35,891 nucleotides of DNA from Syntrophorhabdales bacterium. Its GTDB lineage: Bacteria > Desulfobacterota > Syntrophorhabdia > Syntrophorhabdales > WCHB1-27. The DNA lies in assembly GCA_035541455.1 (NCBI GenBank), contig DATKNH010000158.1:1-35891 (forward strand). The letters run 5' to 3'. How positions within the stretch are numbered: the stretch's first letter is position 1; each line of letters opens with the position of its first letter. Below are positions 1 through 35,891 of the stretch, piece by piece. A program made the translations under genes and the position numbers. The notes under the pieces are model-generated. The model did not search any database. It was given only the letters and a program-made list of their open reading frames with translations, and was not told the origin of the DNA.

Positions 1-341
1 CGTCCCTTGTAAATGGTATAGCCCTCCTTATCCGTTAAGCGGATCTCCTTCCACGCCTCGAGACTCCCTCCGCAACCGGTGCAGCTCTTGAGTATCCGGA
101 AGCCGACCCAGGCTTGAGTGCCGACGCTGACAACAGCAGGCCTGGAGGTGCCTCCGGCGGTGTTCCTGGGGGGCAGGATGAATGAGAGAAAGAGAAGGCC
201 GTCTTTTATCTCTCCTCGGAAGTCTGCAACTGTTTCCGGCAGCGCTGTGCTTTTCGGCGAAGGGGGCGCTTTCTTGCCGCAGCAGACAAGCGCCAGGAGG
301 AGAAGCGCGCTAATGGCGCAGATAGTTCTTTTCGCGAGCAA
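1..341 (-). CDS. Small lipoprotein downstream of argH (3' end outside window)
   Basis: The visible 113 codons start at a TTG (341-339), the only usual start after an in-frame TAA. A GGGAGGT ribosome-binding site lies 11 bases upstream, inside argH, and the first 32 bases overlap the argH end. The product begins MLAKRTICAISALLLLALVC, a basic then hydrophobic signal with Cys-Cys-Gly-Lys-Lys-Ala-Pro-Pro after it. The Cys-Gly-Lys-Lys/Pro-rich start recalls small LptM/YifL-type lipoproteins, but the chain continues past 110 residues with a beta-rich stretch, so it is more likely one of the longer fibronectin-like lipoproteins found after argH in deltaproteobacteria. That last point is recalled and was not tested. 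The lipobox (Ala-Leu-Val-Cys) is imperfect. A CxxC pair lies near residues 91-94. Specific function unknown. Confidence 0.65.
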   Translation of the reverse strand, partial: MLAKRTICAISALLLLALVCCGKKAPPSPKSTALPETVADFRGEIKDGLLFLSFILPPRNTAGGTSRPAVVSVGTQAWVGFRILKSCTGCGGSLEAWKEIRLTDKEGYTIYKG

Positions 342-1683
342 TTTGCCGTGTTACCTCCCTGTGAGAAGCTCCGCCGACTGTCTTCCTGTTTTTGAGGATA
401 GTAGCCGGGTCTATATATGCACGCACGTCATCGGCGAAGACCGCGGAGAAACCCTTCATCTCTTCAAGCGTCAGCCCGGCTAGTCTTTTTTTCTGCTCTT
501 CGCAGTATCTTACCATCCTTCCCACGATGTGATGCGCTTCCCGGAAGGGGACCTCTTTGAGCACAAGGTACTCTGCCATCTCAACTGCGGGCATGAAGCT
601 GGCAACTACAGCCTCTTCCATTTTCTCCCGATGTACAGAAAGACCTTCTATAGCCAGAGCCATGATTTCAAGAGACGCGCTTGTGGTCGCTACTGCACGA
701 AAGACCGGTTCTTTGTCTTCCTGCAAATCGCGGTTGTACGTAAGCGGTAAGCCTTTGAGCAGTGTAAACATGCCCGTCAGATCACCCGTGGTCCGCGCTG
801 CCTTGCCTCTGATCAGTTCTAATGCATCCGGATTTTTCTTGTGTGGCATGAGACTGGAACCCGTGCAGAGACCGTCGGGAGGGGAGACAAATCCGAACTC
901 CTCAGTGGAGAAGAGAATAAGATCCTCACTCAGCCTGCTCAAGTGGGTCATGATCACGGAGAGGGAAAAAAGAGAATCCAGCAGATAATCGCGATCAGAC
1001 ACCGCATCCATGCTGTTTTCCGCGATCTTTGCGAAGCCCAGTCTTTTCTTGAGGAACTCCCGGTCAATGGGTATCGTCGAGCCTGCCAGAGCGCCACTTC
1101 CCAACGGAAGCACATCTATCCTCATGAGCGTCTCTTTCACCCGCTGGCGATCGCGTTTAAGCATGGAGAAGTACGCGAGCAGGTAATGCGAAAAAGTGAC
1201 CACCTGGGCGCGCCGGGTATGCGTGTACCCCGGCATCATTGTTCTTTTCTCCTTGCCGGCCTTATCAAGGAGCGCGGCGAGGAGTTTTTTGAGAGCTGTG
1301 TCGATCTCGGTCATAGCATCTTTGAGAAACATCCTCATATCCACAGCTACCTGATCGTTGCGGCTCCTGCCCGTGTGAAGTTTCTTCCCCAGGTCACCGA
1401 CCTTTTCTATCAGGCGTGCCTCTATATGCATATGAATATCTTCCAGAGCATCACTGAAAGGGAGACTTCCTTCTTCCAGCTCGTTTCTCACTTCCTTGAG
1501 AGCGCCGACCAGAAGGGTTCTTTCCTTCTGGCTGAGAATGCCTATTTTTAAAAGCATCTCCGCATAGGCTATGCTTCCCGTTATGTCATACGGGAAAAGC
1601 ACGTTATCCACGGCGATGGAAGAACTGAACCGCTCCATTAAAGGTTCCGTTCCCTTTTTAAACCTGCCGTCCCATGCCTTCAT
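310..1683 (-). CDS. argH: Argininosuccinate lyase
   Basis: Cytosolic enzyme of the last arginine-biosynthesis step, splitting argininosuccinate into arginine and fumarate. The 457-residue length is normal. The superfamily signature GSSLMPHKKNPD is at residues 275-286 and carries the mobile catalytic serine loop. The HTGRSRNDQ block is at 103-111, and the catalytic His155 sits in GYTHTRRAQ, where most family members read GYTHLQRAQ. The fold is all-helical and the enzyme works as a tetramer with composite active sites. The ATG at 1683 overlaps the stop of yggS by 4 bases, so argH is translationally coupled to it. No other arginine genes are in the window. Confidence 0.97.
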   Translation of the reverse strand: MKAWDGRFKKGTEPLMERFSSSIAVDNVLFPYDITGSIAYAEMLLKIGILSQKERTLLVGALKEVRNELEEGSLPFSDALEDIHMHIEARLIEKVGDLGKKLHTGRSRNDQVAVDMRMFLKDAMTEIDTALKKLLAALLDKAGKEKRTMMPGYTHTRRAQVVTFSHYLLAYFSMLKRDRQRVKETLMRIDVLPLGSGALAGSTIPIDREFLKKRLGFAKIAENSMDAVSDRDYLLDSLFSLSVIMTHLSRLSEDLILFSTEEFGFVSPPDGLCTGSSLMPHKKNPDALELIRGKAARTTGDLTGMFTLLKGLPLTYNRDLQEDKEPVFRAVATTSASLEIMALAIEGLSVHREKMEEAVVASFMPAVEMAEYLVLKEVPFREAHHIVGRMVRYCEEQKKRLAGLTLEEMKGFSAVFADDVRAYIDPATILKNRKTVGGASHREVTRQIAREKNYLRH

Positions 1684-2351
1684 GATCGTTCACCGAATAT
1701 TGCCGTGCCGATGCGGACCATGGTAGCACCCTCCTCTATGGCCACTTCAAAGTCTGACGACATGCCCATGGACAATTCTTTCATTGCCAGCGAAAACTCC
1801 CGGTTAGCTTCTTCGAGAAGGTTTCTCAGGCTTGTAAACAGGTGACGAACTTCCTCTGGATTGTCTACGTACGGCGGCATGGTCATCAGACCAACAGGCT
1901 TTACGCTCTTCAGGGATCCCACGGTCTCCAGCATACGCTTGAGCCCGTCCACTGTAGTCCCGTGCTTCTGAGGTTCGCCTGAAAGATTGATCTCGAAAAG
2001 GAGACTGAGAGGTTTGCCGAACTTGTCGAGGCCATCCAGCAGTTCCTGCCGGTCAACCGAATGGACATAATCAAAAAGCCGCGGTACATACTTCACCTTG
2101 TTCATCTGTAGATGGCCGATCATGTGCCAGCAGAGCGTATCAGGAAGCGTTTCTATTTTTTCCGTGGCTTCCTGGATATAATTTTCTCCGAAGTCTCTCA
2201 AGCCGAGAGCAGCAACGCTCCCTATCCTGGCGGCATCTACTTTTTTTGTGACCGCGATGAGCCTCACCTCATCGGGGCGCCTGCCCGCCTTGAGAGAAGC
2301 AGTGGCCATCTTCTCGCGTACAGCCTGGAGCCGGTCAGAGATCATATTCAC
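1680..2351 (-). CDS. yggS: YggS/PROSC-family PLP homeostasis protein
   Basis: A 223-residue single-domain alanine-racemase-fold protein that binds pyridoxal phosphate and buffers vitamin B6 and amino-acid pools without known catalysis. Visible family marks are the PLP lysine in RLIAVTKKVD (about residues 30-39), FGENYIQEA, WHMIGHLQMNKV, and MGMSSDFEVAIEEGATMVRIG near the C terminus, which holds the phosphate-binding Ser/Gly residues. The start ATG at 2351 overlaps the maf stop, and its own stop overlaps the argH start, giving a compact maf-yggS-argH-lipoprotein operon. Recognition is firm; the physiological role in this organism is inferred from homologues. Confidence 0.95.
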   Translation of the reverse strand: MNMISDRLQAVREKMATASLKAGRRPDEVRLIAVTKKVDAARIGSVAALGLRDFGENYIQEATEKIETLPDTLCWHMIGHLQMNKVKYVPRLFDYVHSVDRQELLDGLDKFGKPLSLLFEINLSGEPQKHGTTVDGLKRMLETVGSLKSVKPVGLMTMPPYVDNPEEVRHLFTSLRNLLEEANREFSLAMKELSMGMSSDFEVAIEEGATMVRIGTAIFGERS

Positions 2352-2938
2352 GAAAGAACGCCTAGAGAGAGGAGGATATCCGTGATCTCACAAATAGGAA
2401 GGCCGACAACGTTTGAGTAGGAGCCTTTGATCTCTTTGACCATGAAGCCACCCTTCCCTTGAACAGCATAAGAGCCTGCCTTGTCGAAAGGCTCGGACGT
2501 TTTGACGTAGCGCCTGATTTCTTCATCCGTCAGGTCTTTGATAAACACCTTGGTTTCCACCACGTCCTTATAGGAAGCCTGTTTCGACATGTTGAGAATG
2601 CAGAAACCGGTAAGCACTTTGTGCCATTTCCCTCGAAGCATGCTCAGCATTTTTATGGCTTCGTCTTCGTTTTTTGGCTTTCCGAGCACCTTGCCCTTGT
2701 GCACCACAATCGTGTCTGCCCCTATTACCCACTTGTCCGGGAAATGAGTTCCCACTTTCTTGGCTTTTTCACCCGCTATCCTGAGCACATAATCCCGTAT
2801 GGTCTCATCTCTCCTCTTGCGTTCATCGATGTCAGGCGGAATAATGGAGAAAGAGATGCCGAGACTCCTGAGGATGTCTACCCTTCTGGCCGATTCGCTG
2901 GCGAGGACTATAGCGTTTTCGTCTTTAACCTGAAACAT
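2348..2938 (-). CDS. maf: Maf-family nucleoside triphosphate pyrophosphatase
   Basis: House-cleaning pyrophosphatase that hydrolyses non-canonical or modified nucleotides (dTTP/UTP or m7GTP subfamilies) and is also linked to septum formation. The 196 residues carry the N-terminal signature ASESARRVDILRSLG (canonical AS-S-RR--LL), the IIPPDIDE block, the VIGADTIV metal-binding segment, and GSYAVQGKGG with a late SYSNVVGLP motif. The start ATG at 2938 has only a weak TAGG just upstream; no better start is in frame. First gene of the minus-strand operon. A TTGAAA/TATTTT pair lies at 2944-2972 but would place transcription initiation almost at the ATG. Confidence 0.95.
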   Translation of the reverse strand: MFQVKDENAIVLASESARRVDILRSLGISFSIIPPDIDERKRRDETIRDYVLRIAGEKAKKVGTHFPDKWVIGADTIVVHKGKVLGKPKNEDEAIKMLSMLRGKWHKVLTGFCILNMSKQASYKDVVETKVFIKDLTDEEIRRYVKTSEPFDKAGSYAVQGKGGFMVKEIKGSYSNVVGLPICEITDILLSLGVLS

Positions 2939-3144
2939 CCTAAAAAATAATATGAAAACGGCTCTATTTCAAGTTAAATAAAGACAGGCCCAGGGCAAAA
3001 CCCTTGGCTAAAGGCTAAGGGCGAAAGGCCAGAAACCCAGGGCGACGGACGAAGGCCCGAGCTAGAACGGGAGGTCGAAATACTCCTCCGGCGCAGTCAC
3101 GGCTAACAGTCGTCGGCCTTTAGCCTGCTTTTAAGGAGGTATTC
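2939..3144. other. Divergent gap between maf and cutA with word repeats
   Basis: Non-coding space between maf (minus) and cutA (plus). It holds a direct 8-base repeat CCCAGGGC at 2989-2996 and 3036-3043. A 10-base inverted pair GGCTAAAGGC/GCCTTTAGCC lies at 3006-3015 and 3116-3125. Between these run several near-copies of the word AAGGC/AAGGGC. A possible minus-strand promoter (TTGAAA at 2972-2967, TATTTT at 2949-2944) sits next to maf. No convincing plus-strand promoter was found. Confidence 0.5.
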
Positions 3145-3498
3145 ATGGAACCGATCATCACCATCACGACGACGGCGGATGACAGAGAGGCGCTGGAGAA
3201 GATTGGACGTCACCTACTTAACCGGCGGCTGATTGCCTGTATTCAGATTGTCGGACCCATCAAGAGCATCTACTGGTGGAAGAACAAAATGGAAGAAACC
3301 AGTGAATGGCTCGGGATTATGAAAAGCAAAGAATCGCTCTATGCGCAGGTAGAGGCGGAAATTGGCCTGCTGCATCCATACGAGGTGCCCCAGATAGTTG
3401 CCTCTGAAGTCTGCCACGTGCTTCCCTCCTACGGCCAATGGGTCTTGACGGAAACAGGGGGCTGTTCGGAAGGGGTGCAAAATGACCGCGGGGCTTGA
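3145..3498 (+). CDS. cutA: CutA divalent-cation tolerance protein
   Basis: Small trimeric PII-like ferredoxin-fold protein associated with divalent-metal (copper) tolerance; its exact activity is unsettled across bacteria. The 117 residues show the family core: ITITTTADDREALEKIG, LLNRRLIACIQI (canonical LV-ERLAACV-I), the IYWWKNKMEETSEW loop, and HPYEVPQIVA near residue 73, which is the family hallmark. A full AAGGAGG at 3133-3139 precedes the ATG by 5 bases. The last 15 or so residues extend beyond the usual core and look unstructured. The gene sits alone between the divergent maf operon and the fprA cluster. Confidence 0.95.
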   Translation: MEPIITITTTADDREALEKIGRHLLNRRLIACIQIVGPIKSIYWWKNKMEETSEWLGIMKSKESLYAQVEAEIGLLHPYEVPQIVASEVCHVLPSYGQWVLTETGGCSEGVQNDRGA

Positions 3499-3523
3499 CA
3501 TTTTCTTCTGTAATAATTAACGT
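3495..3523 (+). promoter_or_regulatory. Possible sigma-70 promoter of fprA cluster
   Basis: A perfect TTGACA at 3495-3500 overlaps the cutA stop. Seventeen bases on is TAACGT (3518-3523), a weak -10 within an AT-rich run. It is followed by a 36-base leader to the fprA ATG. The -35 is strong and the -10 poor, so an activator or another -10 register is possible. Confidence 0.4.
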
Positions 3524-3559
3524 AAATGACGCCTATTCGGCGCAGGCGGGGGGTCATTC

Positions 3560-4774
3560 ATGAAACCAATAGAGCTGAAAAACGATATTTACTGGGTCGG
3601 AGCCGTAGACTGGGCCGTAAGAGATTTTCACGGCTACGAGACCCCGCGGGGCACGAGTTATAACAACTATCTCATCCTCGACAATGACCCGACCCTCATC
3701 GATACGGTGAAGTACGATTTTGCCGACATAACCATTAAGAACATACAGACTCTGATCGATCCGGCCAAGATCAAACATGTGGTGATCAATCACATTGAGA
3801 ACGATCATGTCACGTCCATCGATAAAATAATGGCTTTGACTCCCAACGCCACGGTCTATATGACGGAAAGGGCGCGTAAAGGCCTCGACCGGTTTTTCGA
3901 TATGTCCGGGTGGAAGGTGAAGATCGTTAAGAACGGTGAGACCCTCAGCATAGGAAAGCGGACCCTGATGTTTCTTGAGACGCCCATGCTTCATTGGCCC
4001 GACTCTATGGTTACCTATGTTAGAGAAGATAAAATCCTGTTCAGCCAGGATGCATTTGGTCAGCATATAGCCTCATCGAGCCGCTTTGACGATCAGTTTG
4101 TCACGTGCGCATCAGTGTGGGAACTGGAAGATGCTGTCTGGGACTACTATGCCAACATACTGATGCCTTTCGGACAGCTTATCAAGAGCAAGATAGGCGA
4201 GATTGTGAAAGCCGGGCTTGAAATAGAGATGATAGCCCCGGACCACGGTATCATATGGAGAAAAGAGCCGAAGACGATTCTCCAGATGTATCTGGATATG
4301 GCGGAGGGCAAAGCCGCTTTAAACGTGACGATCATTTACGACACCATGTGGCATAGCACTGAGGCTATGGTCCAGCCCATTGCAAAGGGCGTGAACGACG
4401 AAGGTCTTGACTGCAAGGTGGTCAAGCTGAGGGCAACGCCGCAGAGCATTGCCATCAAGGAATTCTGGAAGTCGCGGGGTACGCTCATAGGCTCTCCTAC
4501 GCTCAACAACCTTAGCTTTCCCTCTATCGGTCAGTTCCTGGTGAATATGAGGGGGCTGAGGCCCAAGAAAAGAATCGTCGGTGCTTTTGGCAGTTTCGGG
4601 TGGAGCGGCGGTGCAGTCAAGGAGATCTACGAGGAAGCAAAAAAATTGGGCCTTGCGCTGTTCGAGCCGGGATTGCAGATCCTCTATAAGCCCTCGCTCG
4701 AGGATGAGGCCAAATGCTACGAATTTGGTAAAGAGTTCGCAAGGAAGGTCAGAGAGTACCACGAGACAATTTGA
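3560..4774 (+). CDS. fprA: FprA-type flavo-diiron protein (A-type flavoprotein)
   Basis: Cytoplasmic enzyme that reduces oxygen to water (and in some members NO to N2O) with electrons from rubredoxin. The 404 residues form a metallo-beta-lactamase-like diiron domain (about 1-250) followed by a flavodoxin domain (about 253-400). All seven iron ligands are visible and in canonical spacing: His78, Glu80, Asp82, His83, His145, Asp164 and His229. The FMN domain starts at VTIIYDTMWHSTEAM and includes the GSPTLNN loop. The start ATG at 3560 follows a GGGGGG-type ribosome-binding site. A rubredoxin gene begins 15 bases after the stop and rubrerythrin follows, a classic anaerobe oxygen-defence set. 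Whether O2 or NO is preferred cannot be read from the sequence. Confidence 0.97.
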   Translation: MKPIELKNDIYWVGAVDWAVRDFHGYETPRGTSYNNYLILDNDPTLIDTVKYDFADITIKNIQTLIDPAKIKHVVINHIENDHVTSIDKIMALTPNATVYMTERARKGLDRFFDMSGWKVKIVKNGETLSIGKRTLMFLETPMLHWPDSMVTYVREDKILFSQDAFGQHIASSSRFDDQFVTCASVWELEDAVWDYYANILMPFGQLIKSKIGEIVKAGLEIEMIAPDHGIIWRKEPKTILQMYLDMAEGKAALNVTIIYDTMWHSTEAMVQPIAKGVNDEGLDCKVVKLRATPQSIAIKEFWKSRGTLIGSPTLNNLSFPSIGQFLVNMRGLRPKKRIVGAFGSFGWSGGAVKEIYEEAKKLGLALFEPGLQILYKPSLEDEAKCYEFGKEFARKVREYHETI

Positions 4775-4789
4775 TTTAAGGAGGGGAGA

Positions 4790-4924
4790 ATGGTTTGGAC
4801 TTGCACAGCATGTGGATATGAGTATGATGAGAAGGTTGAAAAGGTACCATTTGAAAAACTGCCCGATGACTATCATTGTCCTATCTGTAATGCACCCAAA
4901 GCCGCCTTTGAGAAGGCGGAGTAG
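4790..4924 (+). CDS. Rubredoxin (44 residues)
   Basis: Small electron carrier with one iron bound by four cysteines, expected to feed electrons to the flavo-diiron protein just upstream. The sequence starts [15 protein letters not shown] and has Cys5-x2-Cys8-Gly and Cys30-x2-Cys33 with [10 protein letters not shown], a textbook rubredoxin knuckle pair. At 44 residues it is shorter than the usual 52-54; the missing part is the loop between the aromatic Tyr12 and the LPDD segment, as in the short Desulfovibrio desulfuricans type. The ribosome-binding site GGAGGGGAGA (4779-4788 region) is close to the ATG. It lies 15 bases after fprA, so the two are almost certainly co-transcribed. Confidence 0.95.
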
Positions 4925-5028
4925 AGGACAATTGGGCAACCGGTGGTAACGCTCTTTTTGGGGGGGCAGCCTCAATAAATTCCGAGTTGAAGTCCAATAA
5001 TCAATAATCTGGGAAGGAGGTAATCAGC

Positions 5029-5523
5029 ATGTCTAAGACCGAGAAGAACCTGAAGGATGCTTTTGCCGGGGAATCGCAGGCGAACAGGACGTACCTTGCT
5101 TTTGCAAAGAAGGCTGAGCAGGAGGGCTACAAACAGGTGGCGAAGCTTTTCAGGGCTGCTGCCGAGGCGGAGACAGTGCACGCACACGCCCATCTGCGGG
5201 AGATAGGGACCATCAAGAGCACCAAAGAAAATCTCGAGTATGCGATGGCCGGAGAGATACACGAGTTCAAGAGCATGTATCCGGAGATGATTGGCGATGC
5301 CAAAGCAGAAGGTGTTCAGGGCGCCCTGAGAAGCTTTACGTACGCAAACGACGTGGAAAAGATACATGCCGACCTCTATAAAAAGGCAATTGATACGCTT
5401 GGAAAAGAGGCGCCGGTCAAGTATTACGTTTGCCAGGTCTGCGGCATGACGGTGGAAAACGAGCCGCCGGACGAATGCCCGGTCTGCAAGTCGAAAAAGC
5501 AGGCGTTCAAGGAAGTAGAGTAA
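5029..5523 (+). CDS. rbr: Rubrerythrin
   Basis: Non-haem diiron peroxidase that reduces hydrogen peroxide with electrons from rubredoxin, in the cytoplasm. The 164 residues comprise a ferritin-like four-helix domain (about 1-125) and a C-terminal rubredoxin-like domain. Likely iron ligands are Glu15, Glu48 with His51, Glu76/Glu79, Glu110 and His113. The C-terminal iron site is Cys135-x2-Cys138 and Cys150-x2-Cys153. The ribosome-binding site GGAAGGAGG lies about 10 bases before the ATG. Gene order fprA-rubredoxin-rubrerythrin makes the electron path clear. The 104-base gap after rubredoxin leaves room for a separate promoter, but none is convincing. A hairpin terminator follows at 5571. Confidence 0.97.
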   Translation: MSKTEKNLKDAFAGESQANRTYLAFAKKAEQEGYKQVAKLFRAAAEAETVHAHAHLREIGTIKSTKENLEYAMAGEIHEFKSMYPEMIGDAKAEGVQGALRSFTYANDVEKIHADLYKKAIDTLGKEAPVKYYVCQVCGMTVENEPPDECPVCKSKKQAFKEVE

Positions 5524-5570
5524 TACCTGGGTCATGGGTCACGGAGCGCGGTTCGCGGGCTGAATAAAAA

Positions 5571-5597
5571 AGACGCTGAAGGCGTCTCGCCGTTTTC
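5571..5597 (+). terminator. Rho-independent terminator after rubrerythrin
   Basis: AGACGC (5571-5576) pairs with GCGTCT (5582-5587) around a 5-base loop. A T-rich run (GTTTTCTT) lies a few bases downstream and an A-tract upstream. It closes the fprA-rubredoxin-rubrerythrin unit and separates it from the rplU promoter. Confidence 0.6.
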
Positions 5598-5667
5598 TTA
5601 TTGTTGCGCGTAGGCCTTCCTTGACCCATCACTCTTGCCCCGCGCCTCTGGAAGTTTTCTGTTTTTC

Positions 5668-5696
5668 TTGACTTTTCGATTACATTTGCATAAAAT
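5668..5696 (+). promoter_or_regulatory. Sigma-70 promoter of the rplU-rpmA-obgE operon
   Basis: TTGACT at 5668-5673, a 17-base spacer, then TAAAAT at 5691-5696. Five of six matches in each hexamer with ideal spacing make this one of the best promoters in the window. The leader to rplU is about 34 bases. It follows a terminator and precedes ribosomal-protein genes, as expected for strong constitutive expression. Confidence 0.75.
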
Positions 5697-5736
5697 AATT
5701 GGCTCAAAATCCAACGGGAAAGGCAAGGAGTGCGGT

Positions 5737-6054
5737 ATGTACGCCATCATAGAGAGCGGTGGTAAGCAGTACACAATTAAAGAGGGCGATAAGATACGCG
5801 TGGAGAAGCTCCAGGGCAATACGGGCGACGATGTAACCATTGGTACTGTGCTGGCCATTAATGACGGCGAGCGCCTGGTGACGGGCAGCCCTTATGTTCC
5901 GGGGGCCTCGGTGGTTGGAAAGGTTCTGGCGCAGGAGAAGGCCGACAAGGTGATTGTGTTCAAGTACAAGAGGAGAAAAGACACCAAGAAGAAGAAGGGG
6001 CATCGTCAGACATACACGGAGCTACTGGTTGAAAAGATAACAACGGGGGCATAA
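5737..6054 (+). CDS. rplU: 50S ribosomal protein L21
   Basis: Structural protein of the large ribosomal subunit that binds 23S rRNA. The 105 residues beginning [20 protein letters not shown] match the usual length and N-terminal signature. The C-terminal part has [18 protein letters not shown], the conserved basic rRNA-binding tail with the family's GHRQ. The reading frame is open for 34 codons further upstream, but the ATG at 5737 fits the family and has an AAGGAG about 8 bases before it. The stop is one base before the rpmA ATG. Confidence 0.98.
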
Positions 6055-6055
6055 C

Positions 6056-6310
6056 ATGGCGCATAAGAAAGCTGGGGGAAGCTCCAGAAACGGCAGGGAC
6101 AGCGCAGGGCAGAGGCTCGGCGTGAAGATTTTCGGCGGCCAGTTCGCAAAGGCGGGCAGCATAATCGTGCGTCAGCACGGCACAAAAATATACCCGGGAA
6201 ACAACGTGGGCATAGGACGAGACAACACACTCTTTGCACTTATTGACGGGCATGTCCAATTCGAAGATCACCGTGCGAAAAAAAGGGTGAGCATCCAGCC
6301 GGTTGAATGA
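6056..6310 (+). CDS. rpmA: 50S ribosomal protein L27
   Basis: Large-subunit ribosomal protein whose N-terminal tail reaches the peptidyl-transferase centre. At 84 residues it is full length. It starts [20 protein letters not shown], the classic sequence without the Firmicutes-type N-terminal extension that needs protease removal, and later has [15 protein letters not shown]. It lies one base after rplU and overlaps obgE by 4 bases (ATGA), the standard rplU-rpmA-obgE order of bacteria. Confidence 0.98.
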
Positions 6311-7302
6311 AATTTGTTGACGAAGCCTCTCTCTATGTAAAAGCTGGTGATGGGGGGAGAGGCTGCGTCAGTTTCAGAAGAGAGAAATATATTCCAAGGG
6401 GCGGCCCTGACGGTGGTGACGGAGGAAAAGGGGGGGACGTAATCATCGTTGGCAAGGAAAGCCTCGTCAGCCTCCTGGACTTCAAGTACAAGCGCCATTA
6501 CAAAGCGGAAAACGGCCGTATCGGCGGTGGGAGAAACAAGACCGGAAGGAACGGCAGTGATTTGTACGTCTACGTGCCGCTGGGAACCATTGTGCACGAT
6601 GAATCGAGCGGGGAAGTCTTCGCCGATATAGTCGAGGACGGTCAGAGCATTGTCATTGCCCATGGCGGTGCCGGCGGCCAGGGCAATGCCCGTTTCGTAA
6701 CGTCTGTTCATCGAGCCCCGCGCGAGTATACCGAAGGCGGCAAGGGTGAAGAACGGTATCTCAAACTGGAACTGAAGCTCCTTGCAGAGATAGGTATTGT
6801 CGGCCTACCCAATTCGGGCAAGTCAACACTGCTTTCCCGCCTCACCAATGCAAAGCCGGAAGTTGGTCCATATCCCTTCACCACGCTCTCCCCGGGCCTT
6901 GGCGTTTTCAGCGACAGCGAAGAGCGGGTGGTGATCGCCGACATTCCCGGCATAATCAAAGGGGCTTCTGAAGGGAAGGGGTTGGGCCTTACCTTCCTTA
7001 AGCATGTACAGCGGACAAATATACTTTTGTGGGTTATTGATGCCTCCTCTCCTTCTGTATCGGACGATTACCTTGTCCTGCGAAACGAGCTTGAGATGCA
7101 CGATCGGCAGATGTTACGTAAGCAGAGGATTTTTGTGCTCAACAAGGTAGATCTGCTCTCCGGTCCAGATCGCGCAGCCAAAGAGACGGCCCTCAAGGAA
7201 CATCATGATGGGGAAGTGGTAAGCGTCAGTGCGTTGAGCGGAGAAGGGATCGACGAATTGAAGAGCAAGATCGGTACCAGGGAGAAGAAGCGCGTTGCTT
7301 GA
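6307..7302 (+). CDS. obgE: Obg-family GTPase, ribosome assembly factor
   Basis: Essential GTPase acting in late 50S assembly and growth control. The 331 residues show the glycine-rich Obg domain (1-158, with [12 protein letters not shown] near 32-43) and a G domain. The Walker [10 protein letters not shown] is at 166-174; G2 ([10 protein letters not shown]), G3 (DIPGI) and G4 (NKVD) all follow. It ends soon after the G domain, so the variable C-terminal OCT extension of some species is missing, which is common in proteobacteria. The start overlaps the rpmA stop and its end overlaps proB by 8 bases. Confidence 0.97.
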
Positions 7303-8398
7303 CGTCAAACGAGTGATACTCAAGATCGGAACCTCGGTACTGCTCGACAGCGGCGGCAAGGTGAGCAGTGCAAAGGCTGAGAGCTTTGCTCGTCAGATCA
7401 GAGCGATCAAAGCGCAGGCTATTGACGTGATCGTTGTAAGCAGCGGGGCTATCGCATGCGGCATGGAGGCCTTAGGTCTCACAAAGAAACCGAAAGACAT
7501 GGCAAGAAAGCAGGCGCTCGCTTCCATAGGGCAGAGTCTGCTTATGAGAATCTACATGGATGCTTTTGCGCATGTCGGTCTTAAAGTGAGCCAGATTCTC
7601 CTCACGCATGAAGATACAAAATCCCGCAATAGATGCCTCAATCTCCTTAACACTGTAGACACATTGCTGGGAATGGGAGTGGTGCCCATTATCAACGAGA
7701 ACGATACTCTTTCGTTTAAGGAGATCATGTTCGGCGATAATGACAACCTCTCGGCGCTTATCGCGCAGATTACAGACGCTGAACTGCTTCTGCTCCTCTC
7801 AGACGTAGACGGTCTCTATGACAAGGATCCAAACCGTTTCCCGGACGCGCGCCTCATACCCACAGTCAGGAAGATCGACGAGAATACAGAGAAGCTGGCA
7901 GGCGGAACCACAAGCGAGAAGAGCGTGGGGGGCATGAAGAGCAAGATAGAGGCTGCCAGGAAGGCGGGGCGCTACGGCATCCCGACCAGGCTGGTACGGG
8001 GTGACGCAAAGGATGTGGTGCTGAGAGTGCTCAAGGGGGAAGAGATAGGGACGCTTTTCCTTGCGAAGAAAAATCTCCCCCGGAAGAAATGCTGGATTGC
8101 ATTTGCATTCAAGGCGAAAGGAAGACTCTGGGTTGACGAAGGCGCGGAAAAGGCGATTACCGCCAGAGGCGGAAGCCTGTTGCCTTCAGGCATTACAAAG
8201 GTCGAAGGTGACTTCGCGCGAGGAGAGTGCGTGGAAATAAGCGACAGGTCAGGGCATACGTTTGGCCGAGGCATTGCAAATTATTCGTCGTCAGACGTAA
8301 GTCAGATCAAGGGTTCGAAAAGTATTGAGATCGAAAAGAAGCTCGGGTATAAGTACACTGAAGAAGTGATCCACAGGGATAACATGGTGGTACTATGA
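7295..8398 (+). CDS. proB: Glutamate 5-kinase
   Basis: First proline-biosynthesis step: ATP-dependent phosphorylation of glutamate to gamma-glutamyl phosphate. The 367 residues contain the amino-acid-kinase domain (about 1-255; KIGTSVL, VVSSGAIACGME, NENDTL, LLSDVDGLYDKDP, GGMKSKIEAA) and a C-terminal PUA domain (about 275-350). The chosen start is TTG at 7295, overlapping obgE, with GGGAGAAG upstream. The next candidate, a GTG six codons on, lacks a ribosome-binding site and would cut into the first strand. Its stop overlaps the proA start (ATGA), coupling the two partner enzymes. Confidence 0.97.
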   Translation: MLDVKRVILKIGTSVLLDSGGKVSSAKAESFARQIRAIKAQAIDVIVVSSGAIACGMEALGLTKKPKDMARKQALASIGQSLLMRIYMDAFAHVGLKVSQILLTHEDTKSRNRCLNLLNTVDTLLGMGVVPIINENDTLSFKEIMFGDNDNLSALIAQITDAELLLLLSDVDGLYDKDPNRFPDARLIPTVRKIDENTEKLAGGTTSEKSVGGMKSKIEAARKAGRYGIPTRLVRGDAKDVVLRVLKGEEIGTLFLAKKNLPRKKCWIAFAFKAKGRLWVDEGAEKAITARGGSLLPSGITKVEGDFARGECVEISDRSGHTFGRGIANYSSSDVSQIKGSKSIEIEKKLGYKYTEEVIHRDNMVVL

Positions 8399-9639
8399 GA
8401 CCGCATGAGCTGGCGGGAGCAGCCAGAGAGGGGGCGCATTTTCTCGCTCACGCAGAGACAGAAAAAAAGAACCGTATTCTCGGGACACTGGAGCGCCTGC
8501 TTCTGGAGCGGAAGAAATGGTTGATCGGTGAAAACGAAAAAGATGTGGACAGGGCCGAAAAGGAGCTGATGCCCAAGCCTTTGATTGATCGCCTCCGGTT
8601 AGACGACAACGTAATCAATGAGATGGCAGCCAGTCTCCGCGACGTGATCGCGCTTCCCGACCCTGTTTCGGAGATCGTCAAGCTCTGGAAGAGGCCGAGT
8701 GGTCTTCTCGTGGGGCGTATGAGGATTCCTATCGGCGTCATCTGTATTATCTACGAGTCGCGTCCGAATGTCACCGTAGACGCTTTTTCCCTCTGTTTCA
8801 AGAGCGGCAACAGCGTCATACTTAAGGGAGGTAGCGAGGCTGCCCATTCGAACAGGGCGTTGTTTGCTCTTATCAGGGAGGCGCTGAGCCTGGAGGGCAT
8901 GAGCCCAGAGGTTGTGCAACTGGTTGACACGCCTGACAGGTCGTATCTTTATGAGCTTCTGAAGATGAACGATGCCATTGACCTCGTGATACCAAGGGGA
9001 GGGGAGGCGCTAATCCGCAGTGTTGTTGAACATTCCCGTGTGCCTGTTCTGAAGCACTACAAGGGTGTGTGTGCCATCTACGTGGATGAATCGGCGGATA
9101 CAGTGCAGGCGCTCAATGTCTGCCTGAATGCGAAGGTGCAGAAGCCTGCCACCTGCAACGCCATGGAAACCCTACTCGTGCATAAGGCGAAGGCGCCTGA
9201 TTTCTTACCGCAGATGATAGAGCTGTTGCGTCAGAAAGGCGTTGCGGTAAAGGGTTGCGAGAAAGTGCGTCGTCTCGTGCCCGACGCGGAACCTGCCTCG
9301 GAGCAGGACTGGCACGAAGAGTACCTTGATCTTATACTTTCCGTGAAGATTGTCGAGAGCATTGAGGAAGCGATCGATCACGTAAAGAAATATGGTTCTG
9401 AGCATACAGATGCGATAATGACCTCTGATTATACGAATGCGTGGCGTTTTTTGCGCGAGGTCAATTCGTCGCTCGTCCTCGTGAACGCATCGACCCGGCT
9501 TAATGACGGCTATCAGCTTGGCCTCGGGGCTGAAATGGGGATAAGCACTACGAGACTGCATGCGTTCGGGCCCATGGGACTGGAAGAGTTGACCGTTACC
9601 AAGTTCATAGCATTCGGAGAGGGACAGCTGAGATCGTGA
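8395..9639 (+). CDS. proA: Gamma-glutamyl phosphate reductase
   Basis: Second proline-biosynthesis enzyme. It reduces the unstable gamma-glutamyl phosphate made by ProB to glutamate semialdehyde with NADPH. The 414 residues follow the aldehyde-dehydrogenase fold. The catalytic cysteine is Cys254 in KPATCNAMETLL, and the family C-terminal block ends GPMGLEELTVTKF. The ATGA overlap with proB fits substrate channelling between the two proteins. The third enzyme, ProC, is not in the window. The stop overlaps the GTG of nadD. Confidence 0.98.
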   Translation: MRPHELAGAAREGAHFLAHAETEKKNRILGTLERLLLERKKWLIGENEKDVDRAEKELMPKPLIDRLRLDDNVINEMAASLRDVIALPDPVSEIVKLWKRPSGLLVGRMRIPIGVICIIYESRPNVTVDAFSLCFKSGNSVILKGGSEAAHSNRALFALIREALSLEGMSPEVVQLVDTPDRSYLYELLKMNDAIDLVIPRGGEALIRSVVEHSRVPVLKHYKGVCAIYVDESADTVQALNVCLNAKVQKPATCNAMETLLVHKAKAPDFLPQMIELLRQKGVAVKGCEKVRRLVPDAEPASEQDWHEEYLDLILSVKIVESIEEAIDHVKKYGSEHTDAIMTSDYTNAWRFLREVNSSLVLVNASTRLNDGYQLGLGAEMGISTTRLHAFGPMGLEELTVTKFIAFGEGQLRS

Positions 9640-10274
9640 CGCGAGTGGGCCTGTTCGGCGGCAGTTTCGATCCTGTGCACAACGGACACCTGCGAGTGGC
9701 TGAGGAGGTGCGCGAACACTTCGGTCTGGACAGGCTTTACTTCATTCCAGCCTTTACTCAGCCGCTGAAGACGAGCGTTAAGGTCACGGCGGTAACCGAC
9801 AGAATGAAGATGGTTGAGATGGCGACTCGCAGCAATAAATTCTTTAGGGTGTCCCGCCTTGAGATGACCAGAGGTGGGCTTTCTTACTCGATCGAGACGA
9901 TTCGTAGCTTTGCCCGGCGCTACGGTGAGATTTACTTCCTTGTGGGGCTCGATGCGTTCGTGGAAATAGATAAGTGGAAAAGCTACAGGGAAATTTTTGA
10001 GCAGGCGCATGTGGTTGTCCTGGTGCGGCCCACGCATTCGAAATCAGCCGCTACGGAGTTGTTTCCGCGGGACGTGAAAAAGGACGTGAAACGCACCGGT
10101 GACGGAGTCTACGAACACCGTTCGGGAAAAAAAGTTTTTTTCCACCGGGTGACGCAGCTTGATATATCATCAACCGCTATCCGGCGGCTTGTTTCCAAGG
10201 GAGCATCGATAAAATATCTTGTCCCCCATGTCGTCGAGCGTTATATAAAGGAGGGAGGTTTGTACAGAGCTTAG
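9636..10274 (+). CDS. nadD: Nicotinate-nucleotide adenylyltransferase
   Basis: Makes nicotinate adenine dinucleotide from NaMN and ATP in NAD synthesis. The 212 residues start MTRVGLFGGSFDPVHNGHL, with the nucleotidyltransferase GxFDPxHxGH motif, and contain the C-terminal ISSTAIRR motif (about residues 177-184). GTG start within a GTGA overlap with proA. The stop directly abuts the rsfS start. The proA-nadD-rsfS order is common in bacteria. Confidence 0.97.
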   Translation: MTRVGLFGGSFDPVHNGHLRVAEEVREHFGLDRLYFIPAFTQPLKTSVKVTAVTDRMKMVEMATRSNKFFRVSRLEMTRGGLSYSIETIRSFARRYGEIYFLVGLDAFVEIDKWKSYREIFEQAHVVVLVRPTHSKSAATELFPRDVKKDVKRTGDGVYEHRSGKKVFFHRVTQLDISSTAIRRLVSKGASIKYLVPHVVERYIKEGGLYRA

Positions 10275-10640
10275 GTGGAGGCTAACAAGAAGGCGTTAGT
10301 AATAGGGAAACTGGCGGATGAGAAGAAGGCAAAGGGAGTAGTGGTACTCCATCTCGCCGGCCTCAGCGACATAACCGACTTTTTTGTGCTGGCGTCAGGC
10401 ACAAGCGAGCGACACGTGAGAACGGTGGCAGAAGGCGTGCAGGCGGGCATGAAGGAAAAGGGGATGCTTCCTCTGTCCGCAGAAGGTTTTGATGAGGGAA
10501 GATGGATTATCCTCGATTATGGAGATGTGGTATTCCACGCTTTCCTCGAGTCTTTAAGAGAACTCTATGACCTGGAGAGTCTTTGGATAGAAGCTCCGAA
10601 GTTCAGAACTGATGAGGAAAATAAGATCTTAGAGGTGTAA
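10275..10640 (+). CDS. rsfS: Ribosomal silencing factor RsfS (Iojap family)
   Basis: Binds ribosomal protein L14 and blocks subunit joining when nutrients are scarce. The 121 residues show the Iojap signature: GVVVLHLAGLSDITDFFVLASG (in part), the WIILDYGDVVFHAF strand pair, and a C-terminal ESLWIEAP. It starts with GTG immediately after the nadD stop, with AGGTGG-like purines inside the preceding gene end. It is followed after one base by the dksA-like gene. Confidence 0.96.
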   Translation: MEANKKALVIGKLADEKKAKGVVVLHLAGLSDITDFFVLASGTSERHVRTVAEGVQAGMKEKGMLPLSAEGFDEGRWIILDYGDVVFHAFLESLRELYDLESLWIEAPKFRTDEENKILEV

Positions 10641-10641
10641 G

Positions 10642-10995
10642 ATGCAAAAGGCGAAGCGTGAGTTCTTCAAGAAGAAGCTATTGAAGATGAGAGCGGCAAT
10701 ACTCGATAAAGCCAAGAAGCTGAAGGAGGACTCCTACAATCTTGGCACAGACGGTATTCAGGATATGGCGGATGCCGCAAGTAATGCCTACAATGCGGAC
10801 ATTCTGATGAGCTTGAGTGATAACGATCTTACCCTGCTCAAAGAAATAGATGCTGCCCTCGACAAACTGTCCAGCGGGAGCTACGGAGTGTGTGAAGATT
10901 GCGAAGAGCCGATCACCGAGAAAAGACTGGAAGCGAACCCGGTTGCGCGCTATTGTATCAATTGTCAGAGAATGCTTGAACAAAAGGGGACGTGA
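10642..10995 (+). CDS. DksA/TraR-family RNA polymerase-binding protein
   Basis: Transcription factor expected to enter the RNA polymerase secondary channel and act with ppGpp. The 117 residues form an N-terminal coiled-coil hairpin whose tip carries Asp41-Met-Ala-Asp44-Ala-Ala, matching the DxxDxA motif needed for DksA function. A C-terminal four-cysteine zinc finger follows (CEDC, 17 residues, CINC). Having all four cysteines makes zinc binding likely. The ribosome-binding site is AGAGGTG before the ATG. It overlaps the next gene at TGATG. Confidence 0.93.
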   Translation: MQKAKREFFKKKLLKMRAAILDKAKKLKEDSYNLGTDGIQDMADAASNAYNADILMSLSDNDLTLLKEIDAALDKLSSGSYGVCEDCEEPITEKRLEANPVARYCINCQRMLEQKGT

Positions 10996-12356
10996 TGAAA
11001 TATAAGCTCCTGGCCCTGTTCTTTTGCGTCTTTCTGGTATTGTACCTCTACCTCGCGTACCTGAATCCCGAGCATATCGATTTTTATGTGGGAGGCGGAA
11101 GATCCTACAGCACTTCCGTTGCAAATTTCGTGACCATTTCTTTTGTGGCCGGCGTACTGATATCCGTAATACTCGGTTTCTTCTCAGACGCGGGAAGGGC
11201 TATATCTTCATGGAGGGCTGGCAAGGAGGTCCGGAGGCGCGAAGAATTTAAGGATGCTCTGGAGCGGGCAAGGTTATATGAGCTTAAAGGAGAGCGGGAA
11301 AAAGCGATTGATCACGTGAACAAGCTCATCAGGTCGGCTCCTGCTCTTGAGGACGCGTACCTCCTCGCTGCTGATCTACACCTGGGCGCGAAAGAGTATG
11401 ACAAAGCGGGGGAGATTCTGAGGCTGGCAGAGGCGAATTTAGGCAAACGGGAGTCGATCCTCTTCAAGATGGTACGGGTTGACCTTGCCACCAAAGATGT
11501 GGTGCGGGTGCAGAAAGATTTGAAAGATATCCTCAGCGTTAACGAATCGAGCCTCAAGGCGATGGGCATCATGCGCGACCTTCACGTATGTAACAAGGAG
11601 TGGGGCCAGGCACTGGAACTGGAAAAGAAGCTGAGGAAGTATATAAAGAACGAGGAGGAAACGAGGCGCTACCTGGGCATCAGGTACGAGAAACTTAAGG
11701 AAAGCTTCGAGCAACAGGGGGGGAGGGGGCTTGAAGCCACAGGTAAAGAACTGCGCGATATTCTCAACGAGGACAAAAGGTTCATACCTGCGTATCTCCT
11801 TCTTGCCGACGTCTACAGGAAAACGGGGAAGCTTAATGACGCGGGAAGAGTCTATGGAAGGGGATATTCCAAGACTGGGCATATTATCTTTCTCCTGAAA
11901 ATGGAAGATCTCTACATAGCCCGGGGCGAACCGGCCGTCATTCTGAAGATCTATCGCAAGATACTCGACATGGGGCCGGGAAATCGTTTCATAATGTTCC
12001 TCTACGCAAAACTTTGTCTTCGTCTCGAAATGATTGACGAGGCGATGGACACGCTGAATACCCTCTTAGCCTCAGAGGGCGAATTCCCGGGGCTCCACCG
12101 GGCGATGGCCGAGGCTTATATAGACAGGGGCGAGTTGGAGAGCGCCGTAGACGAATTTCGGAAAGCGTTCCCCATCGAGCACGCCTACGTGCCATTCGTC
12201 TGTTCAAAGTGCCAGTCACACAAAGAAACCTGGCAGGATTTCTGTGAGAGTTGTTTCAGCTGGAACACCATTACGGTCAAGCAAGAAGGCCTGTTTCAAG
12301 AGCAGAGCCCGGTCCTCAGGGCAGTCTACGAACAGGGACTGGAAGGCGAGTTGTGA
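10995..12356 (+). CDS. LapA-LapB fusion: membrane anchor, TPR array and rubredoxin-type metal domain
   Basis: A 453-residue inner-membrane protein. Residues 1-85 look like LapA (DUF1049): transmembrane helix at about 4-22, a short periplasmic loop with NPEHIDFYVGG, a second helix at about 45-63, then a basic coiled segment. From about 88 to 395 run TPR-like helical pairs typical of LapB/YciM. The end has Cys403-x2-Cys406 and Cys417-x2-Cys420 with FSWNT, matching the LapB rubredoxin-like domain. In E. coli LapA and LapB are separate and help FtsH control LpxC and lipid A synthesis; the same role is inferred here. The start is ATG at 10995 in a TGATG overlap; a GTG one codon earlier is the alternative. 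AAGGGG lies 5 bases upstream. Confidence 0.88.
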   Translation: MKYKLLALFFCVFLVLYLYLAYLNPEHIDFYVGGGRSYSTSVANFVTISFVAGVLISVILGFFSDAGRAISSWRAGKEVRRREEFKDALERARLYELKGEREKAIDHVNKLIRSAPALEDAYLLAADLHLGAKEYDKAGEILRLAEANLGKRESILFKMVRVDLATKDVVRVQKDLKDILSVNESSLKAMGIMRDLHVCNKEWGQALELEKKLRKYIKNEEETRRYLGIRYEKLKESFEQQGGRGLEATGKELRDILNEDKRFIPAYLLLADVYRKTGKLNDAGRVYGRGYSKTGHIIFLLKMEDLYIARGEPAVILKIYRKILDMGPGNRFIMFLYAKLCLRLEMIDEAMDTLNTLLASEGEFPGLHRAMAEAYIDRGELESAVDEFRKAFPIEHAYVPFVCSKCQSHKETWQDFCESCFSWNTITVKQEGLFQEQSPVLRAVYEQGLEGEL

Positions 12357-12365
12357 CAGGCGGTC

Positions 12366-13085
12366 TTGTTTTGTCCGCACTCGACAACTGCGGTGTTTGA
12401 TCATTTACGATCGGCTGTCCGGATCATATATCCGCAGTCCTGCGGCGGCTGCGGCTCGAATGGCAGCATCATATGTCATGCCTGCATAAATCTTTTTCGC
12501 CGTGTTGAGGCCGAATCTGCCTGTCCGTACTGCGGCAGAAGCGTGGGCATTCCTGACGTGTGCGGGACATGCATGGAGAACCACCCTCCTTTCGAGCGAG
12601 GTTACTACGGCTTCTATTTTGAGGGTCCGCTGCGCGAGGCCCTTCTTTCTTTCAAGTTTAGAAATCGCAAGGACGTCGGCCGTTACCTCATCCACCTTCT
12701 CGATACGGAGCTGAAGGCGTTGTGCGAGAAGTTTGACGTGATCGTACCGCTTCCGGTGACTGAAAAGAGGCTGAAGGAAAGGGGCTTCAATCAATGTTAC
12801 GTGATGGCTGAGGAGATCGCACGTGTCACCGGCAAACCTCTTGTCTCCGCTTCCCTGTACAAACGGAGGGAGACGAAAGACCAGTACACGCTCTCCAGGG
12901 AAGAACGAAGAAAGAACGTAAGGGGCGTGTTCGCGGTTCGAAAGACCGAAGCAATCAACCTCAAACGGGTGCTGCTGGTAGACGATCTGATGACCACGGG
13001 AAATACGCTCTCTGAGGCATCGCGCGCATTGCTTTCTGCGAAGGCGAAAGGCGTGATTGTGTTTGCCCTTGCAAGGACGCCGTGA
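12366..13085 (+). CDS. ComF-family phosphoribosyltransferase-like protein
   Basis: Related to competence protein ComFC; the exact role outside natural transformation is unclear. The 239-residue frame holds two N-terminal zinc-finger pairs (CGGC with CHAC, then CPYC with CGTC) and a type I phosphoribosyltransferase domain with the PRPP loop VLLVDDLMTTGNTL near residue 200. PLP--KRLKERGFNQ, the ComF hallmark, is at about 125-140. The start is uncertain: TTG at 12366 has AGGCGG just upstream, while a GTG nine codons later has no ribosome-binding site. The GTG of the next gene overlaps its stop. Confidence 0.92.
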   Translation: MFCPHSTTAVFDHLRSAVRIIYPQSCGGCGSNGSIICHACINLFRRVEAESACPYCGRSVGIPDVCGTCMENHPPFERGYYGFYFEGPLREALLSFKFRNRKDVGRYLIHLLDTELKALCEKFDVIVPLPVTEKRLKERGFNQCYVMAEEIARVTGKPLVSASLYKRRETKDQYTLSREERRKNVRGVFAVRKTEAINLKRVLLVDDLMTTGNTLSEASRALLSAKAKGVIVFALARTP

Positions 13086-13615
13086 AAAAATTTCTCATTC
13101 TGTGCTCTATCCTGCTGCTTTTTTTTCTTGCCCTCTGCGCGGCCGCATGGATCGCTCTGCCCTCGGTCGGCACCTACGCAGGCAGCAAACTCCTCGGGAA
13201 GGCTATAGGCGGAAGCGTTCAGATAGGACAGCTTCAACCCGGTTACGACCGGGGCATGGTGATCCTCGATATACGCGATGTGAGCATGAAGGGGAGAGTC
13301 GAGGGAACCATAAAGAACGCACAACTGCAGATCAACCCATGGAAGCCGTTCTATATCAAGAGCATTACTATCTCTGATTTCTACGTCCTTATCAGGGATT
13401 CGGGTGGTATGGTCAATCTCATCCCTGTTCCTGTGGAGTCTGCCGGGGTGAAACGGGGCACTCTAATTTACAGAGGTCAGAGATATATAGTGCGCGAGGC
13501 GAAGATAAGAAACTTTAACACAGGCGGGAGCCTCGAGTTTGAACTGGACGGAGGCGTAGAAGGGCTGGGCAATATAAAGACCAGAGGCGGAGCCTTTCTC
13601 GACCGCAAACAATGA
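13082..13615 (+). CDS. Short AsmA-like membrane-anchored protein
   Basis: A 177-residue protein with one N-terminal transmembrane helix (about 4-24), then a periplasmic beta-rich domain. The part KLLGKAIGGSVQIGQ followed by MVILDIRDVSMKG resembles the N terminus of AsmA/DUF748-type proteins, large bridge-like proteins thought to move lipids to the outer membrane. Here only the first repeat-like section exists and the chain ends at a normal stop, so this is either a miniature member or a truncated relic. GTG start overlapping comF by 4 bases. The function is not known. Confidence 0.55.
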   Translation: MKKFLILCSILLLFFLALCAAAWIALPSVGTYAGSKLLGKAIGGSVQIGQLQPGYDRGMVILDIRDVSMKGRVEGTIKNAQLQINPWKPFYIKSITISDFYVLIRDSGGMVNLIPVPVESAGVKRGTLIYRGQRYIVREAKIRNFNTGGSLEFELDGGVEGLGNIKTRGGAFLDRKQ

Positions 13616-13652
13616 AGAATATATGCTTGCCGCCCAAAGGAGCGCTTGAGAG

Positions 13653-14510
13653 ATGAATATAGGGATAATAGGGGCCGGGAAGGTTGGGATAGCCCTTGGT
13701 CACGTGCTACAGAACAAGGGATTCGCCGTTGTCGCTGTCGCATCGAGGAGAGAAGAGTCCCTGGAGCTTGCGCGAAAGTATATTCCGGGAAAATGCGTCT
13801 ACACAAAGGATGCAACGGACGTGGTGCGAGAGGCAGATGTGATCGCGGTAACCACTCAGGATCGGCAGATCCATGCAGTGGCTACGGAGCTTTTTCAGAG
13901 AATGGATAAGCTTGATCAGAAACTTTTCTTCCACACGAGCGGCGCCCATCCAGCGGCTGAGCTTTCTCCGCTTGAACAAAAAGGCGCGATGCTTGGCTCT
14001 CTCCATCCGCTCCAGACTTTTCCTGACGTGAATAGCGGCATCGTGGCCCTTCCCAGGACGTATATCTTCATCGAGGGAGACGAAAGGGCCATGCCGGTCC
14101 TCGACCTCCTTGCGTCCACGATCGGCTTTAAAGCGCTGAGGATCGAAAGTAGAAACAAGGTCCTTTATCACCTTTCAGCGGTTTTCGTGTGCAACCTGCT
14201 CAGTGCGCTCATGCACACGGGCGAGGGCATCGCAAAACGCATCGGCATAGAGTTGACTCCCTTTTTCCCTATCATCGAGACAACGCTGCGGAATATCGAA
14301 AACAAGGGCCCTCTTCTTTCACTGACAGGCCCTGTTGTGCGGGGCGACGCGGAAACCGTACTGTCCCACTTGAAAGCTATACAGGGCATGGAGCCCCAGG
14401 AGTCTGTCTACAGGTTGCTCTCGAGGGTGGCTTTGGAGATGGCCGGCGAGAGAAAGACCTTAACGCGGGAAGAGATGGAAAAACTGGAAAGCGTGCTGAA
14501 AAAGCAGTGA
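13653..14510 (+). CDS. Rossmann-fold oxidoreductase-like protein with DUF2520 domain
   Basis: A 285-residue putative NAD(P)-dependent dehydrogenase. The N-terminal Rossmann motif is GIIGAGKVGIALG (residues 4-16), and the C-terminal half is helical as in the DUF2520 family, which resembles 6-phosphogluconate and ketopantoate reductase dimerisation domains. HTSGAHPAAELSPL and SLHPLQTFP (about 95-125) are family blocks. GAGCGCTTGAGAG precedes the ATG. It is the last gene of the rplU-to-DUF2520 run; the substrate is unknown. Its stop codon lies inside a tandem 14-base repeat. Confidence 0.85.
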   Translation: MNIGIIGAGKVGIALGHVLQNKGFAVVAVASRREESLELARKYIPGKCVYTKDATDVVREADVIAVTTQDRQIHAVATELFQRMDKLDQKLFFHTSGAHPAAELSPLEQKGAMLGSLHPLQTFPDVNSGIVALPRTYIFIEGDERAMPVLDLLASTIGFKALRIESRNKVLYHLSAVFVCNLLSALMHTGEGIAKRIGIELTPFFPIIETTLRNIENKGPLLSLTGPVVRGDAETVLSHLKAIQGMEPQESVYRLLSRVALEMAGERKTLTREEMEKLESVLKKQ

Positions 14511-14534
14511 CTAGTGAATAGTGACTGGTGAATA
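14507..14534 (+). repeat. Tandem 14-base repeat at end of DUF2520 gene
   Basis: GTGACTAGTGAATA (14507-14520) is followed immediately by GTGACTGGTGAATA (14521-14534), one mismatch. The first copy contains the TGA stop of the preceding gene. A nearby CACCTAGTCAT (about 14538) is an inverted partial copy. Confidence 0.85.
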
Positions 14535-14895
14535 GCCTCACCTAGTCATCCGTGGCGATCCGTGACTGCGCGAGGAGAAATTCTACATCCTAATATCGAA
14601 ATTCCAAACAATATCTAATCACCCAATATCGCAAACAAGATACCCGGAGTGTTTCCTTTTGAACATTTGGATTTTGATATTGTTTAGAGTTTAGATATTC
14701 GATATTTGGATTCGGTGAGGGCGTTGGCTATATCTCTTAGAGCAGCGTTGTCACCGGTGAGGTGGCTGAGTTTTGAGTGTTATGTGTGAGTATCGGGAGC
14801 CGCGCTGAGCGACCCATCCGACGATGGATGGCATGTGTTATTGTTGGCTGCCCCGGCGCTTAACTCAACACATAACACTCAACATTGTTGTTCAG
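14535..14895. other. Gene-free gap between DUF2520 gene and tRNA-Glu, rich in imperfect palindromes
   Basis: No coding region is supported here. The left half (about 14589-14712) is AT-rich with scattered near-copies of the words AATATC, GATATT and TTTGGAT, including a 10-base inverted pair AAACAATATC (14606-14615) and GATATTGTTT (14676-14685). The right half holds the 15-base inverted repeat annotated separately. Both neighbouring genes are transcribed toward this gap, so it probably holds terminators, but no standard T-tract terminator stands out. Confidence 0.6.
14773..14882. repeat. Perfect 15-base inverted repeat bracketing 80 bases
   Basis: TTGAGTGTTATGTGT at 14773-14787 is the exact reverse complement of ACACATAACACTCAA at 14868-14882. 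The enclosed 80 bases contain no gene. The first ten bases recur at 31613-31622 in another inverted repeat of similar span. It could end transcription from both sides or be a small non-autonomous element. Confidence 0.8.
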
Positions 14896-14971
14896 TGGTG
14901 GTCCCAACGAGATTCGAACTCGTGTTACCGACGTGAGAGGCCGGTGTCCTAGGCCACTAGACGATGGGACC
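14896..14971 (-). tRNA. tRNA-Glu (anticodon CTC)
   Basis: Read on the minus strand the gene begins GGTCCCATCGTCTAGTGG and folds into a full cloverleaf. The acceptor stem GGTCCCA/TGGGACC has 7 pairs. The anticodon stem CCGGC/GTCGG holds loop CTCTCAC, so the anticodon is CTC, decoding GAG. The T arm has GTTCGAATC. The discriminator is A and the CCA tail is encoded (14898-14896). The 5' GTCCC acceptor and the D-arm sequence are typical of bacterial tRNA-Glu. Confidence 0.93.
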
Positions 14972-14979
14972 CGGACGAC

Positions 14980-15008
14980 ATCCTACCAGAAAAGAGCCTC
15001 TTTTTCCA
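14980..15008 (-). promoter_or_regulatory. Weak candidate promoter of tRNA-Glu
   Basis: On the minus strand TGGAAA (15008-15003) and TAGGAT (14985-14980) are separated by 17 bases and lie 9 bases before the tRNA 5' end. Each matches four of six consensus positions. Position fits better than sequence. Confidence 0.3.
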
Positions 15009-15013
15009 GAGGA

Positions 15014-15165
15014 AAGTAAATGAGACATCAGACTCCAGACACTAAAGCAGACTCTCGACGTCAGACTTAGAAGCAGACATCAGACCAAAACCCATCTCTT
15101 GACTCTCTGAAGTCTCGGCTCTTAAGTCTGAAGTCTGAGGTCTGGGCTAAAGTCTGAGGTCTCTT
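15014..15165. repeat. CAGAC / GTCTG word-repeat palindrome
   Basis: The left part (about 15020-15087) has six copies of CAGAC in varied context. The right part (about 15105-15165) has the reverse complement GTCTG four times, plus GAAGTCT and GAGGTCT variants. Together they form a long imperfect hairpin between the two divergent tRNA genes. Copies are not exact and spacing is irregular, unlike CRISPR. Confidence 0.7.
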
Positions 15166-15192
15166 GTAGATTGAGAAAAAATAGCATATAAT
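15164..15192 (+). promoter_or_regulatory. Promoter of tRNA-Pro (and probably surE)
   Basis: TTGTAG at 15164-15169, a 17-base spacer and a perfect TATAAT at 15187-15192. The tRNA 5' end is 12 bases downstream of the -10 box, the usual distance for a short leader. Confidence 0.65.
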
Positions 15193-15203
15193 AACTGCTT
15201 GGT

Positions 15204-15278
15204 CGGGGCGTAGCGCAGTCTGGTTAGCGCACCAGTATGGGGTGCTGGTGGCCGCTGGTTCAAATCCAGTCGCCCCGA
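15204..15278 (+). tRNA. tRNA-Pro (anticodon GGG)
   Basis: Cloverleaf with acceptor CGGGGCG/CGCCCCG (7 pairs), D arm GCGCAGTCTGGTTAGCGC, anticodon stem CCAGT/GCTGG with loop ATGGGGT (anticodon GGG, decoding CCC), and T arm with GGTTCAAATCC. The 5' C and C-G first pair are characteristic of bacterial tRNA-Pro. The discriminator A is followed by TTC, so the CCA end is not encoded and must be added. The surE start lies only 50 bases downstream. Confidence 0.93.
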
Positions 15279-15328
15279 TTCTTTATTTTGATTTTGCCGG
15301 TTTGTGCTGCCCCCTTTCGGTGGTATCG

Positions 15329-16078
15329 TTGTTAATTCTCTTGTCAAACGATGACGGCATTGATTCAGAAGGGCTCATTGCGCTTAAGGAGGAGCTCTCG
15401 CATATTCATGACGTGTGGGCGATAGCCCCTGAACGGGAGCGCACGTGTGTGGGCCACGCGATTACCCTTCACAAACCCCTGCGACTGAGAGAGCATGCTC
15501 CTCGTCTGTTCTCCACAAACGGTACTCCGGCAGACGCCATACTCCTCGGTGTTAAAGGCGTGCTTCCTGGCAAACCGGATCTTGTCATTTCCGGAATCAA
15601 CAAGGGACCGAACATGGGGCAGGACGTGACCTACTCGGGAACGGTCGCAGCTGCCAAGGAAGCGGCACTCATGGAAATTCCTTCTATGGCGGTCTCGCTG
15701 AACGGACGAAAGGATTTTCTTTTTGGCGAGGCAAGCCGGGTGATACGAGAACTGGTGGAAAAGTTGTCGGCGCACAGTCTCCCTCCGCAGACCTTTTTGA
15801 ACGTTAACATCCCGAATTTACTGAGAGAGAACGTCAGGGGTTTTATGGTGACAAGGCTCGGCAAAAGGATATATAATGGTAAGGTAGTCGAGAGGGTAGA
15901 CCCCAGAGGTGGCAAGTATTACTGGATCGGAGGAGACGGTGACGGATTCGAACCGATCGCAGGTACAGACTTGCTCGCTGTTTCCCAAGGGTATGTCTCG
16001 ATCACTCCTCTGCAGTGCGACATGACGACCTATGCGGCTATGGACGCGTTCAAGAAAATATTGCATCATCCCGTATAG
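15329..16078 (+). CDS. surE: 5'/3'-nucleotidase SurE
   Basis: Metal-dependent nucleotidase/exopolyphosphatase linked to stationary-phase survival. From the TTG at 15329 the 249 residues start MLILLSNDDGIDSEG, the family N terminus with the metal-binding Asp8-Asp9. Later blocks are APERERTCVGHAIT, NGTPADA and SGINKGPNMGQDVTYSGTVA (residues about 85-104), the main signature. GGTGG stands 5 bases before the TTG; a GTG three codons earlier is the alternative. The frame stays open upstream into the tRNA-Pro gene, which cannot be coding. It overlaps nothing downstream; miaB begins 23 bases after its stop. Confidence 0.95.
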   Translation: MLILLSNDDGIDSEGLIALKEELSHIHDVWAIAPERERTCVGHAITLHKPLRLREHAPRLFSTNGTPADAILLGVKGVLPGKPDLVISGINKGPNMGQDVTYSGTVAAAKEAALMEIPSMAVSLNGRKDFLFGEASRVIRELVEKLSAHSLPPQTFLNVNIPNLLRENVRGFMVTRLGKRIYNGKVVERVDPRGGKYYWIGGDGDGFEPIAGTDLLAVSQGYVSITPLQCDMTTYAAMDAFKKILHHPV

Positions 16079-16101
16079 ATGACAACAGGATAACGGAACA
16101 G

Positions 16102-17421
16102 GTGAAGTACTACATAGAAAATTTTGGATGCCAGATGAATGAGCACGATGTTGAGAAGATTGGCACGCTTCTCCACGTCGCTGGTTACGAGAAGGTGCGC
16201 GAAGCAGCCCTGGCCGATGTGGTCATCGTCAACACATGCTGTGTGAGAGAGAAAGCCGAGCAAAAATTTTATAGCCTCATGGGCCGCCTGAAAAACCTGA
16301 AAAAGAGAAAAGGGACCTTGCTCGGTGTGACCGGTTGCATTGCGCAGCTGGAAAAGGAGGAACTGGCGGAGAGAATCCCGTTCATCGATTTCAGTCTGGG
16401 CCCGTCGAGCATACATCTGGTGAAAGAAGCCATTGATTCAAGCGCCCGGAGCCGGCGTTTTCTTGATTTTTCCGACAACGGCTGTCAGACATCGCTGCAC
16501 GTGAGGCCAACAACTGAGGCCGGTTCGATCAAGGCGTATGTAACAATCATGAAGGGCTGCGACAACTACTGCAGCTATTGCGTTGTTCCCTATGTGCGCG
16601 GACGGGAGAAGAGCAGGCAGAGTTCAGACGTCCTGGCAGAGATCAGAGACCTGGCTGCCAAAGGAATAAAGGAAGTGACCCTGCTTGGTCAGAACGTGAA
16701 CTCGTATAACAAGGGGAACGGGGATCTTACCTTCCCCGAACTCCTCTCGATGGTGAATGAGATCGACGGGATAGAACGGATACGTTTTGTTACATCGCAT
16801 CCGAAAGACCTTTCAAGTGAGCTGATCGATTCTTTCGGAAGGCTTGAGAAACTCTGCGAGCATATTCACCTGCCGTTTCAGTCAGGCTCCGACAAGGTGC
16901 TCGGGTTGATGAACCGCGGTTACACGGTTCACGAGTATGTTGAAAAACTGGAACGCCTCAAGGCTCGTTGCAATAACATCGCGGTCACAGCAGATTGTAT
17001 TGTAGGGTTTCCAGGCGAAAGCGAGAAGGACTTCGAAGAGACCCTGGCGCTCGTCAGGAACGTGCGCTTTGACGGACTCTTTTCCTTCTGTTATTCCCCG
17101 AGGAAATTTACCCGCGCTGCATCTCTGCCGGAAAGCGTACCCCGGGAAGAATCGATGAGGCGCTTGCAAATGTTGCAGGCAGTGCAGAAACTAATAACGC
17201 GGGAAAAGAACAGGGAACTGGAGGGTACCAAGGTAGAGATTCTGGTGGAGGGAACTAGCAAGAACTCGCCTGCGGAACTCACCGGCAGAACAAGAACTAA
17301 CAGGATCGTCAATTTCAAAGGTACCCGGGGTCTTATGGGCGAGTTGCTGGAGGTCGAGATCGTGAAGGGCTATGCTAATTCACTTAAAGGGGCCCCACAA
17401 AAGGAGGTACATGATGCTTAA
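16102..17421 (+). CDS. miaB: tRNA-2-methylthio-N6-dimethylallyladenosine synthase MiaB
   Basis: Radical-SAM methylthiotransferase that modifies A37 in tRNAs reading UNN codons. With GTG at 16102 the 439 residues begin MKYYIENFGCQMNEHD. The auxiliary [4Fe-4S] ligands are Cys10, Cys46 and Cys79. The radical-SAM cluster is Cys153-x3-Cys157-x2-Cys160 (KGCDNYCSYC) followed by VPYVRGRE. A TRAM domain occupies about the last 65 residues (KVEILVEG...TGRTRTNRIV). The frame is open upstream into surE, but only the GTG gives a family-like N terminus; its ribosome-binding site is weak. The end overlaps the next gene. Confidence 0.96.
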   Translation: MKYYIENFGCQMNEHDVEKIGTLLHVAGYEKVREAALADVVIVNTCCVREKAEQKFYSLMGRLKNLKKRKGTLLGVTGCIAQLEKEELAERIPFIDFSLGPSSIHLVKEAIDSSARSRRFLDFSDNGCQTSLHVRPTTEAGSIKAYVTIMKGCDNYCSYCVVPYVRGREKSRQSSDVLAEIRDLAAKGIKEVTLLGQNVNSYNKGNGDLTFPELLSMVNEIDGIERIRFVTSHPKDLSSELIDSFGRLEKLCEHIHLPFQSGSDKVLGLMNRGYTVHEYVEKLERLKARCNNIAVTADCIVGFPGESEKDFEETLALVRNVRFDGLFSFCYSPRKFTRAASLPESVPREESMRRLQMLQAVQKLITREKNRELEGTKVEILVEGTSKNSPAELTGRTRTNRIVNFKGTRGLMGELLEVEIVKGYANSLKGAPQKEVHDA

Positions 17422-17911
17422 AGAAATGAAAGTTGCGGGGATTACGGTCGACCCCTTTACCAACACACCTATCGTGATCCTGAAGGACCTCGATGAAAAG
17501 GATGTCCTCCCGATATGGATAGGCCTGCTTGAGGCGTCAAGTATTGCCACCGCCCTCGAGAACATCCAGACGCCGCGCCCGATGACGCACGATCTTCTCA
17601 AGAACGTGCTCGATAGCCTCGGAGCCAAGGTGGTAAAGATCGAGGTGAACGATCTCCGGGACAACACATATTTTGCGCTGATTCATATGGATGTTAACGG
17701 GAAGAGAATGGTCATCGATGCAAGACCCTCTGATGCAATTGCATTGGCGCTGCGGGTGAGTGCGTCTATTTTTGTCGAGGAGAGTGTTATCAAGAAGTCT
17801 GCAAAGATAGACCTGACAAAAAAGGAAGATAAGATAGTGGTCGACGCAAGTGACTGGGAAGATGTTCTTGAAAATCTTTCCCCTGATGATTTCGGCAAAT
17901 ACAAAATGTAG
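17414..17911 (+). CDS. Bifunctional nuclease family protein (DUF151/BFN)
   Basis: A 165-residue cytosolic protein of the BFN domain family, first described as having RNase and DNase activity, though bacterial roles are poorly known. Family blocks are PIVILKDLDEKDVLPIWIGL, EASSIA, RPMTHDLLKNVL and DARPSDAIALALR (about 98-110), all present. Two ATGs follow AAGGAGG (17401-17407); the second, at 17414, has the better 6-base spacing. It overlaps the 3' end of miaB by 8 bases, an arrangement common in deltaproteobacteria as far as I recall. Confidence 0.93.
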   Translation: MLKEMKVAGITVDPFTNTPIVILKDLDEKDVLPIWIGLLEASSIATALENIQTPRPMTHDLLKNVLDSLGAKVVKIEVNDLRDNTYFALIHMDVNGKRMVIDARPSDAIALALRVSASIFVEESVIKKSAKIDLTKKEDKIVVDASDWEDVLENLSPDDFGKYKM

Positions 17912-17982
17912 GAGGATAGCGTCCAGCGGCAGGTTCGTGCTTGATGTTACCGCTCACGGCTCACCGCTGACTGCTTACTTGC

Positions 17983-18639
17983 ATGATCGATCTGCACACC
18001 CACACCTTCTTCAGCGACGGCGAACTCGTGCCTTCCGAGCTCGCGCGGCGAGCCTACCTGAAGGGCTACGATGTCCTCGGCATATCCGATCACGCCGATT
18101 CGTCTAACATAGACTTTCTTATTTCAGCCATGCTGAAGTTGTACAGGAAGGCTCGGTACTACACCAACCTCACCATCGTGCCGGGTATCGAGCTGACGCA
18201 TGTGCCACCGGGGCTTATAAAGGAGTTGACGCGCTATGCACGGAGAATGGGCGCACGCCTGGTGATCGTTCATGGGGAGAGTATCGTCGAACCCGTCGAA
18301 GAAGGCACGAATCGTGCCGCCATAGAAGCAGGCGTGGACATACTGGCTCACCCCGGGCTCATAAGCGAGGAAGAGGTAATGCTCGCTAAGAAAAAGAATG
18401 TGCATCTGGAGATCACGGCGAAGAGAGGCCACTCGCTTGCCAATGGTCACGTGGCGCGGCTTGCCACAAAGCTGGGGGCAAAGCTCATCTATAGTACGGA
18501 CGCGCATGCCCCGTCCGACCTGCTTACCGAGGAGATGGCGCGCAAGGTTGTCCAAGGCGCGGGCCTTCTGCCTCAAGGTTTTTCCAAGATGCAGGAAAAC
18601 GCCCGTGAGCTTGTAAGAAAAGCCATGGAGCGGAAATGA
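17983..18639 (+). CDS. PHP-domain phosphoesterase, possible histidinol-phosphatase
   Basis: A 218-residue PHP hydrolase. The metal-binding motifs are all visible: DLHTHTFFSDG (His5, His7), GISDHAD, VPGIE, VIVHGE, LAHPG and TDAHAP. PHP proteins include histidinol-phosphatases (HisK type), 3'-5' exonucleases and nucleoside phosphatases; sequence alone does not decide. Its stop overlaps the ATG of hisC (ATGA), and histidinol-phosphatase acts directly after HisC in histidine synthesis, which supports that role. No ribosome-binding site is evident before the ATG. The 71-base gap upstream contains repeated CCGCTCAC/GGCTCAC words. Confidence 0.85.
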   Translation: MIDLHTHTFFSDGELVPSELARRAYLKGYDVLGISDHADSSNIDFLISAMLKLYRKARYYTNLTIVPGIELTHVPPGLIKELTRYARRMGARLVIVHGESIVEPVEEGTNRAAIEAGVDILAHPGLISEEEVMLAKKKNVHLEITAKRGHSLANGHVARLATKLGAKLIYSTDAHAPSDLLTEEMARKVVQGAGLLPQGFSKMQENARELVRKAMERK

Positions 18640-19703
18640 AACTCACCATAGACGAAAGTATCAGGGAGATACCTTTCTATCCTAAAGCTGCGCTGTACGG
18701 TTCCGAGGAGGGCTGGACGCGGCTTGCCTCAAACGAAAACCCTCACCCGCCGTCACCAAAGGTGGTCAACAGCCTGCTCGAATCTGTCTTCTCGATAACC
18801 CGCTATCCGGAAAGCGAGTATGAGCTCAAATCTCTGCTTGCGGCGAAATATGGCATGGAACCAGAGAATGTAGTCATAGGCAACGGCTCCAACGAGCTGA
18901 TTGAGACGGCGTTCAAGGGCATGCGTCACCCGGTGCGAAAGAGGGTGATCGTGCACGAGCCGTCCTTCGCCTTTTACAGCATAGCAGCCAGGATTTATGG
19001 GTACGATGCGCGTCAGATTCGTTTTTCGAATCTTACAGTAGACCTGGACGTTGTGCTTGGTGCGATGGACGAGAGTGTCAGGATCGTCTTCCTGAACAAT
19101 CCTAACAACCCAACGGGCACGATCTTCGAAGACGGGGCGTTCAAGTCGTTTCTCGACAGACTCCCGCCGGAGGTGCTGGTGGTGCTTGACGAGGCATATG
19201 CAGAATTCGCTACCAGTAGGAACTTTCCGAAATCTTTTGGTTACATCAGGGATTACCCCGTGCTTGTGCTGCGCACCTTTTCGAAAGCATACGGCCTGGC
19301 GGGCTTGAGAATCGGCTACGGCGTGGCCGACGCGTCCATCGCCTCCTGCATCGAGAGAACAAAGCAGCCTTTCAGCGTTAATATGGCTGCCCTGACCGCC
19401 GCAAAGGCTGTACTCGCCGACGAAAACTACGTGGCAAGAGTATTGGAAAGCAACAAGCAGGGAAGGGATTTCTTTTATAGTCTCTTCAAAGAACTGGGTC
19501 TTTCATTCTTGCCTACAGAGGCCAATTTCGTTCTCGTACGCATAGGCCCCGATGCTGAGGGCTTGACCAGGAGACTCTTCGAAAAGAAAATCCTTGTGCG
19601 ATGGATGGGAGCATACGAACTGCCGGAATATATCCGCGTGACCGTTGGTACCATGGAAGAGAACATGGTGTTCGCAAGAGCGTTGAGGAGCCTGCTCGCG
19701 TGA
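18636..19703 (+). CDS. hisC: Histidinol-phosphate aminotransferase
   Basis: PLP-dependent class I/II aminotransferase converting imidazole-acetol phosphate to histidinol phosphate. The 355-residue length is typical. Family features are RLASNENPHPPSP (about 29-41), GNGSNELIE, NNPNNPTG (154-161), DEAYAEF, and the PLP lysine Lys217 in RTFSKAYGLAGLRIGY. Some members also act on aromatic amino acids, so tyrosine or phenylalanine transamination is possible. It is coupled to the PHP gene upstream and its stop overlaps the cmk GTG. No other histidine genes are nearby. Confidence 0.93.
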   Translation: MKLTIDESIREIPFYPKAALYGSEEGWTRLASNENPHPPSPKVVNSLLESVFSITRYPESEYELKSLLAAKYGMEPENVVIGNGSNELIETAFKGMRHPVRKRVIVHEPSFAFYSIAARIYGYDARQIRFSNLTVDLDVVLGAMDESVRIVFLNNPNNPTGTIFEDGAFKSFLDRLPPEVLVVLDEAYAEFATSRNFPKSFGYIRDYPVLVLRTFSKAYGLAGLRIGYGVADASIASCIERTKQPFSVNMAALTAAKAVLADENYVARVLESNKQGRDFFYSLFKELGLSFLPTEANFVLVRIGPDAEGLTRRLFEKKILVRWMGAYELPEYIRVTVGTMEENMVFARALRSLLA

Positions 19704-20386
19704 GGAGGCGGCCTGTCATTACGGTCGATGGACCCAGCGGCGCGGGTAAGAGCACGGTGGCAAAGGCGCTCGCTTCAACCCTTGGTTACGAGTACATGGA
19801 TACGGGTGCGATGTACAGGGCGGTTGCGTACGCTTACTCACGCCAGAAAGAGAAGCCCGACCTCGGAGGATTCCTGGAGTCTCTCAGGCTTACATTTGTT
19901 TTCGGTCAGCCCACCAAAGTCTTTTTGAACGGGGAAGAAATCTCATCCGAACTGCGTACTCCTGAGATTTCAATGCTGGCATCTGCGCTTTCGCAGGACA
20001 GCCGGGTAAGGGAGTATCTCACCGCCATGCAGCGCGAACTGGGGAAGGAGGGCGGCATCGTGCTGGAAGGGCGCGACACCGGTTCTGTGGTCTTCCCGGA
20101 TGCTGAGGTTAAATTCTATCTGGACGCAGATGTCGATGTGCGCGCGCAGCGACGCCATAGCGAGCTGAGCAGTGAGGATTCGGCAGGTACTGCAAGGGAT
20201 GAACTGGGCAAGGTGAAGCAGGAAATGGAAAAAAGGGACAGGGACGATACCGAGCGAAAGATCGCCCCCCTCGTCCGACCTGAAGGGGCGCAATACATTG
20301 ACACAACTCACCTTGATATCGACAGCGTAGTACGGCTGCTGAAAAAGCACGTGGAGCAGGCGTCGGATACAGACGTTGCGAGATAA
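19700..20386 (+). CDS. cmk: Cytidylate kinase
   Basis: Phosphorylates CMP and dCMP with ATP. From GTG at 19700 (GTGA overlap with hisC) the 228 residues start MRRRPVITVDGPSGAGKST with a Walker A P-loop. The CMP-binding YEYMDTGAMYRAVAY follows at about 36-50, and GIVLEGRDTGSVVFPDA at about 117-133. GAGGAG lies about 10 bases before the GTG. The frame runs upstream inside hisC but that part has no family match. The cmk-ispH-rpsA order seen here is also known from other bacteria. Confidence 0.96.
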   Translation: MRRRPVITVDGPSGAGKSTVAKALASTLGYEYMDTGAMYRAVAYAYSRQKEKPDLGGFLESLRLTFVFGQPTKVFLNGEEISSELRTPEISMLASALSQDSRVREYLTAMQRELGKEGGIVLEGRDTGSVVFPDAEVKFYLDADVDVRAQRRHSELSSEDSAGTARDELGKVKQEMEKRDRDDTERKIAPLVRPEGAQYIDTTHLDIDSVVRLLKKHVEQASDTDVAR

Positions 20387-20394
20387 AGGCATTC

Positions 20395-21219
20395 ATGATT
20401 GAGACCTACAAGACAGACCAGATCGGCTTCTGCTTCGGCGTGAAGAGGGCTATTGCAAAAGCGCTGAAAGAACTGGAGAAGAACGGCGGAAAGATTCATT
20501 CGCTGGGACCTCTCGTCCACAACCCACAAGTGGTTGCGTCGCTCGAGGAGAAAGGAGTCATCCCCATTGAGGATGTGCGTAACATTAAAAACGGAGTAAT
20601 CTGCTACAGGTCTCATGGCATAGAGAAGAAGGAAGAGGAGGAGATCCGCAGGAAAGAACTAACCGTCATCGATGCAGTCTGCCCTTTCGTAAAAAAGGTG
20701 CGGACACGGGCCCTCCAACTGAAGAGGCAGGGGTACACCGTTGTCATTGTAGGGGATGAGAAGCACCCCGAGGTCAGGAGCGTGTTGAGTTATTTGGACA
20801 ATGATGGTATTGTAATGCAACATCCCCATCCCATCGAAGCCACCAAAATTGGAGTAGTCTGCCAGACCACACAGGATCTCGAGACGCTGAAAAGGATAGT
20901 CGGGGGCTTGATGGACCGGGCCGAGGAGATTAGAGTATATAACACAATCTGTGGAAGCACTTTCCTGAGAAAGCAACAGGCGGTGGATCTCGCGGGACGG
21001 GTCGAGGTGATGCTGGTGGTAGGTGGCCGCTCCAGTTCCAACACCACGAAGCTTTATCACATGGTGAAAAAAGTGCAACCCAGAAGCTATCATATAGAGA
21101 CAGAACAAGACGTAAAGCCTGAGTGGTTCACCGGTATAAAGAAAGTGGGCATAACAGGGGGAACGTCAACTCCTGATTCAGCCATTGAAAACGTGGAGAG
21201 GCTTGTAAAAAATCTTTAG
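20395..21219 (+). CDS. ispH: 4-hydroxy-3-methylbut-2-enyl diphosphate reductase
   Basis: Last enzyme of the methylerythritol-phosphate isoprenoid pathway, an oxygen-sensitive [4Fe-4S] protein making IPP and DMAPP from HMBPP. The three cluster cysteines are Cys13 (GFCFGVKRA), Cys96 (AVCPFVKK) and Cys186 (NTICGSTFLRKQQA). Glu126 of the HPE motif and the GGTSTPDSAIE block are present. The 274-residue length is short but typical for the Clostridia/delta type. The ATG follows AAAGG; it lies 8 bases after cmk and 10 before rpsA. Confidence 0.96.
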   Translation: MIETYKTDQIGFCFGVKRAIAKALKELEKNGGKIHSLGPLVHNPQVVASLEEKGVIPIEDVRNIKNGVICYRSHGIEKKEEEEIRRKELTVIDAVCPFVKKVRTRALQLKRQGYTVVIVGDEKHPEVRSVLSYLDNDGIVMQHPHPIEATKIGVVCQTTQDLETLKRIVGGLMDRAEEIRVYNTICGSTFLRKQQAVDLAGRVEVMLVVGGRSSSNTTKLYHMVKKVQPRSYHIETEQDVKPEWFTGIKKVGITGGTSTPDSAIENVERLVKNL

Positions 21220-21229
21220 GGGGAAGGGC

Positions 21230-22957
21230 ATGGTTGATACTTCTGAAAACAGCGGCACGCAGGGAGAACGAACCGATGAGGAGATGAAGGAGCTCTACGA
21301 GACCTCGATGAAGACCCTGCAGGAAGGGAATATCCATAAAGGCAGGGTGATCAATATAGTCAATGACAGCGTGATCGTGGATGTCGGCTTGAAATCAGAA
21401 GGTAAGCTTACCCTGAGCGAAGCGCTCGACAAATCAGGCAATCTCACGGTGCAGGTGGGTGACGAAGTTGAAGTCATGGTGGTCGGCCGGGAAGAGAAAG
21501 ACGGTCTTCTCGTTCTGTCAAAGCAGAGGGTGGATACGATCAGGTTGTGGCAGAATATCGACAAGTCTTTGGAGGAAGGACTGGCCCTGGACGGCACGGT
21601 TATCTCGGAGGTAAAGGGTGGCTTCCTCGTAGACATCGGAGTCAATGCCTTTCTTCCCATATCCCAGGTGGATCTGAAACCCGTCAAGAACCCTGCGTCC
21701 TTTGTGGGTAGACATCTCAAATTCAAAGCGATCAAAGTGAACAGGAAAAAAGACAACGTGATCCTGTCACGCAGGCAACTCCTCGAAGAGGAGCGGGATC
21801 GTAAGAGAAAAGAGTTTTGGAAGAACGTAAAAGAGGGGCAGGTGCTCTACGGATTCGTCAAGAGCATCACTGATTACGGTGCTTTTGTTGATCTCGGCGG
21901 CGCTGACGGCTTCCTCTACATCAATGATATAACGTGGGGGAGGATCAACCACCCCAAAGAGTATCTGAAGCTTGGCGATGAAATTAAGGTCAAGGTGATC
22001 GGTGTTGACGAGGAGAAGAGAAAGGTCTCGGTGGGTATAAAGCAACTGAAGGGAGACCCGTGGCTTAAGGTAGAGGAACGATATCCCGTGGGAAGTCGGG
22101 TGCGGGGTAAGGCGGTAGGGGTTGTTGATTACGGCGTCTTTGTTGAGCTGGAGGCAGGACTGGAGGGTCTTCTCCATGTCAGCGAGATGAGTTGGGACAA
22201 GAAATTAAAGAACCCTGGCAAGCTCGTCTCGAGAGGTGATGTGTTAGACCTTCTGGTGCTGGACATCGATCCGGAGAAAAAGAGAATATCCCTTGGGATG
22301 AAACAGTTGCTCCCTGATCCCTGGAAAGAACTCGCCGAGAAGTATAAGCCCGGCACTATTGTCCAGGGGAAAGTAAAGAACCTGACAGACTTCGGCCTTT
22401 TCATCGGCATAGACGACGGTATTGATGGACTGGTTCATGTATCTGAACTCTCATGGTCGAGGAGAAGAGGACTCTCCTCTGAGGGATTTAAGAAAGGGAC
22501 TCCGATAGAGGCTCTGGTCCTGAACATCGACCCTGAGCAGCGAAAGTTCTCTCTGAGCCTCAAGCGCCTCAAGGAAGACCCGTGGAAAGGGCTGCCTGAA
22601 CGTTACCGCGTTGGAGATACAGTTGAGGGCTTCGTTACCAGCATCACCGATTTTGGCGTCTTTGTCGAAATTGAGGAGGGTATCGAGGGTCTTATACATC
22701 TGTCCGAGCTTGATGCCGCAAAAGGAAAACACCCGTCAGAAGTCTTTGCTATGGACGACAAGGTACGGGCTATTGTTATTCACGTGGACGAGAGAGAAAA
22801 ACGTATCGGCCTTTCGGTTAAGGCCTTGAAAAAGATGGAGGAGAAGAAGGAAGCGGACGAATTCTCCGTCAAAGAGGAGCCTCGCGGCGCCCTCTCGACG
22901 CTGGGCGATTACCTGGTACCAGCGATAGCCAGAAACAACCACGACAAGGAGACATAG
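21230..22957 (+). CDS. rpsA: 30S ribosomal protein S1, six S1 domains
   Basis: Recruits mRNA to the ribosome. The 575 residues contain six S1 RNA-binding repeats, recognisable by their cores: VNDSVIVDVG, VKGGFLVDIG, ITDYGAFVDLG, VVDYGVFVEL, LTDFGLFIGI and ITDFGVFVEI. The first two are divergent, as in the ribosome-binding half of proteobacterial S1; the last four carry the strong RNA-binding surface with GLLHVSE-type ends. GGGGGAAGGGC precedes the ATG. It sits in the cmk-ispH-rpsA run. A Trm112-like gene follows after 8 bases. Confidence 0.97.
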   Translation: MVDTSENSGTQGERTDEEMKELYETSMKTLQEGNIHKGRVINIVNDSVIVDVGLKSEGKLTLSEALDKSGNLTVQVGDEVEVMVVGREEKDGLLVLSKQRVDTIRLWQNIDKSLEEGLALDGTVISEVKGGFLVDIGVNAFLPISQVDLKPVKNPASFVGRHLKFKAIKVNRKKDNVILSRRQLLEEERDRKRKEFWKNVKEGQVLYGFVKSITDYGAFVDLGGADGFLYINDITWGRINHPKEYLKLGDEIKVKVIGVDEEKRKVSVGIKQLKGDPWLKVEERYPVGSRVRGKAVGVVDYGVFVELEAGLEGLLHVSEMSWDKKLKNPGKLVSRGDVLDLLVLDIDPEKKRISLGMKQLLPDPWKELAEKYKPGTIVQGKVKNLTDFGLFIGIDDGIDGLVHVSELSWSRRRGLSSEGFKKGTPIEALVLNIDPEQRKFSLSLKRLKEDPWKGLPERYRVGDTVEGFVTSITDFGVFVEIEEGIEGLIHLSELDAAKGKHPSEVFAMDDKVRAIVIHVDEREKRIGLSVKALKKMEEKKEADEFSVKEEPRGALSTLGDYLVPAIARNNHDKET

Positions 22958-22965
22958 GGGGAAGC

Positions 22966-23139
22966 ATGCCAATAAAGAAGGAATTACTCGATATTCTGTG
23001 CTGTCCTCAATGCAAGGGTGACATACGTCTCAACGCTTCCGGCAACGGCCTTATCTGTGACAAGTGTAAGCTCGTCTATCGCATACAGGACGATATACCA
23101 GTGATGCTTATTGATGAGGCTACGCCTCTCAAAGAATAG
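22966..23139 (+). CDS. Trm112-family small zinc-ribbon protein
   Basis: A 57-residue protein beginning MPIKKELLDILCCPQCKGDI, the hallmark of the Trm112/YcaR (UPF0434) family. Cys13-x2-Cys16 and Cys31-x2-Cys34 form a zinc knuckle, followed by YRIQDDIPVMLIDEA, the conserved C terminus. In eukaryotes and archaea Trm112 activates methyltransferases; bacterial members are often beside lipid A genes such as lpxK, and their role is unknown. GGGGGAAGC precedes the ATG at 22966. Next to an LpxL-like acyltransferase here, matching that context. Confidence 0.92.
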   Translation: MPIKKELLDILCCPQCKGDIRLNASGNGLICDKCKLVYRIQDDIPVMLIDEATPLKE

Positions 23140-23157
23140 CCGTCAAAGATCACTCGC

Positions 23158-24042
23158 GTGGTGGTTGACCTTCTCTCATTCTTCGCTGTAAGACTCTTTC
23201 AACAATTTCTGCGGATTCTACCCGAAACGTGGGCAGCGGGAGTCGGCGCCTCGCTCGGCAGGATGGCCCTTCGGGTCCTCCCGCGGCGCAAAAAGATTGC
23301 GCTGGCCAATGTGAAAAAAATAAAAAAGTCCATTTCCGATGCTGAAGCCTATGGCGTAGTGCGTTCATGTTTTGAAAAGCTGGGCATCAACTTCGTAGAG
23401 CTCCTCCTGATCCCTTACCTTTCCAGGAAAGACTTCCCGGAGCGTTTTCGTATGGAGAACGTGCACCTTGTAGAAGAGGCCATGAGGCTCAACAAGGGCA
23501 TACTGGCCCTTGTATTCCATTACGGCAACTGGGAGATCATGGGCATTGCTTCATTCCTGCTGCATCGCGAGGTAATAGCGCTTGCGAGGCCCCTCAAGGG
23601 ACAACGATTCCTCCAGGGTTTCATAAACCGCTTGCGCGCTGCGACCGGCCTTACCGTGATTCCCAATCAGGATACGGCGAGGGATGCGATGAAATACCTG
23701 AGAGAGAACAGGATCGTGGCGATACTTGGCGACCAGCGGGAGAAGCGGTCGAGGGGTGTCTTTGTGGAGCTATTCGGGGAGAAGGTTCCGACGTCGAAAG
23801 GCATAGTCATGCTTGCCATGAGAACAGGCTCTCCCATGGTGCCTGTCTATTTGAGGAGAGAAGGCTTTCTGAGATACACCATGGTCTACTCCAAGCCGAT
23901 TGAGATAGAGAGGAAAGGGAATATAGAGGATTTGGTTTACAAGAATGCCAGAAAGGTCAATGCATTTCTCGAGTCGCTGGTTGAGGAACACCCGGAGGAG
24001 TGGTTCTTGGTGCACCGTCGCTTCGGCCGCGACGCTTATTAA
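23158..24042 (+). CDS. Lysophospholipid/lipid A acyltransferase (LpxL/HtrB family)
   Basis: A 294-residue inner-membrane acyltransferase of the LPLAT superfamily, most like the late acyltransferases that add secondary acyl chains to lipid A. The catalytic HxxxxE motif is FHYGNWEIMG (about residues 120-129). GDQREKRSRGVFVELFG near 182-198 is the conserved second block, and a hydrophobic N-terminal stretch includes VDLLSFFAVRLFQQFL. Two GTGs open the frame without a clear ribosome-binding site, so the exact start is unsure. The Trm112-like neighbour and the LapAB protein elsewhere in the window fit a lipid A function. Which acyl position is modified cannot be told. Confidence 0.9.
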   Translation: MVVDLLSFFAVRLFQQFLRILPETWAAGVGASLGRMALRVLPRRKKIALANVKKIKKSISDAEAYGVVRSCFEKLGINFVELLLIPYLSRKDFPERFRMENVHLVEEAMRLNKGILALVFHYGNWEIMGIASFLLHREVIALARPLKGQRFLQGFINRLRAATGLTVIPNQDTARDAMKYLRENRIVAILGDQREKRSRGVFVELFGEKVPTSKGIVMLAMRTGSPMVPVYLRREGFLRYTMVYSKPIEIERKGNIEDLVYKNARKVNAFLESLVEEHPEEWFLVHRRFGRDAY

Positions 24043-24143
24043 ATGCCAGGCCATCTTTTGCGCCTTCCTGCGTTGCCTTCGTCGTCGTGTATCCTCGACG
24101 TACTAAAATAGTACGCCTCCGGTTCAAGCCTCAGGCTGGCATT
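24042..24143. repeat. Long imperfect palindrome between convergent genes
   Basis: Outer arms AATGCCAG (24042-24049) and CTGGCATT (24136-24143) are exact reverse complements. The centre CGTACT (24099-24104)/AGTACG (24110-24115) forms a hairpin with loop AAAAT. In between are GTCGTCGTG and GCGCCTTCCTGCG words. It begins at the last base of the acyltransferase stop and lies between two convergent genes; a two-way terminator or a dispersed intergenic element are both possible. Confidence 0.65.
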
Positions 24144-24183
24144 ATCATGTTGCCGATCTTTACCACCGCCAAATGTCATGACG

Positions 24184-25260
24184 TTACTCAGGAGAGAGGA
24201 GCTTTTCCTCCACAAACCGGATGACCGCTTCCAGGAGGACTTCGCGAGGGAATTTGTTTTTGTTGAGCACGGTAGATGAAAGCAGGGGCATGTCCTGAGA
24301 GAAAGGCATTGCGACTGCCCAGTGATCGGCTTTTACATAGCCGAGAAACGTGGCTCCGGGAATGACCTGGTTGTAGTAAATGAGTTGGCTGTCGTTGCGT
24401 GGATCGATGGAGGCCAACCGGTCGTAGGTCGGTCGCAGAAGTGCCGAAATATCATCTCTTCCCGCAAAGGTAGCAAGGGAGAAATACTTCACCGATTTAG
24501 GGAGAGAGTTGCGTGACAACCATAGTTGGCGCGTCGCCGGCTTCAGGCTCTCCAGGGGATCTCCCTCTCCGGGAGGACACTGTTCCGCAGGGACTTTCGC
24601 AAGCAACTGTTGGTAGGGTTCCTCCAGCATCTCGGCCAGCGGAGATCCACCCACGGCGCCGGCGATTGAGACCACCGCGAGCACCCTATCGAGTATCTGG
24701 GGATATGAAGTGACAGCCTCCATAATATCGGGGGTCCCTTTGGAATAGCCGATGAGTGCTACCTTTTCTTCTGGCTGCAGATCCAATGTCATTAGTGCGT
24801 CTCTGATCTGAGTGGCATTATACGCACTGCTCGATCGGCCGCTCACACGAATCTCACCCGTTCGATAACCGTATCGCTCCAGGTTCTTCAGGGCATACGA
24901 ATATGCATTGGTTATTCGGCTGATGCATTCCGCGTAAATACCGGATACAACGAGAATACGCAGCTTGAGTCTTGCCTCCCCGAGCCATACCGGCGTGCCT
25001 TTTTCCTGTGGCTCATCCTGGAGACGCACTACCACTTCCTCGCAAGGGCGATCGTGAGGCAGGGACGCACCATGATCGCGTTGCACGGCAGAATAGATCT
25101 CTCGGAACCGACCGCGTCCGTCCTCGTTTTTGGCCAACGATACCGGCGTCAGAGTGAGCGCTGGTGTCTCCAGAGAATAATGGAGCAGGGGCTTACACCA
25201 GCATCCCAGAAAGCAGAGACTGGTGAGAGAGAGGAAAAAGACAGGGAATCTGGACCTCAT
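24184..25260 (-). CDS. Lipoprotein alpha/beta hydrolase of unknown substrate
   Basis: A 358-residue exported protein. The N terminus MRSRFPVFFLSLTSLCFLGC has a lipobox LGC with Cys20 as lipidation site. The alpha/beta-hydrolase nucleophile elbow is GYSKGT (around residue 175), and the C-terminal KADHWAVAMPF suggests the catalytic histidine. A central region contains several Pro-Glu-rich loops. No close family is recognised; lipase-like or esterase-like activity is inferred. GGAGG stands 5 bases before the ATG at 25260; an ATG one codon earlier is too close to it. Transcribed convergently to the acyltransferase gene. Confidence 0.7.
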   Translation of the reverse strand: MRSRFPVFFLSLTSLCFLGCWCKPLLHYSLETPALTLTPVSLAKNEDGRGRFREIYSAVQRDHGASLPHDRPCEEVVVRLQDEPQEKGTPVWLGEARLKLRILVVSGIYAECISRITNAYSYALKNLERYGYRTGEIRVSGRSSSAYNATQIRDALMTLDLQPEEKVALIGYSKGTPDIMEAVTSYPQILDRVLAVVSIAGAVGGSPLAEMLEEPYQQLLAKVPAEQCPPGEGDPLESLKPATRQLWLSRNSLPKSVKYFSLATFAGRDDISALLRPTYDRLASIDPRNDSQLIYYNQVIPGATFLGYVKADHWAVAMPFSQDMPLLSSTVLNKNKFPREVLLEAVIRFVEEKLLSPE

Positions 25261-25371
25261 CATGACCTCCGGGGCTAGAGTCTGTCGGGTATACGCTCAC
25301 GCAGGCACGGACTTTCCAATATCCGGCTGATTGGCGGCTTTGAAGCTCGCTCCCTGCAGACCGTGTTCGGG

Positions 25372-26256
25372 TCAGGCCTTACCTACGTCCTTTCCCATTG
25401 TCTTCCAAAGGAGCTCTTCCATCTCTGAGGTGAGTCTGGGCAGTGACTCGCCCTCCTTCGACCTGATCCGCTCTTCGTACAGAGTCTCCAGTTGGGGAAG
25501 GAGACTTTTCAATGTCGGCGTTGCGTCCACCCGCTGGTTGATCAGCCCGCGCTGTTCAAGGGCTTTCTCGAAGTCTTTCTTATCAATCGGGATGCCGTAG
25601 AGCACGTTCAGAATTTCCATCAGCCTCAGCTTGCCCACATAATCCTCCTCCAATACAGCGTACTGAGGCAGGGAGACAATAAATGAGATGGTCTCCACAC
25701 CAAGGTCTGGTGCTTTCTGCATGATCAGAAACGTGATAGTCGTAGGGCCTTCATAGGTGCTCTCGAAGGCGCCCGATTTTTTCAAGTCCTGAAGAGCCTC
25801 CTTTCCCGTCGCACCACCATTGACTATCAGCGGCCTTGTATGGGGGACCACGTCATACATGCTTCCGATAAGGATGTACTTCTTCACCTTGCATCTCGTC
25901 AGTAGTTCCAGGATGGAGCCGACATACATTTCTGATAGCGCATGGGGTTCGAGGAGATGAAGAAAGAAAAGATCGTGATCTCCTTCTCTCCTCGCGTAGC
26001 GAACAGTTACATTGGGTACGGTCACTTTGCGGATACCCTCTTCGCGTATAAGCGTAGGGCGGTAACGGGTAAAATCGAAGAAATGACCGGGATTGGCGAG
26101 CCTTGCCAGCTCCCTTGCCTCATAGCGGGTCTCCAGCTCATCAAGCACCATGGTTCCGACATTGTTCACATCAATCCAGGGGTGAAGAATAACAATGGCG
26201 TACGGCTCATGCAACTCGGGGACTGGTCCGCTCAGTTCAAAAGCTCCGATTCTCAT
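25372..26256 (-). CDS. PAC2-family protein (proteasome assembly chaperone-like)
   Basis: A 294-residue cytosolic protein beginning MRIGAFELSGPVPEL. The sequence shows PAC2-family features: AIVILHPWIDVNNVGTM, ELARLANPGHFFDFTRYRP, KKYILIGSMYDVVPHTRP and a C-terminal helix-rich part (EILNVLYGIPIDKKDFEKA). PAC2 proteins in archaea and eukaryotes assist proteasome assembly; bacterial members are uncharacterised and there is no sign of a proteasome here. The ATG at 26256 has AGGAG 10 bases upstream; the frame extends to a TTG at 26298 without support. It is divergent from the DUF5714-like gene over a shared promoter region. Confidence 0.8.
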   Translation of the reverse strand: MRIGAFELSGPVPELHEPYAIVILHPWIDVNNVGTMVLDELETRYEARELARLANPGHFFDFTRYRPTLIREEGIRKVTVPNVTVRYARREGDHDLFFLHLLEPHALSEMYVGSILELLTRCKVKKYILIGSMYDVVPHTRPLIVNGGATGKEALQDLKKSGAFESTYEGPTTITFLIMQKAPDLGVETISFIVSLPQYAVLEEDYVGKLRLMEILNVLYGIPIDKKDFEKALEQRGLINQRVDATPTLKSLLPQLETLYEERIRSKEGESLPRLTSEMEELLWKTMGKDVGKA

Positions 26257-26260
26257 GATA

Positions 26261-26311
26261 CTGGTACTCCTGCTGAGATGCGTTATAATGGATAGCAATA
26301 GTATAGAACAA
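26261..26311. promoter_or_regulatory. Symmetric divergent promoter between PAC2 and DUF5714-like genes
   Basis: The core GTTATAAT (26282-26289) reads TATAAT (26284-26289) on plus and TATAAC (26287-26282) on minus, so the two -10 boxes overlap. On minus, TTGTTC (26311-26306) lies 18 bases upstream of its -10. On plus, the -35 position (26261-26266, CTGGTA) is poor. Both genes could be expressed from one open complex region. Confidence 0.45.
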
Positions 26312-26351
26312 ATTGTTTTTATTGAGTAGACAATGCTGAGGGATGATGAGC

Positions 26352-27074
26352 ATGGAACACAAGAGCGGATGCCTTTTCTGCGGTAAAGAACTTATCTATC
26401 TGAAAGAGGCTGAGGAGCTCAACTGCATTTTTTGTAACCGCGTTTTTCCCACACAGGCGAGGTGTGTTGACAGACATTTTGTCTGCGACGCGTGTCATGC
26501 CCTGTCTGCCAACGATCTGATCGAGCGATTTACCATAGAAAGCTCTTCAAAGAACCCCATGGAGATGGCGTTGACCCTCATGAAGAGCCCGGCCCTGAAA
26601 ATGCACGGTCCTGAGCACCACTTTCTCGTTCCGGCTGTGCTGATTTCTGCTTTCTACAACACAAGAGCAGGAGAGCAGGATGAAAAGGAGAAGAAGGTAA
26701 AACAGGCCCGTAAGCGGTCAGAAAATGTACTCGGAGGCTTCTGCGGTTTCTATGGTGACTGCGGCGCTGCGGTTGGCACTGGCATAGCAGTGAGCGTTCT
26801 GACCGGCGCGACACCGCTGTCCAGGAAGGAGTGGAGGCTCTCAAATCTCATGACCGCGAAGAGCCTCCTTGAAATCGCGAACGCGGGCGGACCTCGCTGC
26901 TGCAAGAGGAATTCCTTTCTGGCAATACAGGAGGCTGTCTCCTTCATTAAAGAAGGGTTCGGAGTAGAGGTCGGTTGGAGCACTGAAAAGCTGAAGTGTC
27001 AGTTCCATTCATTGAATAAGGAATGTAGAAAGAGAGACTGCAGGTTTTATCCAGAGGGCCTGGCACATGAGTGA
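26352..27074 (+). CDS. Cys-rich DUF5714-like protein
   Basis: A 240-residue soluble protein. The N terminus has zinc-ribbon pairs: Cys7-x2-Cys10 with Cys25-x2-Cys28, then Cys38, His42 and Cys45-x2-Cys48-His. The middle holds MHGPEHHFLVPAVL and GGFCGFYGDCGAAVGTGIA, and the end has GGPRCCKRNS and KCQFHSLNKECRKRDC. The glycine/cysteine blocks match my memory of the uncharacterised DUF5714 family of anaerobic bacteria and methanogens; I could not check this. The cysteine count suggests a metal centre or redox-active site. The ATG at 26352 has GAGGG 9 bases upstream; two earlier ATGs (26343, 26346) are too close to it. It overlaps the next gene by 8 bases. Confidence 0.7.
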   Translation: MEHKSGCLFCGKELIYLKEAEELNCIFCNRVFPTQARCVDRHFVCDACHALSANDLIERFTIESSSKNPMEMALTLMKSPALKMHGPEHHFLVPAVLISAFYNTRAGEQDEKEKKVKQARKRSENVLGGFCGFYGDCGAAVGTGIAVSVLTGATPLSRKEWRLSNLMTAKSLLEIANAGGPRCCKRNSFLAIQEAVSFIKEGFGVEVGWSTEKLKCQFHSLNKECRKRDCRFYPEGLAHE

Positions 27075-28266
27075 CGACACGCAGCGAGAAGAAGCCGTGG
27101 CAGTGGCTCGAGAAATTATGATCGAGTTTGCAAAAGCAACCGGATTGCGGCCCGCCACAGGCTCACCGAGGCGGTATCTGTGGACGGATGCTTTTGCGGT
27201 GTGCAACTTTCTCGGGCTTTACGAGGAGTACCATGAAGAGAGTTTCATGCATCTGGCGCTGCAGCTTGTGGATCAGGTACACAATGTGCTTGGCCGTTTT
27301 CGACAGGACGACGAGCGAAGCGGCTGGCTCAGCGGACTCGGTGAGCAGGAGGGCGCGCTCCATCCCACTGTGGGCGGGCTACGGATAGGTAAGCAACTGC
27401 GAGAACGCAAGCCGGACGAACCTCCTGACGAGCGCCTGGAATGGGACCGGGACGGGCAGTACTATCATTACCTCACCAAATGGATGCATGCCCTCGACCG
27501 CGTCACGTGTGTCACCGGAGATTTCAGATATAATCGATGGGCTATTGAACTGGCCAAAAGGGCCCAGGCCGGATTTGTATATACGCCTTTTGCCGATGGT
27601 GAGAAGCGGATGTACTGGAAGATGAGCACAGATCTTTCCCATGCTCTCGTGCCCTCCATGGGTCTCCACGATCCACTCGACGGATTGATCACCTTTACCC
27701 AGCTCGATGTTACCGCCGGGTTGGGCCCGGCTCCCGCAAAGACGGATCTGGAGTCTGAGATTACTGATCTGGCTGCTATGTGCCAGGGAAGAAACTGGGT
27801 GTCTGATGATCCCCTCGGCATCGGCGGCCTGCTCGCTGATGCCTTCAGGATTGGCCAGCTGATGACGAAAGGTGCTTTCGCGGGAACAGACCTGCTTTTG
27901 AACCTGCTGCGCGCCTCGATCCTGGGGTTGGAATCGTTTGCGTCAGAGGATACTTTGCGAATGCCCGCGAAGCACCGTCTTGCTTTCCGGGAGTTGGGAC
28001 TTTCAATCGGATTGAAAGCAGCAGACAGGCTTTCCGGCCTTGTACGTGCAAAAACGAGGACGTTCGGCGAACAACATGATGTGAGGAATTTGGTTGAGGC
28101 GTTGAAAAACTACGAGAGACTAGGTGAGCTGATTGACGGTTTCTGGCTTGATCCAGAGCACCGGAACGTCAGAAGCTGGACTGATCATCGAGACATTAAT
28201 ATGGTGATGCTCGCGACCTCCCTTGCACCCCAGGGATATGTGACCCTTTATGCCGATCCTTCGTGA
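27067..28266 (+). CDS. Unrecognised 399-residue protein coupled to DUF5714-like gene
   Basis: I do not recognise this family with certainty. The chain is soluble and helix-rich with repeated aromatic-helical stretches such as RYLWTDAFAVCNFLGLYEEY, WMHALDRVTCVTGDFRYNRW and IEYA-like helices. It has an LHPTVGGLRIGKQLRER block near residue 98 and ends with RDINMVMLATSLAPQGYVTL. The periodic pattern of Trp/Tyr/His-bearing helices resembles (alpha/alpha)6-barrel proteins, including six-hairpin glycosidase-like folds, but no catalytic motif can be named. No signal peptide or membrane segment. The ATG overlaps the DUF5714-like stop by 8 bases, so the two are translated together. The last 19 bases overlap the convergent transporter gene. 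Confidence 0.75.
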   Translation: MSDDTQREEAVAVAREIMIEFAKATGLRPATGSPRRYLWTDAFAVCNFLGLYEEYHEESFMHLALQLVDQVHNVLGRFRQDDERSGWLSGLGEQEGALHPTVGGLRIGKQLRERKPDEPPDERLEWDRDGQYYHYLTKWMHALDRVTCVTGDFRYNRWAIELAKRAQAGFVYTPFADGEKRMYWKMSTDLSHALVPSMGLHDPLDGLITFTQLDVTAGLGPAPAKTDLESEITDLAAMCQGRNWVSDDPLGIGGLLADAFRIGQLMTKGAFAGTDLLLNLLRASILGLESFASEDTLRMPAKHRLAFRELGLSIGLKAADRLSGLVRAKTRTFGEQHDVRNLVEALKNYERLGELIDGFWLDPEHRNVRSWTDHRDINMVMLATSLAPQGYVTLYADPS

Positions 28267-29450
28267 GTGACCCGGATAGTACCGAGCAACAAAAGAGAGA
28301 TCACGGCGCAACTTCCCATCAACGTGGTCATAGGCCTGGCCGTTCCGTTGTGTAGGTAGCTCACCAGGGCGGATGCCGATGCCCCCGCTACCATCTGGAT
28401 GCTTCCGATCAGGGCGGAAGCGCTGCCTGCATTTCTCGTGAACGGACGTAATGCGAGCGCCATGACATTCGGGCCGACAAGCCCGAAACAGAAAAGGTAG
28501 CAGAAGATGAGCACGACCATTGTCGTCGCTCCGATGAGACCTACATAGACAGCGGTTATCAGTATGAGCGCCACGCCCGCCTGAACAGCGTTGGCTCTCA
28601 TCAAGACTTTCCTGCCGCTGTGCTTCTTTAACCAGATCCTGTTGAACTGTGCGGCTATAACCAGACCCAACACGTTGGCCCCGTATATCCACCCGAATTG
28701 TGTTTCGGTGAAGCCCAGTAGTTTCATGTAGACGAAAGGCGAGCCCGAGATGTAGGCAAAAAAGCCCGCTGTCGCAGCAGCATTGGCCAGCGTGTGTCTC
28801 AAGAAGCCTGGCTCTCTGTACACCGTCAGATATTCGAGTCCAACCTGCCTGGGTCGCAATGAAATGGAAGCGTCCACCCCCTTGCTCTCTGGAAGGAACC
28901 AGCCGACCGCGATAAAGATCAACGTCGCGATGCCCGCCAGAATGACGAAAATAAATCGCCAACCGAGAGCAGCTACCACCAGACCGCCTATGGTGGGCGC
29001 CACAATGGGAGCAATACCGAAGACCATTATCAGCATTGAGAGCACGCGAGCGATCTCGCTCCCGGAAAAAAGATCGCGTACCATTGCCCTGCTGCCGACG
29101 AAGCCCACGCAGCCGCCGAGAGCCAGAAACAGCCGCAGCGCGATCAGAAAGTGTATAGATGGAGAGAGAGCACAACCAAAAGCAGCCGCTATGTACAGGA
29201 TAAGCCCTGCAAGAAGCGGCCTTCTTCGCCCGTACCGGTCCATGATCGGACCGTACGCCAACTGCCCGATGGCCATACCTATGAAATAGCTCGTCAGCGA
29301 AAGCGCCACATGAGCGATGTCTGTGTTCAGGCCGTCCGCGATGGCGGGGAAGCCGGGCAGATACATATCGACTGAAAAAGGTCCCAGGGCGGAAAGGGAA
29401 GCGAGGAGGAGCAGTACGAGTCTATGTTGCGTTTGCTGGGGTCGGTTCAC
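28248..29450 (-). CDS. Bcr/CflA-family major facilitator drug exporter
   Basis: A 400-residue inner-membrane transporter with 12 predicted hydrophobic segments. It begins MNRPQQTQHRLVLLLLASLS and contains SVDMYLPGFPAIA in helix 1, the MFS loop motif GPIMDRYGRRRPLL between helices 2 and 3, and GSRAMVRDLF after helix 4, all typical of the Bcr/CflA drug:proton antiporter group. Substrates of such exporters range from bicyclomycin and chloramphenicol to sulfonamides and cysteine, so none can be assigned. The frame opens with GTG at 29450 and no clear ribosome-binding site. Confidence 0.9.
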   Translation of the reverse strand: MNRPQQTQHRLVLLLLASLSALGPFSVDMYLPGFPAIADGLNTDIAHVALSLTSYFIGMAIGQLAYGPIMDRYGRRRPLLAGLILYIAAAFGCALSPSIHFLIALRLFLALGGCVGFVGSRAMVRDLFSGSEIARVLSMLIMVFGIAPIVAPTIGGLVVAALGWRFIFVILAGIATLIFIAVGWFLPESKGVDASISLRPRQVGLEYLTVYREPGFLRHTLANAAATAGFFAYISGSPFVYMKLLGFTETQFGWIYGANVLGLVIAAQFNRIWLKKHSGRKVLMRANAVQAGVALILITAVYVGLIGATTMVVLIFCYLFCFGLVGPNVMALALRPFTRNAGSASALIGSIQMVAGASASALVSYLHNGTARPMTTLMGSCAVISLLLLGTIRVTHEGSA

Positions 29451-29598
29451 GCAGAAGCTTACGACATAAAGAATTGTGACGCAACAGCACGAAGTCGCGC
29501 GGAGGTCTGCCCGAGGTCTTCTTCGGGCGCGCCATCTAACTGGTCGTCAGAGCGGGGCGGGTGCTCATGAATGGGCCTGCTTCGTCTTGAAGGTTGCC

Positions 29599-30390
29599 TT
29601 ATCGGGAATCGTCATAGAGTAGAGACTCCACCCACCACCCGATTCTGTGAACTATATCTCTTGTCTTGAGCGTTCTCCGCATCTCCTCCATGATGGATCG
29701 CTTTGACAGCCTCTCGTACGTTCTCAAGAACAGAGCCCGTTCGCGATCGTCAATGCGCAACTCTCCCTGCCGCTGCATCTTGTCCACGTAACGGGCCAGC
29801 CTATAGATCATCGACATCGCATCCTTTTGTCGCATCAGCCTTCTTGACGCCTTGTCGAAATCGAGAAAGAGCATGTTCCCGTCAGATGTCAGGACTACGT
29901 TCTTAAGATGGAGGTCGGGATGGTAGACGCCGGCGCGCTCCAGTTCCCACACCAATGAGGCAAATCTTTTCACAGCCCGCAACCTTGCCCTTGCTCCCGA
30001 CCGTTTCAGGTGGTCGAGCAGGTTCATGGCCCCTTCTTCCAGGAGTGTACACAGGTAGAGCCTCTTCCGAAGGCCGCCCACTTCTGTGACAGTGGCAAAA
30101 GGCGTCACTACAGGAAAGCCGCTCCGCTTGAGAAGGAGCATCACCTCGACCTCCTGTGCGCTTCGCGCTGCAGAAAAGAATACGTCGCGCATGAGGGCCC
30201 TGAATAAACCTCCGTGAGTATATTTTCTGCAGGCGATTCTTCTTCCTGCTACGTCCAGGATCTTAAGGCCGGCGCGTCCTTCGTGCTGCAGTGCGGGGGC
30301 CCTCAGCATCTTCTCGACGAGGTCGGAAGCCGCCACAGGCTCTGCGTAGCACGTCACCAGGAATGTTCTGTATTGTTCGGTTGAAGCCAT
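29599..30390 (-). CDS. Kdo/LPS kinase-like protein (WaaP/KdkA superfamily)
   Basis: A 263-residue soluble protein-kinase-fold enzyme. ACRKYTHGGLFRALMRDVFF (from about residue 53) resembles the RHYRRGG region of Kdo kinase KdkA with Lys56 as likely ATP ligand. The catalytic loop is GVYHPDLHLKNVVL (His157, Asp159, Asn164), and the metal-binding DFD-type segment is LDFDKASRR (Asp177, Asp179). These proteins phosphorylate core sugars of lipopolysaccharide. The role here is inferred from motifs, and the lipid A genes elsewhere in the window fit. The ATG at 30390 has no evident ribosome-binding site. About 200 bases separate it from the divergent amidohydrolase gene. Confidence 0.82.
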   Translation of the reverse strand: MASTEQYRTFLVTCYAEPVAASDLVEKMLRAPALQHEGRAGLKILDVAGRRIACRKYTHGGLFRALMRDVFFSAARSAQEVEVMLLLKRSGFPVVTPFATVTEVGGLRKRLYLCTLLEEGAMNLLDHLKRSGARARLRAVKRFASLVWELERAGVYHPDLHLKNVVLTSDGNMLFLDFDKASRRLMRQKDAMSMIYRLARYVDKMQRQGELRIDDRERALFLRTYERLSKRSIMEEMRRTLKTRDIVHRIGWWVESLLYDDSR

Positions 30391-30474
30391 GGAAGAAATA
30401 GTAACTCAGACTCAGCACCGAAACAACCCCGAACCTCCCGATCAGCGAATGGACACCTGTTCTAAACAATTCAC

Positions 30475-30504
30475 TTGACAGAGTTCGAAAGGCTATAGCA
30501 GAAT
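30475..30504 (+). promoter_or_regulatory. Promoter upstream of amidohydrolase gene
   Basis: TTGACA at 30475-30480 and CAGAAT at 30499-30504, 18 bases apart. A GTCCCT/AGGGAC hairpin with 3-base loop lies in the leader at 30547-30561, followed by the AAAGGAGA ribosome-binding site. The -35 is perfect and the -10 moderate. Confidence 0.5.
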
Positions 30505-30590
30505 TAGGTCCTGAATGTCTGACAATCAGATAATGGGTTGAACCAGGTCCCTCCGAGGGACATTTGGATTATCACGTGAAAGGAGATTGT

Positions 30591-31601
30591 ATGAAGATCG
30601 ATATTTTTAATCACATCTTTCCGAAGGCGTATTTCGATAAAATGGTCGAAGTGCTGCCCGGGGGGAAGGATATGCACAAGCGCGTGCGGGCTATTCCATG
30701 CATTGTGGACCTCGAAGAGCGATTCCGCATCATGGACAAGTTCGGCGATGACTACGTGCAGGTTTTGTGTCTCGGCGCACCGCCTATAGAGGTCTACGGC
30801 GCTCCGCCTCTTGCCACGGAAATGGCAAAGATTGCCAACGACGGAATGGCAGAGATCGTGCGGAAATATCCTGATCGCTTTCCCGGCTTCATTGCCTCGC
30901 TTCCCATGAATGACCCTGAGGGGCTGCTCGCTGAAGCGCGCCGCGCAGTGAAGGATCTTGGTGCGGTCGGCGTGCAGATATTCAGTAATGTGCTGGGCAG
31001 GCCTCTGGATAAACCGGAGACCATGCCGCTCTTCGATCTCATGGCAGAACTCGACCTGCCCATCTGGCTGCACCCCGCCCGGGGGGCCGATTTTCCCGAT
31101 TACAAGGGCGAGAAGAAGAGCCATTACGAGATATGGTGGACCTTTGGATGGCCCTACGAGACCAGCGTGGCCATGGCCCATCTCGTGTTTGCCGGTCTAT
31201 TCGACAAACATCCCAACATCAAGATTATTACGCATCACCTGGGAGCAATGATCCCATACTTCGAGGGGCGCGTGGGGCCGGGGTGGGATCAGCTGGGCAC
31301 CCGTACGTCCGATGAGGACTACTCACTGCTTCTGAAAAAACTGAAAAAACGGCCGATCGACTATTTTCGCATGTTCTATGCTGACACTGCGGTTTTCGGC
31401 TCAATGTCGGCAACAGTTTGCGGGCTCAACTTCTTTGGAGCGGACAAGGTACTCTTTGCTTCAGACTCGCCCTTCGACCCGGAAAGGGGCTCGGCCTACA
31501 TCCGCTGGACGATCGATATCATCGATAAGCTGCAGATAACGGATGCCGAGCGGAAGGCTATCTATGAGGGTAATGCAAGAAAGCTGCTGAAGCTTAAGTG
31601 A
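30591..31601 (+). CDS. Amidohydrolase-2 family protein (ACMSD-like decarboxylase/hydrolase)
   Basis: A 336-residue cytosolic TIM-barrel metalloenzyme of the group containing ACMSD, gamma-resorcylate and 5-carboxyvanillate decarboxylases, active on aromatic or ring-cleavage acids. Metal/active-site residues visible: His8 (in IDIFNHIFP), His161 (WLHPARG), His215-His216 (ITHHLGAMIPYFEGR) and Asp292 (FASDSPFDPE). The usual first His of the HxH pair is Phe6 here. AAAGGAGA lies 6 bases before the ATG; the frame opens earlier without support. The next gene is a TctC solute-binding protein, so uptake and breakdown of an organic acid is likely; the substrate is unknown. Confidence 0.88.
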   Translation: MKIDIFNHIFPKAYFDKMVEVLPGGKDMHKRVRAIPCIVDLEERFRIMDKFGDDYVQVLCLGAPPIEVYGAPPLATEMAKIANDGMAEIVRKYPDRFPGFIASLPMNDPEGLLAEARRAVKDLGAVGVQIFSNVLGRPLDKPETMPLFDLMAELDLPIWLHPARGADFPDYKGEKKSHYEIWWTFGWPYETSVAMAHLVFAGLFDKHPNIKIITHHLGAMIPYFEGRVGPGWDQLGTRTSDEDYSLLLKKLKKRPIDYFRMFYADTAVFGSMSATVCGLNFFGADKVLFASDSPFDPERGSAYIRWTIDIIDKLQITDAERKAIYEGNARKLLKLK

Positions 31602-31614
31602 TAAATAGCGTGTT

Positions 31615-31734
31615 GAGTGTTAAGCGTTAGGCGTTGAGTGATAAGAAGAGCGGCGCCAAGTAACGGGCTCTTTGCTGTAGACGTGATCTCGGTGATTGGT
31701 GCTGTCCCCACTTGATGCCTGACGCTTAACGCTC
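31615..31734. repeat. Imperfect 18-base inverted repeat bracketing 84 bases
   Basis: GAGTGTTAAGCGTTAGGC (31615-31632) matches the reverse complement of GCCTGACGCTTAACGCTC (31717-31734) at 16 of 18 positions. The gap also contains a further TTGAGTG word (31634-31640). It lies between the amidohydrolase stop and the tctC ribosome-binding site. It shares TTGAGTGTTA with the repeat at 14773. Confidence 0.75.
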
Positions 31735-31767
31735 CTTTGGGGTGAGTCCCGAACGAGGAGGGTAGTT

Positions 31768-32766
31768 ATGAAAAGAGCCGGCAAGGTACAAGTGTTCGTG
31801 AGCCTGCTGCTTCTTGCTATGTCTGCTCTTTGTGCACCATCTGCAGTTTGTGCTGAATACCCCGACAAGCCTATTATGGCCTCGATTTCGTACGCAGCCG
31901 GCGGCAGTTCAGACATGAGTTTCCGCGCTCTCGCAGTCGGAGCCGAGAAATATCTGGGTCAACCCATCATCATGGACAACAAAGGCGGTGGAGGCGGGAC
32001 GCTTGCGCTTGCAAACGTCGCAAACGCAAAGCCTGACGGATACACGATCTGTCAGGCGGGGAGCACCGGCATCGTGCGGACCCCCCAGATACAGAAAGTG
32101 ACGTACAAGCCGCTGAAGAGCTTCACTCCCATTATGGCATACGTAGGTGCGCACAACTCCGGGCTTGTTGTGAAAACCGGTGCACCCTGGAAGACGTTGA
32201 AGGAGTTCCTTGACTATGCAAAGAAGAATCCGGGAAAAATAAAGTACGGTACGCCCGGCGTTGGTACTGCGCCTCACCATGCGATGGAGTACCTTGCTTA
32301 CAAAGAGGGCATAAAGTGGGTGCACGTGCCCTATACAGGCAGTGCGCCCGCGATGACCGCAGTGCTTGGCGGCCACCTCGATGCAGGTTCTGTCGGGCCT
32401 GAATGGGTGCCCTTTGCGCTTGCCGGAAGCTTGCGGGTCCTGGGCACGCACGAGTACAAACGCTCCGCCGCCTTCCCCGATATCCCAACGTTCAGGGAGC
32501 AGGGTTACGATTTTGTGAATGAGACTGTTTTTTCAATTTTCGGACCCGCCGGTCTTCCTCCGGACATCGTCACAAAGCTGGAGACCGCTTTCACGAAGGG
32601 CATGGAGACGCCGCAGTTTAAGTCTGTCTGCGAGAAGCTTAATCTGATCCCTGCGTATTACAACAGCAAGGATTACGACCGTCACCTGAAAGAGCTGTGG
32701 GTATCCCTGGAAAAGTCAATGAAAGAAACAGGCCTTATCAAAGAACCTGCCACCCAGCCGTACTGA
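31768..32766 (+). CDS. Tripartite tricarboxylate transporter substrate-binding protein (TctC/Bug family)
   Basis: A 332-residue periplasmic binding protein for organic acids. A signal peptide occupies about residues 1-29 (cleavage after PSAVCA). Family blocks follow: YPDKPI at the mature start, YAAGGSSD, QPIIMDNKGGGGG, AKPDGYT, YGTPGVGTAPH, VPYTGSAPAMTAVLGGH and FGPAGLPPD. The membrane partners TctA and TctB are not in the window, so this is a solo binding protein. GAACGAGGAGGG precedes the ATG. It follows the amidohydrolase gene after 166 bases. A decayed copy of its 3' end lies at 34868-35004. Confidence 0.93.
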   Translation: MKRAGKVQVFVSLLLLAMSALCAPSAVCAEYPDKPIMASISYAAGGSSDMSFRALAVGAEKYLGQPIIMDNKGGGGGTLALANVANAKPDGYTICQAGSTGIVRTPQIQKVTYKPLKSFTPIMAYVGAHNSGLVVKTGAPWKTLKEFLDYAKKNPGKIKYGTPGVGTAPHHAMEYLAYKEGIKWVHVPYTGSAPAMTAVLGGHLDAGSVGPEWVPFALAGSLRVLGTHEYKRSAAFPDIPTFREQGYDFVNETVFSIFGPAGLPPDIVTKLETAFTKGMETPQFKSVCEKLNLIPAYYNSKDYDRHLKELWVSLEKSMKETGLIKEPATQPY

Positions 32767-33133
32767 TTAGTGTGGGGGCATAAGCGTCTTTCAGGTGCTC
32801 ACAGCATCAAACTCTAAAGCATTTCCTGAAAGGCTCAGCTCGAGTTCCCAGGTACTTTGCGAAAAGCAGTAGGGGCACGTATGGAAAAACCTGCGTCGCG
32901 GGCAGAAAACTGTAGGGAAGTCCACCCATTTTCTTGAGGAGCGAGGGGAGCAAAGACCCGTCATCCTTTGCGACCGCAAGCCCTTGGAGCCTGAAGCGTT
33001 AATGCGGCATTATTTTTGCATCGATAATGGAACAACATCACACAACAGCTGCTGGCTACGGAGGCCTGCGCGCCTGGCAGGGTGAGGGGACGTTGACCGG
33101 AACGTCCTAGGTCCTGCGGCAGGGGTGGCTCCA
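32767..33133. other. Gene-poor gap between tctC and winged-helix gene
   Basis: No gene is supported. An inverted pair CTTTCAGG (32788-32795)/CCTGAAAG (32825-32832) after tctC may end transcription, although it has no T-tract. The right end (33065-33123) is a GC-rich block of hairpins annotated separately. A minus-strand reading frame of 62 codons (32791-32979) has CPYC and basic residues but no ribosome-binding site or recognisable family. Confidence 0.55.
33065..33123 (+). promoter_or_regulatory. Structured leader with competing CCTGC/GCAGG pairings
   Basis: CCTGC (33065-33069) pairs with GCAGG (33077-33081). GGACGTT (33088-33094) pairs with AACGTCC (33101-33107). A second CCTGC (33113-33117) is followed by GCAGG (33119-33123). 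The two copies could also cross-pair. The last GCAGG includes the start of the ribosome-binding site of the next gene. Confidence 0.5.
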
Positions 33134-33454
33134 ATGAAGCGCGTCACAGACATTTCGAAAGAGTCACAAGCCGCCTATGAGATTTTGGCGTATCTGGCGG
33201 ATCATCCGTTCGCCCAGGATTCCTTGAACGGGATCATGGACTGGTGGCTTACGGAAAAACGCTTCACGCGCCAAGTAGTCAGCAATGCCCTCGTCGCCTT
33301 GGTCAATGACGGGCTGGTGCTGGAGCGCAAGATGCAAAATCTGCCGACGCGATACAGCATCAACCGGGATAGGATGCCTGAGATCAAAAAGTTCCTGGAA
33401 GAGGATAGTGCGGGATACGCCTCAACAGCCGAAACTTGCGGTCGAAGAAGCTGA
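33134..33454 (+). CDS. Putative winged helix-turn-helix regulator
   Basis: A 106-residue protein. Residues about 12-80 (YEILAYLADHP, QVVSNALVALVNDGLVLERK, PTRYSINRDR) fit a winged-helix domain: an alternating helix pattern, a recognition helix at RQVVSNALVALVNDGLV and a wing after it. The C-terminal tail is short and has no ligand domain. It resembles small MarR/ArsR-like DNA-binding proteins, but the exact family is unknown. The ATG at 33134 has GGCAGGGG 8 bases upstream; a GTG three codons earlier is the alternative. It sits between tctC and livK, so control of one of them is plausible. Confidence 0.6.
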   Translation: MKRVTDISKESQAAYEILAYLADHPFAQDSLNGIMDWWLTEKRFTRQVVSNALVALVNDGLVLERKMQNLPTRYSINRDRMPEIKKFLEEDSAGYASTAETCGRRS

Positions 33455-33491
33455 AATAAAGATTTCCAGTACAGGCACATAAGCATTTACG

Positions 33492-33519
33492 TTGACAGAC
33501 CCGCCGCGTCTGTTATATT
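33492..33519 (+). promoter_or_regulatory. Strong promoter of the livK-like gene
   Basis: Perfect TTGACA at 33492-33497, 16-base spacer, TATATT at 33514-33519. The leader is about 70 bases and contains TTTAGGC (33543-33549) and GCCTAAA (33576-33582), which can pair and overlap the start of the AAAGGAGG ribosome-binding site. Confidence 0.7.
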
Positions 33520-33594
33520 CAAATTGGGGACTGCCGGTTAATTTTAGGCAATTCGTTTATCATTCTCATGCTAACGCCTAAAGGAGGATATTCC

Positions 33595-34818
33595 ATGAAT
33601 CGCTTAGTGTCGTTCATTGCCGTCGTTGTGTCGGGTTTACTGCTGATCGCTTCTTCTGCCCTCGCTGCAAACACTATCAAGATAGGTGTCATCGATGCTT
33701 ACACCGGCGGCGCCGCTCCCATGTGCATTGATAACCTTAACGGATTCAAGATGGCAATCAACGAGGTCAATGCAAAAGGTGGAGTCCTCGGCGCGAAGAT
33801 CGAGTATGTTACGAGAGACGACAAGTTCAAACCTGATGTCTCTTTAGCGATGGCCAAAGAGCTCGTGATGAAGGAGAGGGTCGATATCCTGATCGGTACG
33901 ATCAGCAGCGCCGCAGCCCTCGCAGTCTCCGACTTTGCCAAGAAGGAGAAGATCCCATTTCTTTGCACAGGGGCCAAGAGTGATAAAATATCCGGTGAGC
34001 TCGGTCACCGGTACGTGTTCCAGATGGACGAAAATACGTCCATGCCCGGAAAAGCTATGGCGCAGGTACTTGCAAAGAAACCGTACACAAAGTATTGGAT
34101 TGCCGGCGACGATATGGAATATGGACACGCCATTACCGATGCCGTCTGGAATAATCTAAAAATCTTGAAGCCAGGCGTACAACTCCTTGGCCAAAGCTGG
34201 TGGAAGGTAGGGGAGACTGACTTTGGTCCGTACATAACCGCGATACTGGCTGCGAAGCCCGACTTCCTCATCATGGGCAATAGCGGTGCCAGTGTCATAG
34301 GTTTTCAGAAGGCAGCCAAAGCAACCGGCCTGAGCCAGGCCATACCGCTCTACCAGCACACCGCGATCGACCACACCATTCTGGTGCCAAACGGCATTGA
34401 CGGCCCCGAAGGCGTCTGGGGCACCGCGAACTATCTCTTCTACTATCCGCAAACCCCGGAGAACAAGGCGTTTGTCGCTGAATACCAGAAGAGCTACAAT
34501 AAGTACCCGACCCAGCCTTCGTTCTTTGGTTACGTGACGGGTCAGTTTATCGCAAAGGCCTACCAGAAGGCGGGGAGCACCGACAGGGAAAAATTCATCG
34601 ATGCGCTCGAAGGCATGGTCCTGGATACGAGCGCCGTAGGCAGGCTCGAGTTGCGGAAATGCGATCACCAGCTGATGTTGCCCACATTTGTCGGGGTTAC
34701 AAAAAAAGTGCCCGAGTACAAGGATTTCCTGATCGCCACGGATATTATCATGGTTACGGCTGCTGACGGCGTACCATCCTGCGCACAGGTTTTGAAGACA
34801 CGGAAGGCGCCGAAGTAA
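33595..34818 (+). CDS. ABC transporter substrate-binding protein, branched-chain amino acid type (LivK-like)
   Basis: A 407-residue periplasmic binding protein of the Peripla_BP_6 family, used for branched-chain amino acids, amides, urea or aromatic acids. Signal peptide about residues 1-25 (cleavage after SSALA). The mature chain begins NTIKIGVIDAYTGGAAPMC and has INEVNAKGGVLGAKIEYV and KELVMKERVDILIG, typical lobe-one blocks. No permease (LivH/M) or ATPase (LivG/F) follows, so it is another solo binding protein. AAAGGAGGAT sits 6 bases before the ATG. Substrate unknown; aromatic or hydroaromatic acids are plausible given the amidohydrolase nearby. Confidence 0.93.
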   Translation: MNRLVSFIAVVVSGLLLIASSALAANTIKIGVIDAYTGGAAPMCIDNLNGFKMAINEVNAKGGVLGAKIEYVTRDDKFKPDVSLAMAKELVMKERVDILIGTISSAAALAVSDFAKKEKIPFLCTGAKSDKISGELGHRYVFQMDENTSMPGKAMAQVLAKKPYTKYWIAGDDMEYGHAITDAVWNNLKILKPGVQLLGQSWWKVGETDFGPYITAILAAKPDFLIMGNSGASVIGFQKAAKATGLSQAIPLYQHTAIDHTILVPNGIDGPEGVWGTANYLFYYPQTPENKAFVAEYQKSYNKYPTQPSFFGYVTGQFIAKAYQKAGSTDREKFIDALEGMVLDTSAVGRLELRKCDHQLMLPTFVGVTKKVPEYKDFLIATDIIMVTAADGVPSCAQVLKTRKAPK

Positions 34819-34840
34819 GCCGGGCAGTGCGGCCTAATAT

Positions 34841-34865
34841 GGGGGTCATTGCTCAGGTGGCCCCC
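34841..34865 (+). terminator. Hairpin after livK-like gene
   Basis: GGGGGTCA (34841-34848) pairs with TGGCCCCC (34858-34865), including one G-T pair, around a 9-base loop. There is no T-tract, so a strict intrinsic terminator is not proven. It directly abuts the tctC remnant. Confidence 0.45.
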
Positions 34866-34867
34866 CT

Positions 34868-35004
34868 TGGAGACGCGGTAGTTCAAGTCTTTCTGCGAGA
34901 AGCCTAATCTGACCCCTTCGCATTATAACGGCAAGATTACGACCGGCATCTGAAAGAACTGTGGGCTTCGCTGGAGAAATCGATGAAAGAGACAGGGCTC
35001 ATCA
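34868..35004 (+). pseudogene. Decayed 3' fragment of a tctC-like gene
   Basis: These 137 bases align to 32603-32740 inside the intact tctC gene with about 115 of 138 positions identical, by eye. The fragment has an in-frame TAG early on (Gln codon in the intact gene) and a one-base deletion near 34934. Similarity stops at ATCA (35004), where the intact gene goes on to its own end. The downstream half keeps nearly all its codons synonymous. It contains the ATG and ribosome-binding site of the following hydrolase. Confidence 0.85.
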
Positions 35005-35891
35005 TACTCAGGCACCGGAAGCTGTTATGCGTACTTGTTCTCAGCTTGCTGCTGTCCGGGGCACGGGCAGCTCTAGCTGAACAGTCCTATGATCCCCTGA
35101 CTGTCTCCGATCAGAGTAGATTCGAAACACTTGACTTTACGGTAAAGGACCGGGGACGTCAACGCGAGATCCCCATTCGTGTCTACCTCCCGTCGGTCAA
35201 GACGCCCGTACCGGTCGTGTTGTTCAGTCACGGGCTGGGAGGCTCGCGCACCGAGTGTGCGTACCTCGGCAGGCACTGGGCATCCCGTGGGTACGTGGCG
35301 GTCTTTCTCGATCATCGGGGCGGCCGCTCCTCAGACGAACCTGCGGTGCAGCGCATGACCCCAAAGAAGAACGTGGCGGTGGGCGAAAGCTTCCTGTCAC
35401 GGGTGAAAGACATCCCTGCCGTGCTTGACCAGCTCGAATACTGGAACACGTCCGACGGCCATGCGCTTAAGGGAATGTTGGACCTGAACCGGGTCGGTAT
35501 GTCGGGTCATTCACTAGGCGCAGCAACGACGCAGGCCGTGAGCGGTCAGGTTTTCTCACACGGCAGATTCTCGTACGCCGACTCACGCATTACGGCCGCT
35601 ATCGCGATGAGTCCCAGCAGCCCTAATCGTAACGGTAATACCAAAGAGGCATTCGGCAGCGTAAAAATCCCCTGGATGCTGATGACCGGAACGAAAGATG
35701 GCGACCTGAAGTCGCGGCTGGCTGTGTTTGCCGCGTTGCCTCCGGGAGGAAAGTATGAGCTGGTGCTGGACGGGGCCGAACACGGTGCGTTCACCGACCG
35801 CACCCCGCTCCGGGTGACCGGAAAACGCAAGCTCGACTACCATCAGGTCATCCTCTCGCTCAGCACGGCCTTCTGGGACGCCTGGCTGCGC
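34983..35891 (+). CDS. Secreted alpha/beta hydrolase, dienelactone/acetylhydrolase-like (3' end outside window)
   Basis: Open for 303 codons to the window edge without a stop. From ATG 34983 the product starts MKETGLIILRHRKLLCVLVL, a signal peptide likely cleaved after ARAALA. The mature part shows the oxyanion segment FSHGLGGS, the nucleophile elbow GMSGHSLGAAT, the aspartate in TGTKDGD and the histidine in GAEHGAF, so the catalytic triad is complete. The family resembles platelet-activating-factor acetylhydrolase/dienelactone hydrolases. GGAG lies 6 bases before the ATG, both inside the tctC remnant. The substrate is unknown; a later start cannot be excluded but none has a ribosome-binding site. 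Confidence 0.85.
   Translation, partial: MKETGLIILRHRKLLCVLVLSLLLSGARAALAEQSYDPLTVSDQSRFETLDFTVKDRGRQREIPIRVYLPSVKTPVPVVLFSHGLGGSRTECAYLGRHWASRGYVAVFLDHRGGRSSDEPAVQRMTPKKNVAVGESFLSRVKDIPAVLDQLEYWNTSDGHALKGMLDLNRVGMSGHSLGAATTQAVSGQVFSHGRFSYADSRITAAIAMSPSSPNRNGNTKEAFGSVKIPWMLMTGTKDGDLKSRLAVFAALPPGGKYELVLDGAEHGAFTDRTPLRVTGKRKLDYHQVILSLSTAFWDAWLR

Follow-up and report, generated by a model that had tools for sequence, protein, structure and literature searches.

Positions 34868-35004 of the window, which here means the complete contig C158 of 35,891 nucleotides (assembly of 3.9 Mb in 173 contigs), are the relic of a tctC copy that lies at the front of a gene for a predicted secreted hydrolase. 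The homology of this stretch to tctC, proposed in an earlier note on the same DNA, was confirmed. It appears probable that a horizontally acquired hydrolase gene became joined to the relic and that its translation would start at a former internal Met codon of TctC.

The 137 bases of the relic were aligned with 32603-32740, in the 3' region of the intact tctC gene. They matched at 115 of 138 positions (83.3%) with a single one-base deletion placed between 34934 and 34935, in agreement with the match of about 83 percent given in the earlier note. The edges of the alignment were sharp and homology ended abruptly on both sides. A search of the whole assembly returned the match with E = 1.3e-34; the runner-up, 74% over 72 bases, was located on another contig within another tctC paralogue. 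The intact source gene is still present at a distance of 2.3 kb and matches PF03401 with 233 bits (curated cut-off 27) over profile positions 2-261 of 274. The contig carries, in this order, genes for a Kdo-type kinase (minus strand), an amidohydrolase (plus) and TctC (plus), a small frame, livK (plus), the relic and the hydrolase gene (plus); the features are listed in Table 1. Examination of the gap between livK and the hydrolase gene revealed no forward promoter-like or terminator-like site; a GC-rich hairpin at 34841-34865 lacks a T run and is not notably stable as compared to shuffled sequences (z = -1.07), and Rfam gave no match.

Table 1. Features of the tctC relic, its source gene and the neighboring genes in the window
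Feature	Position	Strand	Basis or remark
Intact tctC, solute receptor of the tripartite tricarboxylate transporter family	31768..32766	+	PF03401, E 5.5e-69; closest relative of the relic
tctC stretch matched by the relic (within codons 279-325)	32603..32740	+	Alignment
livK-type branched-chain amino acid ABC substrate-binding protein, between tctC and the relic	33568..34818	+	PF13458, E 1.4e-77
Decayed 5' half of the relic	34868..34934	+	TAG stop, 7 amino-acid changes as compared to tctC
3' half of the relic upstream of the ATG, containing GGAG 34973-34976	34935..34982	+	Frame, alignment
Relic-derived start codon (putative) and first hydrolase codons (MKETGLI)	34983..35004	+	Alignment, translation
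Secreted alpha/beta-hydrolase (predicted)	34983..35891, off contig end	+	PF03403 and other alpha/beta-hydrolase models; joined frame

The window ends inside the hydrolase gene. Its last bases (35751-35891) overlap contig C71 (28947-29087) by exactly 141 identical bases, and the frame joined from both contigs encodes a complete hydrolase of 330 amino acids. Beyond this gene, C71 carries convergent genes which, named from their translations and not from profile searches, read as livF, livG, livM and livH together with a livK-type receptor gene. A single metagenome assembly with a contig end within the hydrolase gene might suggest that the similarity is an assembly artefact or arose by chance; this is highly improbable given the E value of the match, and exact words common to the relic and the intact tctC reach at most about 12 bases while contig overlaps comprise 141 bases, which makes misassembly through the repeat unlikely.

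The locus was compared with that of a single congeneric genome, the MAG of Syntrophobacterales bacterium Chersky.21_67 (JADGQN01, hereafter G001). The tctC orthologue of G001 is intact, encodes an 87% identical protein and adjoins the same amidohydrolase and kinase genes with two dehydrogenase genes between. At the place of these two genes, the gap between amidohydrolase gene and tctC in the window harbors an imperfect inverted repeat (31615-31734; 26-base arms, 81%). The hydrolase gene of G001 is located on a different contig from tctC and no tctC sequence precedes it; hence the junction is absent there, and the check in a related genome, which the earlier note had called for, came out in favor of a fusion. 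Two further observations were made in G001. Behind its tctC lies a convergent 71-base livF fragment (contig C407, L018:846-916) with 79% identity to livF of the window genome, another gene scrap at the corresponding place. Furthermore, a short frame ending DDDEEELKRITPGLEKLGKD (contig C148, L017:602-670) overlaps the front of the hydrolase frame and is possibly the end of a different gene. The source of this DNA ahead of the hydrolase gene was searched and none was found, so a parallel start capture in G001 gained no support.

The sequence bore out the earlier claim that the ATG at 34983 is the Met codon of the TctC sequence SMKETGLI and that the motif GGAG stems from the Leu-Glu codons CTG GAG; six bases separate the two. 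The hydrolase frame is closed on the 5' side by a TAA at 34926-34928, and no ATG, GTG or TTG occurs from there to 34983. Among these three codons only this ATG preserves the signal peptide of the hydrolase, the next in-frame TTG removing its charged front. The predicted N terminus reads MKETGLI-ILRHRKLLCVLVLSLLLSGARAALAEQSYDPL; judged by eye, it resembles a signal peptide, and its first seven residues are derived from TctC. Similarity to the best-matching hydrolases starts at about residue 8-9, right after the relic, and the start Met of four homologues of other phyla (L042, L043, L050, L059) corresponds to residues 6-10 of the window hydrolase. The junction therefore coincides roughly with the expected position of the native start, which was probably lost there. 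The ATG at 34983 is probably the translation start, although a non-standard start (CTG) within the relic is possible and the evidence comes from one assembly. In the G001 hydrolase, too, the aligned position holds no ATG, and the frame continues to an upstream TTG or ATG; since the start is displaced in this genome as well, the native start may have been lost before the junction formed.

The hydrolase belongs to the alpha/beta-hydrolase superfamily (PAF-AH/PETase-like), with scores of 41.3 bits for PF03403 (cut-off 20), 35.7 for PF02129 (23) and 28.6 for PF00561 (25.8). Its translation contains the nucleophile elbow GHSLG (G-x-S-x-G), and with the signal peptide-like N terminus it is predicted to be a secreted enzyme. 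Among the 46 genomes searched in the order, two carried the gene, namely the window genome and G001, and the other 44 did not. In a tree built with homologues from a pattern-limited scan, the hydrolase grouped with Kiritimatiellae (support 97/92) within a wider, less well supported group of Lentisphaeria, Verrucomicrobia and Riflebacteria; by phylum, its affinity is to proteins of Kiritimatiellota, Lentisphaerota and Verrucomicrobiota. Between the two species, dS was 0.59 for the hydrolase as compared to 1.33 for the amidohydrolase, 1.37 for livF, 1.45 for tctC, 1.56 for the kinase and 1.59 for livG. Occurrence, tree and dS thus mark the gene as foreign to the lineage. The tree together with the low dS relative to the five other genes points to a recent acquisition by horizontal transfer, which reads as an arrival after species separation in at least one of the two species. 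The mature part of the protein (dN 0.13, dS 0.59) is under purifying selection.

The two halves of the relic differ in the kind of change they carry. Ten substitutions as compared to the intact tctC precede the deletion, eight of which change the amino acid or create a stop; the 12 substitutions behind it affect 11 codons and are all synonymous except for one Val-to-Ala codon. The counts of the earlier note on either side of the deletion were correct. About 46 codons, broken by a TAG stop and a frameshift, are left, and they do not encode the PF03401 receptor domain. The TAG, seven amino-acid changes and the one-base deletion show that the 5' half is now non-coding.

The earlier note had further suggested a fusion that supplied GGAG and ATG, with the retained part under coding constraint. 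The fusion is supported by the hydrolase gene of G001 lacking a preceding tctC; the claim of constraint is not well supported. With the tctC of G001 used to polarize the changes, 6 of the 12 differences behind the deletion turned out to have arisen in the intact gene. The changes of the relic itself comprised eight nonsynonymous or stop changes and one synonymous change in the 5' half, and one nonsynonymous and three synonymous changes in the 3' half, plus two synonymous ones of ambiguous assignment (Fisher P = 0.05; P = 0.011 with ambiguous sites). Coding selection on the 3' half since the fusion is distinctly unlikely. The single nonsynonymous change as compared to eight in the 5' half (P = 0.013) and the last 31 bases, which carry no clear relic-specific change, speak for it; however, the branch of the intact gene accounts for half of the differences, and 48 of the 70 bases (34935-34982) precede the ATG and are not translated, so that no constraint as hydrolase code is expected there. 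Furthermore, amino-acid constraint would not raise synonymous divergence, yet this is higher in the 3' half: of the synonymous sites, 2 of 13 differ between relic and intact tctC before the deletion and 11 of 15 behind it (P = 0.003), a contrast that one copying event with later constraint would not predict. Evidence for coding constraint on the retained 3' half is accordingly weak; for its last 31 bases, comprising the ribosome-binding site and the first codons, constraint is possible (P = 0.04), but it loses significance when ambiguous sites are counted (P = 0.52).

The uneven synonymous divergence would be explained if the relic were a mosaic, with a recent 5' half from the tctC of its own genome and a 3' half from an older or third-species tctC, perhaps arriving together with the hydrolase gene; the one-base deletion would then be the seam. 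Changes in the 5' half are nearly all the relic's own, the intact gene having changed at one site only, and in the 3' half the relic, the intact tctC and the tctC of G001 are about equidistant. We regard a mosaic as unlikely, since the difference between the halves was tested post hoc on about 28 synonymous sites in all, and heterogeneity on the branch of the intact gene alone was not significant (P = 0.08).

Regarding the age of the relic, the best tree joined it to the intact tctC of the window genome, but a split at or before species separation was not rejected (AU P = 0.165). A closer outgroup was sought among 395 genomes of the phylum, and no such tctC was found outside the window genome at E 1e-125. 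Identity between relic and intact gene (83.3%) about equals that between the tctC genes of both species over the same stretch (82.6%), as would be expected if a full second tctC had once been located between livK and the hydrolase gene, already its downstream neighbor, and had been deleted down to its tail. The gene order fits as well: in G001 the convergent livF fragment comes after the intact tctC, and in the window genome an intact, convergent livF comes after the hydrolase gene. It may thus be ancestral for tctC and livF to face each other. Such a deletion is quite possible; it is opposed by the pairing of the relic with its own genome's tctC in the best tree, by the complete lack of tctC homology 5' of 34868 and by the hydrolase gene, which appears to be the later arrival.

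In the explanation that we prefer, the relic of a tctC copy would stem from either a partial duplication or the deletion of a second tctC, and the horizontally acquired hydrolase gene would have been joined to it near the site of its own start codon. Translation would begin at the former TctC Met codon, aided by the GGAG of the Leu-Glu codons. The TctC residues MKETGLI would extend the native signal peptide of the hydrolase at its front and, if the protein is expressed and secreted, would be removed with it upon export. If the start is used, the locus represents a snapshot of a horizontally acquired gene gaining its translation start from the debris of an amplified family; its value as a case lies in the intact source gene 2.3 kb away and in a congener with both parts unjoined. 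We give little credence to the broader notion of a newcomer enzyme switched on by a receptor-gene relic, whose Leu-Glu-Lys-Ser-Met codons serve as ribosome-binding site and start, with the tctC copies and relics of the genus acting as landing pads.

A limited literature search yielded no account of this locus or of a tctC expansion in this phylum. The kind of event, a gene remnant combined with start-site capture, is already known and does not constitute a new system. Partial gene duplication giving a chimeric N terminus is a known kind of event, and the relic resembles it in that a truncated copy of a nearby gene continues in frame into a different open frame; unlike in such chimeras, it contributes only seven residues, which lie inside a predicted cleavable signal peptide. 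Promoter-capture rearrangements are known in bacteria, among them the promoter capture deletions in E. coli (PMC5526668). There, too, a gene gains expression signals by joining pre-existing upstream sequence, whereas here the interior of a coding sequence would provide the ribosome-binding site and start codon as well as the first residues, and no promoter was found. In the window genome, 50 matches to PF03401 exceed the Pfam cut-off; places similar to the window TctC number 44 and 54 in the two congeneric genomes, and 2 and 0 in the other two of the family. Expansions of TctC/Bug receptors have been described chiefly in beta-proteobacteria and in some alpha-proteobacteria (PMC5812351). Very many tctC paralogues per genome, the raw material for remnants, are common to those expansions and the present case, and a large tctC family may make such relics common; in contrast to them, the genus studied here is recorded as Syntrophobacterales.
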